The translations under genes were made by a program, and so were the position numbers. From positions 1 to 10,131 of the forward strand of contig JBMFOH010000044.1 of assembly GCA_049969715.1 (NCBI GenBank): a DNA stretch of 10,131 bases. The letters run 5' to 3'. Shown here in pieces: positions 1-10,131 of the stretch. Numbering within the stretch: position 1 is the stretch's first letter; the number at the start of each line of letters is the position of its first letter. The stretch is from JBMFOH01 sp049969715 [NCBI: bacterium]. Lineage in GTDB: Bacteria; DUMJ01. The notes below the pieces were generated by a model, which had not been told where the DNA came from, did no database searches, and worked only from the letters and a program-made list of their open reading frames with translations.

Positions 1-216
1 CCACATCGTCCTAGGCTTCATTTCACCCCTCCAAAAGGGTGGATGAATGATCCAAATGGTTTGGTTTATGTGGATGGTTTTTATCATCTATTCTATCAGT
101 ATCATCCTTTTTCTACTGTTTGGGGACCGATGCATTGGAGACATGCTATAAGCAGAGACTTAATAAATTGGACACACCTTAGAGAAACCCTAGTAATGGT
201 TTATATGGATTATTAG
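1..216 (+). pseudogene. GH32 beta-fructosidase (levanase / sucrose-6-phosphate hydrolase type), N-terminal fragment
   Basis: The frame is open from base 1, so the start lies outside the window, and it ends at TAG 214-216. Residues 1-60 read as the first blade of a GH32 five-bladed propeller. WMNDPNG (residues 14-20) carries the Asp nucleophile, followed by YHLFYQYHP and [17 protein letters not shown]32 enzymes cleave fructosyl bonds in sucrose, sucrose-6-phosphate, levan or inulin. After the W-T-H-L at residues 57-60 (codons to base 180) the expected continuation (P-I-A-L...) is missing. Instead about 11 unrelated residues are read through the antisense of the neighbouring NUDIX gene. Roughly 400 residues, including the acid/base Glu, are absent, so this copy cannot be active. 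The family call is confident; whether the break is a real deletion or an assembly joint is open. Confidence 0.85.
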
Positions 217-622
217 CTTCTGGAGGAATTACTAAATAGTCACCTTTTAAAACCCTCTCTACCAGCCACTTGCACCAAGGCTCTATTGGTTCTTTAAAGT
301 TTTCTATATCTTTTAACGATAAGTAAGCAACTCTATCTACTTCAAACCCATCAGGCTTAGGATTATCACTTAGAGGTCTGCAGAGAAATATAATTCCTAT
401 CCATCCCTTCTCCGGAAGATTCTGAATTCCTATAAGTCCTTTCACTTCAACATCAATATTACTTTCCTCTTTTGTCTCCCTTACAATTGCCTCTTCTGGA
501 TATTCATCTTCTTCTACTGTTCCCCATGGTATACTCCACTGTCCCTCTAAGGGATGGCCCTTTGCCTGCCTTACAAATAAAATCTTATCATCCTTTAGAA
601 GGATACTTCCTACACATATCAC
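179..622 (-). CDS. NUDIX hydrolase
   Basis: A 147-residue protein of normal NUDIX size. NUDIX enzymes hydrolyse nucleoside diphosphates linked to another group, often oxidised nucleotides, nucleotide sugars or ADP-ribose, using Mg2+. The NUDIX box runs from G34 to I56: G34-x5-E40-x7-R48-E49-x2-E52-E53-x-N55-I56. The metal-binding glutamates are present and Asn replaces the usual glycine of EExGU. The N-terminal strand ([19 protein letters not shown]) and the [10 protein letters not shown] segment are typical, with W33 where Gly is common (PGG). The start is GTG at 622, preceded at 8 bases by GAAGGA; no ATG is available in frame. It overlaps the end of the chemoreceptor-glycosyltransferase gene by GTGA. 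The substrate cannot be told. Its stop codon lies exactly at the joint with the GH32 fragment, so the native C-terminus may differ. Confidence 0.88.
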
Positions 623-2388
623 TTGACTAATCCTTCAATAACTCTTCTTCCAGCTTGTCCATACTCTTTAACCTTTTCTGGACTCTTAATGAAGAACTCT
701 ATTGCATTAGCCAATGCCTTAGTATCACCATAGCTTACTAATCTTCCATTTTCTCCATCCTTTACTAGATATCTAGAACCTATCGTATCAGTTGCAACTA
801 CAGGCTTCCTACTTGCCAAAGCCTCACATATAATCTTGGGAGGAACACCTTCCTTTTCAGATGTAAGGACAACTAGGTCTACAATACTCAAAAGTTTAGG
901 GATATCACTACGATAACCAAGGAAGCGTATTCTATCGCTTAGACCTTCTCTCTTTACAAGTTGCTTCAGCTCATTCTCCAGAGAACCATCACCAACTATA
1001 AGACATAAAAGGTTCCTATATTTAGGGAATAATATCTTCATCCCTTCAATCAAGAATCTATGACCTTTCACAGGCTCAAGTCTAGCTATAACCCCTATCA
1101 CGAATTCATTACTAAGTTCCAACTCGTTTCTTAAGGACTTTTTCTCTGCCTCAGAGATATTAGCCAGTTCTCTATCAAATTTATTCAGGTCTATTTCTAG
1201 ATTATATACACCTACCTGGGTCTCAGCTAACTTATCCTTTAATCTTGTAGCTATCTCCGCCAAATTACTTGCCATATCTACAAGTCTAGTATTAACACTC
1301 ATCTGTTGTTCTGCAGCAGAGGATATCTCCCTAGTTCCCTTGGTTATCTCACGACTAGACCTTACTGTGTTTTCAATCCTATTAGCTATATCCTGGATTC
1401 TATCGGCTATCACTCCGAATGTATTGGTTACCTCTGACAAAGCTCTTTCACCTTCTGCTACCTGACGATTACTAGAAGAGATAACTGCAATTGCCTTAGA
1501 CATCCTTTCAGAAAGTTCATTTATCATATTCTTGATCTCTTTGAGAAGGTCTTGAGTCTGATATGAAAGTTGTCTTACCTCGTTTGCCACTACAGCAAAG
1601 CCCCTACCATGTTCACCAGCATGGGCTGCTTCAATAGCAGCATTTAAAGCAAGAAGGTTTGTTTGTTCAGCTATACTAGAGATAACTCCTACTATCTTTC
1701 CTATCTCGTCTGTTACCCTATTGAGCTCATTTATCATTACCGCAGTCTGATCAGCTGCCTGCATAATCTCTTTCATCTGGTTTTCCATGCTATCTATCTT
1801 AGAGATTCCTTCTTGAACCAGTGTCTCGACACTTCTTGCTCCTTGATTTATCTCTTCAATATTCGAATTTAAACTATCTGTTTCTTTCGTAAGATTTTGA
1901 AGGGCAGCATTCACCTCTTCCATTGTATCTGAAGTCTCCCTAATAGTCTCGTTCAACTGCCTACTTGAGTTAAGAGTTTTCTCAGAGAGAGAATCTAATT
2001 CTTTTATAAGCTTATCTGTATTCTCTCTTAGAGAATTAAATACAGAAGAGACCTTGCTAATTATCCCATCTTCTTTCTCAGAGAGAGTCTCTCTAAAACC
2101 ACCTGAAGCTATCTTCTCAAGTTTATTTGCAAATTCTCTAAATCTTTTAACAAGTTCTCCTTCTTCTCTATAGAGCTCAGGCAAATTATAGAGAGGTCTT
2201 AAAAGGGCTCTAACAATTAAAATAGAAACGAGAAAGGCTCCTAAAACTATAGGTATCGAGACTACAAGATTTGTAATAAATCTTGGTAAAAGGAAAATAA
2301 ATAAAAATAAAACAGAAAGGACTATAACAAAATTTCTGTTTATCCTTACTAATAACTCATGTAAGGCATTCTCTTCTAACCTTCTCAT
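619..2388 (-). CDS. Fusion: membrane methyl-accepting chemotaxis protein joined to the C-terminal half of a GT4-type glycosyltransferase
   Basis: 589 residues. Two hydrophobic segments (about 19-36 and 40-60) form a membrane hairpin with almost no external loop, so there is no periplasmic sensor domain. A HAMP-like region (about 60-125, with RPL at 64-66) leads into an MCP signalling hairpin. Its tip is [15 protein letters not shown] (241-255) plus [14 protein letters not shown] (261-274), the CheA/CheW contact region. The descending arm ends near 388, about 18 heptads past the tip, so the MCP part looks complete. From about 391 the sequence is the nucleotide-sugar-binding half of a GT-B enzyme: [23 protein letters not shown] (R436, K441), VGDGS, then [13 protein letters not shown]. 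The acceptor-binding half is absent and the C-terminus stops early at AGRR. The acidic pair E513/E522 is spaced by 8 residues rather than the usual 7. The ATG at 2388 has no Shine-Dalgarno. Either a ligand-sensing fusion or a rearrangement product. Confidence 0.85.
631..636 (-). promoter_or_regulatory. Ribosome binding site of the NUDIX gene
   Basis: On the minus strand this reads GAAGGA, 8 bases before GTG 622-620. It lies inside the end of the upstream gene. It supports the GTG start, since the frame is closed a few codons upstream and offers no ATG. Confidence 0.5.
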
Positions 2389-2403
2389 ACAAAGACTAAT
2401 TTT

Positions 2404-2432
2404 ACTATAACTCTACTATAAATACAAGACAA
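2404..2432 (-). promoter_or_regulatory. Candidate sigma-70 promoter for the chemoreceptor fusion gene
   Basis: On the minus strand, TTGTCT (2432-2427) is followed after 17 bases by TATAGT (2409-2404), matching the consensus at 4/6 and 5/6. Transcription would start near 2397, only about 10 bases before ATG 2388. That fits the lack of a Shine-Dalgarno and suggests a very short leader. It lies in the 56-base gap after parB. Read by eye only. Confidence 0.45.
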
Positions 2433-2444
2433 ATCATAGAAAAA

Positions 2445-3257
2445 CTATTCCAAGAACCTTCCTGTAATCTTTTCTAACTCCTCTAGACTTCTATATTCTA
2501 TGACAATCTTTCCCTTTTCTGGAGATCTTGGACGAATCCTCACCTTAGTCTCTAAATATGCCTGGAGTTTGTCTTCAATAGCCTTTATTTCAGGTATCTT
2601 ACCTATCCTATTATTTCTCCTTACTAACTCTTCAGTTTCTCTCACTGAAAGTTTCTCATCTATAATCTTCTGTGTTAGTTCTTTCTGAAGTAACTGCTCA
2701 TCAATCCCTAACAGAGCCCTAGCATGTCCATAAGTCAAATCCCCACTCTTTAACCTTTCTTGTACTTCCAAAGGAAGTTTTAATAGTCTCAACAGATTAG
2801 TTATTTCCGACCTACTTATGCCTAATCTTTCTGCCAATTCCTCATGCGTTACCCCATATCTTTCTATATAACCCTGAAAGGCATTAGCCTTATCTATAGG
2901 ATTTAGGTCTTCTCTTTGTATATTTTCTATAAGCGATATCTCATATGCTTCTCGTTCATTTACCTCTAATAGTATAGCAGGTAGTTTCTTAAGCCCTAAC
3001 AATCTCGCAGCTAGATATCTTCTCTCACCTGCAACTATCTCAAATCCATTATCTCTTGATCTTACCAGGATTGGCTGTAGTATACCTTTTTGCCTTATTG
3101 AATCTGCTAATTTTTCTATAGCCTGTTTATCTATAGTTTCTCTTGGCTGATTAGAATTTTGGTATATTCTTTCAATTTCAATCTCCTGAATTGTCCCTTC
3201 TTCCCTTGAAGGTATCAAGGCAGATAGCCCTCTCCCCAATCTCTTCTCACTGTTCAA
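2445..3257 (-). CDS. parB: Chromosome-partitioning protein ParB (Spo0J family)
   Basis: 270 residues, a usual size for chromosomal ParB. It opens with the RLGRGLSALIP signature (6-16), the ParA-contacting N-terminal region. The CTP-binding/ParB box follows, with the GERR motif at 77-80 and ENIQRE at 111-116. A helix-turn-helix about 138-160 (THEELAERLGISRSEI) reads parS, and a C-terminal dimerisation domain ends in LEKITGRFLE. ParB loads at parS, spreads as a CTP-dependent clamp and stimulates ParA to segregate origins. The listed start is TTG 3257-3255, inside the last codons of parA (11-base overlap). A stop lies just upstream in this frame, and a second TTG at 3239-3237 is the only other nearby choice. 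No strong Shine-Dalgarno favours either, so translational coupling to parA is likely. Confidence 0.95.
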   Translation of the reverse strand: MNSEKRLGRGLSALIPSREEGTIQEIEIERIYQNSNQPRETIDKQAIEKLADSIRQKGILQPILVRSRDNGFEIVAGERRYLAARLLGLKKLPAILLEVNEREAYEISLIENIQREDLNPIDKANAFQGYIERYGVTHEELAERLGISRSEITNLLRLLKLPLEVQERLKSGDLTYGHARALLGIDEQLLQKELTQKIIDEKLSVRETEELVRRNNRIGKIPEIKAIEDKLQAYLETKVRIRPRSPEKGKIVIEYRSLEELEKITGRFLE

Positions 3258-4023
3258 TCATTATCAACTCTTTTGCTAGTTCCCTATAGGCAATAGCCCC
3301 CGAAGAATTATCAGCATACTCGAGTATAGATTTTGAAAAACTAGGAGCCTCACTTAATCTAACATTTCTAGGAATTACTGTGTTAAATACCTTATCCTTG
3401 AAGAATCTTCTTGCGTCTTCTAATACCTGTTGAGCCAGGATAGTTCGGTTATACATAGTTAAAAGTACACCAAGGACATCTAAATGAGGATTCAGATTCT
3501 TCTTCACTAATTCGATGCTCTTTAATAACTGAGAGATACCTTCTAAGGCGTAGTATTCACACTGTAAAGGGATAAGTATATATTGCGAGGCAGACAATGC
3601 ATTTACAGTGAGGAGACCTAAAGATGGAGGACAATCAATAAGGACATAATCATACTCATTAGTTATTGAATCTAAAACCCTCTTAAGTCTTAACTCTCTT
3701 AAAAATGTTGATACCAATTCTATCTCTGCTCCAGCCAGATCTAAATTAGAGGGAATAAGATCGATATTATCTCTCACTGACCTATCACCATTCCTTAAAG
3801 GATATATAACATCTCTTGTAGATATCTCATATACTAATGCCTCATAGAGACTTGGCTTTAAGTTTCTCTCCTCGCTCACCCCACTAGTAGTATTTCCCTG
3901 AGGGTCATTATCTACAAGGAGTACCTTCTTACCATATTCTGCTAAGGCAAACCCCAAATTTATTACTGTAGTAGTCTTCCCTACGCCACCTTTTTGGTTA
4001 GCAACAGCCATTACCTTTCCCAT
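3247..4023 (-). CDS. parA: Chromosome-partitioning ATPase ParA (Soj family)
   Basis: 258 residues from ATG 4023. Deviant Walker A is KGGVGKTT (residues 11-18), the A' motif is DNDPQGN (38-44), and Walker B is VLIDCPPSLG (127-136). There is no N-terminal DNA-binding domain, so it is the short chromosomal Soj type. It cycles between ATP-bound, nucleoid-bound dimers and a ParB-released state, driving origin segregation. An in-frame ATG exists at 4035, but its start would abut the parS palindrome with no ribosome site. ATG 4023 has GGAG six bases upstream and gives the classic start MGKVMAVANQKGG. Its 3' end overlaps parB by 11 bases. Expression is probably autoregulated through parS in the leader (inference). 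Confidence 0.95.
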   Translation of the reverse strand: MGKVMAVANQKGGVGKTTTVINLGFALAEYGKKVLLVDNDPQGNTTSGVSEERNLKPSLYEALVYEISTRDVIYPLRNGDRSVRDNIDLIPSNLDLAGAEIELVSTFLRELRLKRVLDSITNEYDYVLIDCPPSLGLLTVNALSASQYILIPLQCEYYALEGISQLLKSIELVKKNLNPHLDVLGVLLTMYNRTILAQQVLEDARRFFKDKVFNTVIPRNVRLSEAPSFSKSILEYADNSSGAIAYRELAKELIMIEQ

Positions 4024-4029
4024 GCCTTT

Positions 4030-4033
4030 CTCC
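4030..4033 (-). promoter_or_regulatory. Ribosome binding site deciding the parA start
   Basis: On the minus strand GGAG is followed by six bases and then ATG 4023-4021. Choosing this start instead of ATG 4035 removes four residues and leaves parS wholly in the untranslated leader. Confidence 0.6.
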
Positions 4034-4035
4034 AT

Positions 4036-4051
4036 TGTTTCACGTGAAACA
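4036..4051. promoter_or_regulatory. parS centromere site
   Basis: TGTTTCACGTGAAACA is a perfect 16-bp palindrome and matches the bacterial chromosomal parS consensus TGTTNCACGTGAAACA. It sits 12 bases before the chosen parA start and downstream of the candidate parA -10, so ParB bound here could also repress parAB. It is the only copy seen in the window. Confidence 0.95.
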
Positions 4052-4065
4052 TTTTCATCTGGGAT

Positions 4066-4074
4066 ATTATAACA
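4066..4074 (-). promoter_or_regulatory. Candidate extended -10 promoter of parAB
   Basis: On the minus strand this reads TGTTATAAT, a perfect TATAAT with the TGn extension. No good -35 hexamer is present at 16-18 bases. A start near 4059 would put parS (4036-4051) within the first 25 transcribed bases. Read by eye only. Confidence 0.45.
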
Positions 4075-4099
4075 TATAAAACAATATTTATTCGATTAT

Positions 4100-4114
4100 C
4101 ATAGAAATTCTATG
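4100..4114. repeat. Perfect inverted repeat, 7-1-7, operator-like
   Basis: CATAGAA, one A, then TTCTATG. The two 7-base arms are exact reverse complements. It lies between the divergent parA and hemerythrin genes, upstream of both candidate promoters. The 7-1-7 layout is that of Fur/PerR-type operators, but the bases are not a Fur or PerR consensus, so the regulator is unknown. Confidence 0.55.
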
Positions 4115-4116
4115 GA

Positions 4117-4139
4117 TTGATATTTTATAATAATATCAA
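4117..4139. repeat. Inverted repeat TTGATATT/AATATCAA over the hemerythrin promoter region
   Basis: Arms 4117-4124 and 4132-4139 are perfect 8-base reverse complements around a 7-base AT spacer that includes TATAAT (4126-4131). The left arm also begins with TTGATA, a fair -35, with ACTAAT 17 bases on (4140-4145) as a weak -10. The site could be an operator over the promoter of the hemerythrin gene, or simply AT-rich symmetry. Confidence 0.4.
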
Positions 4140-4155
4140 ACTAATAAAGATTATC

Positions 4156-4164
4156 AGGAGGAGG
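4156..4164 (+). promoter_or_regulatory. Strong ribosome binding site of the hemerythrin gene
   Basis: AGGAGGAGG lies 3 bases before ATG 4168 as a full run, so its left part has ideal spacing. It fixes the start at 4168 over the longer frame beginning TTG 4117. Confidence 0.75.
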
Positions 4165-4167
4165 AAT

Positions 4168-4570
4168 ATGGCTATAAACTGGAATAAAAATCTAGAGACC
4201 GGGATACCAACTATTGATTCTCAGCATAAAGAATTGTTTAAGAGGATAAATGAGGTGTTAGATTTTTCTAATAAGAGTAGAGAAACTATTAATGAGACAG
4301 TTAGATTTTTACAGAGTTATATAGTGAATCATTTTGGTACTGAGGAGAGGCTTATGAGTAGAGCAAATTACCCCGAATACTCTGTTCACAAAAATGAACA
4401 TGAAAGGTATACTAAGGAATTCAATGCCTTGAAGGACAAGATAGAAAAGGAAGGAATAGGGGTTAGCATATCAGTACAGATGAATCATCTATTGATTGAT
4501 TGATTGGTGGATAAATCACATAAATAAAGTAGATAGAAAGATGGCCGAGTTCATAAAGGATAAGATATAA
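4168..4570 (+). CDS. Bacteriohemerythrin, frame broken by a 4-base tandem repeat (off or phase-variable)
   Basis: Bacteriohemerythrins are small cytoplasmic four-helix proteins that bind O2 (or sense it) at a di-iron centre. From ATG 4168 the frame gives 111 residues with ligands H20, H55, E59 (HxxxE), H74 and H78, then stops at TGA 4501-4503. The tract (ATTG)4 at 4491-4506 causes this. Removing one unit restores W-W-I-N-H-I-N-K-V-D and a normal end at TAA 4568-4570. That makes 132 residues, the usual family length, with the last ligands H116 and D121. As written, the product lacks helix 4's two iron ligands and should not form a normal di-iron site. Either slipped-strand switching, a recent mutation, or a read/assembly error. 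A strong AGGAGG precedes it, and the arginase-like gene follows 12 bases after the restored stop, suggesting one operon. Confidence 0.85.
4491..4506 (+). repeat. Tetranucleotide tract (ATTG)4 inside the hemerythrin gene
   Basis: Four perfect ATTG units in tandem. Three units put the downstream coding sequence in frame with the start; four bring TGA 4501-4503 into frame. Units of 4 bases shift frame at each gain or loss, the layout of known slipped-strand phase-variable genes, although four copies is short. Confidence 0.9.
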
Positions 4571-4582
4571 ACAATTAAGGGG

Positions 4583-5260
4583 ATGGTAAATAATATTCCA
4601 CTCATTATACATTTTGATGACACATACTTTTACCAGCCTAGGTTAAGAAGACTATGCAATGAAATAGACCTAAGAGGTATAAGGGGGATAAGATACCTAT
4701 GTCCTATAGAAAGGCTGGAAGAATTGGACTCAAGGATTTCCTCTTTTAGAGGTTCTTTAGTATTCATAGGAAGTGGTGACTTTCATTATATAACCTATTT
4801 ATTTCTGAAACGCATTAAGGACTTATTTAACCTGGTGTTAATAGATAAACATCTCGATATTAAGAAAACATTTGGCGATTTCATCAGTTGTGGCTCGTGG
4901 GTGAATGAGGCGCTTAAGCTAAAAAATCTAAAAGAAATCTTATACATAGGGTCCCAGGAGGGGGACGAATTCTGGAGGCTTAAATCTCTAACAAGAGAAA
5001 GAACCCCTATATACATAAGTATAGATAAGGATATATTAGACCCCTCTTCTCTAGAGACCAATTGGGATCATGGGAACCTTACAGTTAGTTACCTTTTAGA
5101 TATTATCTCCTCTATACCTAAGGAGATAATTATAGGAGCTGACATATGTGGAGAACCAAGACTTGAACCTTTTAGCTCTAATATAGAAAGGAGCGAAGAG
5201 ATAAATCTTAAGATCCTTAATGCTCTTACTGCTCTAGAGGATAGAGAGATATCTGCCTGA
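4583..5260 (+). CDS. Arginase/agmatinase-superfamily (ureohydrolase fold) protein, short form
   Basis: 225 residues, clearly shorter than the roughly 290-320 of arginases and agmatinases. The dinuclear-metal motifs are recognisable: GSGDFH (63-68) for GGDHS, with His68; LIDKHLD (86-92) for DAHxD, with D88, H90 and D92; and ISIDKDILDP (145-154) for SxDxDxxDP, with D148 and D150. The segment GADICGEP (185-192) takes the place of the region with the substrate-guanidinium-binding Glu. The metal site thus looks intact, but the substrate pocket differs and arginine or agmatine should not be assumed. Other members act on formiminoglutamate, guanidino acids or acetyl-lysines (a looser relation). ATG 4583 directly abuts AAGGGG, a poor spacing, so translation may depend on the hemerythrin gene, whose restored stop is 12 bases upstream in the same frame. 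The 3' end overlaps the convergent URO-D-like gene by 27 bases. Confidence 0.8.
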   Translation: MVNNIPLIIHFDDTYFYQPRLRRLCNEIDLRGIRGIRYLCPIERLEELDSRISSFRGSLVFIGSGDFHYITYLFLKRIKDLFNLVLIDKHLDIKKTFGDFISCGSWVNEALKLKNLKEILYIGSQEGDEFWRLKSLTRERTPIYISIDKDILDPSSLETNWDHGNLTVSYLLDIISSIPKEIIIGADICGEPRLEPFSSNIERSEEINLKILNALTALEDREISA

Positions 5261-6394
5261 ATAGTTCCTTATCCAGCCAGTAAGTTTAGCCAGAAGTCTT
5301 GTATATTCTATAAAGTTCTGCCAGGATATATCTGGTGGAACCCCATGGTCACAGCTGGGTATGTATCCTCCATCCTCTAATAGAGGAGGAACAACCCTCA
5401 TAACTTCTTCCTCCATAACCTTTCCTCCTTTAGCTATAGCTCTTTTGTCTATGCCACCAATATAAGCCATTCTTTTACCGAATCTTTTCCTAAATTCTAC
5501 TATGTCATTTCCTGCAGCTACTTCTATTGGAGTGGTACAGTTAATCCCAAGTTCTATCCATAATGGAATTAGTTCACCTATATATCCATCAGAATCTATA
5601 GAAATCATCGGACATCCGCTCTTTTTGAGCTCAGGAACCCATTTTTCACATGCAGGAAATAGATATTCTCTTACCATCTTAGGAGATATCATACTGTGGG
5701 CTTTGTAAGCCATATCTTCTGAGAATACTACATAGTCTAGCGTTACTCTTTCTAGGATTGGTTTTAATACTTCTAAAACAAAATTAGCCCAAAAATCAAC
5801 CATCTCGTGGACAAAGTCTGGCTTTTCTATCATAAAGATACATAAGTTTTCTAGCCCACACCACTCTCTTAATTGCCAGAAGGGTCCATTTATACCTAGA
5901 CTTAAGACATAATCTCTATTCTGTAACGCTTTACACCTCTTTTCAAAATCCTCAGGAAATCTCCCTGAAGTCTTTGGGTTATAGCGTTTTTTCATCTCTT
6001 CCCAGTCCGAATATGTCTCTACTGGAAACTTATACCATTTCCTAGTTACAAAGTCCTTTGCCTCTCTTAGATAGGTATAGTCATACTGGTCTGATATTTC
6101 TACTATTGCTCCCATCCAGTCCTGGACTATGTAGTGCCCATCTTTATGTTCTAGTATTTTTTCTTCAAACTGTGGTATCATCTTAAATGAGACTCCAAGG
6201 TCTACTCTAGGTTTTGTTCTTTCTTCCTCTATACCAAGTATTTCTAATAAGGCAGAATAATAATTTTTCCCCTCTGGCAAGCCTTCTTCTCTCCATCTCT
6301 TCAGGGTTGATTCTCTTGGTCCCCCTGGCATTAGAGGAACCTTATCTGTCTTTCCAAAAGTTAGAGCCTCTATGAATCTCTCTCTAGGTGTCAT
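5234..6394 (-). CDS. Uroporphyrinogen decarboxylase (URO-D) superfamily protein, not HemE
   Basis: 386 residues, a TIM barrel. It begins MTPRERFIEALTFGKTDKVP, the usual opening of URO-D-superfamily proteins found outside haem synthesis, and has GGYIPSCDHGVPPDISWQN at 342-360. The HemE signature (RQAGRYLPEY) is absent and MPGGPREST (22-30) stands there, so HemE is unlikely. In MtaA/MtbA-type methyltransferases zinc is held by H-x-C and a later Cys; here the H-x-C site appears as D267-S-D269-G, while Cys348 sits near the later position. The chemistry is therefore unknown: methyl transfer, decarboxylation or something else. It is the last gene seen in the sugar operon, with AGGAGG upstream. Its start overlaps the oxidoreductase stop by ATGA, so the two are likely translationally coupled. 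It should be cytoplasmic, as no signal peptide is seen. Confidence 0.85.
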   Translation of the reverse strand: MTPRERFIEALTFGKTDKVPLMPGGPRESTLKRWREEGLPEGKNYYSALLEILGIEEERTKPRVDLGVSFKMIPQFEEKILEHKDGHYIVQDWMGAIVEISDQYDYTYLREAKDFVTRKWYKFPVETYSDWEEMKKRYNPKTSGRFPEDFEKRCKALQNRDYVLSLGINGPFWQLREWCGLENLCIFMIEKPDFVHEMVDFWANFVLEVLKPILERVTLDYVVFSEDMAYKAHSMISPKMVREYLFPACEKWVPELKKSGCPMISIDSDGYIGELIPLWIELGINCTTPIEVAAGNDIVEFRKRFGKRMAYIGGIDKRAIAKGGKVMEEEVMRVVPPLLEDGGYIPSCDHGVPPDISWQNFIEYTRLLAKLTGWIRNYSGRYLSIL

Positions 6395-7611
6395 AGTATA
6401 CCTCCTAGTAGGTCTCTAGTCTTAATAGCATTGCCACTAGCTATGGATTTATTGGCAGAGATTCCTATTATTATGGACATAGCCCCTGCCCTTGAGTCTG
6501 CCATATGTCCAAGGGGATCAGAGAGATTTTCTAGAAAGAGCATCCTTTGAAGCCTTTCATCTGAACCTCCATGACCTCCTGTAGCCTTCGGAATCTCATA
6601 GGTTATAATCTCATCCTTTCTATTAAATACTCTTACATACTGATTTGGTTCTTTAACAGAATGTCCACTGTGAAACTCCTCGGCTTCTACTCTTCCATCT
6701 GCTCCATTAATTGATATCCTCCATCCCTCGTATGGACTATATGCTATTAGAGAATATGTCAATATGGCTCCCTTTGAGTATTTGACATTTACACTCATAG
6801 TATCTTCTATATCTATCTCAGGGGAAAATATACACCTATCTCTATAGTATCCATCTATGTCCTCTGCATCGAAGTAAAACGCCTTCATAAATGGGTCCTT
6901 AGAGTAATCAACAAAGAATTCACAGGTATCCTTATACTTACAGGTTAGGCATCTCTCACCCCTTTTTTCTCTTGTTGGTCCGTAAAATCTTCTTGAGCCA
7001 AATGCATATACAATCTCTGGATCTTCTTCTAACCACCAATTTATTATATCAAAGTGGTGGGTAGCCTTATGAACTAATAATCCACCTGAATTTTCTTTTC
7101 TTCTATGCCATCTTCTAAAGTAATCTGCCCCATGTCTGGTATCTAAAAACCATTCAAAGTCTATGCTCAGAATTTTCCCTATGATCCCTTCCTTTAATAG
7201 CTCTTTTATCCTCGTGACATATGGGTTAAATCTATAGTTAAAGGTAACTATTATCTTCCTACCTGTTCTTCTCTCTGCTTCTAACATAGCCTTACACTTT
7301 TCTTCATCTATGGTCATAGGCTTCTCTACAATGACATCACAACCAGCATCCATAGCTCTTATGGCGTACTCATGATGGTATCTATCTATTGTTGTTACTA
7401 TTACATAGTCCGGATTAGTCTCTTTTATCATCTTATCGAAATCTTCAAATATAGGAACCCCTCCACAATGGTTACTAATATACTCTGCCCTTTTCCTGTT
7501 TATATCAAATACACCTACCAACTTAGCATAATCTCTAAATTTTTCGGTTATAGGAAGGGCATACATGTAGAATCCTCTGCTACTTGCACCTGCCAATGCA
7601 TATCTTTTCAT
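6391..7611 (-). CDS. Gfo/Idh/MocA family NAD(P)-dependent sugar oxidoreductase with a Cys4 cluster
   Basis: 406 residues. The Rossmann half opens with YALAGASSRG (4-12), then VGVFDINRKRA for the adenosine ribose, VIVTTIDRYHHEYAIRAMDAG, and the family hallmark VEKPMT (E96-K97-P98). The C-terminal alpha/beta half has GGLLVHKATHHFDIINWW (177-193), where H185 or H186 is the likely catalytic base. Family members oxidise or reduce a sugar or cyclitol carbon, often making a keto intermediate. Unusual within the domain is C221-x2-C224-x5-C230 plus C260, which could bind a structural metal; related oxidoreductases may share it. AAGGAGG precedes ATG 7611. It lies 14 bases after the alpha/beta hydrolase gene and overlaps the URO-D-like gene by 4 bases, so it belongs to one operon. 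The substrate is unknown, probably the sugar handled by the neighbouring isomerase. Confidence 0.92.
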   Translation of the reverse strand: MKRYALAGASSRGFYMYALPITEKFRDYAKLVGVFDINRKRAEYISNHCGGVPIFEDFDKMIKETNPDYVIVTTIDRYHHEYAIRAMDAGCDVIVEKPMTIDEEKCKAMLEAERRTGRKIIVTFNYRFNPYVTRIKELLKEGIIGKILSIDFEWFLDTRHGADYFRRWHRRKENSGGLLVHKATHHFDIINWWLEEDPEIVYAFGSRRFYGPTREKRGERCLTCKYKDTCEFFVDYSKDPFMKAFYFDAEDIDGYYRDRCIFSPEIDIEDTMSVNVKYSKGAILTYSLIAYSPYEGWRISINGADGRVEAEEFHSGHSVKEPNQYVRVFNRKDEIITYEIPKATGGHGGSDERLQRMLFLENLSDPLGHMADSRAGAMSIIIGISANKSIASGNAIKTRDLLGGIL

Positions 7612-7625
7612 CTATTTTCCTCCTT

Positions 7626-9614
7626 CTAGTACTTGTATACCTTTATTCCACCTAACTCCTCTATCTTTGCTACTTCTCCTCTAGCGTCTCTAGGATTAAC
7701 TATCATCACTTTTTTATCACCTATAGATAGTATAAGGTCTTCTATGTCGAAGTATTTGGCAATTCCATATATTTCTAACCTTGGGTCATACTTATAATAT
7801 TTAGAAAAGATGATATCCTCATAAGAATAGAGTAGGTCTTCTAGGTATACCTCTTCTATTTCCTTATTTATTACACTTGCAAATAGTGCATATATAGTGC
7901 TTATCCCTTTTCCAGCTATTGCAATATTTATATTAGGATTGGTGCCTTTTACATACTCGATAGCTCTTAATATATCAAAGACCCTTAATGCTGTTAAAGA
8001 GGTTCCAAGCATCATTAAGTCGAAATTTAATTTGTACTCTGTCCCGTAATATTCATAGAAACCGTAAGGATTTATGTCTCTACACTTTACAGCCCCTATA
8101 CCTCTAGGGTCAAACACAAAGACATCCCCTTCGGCTAGAAATCTTCTGACCAAGTCAGATTCCTTCTGTATGTCATTTGTGCCTTCATCAAAAAGGATTA
8201 TTGTACACTTTTTCCTATTTTCTCCTTCTATATAAATTCCTGCAGTAGCTATATCCTTCTCTGGGAACATAAAGACCTTCTTATAATTAAGTGTACTATT
8301 GAGGAAATTAAAACTCCCTTCTTCTATAACTCTTGGGTATAGAGGTTTATCATCCTGAGGAAGATTCAATATCTCTATCAGTTTCTCTCTTATCTTTTCT
8401 TTACCAGATATCCTTTTACAGTTTTTCTTATAGTACTCATAGTTTAATGAGCTAATATCCTTAGCAGAATCAAACTCAGCCAATACTTGCCCATAATTAG
8501 TGCATTTTAAAACTTCTTTCCTCTCTATATTTATACTTTCAGCTATATTGCTCGTTTCTTCCCCTTTTAGATATCTTACAAACCATTTCACCGCTTCCCT
8601 TCTCAGCTCATCGTTATAACTGTGTGTTCCTTTGGCTATGTATAGTTTTATATTCTCTTCCTTACCATATAACCTGTACATCTTTTTAGCCCTCTCGTAA
8701 GAATTAATTGTCCCTTCTATGCAGAAGAAATCAGAGTCAACCGACCCTATCATTACTGGTTTTGGTGCAAAACAAGATATGAAATCATCATAGTTTAGCC
8801 CCATAACTATAGCCTTAAATATATTCTGTTCACTATCATGAGCCTGACCTGTCTTCATATACTCTTCTCTAGATGTGATATACGTGCAAGGTACAGCTAC
8901 TTTTATCCTTGGCTCCAACAACATCATATAGGAGGACTGAGTTCCACCTCCAGAATTCCCAGTTAACCCTAGTCTTGTAGAATCAACTTCAGGCAATACT
9001 TCTAGAAAGTCTATGGCTCTTATTAGGTCCCATATGAAGTATCTGGCAATATTGGCACCTGCTAGTGTACATTGCAGCCCTGCATATGAATGTTCTATTG
9101 TTCCCCATCTTATTATGGTTCTCTTTAACTCTTTGTCGTAGTACTGCATCCTCTCCCCTTGACCGACTGGATCTACAGCAAGTACTATGAAACCATTATT
9201 AACCAATTCTATACAGACTTTCTGATACTCTGGACAACTCTTCGCCCACTCCCAGTGTCCACAAGCAAATAGAATAGCAGGAAGTTTTTTGTCTATGTCC
9301 TTAGGCATATAAAGATTAGCTGTTACATAAAACTTAGGAAGACTCTGATATATCACCTTCTTTATGATATAAGAGTCTTTTTCTATTACACCAGTATACA
9401 TTGGATTTAAGTCTGTCTTCTCTATATTTAAGCCGCCAATAGCGGTTATAAAATAATCCCTTATCTTTTCTCTCCTTTTTTCAAATTCTTCTATACTTTT
9501 AATACTACTCTTTTCTTCATCCTCCTTTTTAAAGAATTCAAAAGCTCTTCTTTTTACATATTCAGGTAACTGATTTTCTACATCATAATATCCATCTAAA
9601 AATGGCTTAAACAT
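7626..9614 (-). CDS. Two-lobed alpha/beta hydrolase, acetylxylan-esterase-like
   Basis: 662 residues, about twice a single alpha/beta hydrolase. The first lobe (about 85-350) has the strand LPAILFACGHWEW, then VLAVDPVGQGER (144-155), the nucleophile elbow G219-N-S221-G-G-G, an acid near D293 (GSVDSDFF) and H331 (KGTHSY). This is a complete Ser-Asp-His triad. The pattern resembles acetylxylan esterase/prolyl-oligopeptidase-like enzymes that remove acyl groups from carbohydrates. The second lobe (about 440-662) repeats the fold weakly: FVFDPRGIGA (499-508) and a degenerate elbow G568-K-G570-I-S572, where Gly replaces the nucleophile Ser, so it is probably structural. No signal peptide is seen, so it acts inside the cell, perhaps on imported oligosaccharides. 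AGGAGG lies 9 bases before ATG 9614. It is 13 bases after the isomerase gene. Confidence 0.82.
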   Translation of the reverse strand: MFKPFLDGYYDVENQLPEYVKRRAFEFFKKEDEEKSSIKSIEEFEKRREKIRDYFITAIGGLNIEKTDLNPMYTGVIEKDSYIIKKVIYQSLPKFYVTANLYMPKDIDKKLPAILFACGHWEWAKSCPEYQKVCIELVNNGFIVLAVDPVGQGERMQYYDKELKRTIIRWGTIEHSYAGLQCTLAGANIARYFIWDLIRAIDFLEVLPEVDSTRLGLTGNSGGGTQSSYMMLLEPRIKVAVPCTYITSREEYMKTGQAHDSEQNIFKAIVMGLNYDDFISCFAPKPVMIGSVDSDFFCIEGTINSYERAKKMYRLYGKEENIKLYIAKGTHSYNDELRREAVKWFVRYLKGEETSNIAESINIERKEVLKCTNYGQVLAEFDSAKDISSLNYEYYKKNCKRISGKEKIREKLIEILNLPQDDKPLYPRVIEEGSFNFLNSTLNYKKVFMFPEKDIATAGIYIEGENRKKCTIILFDEGTNDIQKESDLVRRFLAEGDVFVFDPRGIGAVKCRDINPYGFYEYYGTEYKLNFDLMMLGTSLTALRVFDILRAIEYVKGTNPNINIAIAGKGISTIYALFASVINKEIEEVYLEDLLYSYEDIIFSKYYKYDPRLEIYGIAKYFDIEDLILSIGDKKVMIVNPRDARGEVAKIEELGGIKVYKY

Positions 9615-9627
9615 ATTTAGAATCCTC

Positions 9628-10131
9628 CTAAATACCTAATCTCTTAGCTAAATCTTCTAAGAATTTCTTGGAATCTATATATGCTTTTTCTATATCAGGA
9701 ACATTTCCTATGTCTATAGCTACATAACCCTGATAATTATGCTTTTTTAGAGCTAGGAATATCCCTTCCCAATCTATATTCCCCTTTCCTAATGGTAAGT
9801 GTTCATTAACCTTTCCGTCATTATCAGACACATGGAGGTAAAAGATTCTATTCCTTAATTTTTCCACTGAAAGAGGTAAAATTTCTTTCTGAGCATTCTG
9901 ATGGCCTGTATCTAAAACTGCTCCGAAATTATCACTCTTTACATGATCCATCAATCTAAGAAGAGCATCTGTATTACTTATAATTTCCCCTACTCTTGGT
10001 TCTAGACAGAATTTTAATCCAGCTGATTTAGCAGTTTCACTGGCAAATCTAAAACTATCTACTAGCACATCCCATAGTACATCCCAACTAAAATTAGGGT
10101 CTATCTTTACTCTATAGTGTTTCCCATAACT
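9628..10131 (-). CDS. Sugar-phosphate isomerase/epimerase (xylose-isomerase-like TIM barrel), 5' end outside the window
   Basis: The frame is open to base 10131, so the N-terminal part is outside the window. About 168 residues are visible. A GTG at 10068 is internal, since coding sequence (including S-W-D-V-L-W-D-V) continues upstream of it. Typical C-terminal motifs of the AP-endonuclease-2/xylose-isomerase-like barrel are present in order: GLKFCLEPR (metal-ligand Glu), AVLDTGHQN (Asp and His), FYLHVSDNDGKVNEHLPLGKGNIDW (His, Asp and the G-x-G-x-x-D/W turn) and VAIDIG. Family members isomerise or epimerise sugars or cyclitols such as ketoses or inosose using a divalent metal. It is the first gene visible in the minus-strand operon, 13 bases ahead of the esterase-like gene. 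The specific substrate cannot be inferred. Confidence 0.9.
   Translation of the reverse strand, partial: SYGKHYRVKIDPNFSWDVLWDVLVDSFRFASETAKSAGLKFCLEPRVGEIISNTDALLRLMDHVKSDNFGAVLDTGHQNAQKEILPLSVEKLRNRIFYLHVSDNDGKVNEHLPLGKGNIDWEGIFLALKKHNYQGYVAIDIGNVPDIEKAYIDSKKFLEDLAKRLGI

What the first reader, a model, noticed from the sequence alone, without database searches (positions are those of the whole stretch)
619..2388. Chemoreceptor fused to half a glycosyltransferase
One open frame joins a complete MCP signalling hairpin (to about residue 388) to only the nucleotide-sugar-binding half of a GT-B, GT4-like enzyme (from about 391), with no acceptor-binding half. The protein has no periplasmic sensor. 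A nucleotide-sugar-binding Rossmann lobe on the far end of an MCP could be a cytoplasmic ligand sensor feeding CheA, which would be a new receptor design. The E-x8-E spacing (E513/E522) instead of E-x7-E suggests catalysis is lost or altered, consistent with a binding role.
Basis: partly seen in the sequence, partly recalled or inferred. Interest (0 to 1): 0.75.

Follow-up and report, generated by a model that had tools for sequence, protein, structure and literature searches.

The report
Chemoreceptor carrying half a glycosyltransferase
A bacterial movement-sensor protein here carries, at its inner end, the cleanly cut sugar-nucleotide-binding half of a glycosyltransferase; it may be a new kind of internal sensor, but it is a single case next to a broken gene, so it could also be a one-off rearrangement or an assembly error.

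Summary
One 589-aa minus-strand frame (619-2388) joins a membrane-anchored chemoreceptor (MCPsignal 192-364) to the donor-binding lobe of a GT4 glycosyltransferase (419-582). The lobe is thus cut at its domain limits at both ends. R436, K441, E513 and E522 are kept; the 8-residue spacing between the glutamates occurs in none of 49 comparison lobes. The lobe is predicted to fold alone (pLDDT 94.3), and its codon usage fits the parAB-MCP side of the window better than the other genes.

A sensor after the MCP hairpin is a known design (at least 17 domain types in one paper), so this would be a new input domain, not a new receptor design. Against a functional reading: no listed match covered both halves in samples of 400, 185 and 398 genomes; a GH32 gene at the window's left edge is cut after 57 of 307 profile positions; the joint lies 1.2 kb from that edge. 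Odds: cytoplasmic nucleotide-sugar sensor 0.35, private rearrangement 0.32, assembly chimera 0.22, enzyme half or platform 0.08.

The parts
619..2388 (-). Fusion gene, 589 aa: membrane-anchored MCP hairpin + GT4 donor lobe
   Evidence: single open frame; Pfam MCPsignal and Glycos_transf_1
2212..2331 (-). Two transmembrane-like helices (residues about 20-35 and 41-59) with a loop of about 5 residues; no periplasmic sensor
   Evidence: hydropathy; loop length by eye
1222..2070 (-). Predicted antiparallel helical hairpin (residues 107-256 and 262-389), tip near 257-261
   Evidence: single-sequence AlphaFold2, low overall confidence (mean pLDDT 54.9; 23 of the 29 ten-residue blocks between 101 and 390 at 60-81, the rest lower)
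1297..1815 (-). MCPsignal domain (residues 192-364) with the usual tip sequence [34 protein letters not shown]
   Evidence: Pfam; sequence
1195..1227 (-). Joint between MCP end and GT4 linker (residues 388-398)
   Evidence: alignment with GT4 linkers; MCP relatives
643..1134 (-). GT4 donor-binding (C-terminal) lobe, residues 419-582
   Evidence: Pfam PF00534 E 3.7e-35; AlphaFold2 of residues 389-589 with an alignment of 18, pLDDT 94.3, pTM 0.90; PDB fold matches
1066..1083 (-). R436 and K441, conserved positions (R in 35 of 49, K in 48 of 49 comparison lobes); donor-site role recalled
823..852 (-). E513 and E522 with 8 residues between them instead of 7
179..622 (-). NUDIX hydrolase gene (GTG start) overlapping the stop of the fusion by 4 bases (GTGA); candidate co-translated partner
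2445..3257 (-). parB, upstream neighbour
   Evidence: Pfam ParB_N, HTH_ParB, ParB_C
3247..4035 (-). parA, upstream neighbour
   Evidence: tblastn matches to ParA-type genes
1..189 (+). N-terminal fragment of a GH32 gene (frame open at the window's edge, stop at 214-216), cut where it meets the 3' end of the NUDIX gene; sign of a broken joint close by
   Evidence: Pfam Glyco_hydro_32N E 5.2e-28, residues 7-63, profile positions 1-57 of 307; frame

Best explanation
The gene encodes a chemoreceptor anchored in the membrane by a bare helical hairpin, whose input is cytoplasmic: an isolated GT4 donor lobe hung on the end of the returning arm of the hairpin, which lies on the membrane side of the receptor. 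The lobe has lost what makes it an enzyme (acceptor lobe, C-terminal tail) and kept the residues of the nucleotide-sugar pocket. It would bind a nucleotide or nucleotide-sugar, and the change at the base of the hairpin would be passed to CheA/CheW at the tip. Shown: the frame, the two domains, the missing lobe and tail, the kept residues, a confident predicted fold of the lobe. Inferred: that the gene is intact in the cell, that the lobe binds a nucleotide-sugar, that binding signals, and that the NUDIX gene has to do with the ligand.
For: Both domains are strong. The lobe is cut at its domain limits at both ends: 42 of 42 comparison frames with a closed 5' end carry 191-301 residues before the lobe (counted from the preceding stop) and 45 of 45 with a closed 3' end carry 16 or more after it, against 4 here (7 of 55 distinct frames dropped before the count as partial). 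R436, K441, E513, E522 kept. No stop or frameshift; 121 bits to PF00534, 165 bits to my own lobe profile. AlphaFold2 of the lobe: pLDDT 94.3, pTM 0.90; among the best PDB matches, after 7mi0 (Z 28.2) and 2jjm (Z 27.9), are GT4s with UDP, UDP-glucose or UMP: 4xsu, 4xsr, 3mbo, 5d00 (Z 26.7-27.8, rmsd 1.8-1.9, 185-193 aligned). Isolated GT-B C domains have been solved (2bfw; 5i45). Codon usage: lobe plus NUDIX does not differ from MCP plus parAB (z -0.37) and differs little from axe+gfo+uroD (z 1.67); the lobe alone is nearer to MCP plus parAB (z 1.59) than to axe+gfo+uroD (z 3.86). C-terminal sensors on MCPs are known (PMC7390727, passages; CZB in L032 and L036).
Against: A single case: no listed match covers both halves in the samples of 400, 185 and 398 genomes (E limits 1e-25, 1e-25, 1e-30; mostly only the best 3 to 7 first-look candidates per genome were scored); in 0 of 4221 plasmid records with a match does one place cover 80% of the query; none of the 112 fetched loci matches both halves. 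The 8-residue E-E spacing is unique among the lobes compared. The lobe's codon usage alone deviates from the rest of the window (z 2.95, 2 of 300 shuffles reach it, one of 11 segments tested). The MCP also lacks its usual short tail. A GH32 gene is cut 1 kb away and the hemerythrin gene at 4117 is broken. No ligand or signalling was tested.
Confidence: 0.35

Rival explanations
1. Private rearrangement: in this strain DNA was lost or shuffled so that an MCP gene runs into the remnant of a GT4 gene. The MCP may still work as a receptor or as an unregulated array member; the lobe is a folded passenger.
For: GH32 gene cut near window base 189, at the end of the NUDIX gene; hemerythrin gene broken at a 4-base tandem repeat (by eye); the MCP's own short tail is missing too; no same fusion in what was searched; one-residue insertion between E513 and E522 seen in no other lobe compared.
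Against: Needs two separate cuts, both falling at the edges of one folding domain; the lobe shows no stop or frameshift and scores well against the family profile; the GTGA overlap with the NUDIX gene looks like an ordinary operon joint.
Confidence: 0.32
2. Assembly chimera: the contig end was put together from pieces of different genomes or places (MCP, GT4-NUDIX, GH32).
For: The joint lies 1.2 kb, and the cut GH32 gene 0.2 kb, from the window's left end; frames run off both window ends, so the window may be a whole short contig; no whole genome is held for it.
Against: Up to three joints within about 1.1 kb would be needed (MCP|GT, GT|NUDIX, NUDIX|GH32), the first in frame and the first two at domain limits; none of the 8 repeats listed for 1-2600 covers a joint; codon usage of GT+NUDIX agrees with MCP+parAB.
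Confidence: 0.22
3. The lobe is not a sensor: it is half of a split glycosyltransferase that works with a separate acceptor lobe, or it serves as a binding platform on the receptor array.
For: Split GT-B enzymes exist (Alg13/Alg14, recalled, from no call); donor residues are kept.
Against: No acceptor lobe found in the window; the tail after the lobe is gone too; E-x8-E.
Confidence: 0.08

Closest known systems
Chemoreceptors with a ligand-binding domain C-terminal to the signalling domain (CZB type, as in L032 and L036)
   Same: Sensor placed after the MCP hairpin, cytoplasmic; CZB follows MCPsignal in L032 and L036; at least 17 C-terminal LBD types in Pfam according to PMC7390727 (passages)
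   Different: The domain is a GT4 donor lobe; I could not see the list of the 17 types (in a supplement I could not open), so I cannot exclude that a glycosyltransferase domain is among them
GT4 glycosyltransferases of the HepE/BshA/PglA kind
   Same: Donor lobe sequence and predicted fold (4xsu Z 27.8, rmsd 1.8, 193 aligned, 32% identity; sequence matches), R, K and both glutamates
   Different: No acceptor lobe, no C-terminal tail, E-x8-E, fused to an MCP
Glycosyltransferases reported to link metabolism or stress to cell shape or size (OpgH, UgtP, OtsA)
   Same: A sugar-transferase used to report the cell's state (PMC3723540, PMC5889556, PMC5685639: search listing and start of abstract only)
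   Different: Those papers concern whole enzymes acting on cell size or form, not chemoreceptors

Membership tests
Methyl-accepting chemotaxis proteins | MCPsignal domain above its Pfam cut-off | tested here: met
   143.2 bits against a cut-off of 34.6
Methyl-accepting chemotaxis proteins | Long antiparallel helical hairpin with conserved tip | tested here: met
   Two helices 107-256 and 262-389 predicted (single sequence, low overall confidence); usual tip sequence
Methyl-accepting chemotaxis proteins | HAMP domain between membrane and hairpin (usual, not universal) | tested here: inconclusive
   No HAMP match at E up to 1 in residues 1-110
Methyl-accepting chemotaxis proteins | Couples to CheA and CheW | not testable with these tools
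   none of the window genes scanned is a che gene; no genome held
Chemoreceptors with C-terminal ligand-binding domain | Folded domain after the hairpin, in the cytoplasm | tested here: met
   GT4 lobe 419-582 follows a hairpin ending about 389; predicted fold pLDDT 94.3; cytoplasmic place inferred from two membrane helices
Chemoreceptors with C-terminal ligand-binding domain | The domain binds a ligand that changes signalling | not testable with these tools
   needs binding and kinase assays
GT4 glycosyltransferases (GT-B) | Donor-binding C-terminal lobe with R..K and E-x7-E | tested here: inconclusive
   Lobe, R436, K441, E513, E522 present, but 8 residues between the glutamates; 48 of 49 comparison lobes have 7
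GT4 glycosyltransferases (GT-B) | Acceptor-binding N-terminal lobe | tested here: not met
   None in the frame or window; 42 of 42 comparison frames with a closed 5' end have 191-301 residues there
GT4 glycosyltransferases (GT-B) | C-terminal tail after the donor lobe | tested here: not met
   4 residues against 16 or more in 45 of 45 with a closed 3' end

The most novel reading that the evidence does not exclude
A chemoreceptor class whose input is a glycosyltransferase donor lobe stripped of its partner lobe and tail: the cell steers by its own nucleotide-sugar pool, with a NUDIX hydrolase made from the same message that may remove the ligand.
Probability: 0.28. Interest if true: 0.68.

Novelty: new variant of a known kind. 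Interest (0 to 1): 0.42.

Why it matters
If real, it shows a sugar-transferase donor lobe turned into a pure input domain of a chemoreceptor and would tie motility directly to nucleotide-sugar levels. It also gives a compact, testable protein: the lobe can be expressed alone. If it is a rearrangement or chimera, it is a useful warning that domain-precise fusions can be accidents.

Tried and rejected
Window ParB is at most 49% identical to any listed match in 61 genomes of the phylum of G002 and in 61 of the phylum of G001, ParA at most 58% in the loci taken from them. The esterase-like protein 7626-9614 has no match in 185 genomes of the phylum of G002, and its best-scoring match in 251 of the phylum of G001 is 43% identical over residues 2-483.

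Same fusion elsewhere: the genome-contig scan gave 5 loci that match one half each. Viral contigs gave no relative of the whole protein or of the GT part alone; these scans need exact short peptides and find close relatives only. With an alignment, 12 viral loci with GT4-like genes were found; none of them has an MCP match. Phylum samples of G001 (400), G002 (185), G003 (398) gave no listed match over both halves. Some MCP matches run a little way into the GT part: to residue 457 and 443 and 437 in frames with stops inside, to 425 in a frame without, to 448 and 436 in plasmids (20 of 4221 records listed). They cover at most the start of the lobe (427 on) and I do not count them as fusions. Mostly only 3 to 7 candidates per genome were scored, so a miss is possible.

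Catalysis as a transferase: thought unlikely, because acceptor lobe and tail are gone. Hidden acceptor lobe in another frame: not found (56 acceptor lobes used; best E 0.004 over 22 residues, which lie in the donor lobe itself; next 0.007 in the Gfo/Idh gene; the rest 0.05 and above, one 10-kb window as database). The first regular expression for the E-E spacing picked wrong residues in many rows; the counts used are from the alignment. The comparison set was fetched because it resembles GT4 lobes and is mostly from one phylum. The full-length structure was run without an alignment and is poor outside the hairpin. Alignment A2 mixed MCP and GT rows and was not used.

In print: searches returned no paper; the listings (titles and abstract starts) show none about an MCP-glycosyltransferase fusion; I did not read those papers, except passages of PMC7390727, whose list of 17 C-terminal domain types is in a supplement I could not open.

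Full report
What is there. The frame 619-2388 lies on the minus strand and encodes 589 residues. Pfam finds MCPsignal at 192-364 (E 9.7e-42) and Glycos_transf_1 at 419-582 (E 3.7e-35). The N-terminus has two hydrophobic stretches, about 20-35 and 41-59, with some 5 residues between them by eye, so there is no periplasmic domain; no HAMP domain is recognised in residues 1-110 at E up to 1. A single-sequence model shows two long helices, 107-256 and 262-389, with the tip near 257-261; the returning arm of 128 residues is about 18 heptads. The model is weak overall (mean pLDDT 54.9), so only the hairpin should be taken from it. The short tail that follows the hairpin in other MCPs is absent: 13 of 13 MCP frames whose match reaches residue 383 run on for 17-127 residues, the longest because of a CZB domain (L032).

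What is missing from the enzyme. The glycosyltransferase part begins in the interdomain linker of GT4 enzymes (residues about 392-400) and ends right after the last helix of the donor lobe. From the loci in hand I collected GT4-like frames: 61, of which 55 distinct, 7 of these dropped as partial matches. Of the rest, 42 of 42 with a closed 5' end have 191-301 residues before the lobe (counted from the preceding stop codon) and 45 of 45 with a closed 3' end have 16 or more after it; the window has 4 after it. So both the acceptor lobe and the tail after the donor lobe are gone (that this tail packs on the acceptor lobe in GT-B enzymes is recalled). No acceptor lobe was found elsewhere in the window.

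State of the lobe. The position of K441 is K in 48 of 49 comparison lobes, that of R436 is R in 35 of 49, that of E513 is E or D in 47 of 49, that of E522 is E in 42 of 49. That these are donor-site residues is recalled knowledge of GT4 enzymes. The spacing between the two glutamates is 8 here, 7 in 48 of 49 and 11 in one, and none of the 17 other rows of alignment A3 has the extra residue. AlphaFold2 of residues 389-589 with 18 sequences gives pLDDT 94.3 and pTM 0.90. Its best solved relatives are GT-B enzymes of the GT4 kind, led by 7mi0 (Z 28.2) and 2jjm (Z 27.9); HepE with UDP and glucose, 4xsu, has Z 27.8, rmsd 1.8, 193 aligned, 32% identity (rows within 1 of each other are tied). Isolated GT-B C domains have been crystallised: 2bfw and 5i45. 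Matches to human receptor structures in the same lists (5ws3 and 6hlp; 6hlo, 6me4, 6tpk) come, I recall, from a glycogen-synthase C domain used as a fusion partner; that too speaks for such a lobe folding alone.

Surroundings. Upstream are parB and parA with a perfect parS site in front of parA. Downstream a NUDIX gene overlaps the stop codon by 4 bases. Its substrate cannot be told: the solved relatives are a mixed set of NUDIX hydrolases. On the plus strand a frame open at the window's left edge matches the first 57 of 307 positions of the GH32 N-terminal domain (about bases 19-189) and then stops at 214-216, where it overlaps the end of the NUDIX gene: a cut gene. The hemerythrin gene at 4117 reaches position 105 of a 129-position family profile and stops inside an ATTG tandem repeat, while what looks like its end continues in another frame (by eye). 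Both point to disturbance or error in this stretch.

Is it one genome? Codon usage of GT lobe plus NUDIX does not differ from MCP plus parAB (z -0.37) and differs weakly from the three genes axe, gfo and uroD (z 1.67). MCP plus parAB differs from those three (z 4.44; MCP alone 2.47, parAB alone 3.06). The lobe alone deviates from the rest of the window (z 2.95, 2 of 300 shuffles; one of 11 segments), but it is nearer to MCP plus parAB (z 1.59) than to axe, gfo and uroD (z 3.86). I read this as mild support for one genome, no more. None of the 8 repeats listed for bases 1-2600 covers a joint.

Relatives. No whole genome is held for the window. The genome-contig scan returned 5 loci, each matching one half. 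Samples of 400 genomes (phylum of G001, reached through an Anaerolineaceae locus), 185 (phylum of G002, through a Fretibacterium locus) and 398 (phylum of G003, through a Chromohalobacter locus) gave no listed match over both halves, with the limits that matches were listed only to E 1e-25, 1e-25 and 1e-30 and that mostly 3 to 7 candidates per genome were scored. Of 4221 plasmid records with a match, in none does one place cover 80% of the query. Of 112 fetched loci, 41 match the MCP half, 48 the GT half and none both. None of these is close enough to be the direct ancestor of either half.

How it would work. Receptors with a sensor after the hairpin are known: a survey speaks of at least 17 kinds of C-terminal ligand-binding domain, CZB being by far the commonest (PMC7390727, passages), and two fetched loci, L032 and L036, have CZB there. 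In that arrangement the sensor sits at the base of the hairpin near the membrane (inferred). A lobe that keeps a nucleotide-sugar pocket and has shed the enzyme's other parts fits such an input. Whole glycosyltransferases that report the cell's state have been described (OpgH, UgtP, OtsA: PMC3723540, PMC5889556, PMC5685639, listing and abstract start only). The domain-precise trimming at both ends is the main reason why I prefer a functional module to a passenger; the cut GH32 gene, the lack of a second case and the place near the window's end are why I do not go above 0.35.

Verdict. A real and unusual reading frame; as a design, a new variant of receptors with C-terminal sensors; function unproven; rearrangement and chimera together remain more likely than the sensor.

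Noticed in passing
window 1-216 (+): Start of a GH32 (invertase/levanase-type) gene cut after profile position 57 of 307, overlapping the 3' end of the convergent NUDIX gene.
   Followed up: partly
window 4117-4503 (+): Bacteriohemerythrin gene stops early inside a 4-base (ATTG) tandem repeat; what looks like its end continues in another frame (by eye). Could be a slippage (phase-variable) site, decay or error.
   Followed up: partly
window 4036-4051: Perfect parS palindrome TGTTTCACGTGAAACA directly in front of parA (0.01 matches expected by chance with up to 3 mismatches): looks like a chromosome-type parABS system.
   Followed up: yes
L032 1123-2631, L036 1177-2610: Chemoreceptors with a CZB zinc-binding domain after the hairpin. 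In L032 and L037 a second receptor-like frame lies just upstream, by eye also in L036.
   Followed up: partly
window 5234-10131 (-): Run of sugar-catabolism-like genes: MtaA/CmuA-like protein, Gfo/Idh-type dehydrogenase, esterase-like protein of 662 aa, sugar-isomerase-like TIM barrel; codon usage of the first three differs from MCP+parAB (z 4.44).
   Followed up: partly
G005, G008, G010, G012 (L019, L020, L017, L018): Two ParB-like genes on either side of one ParA in four genomes of the phylum of G002; in G005 and G008 a chemoreceptor gene lies some 6-8 kb away.
   Followed up: no
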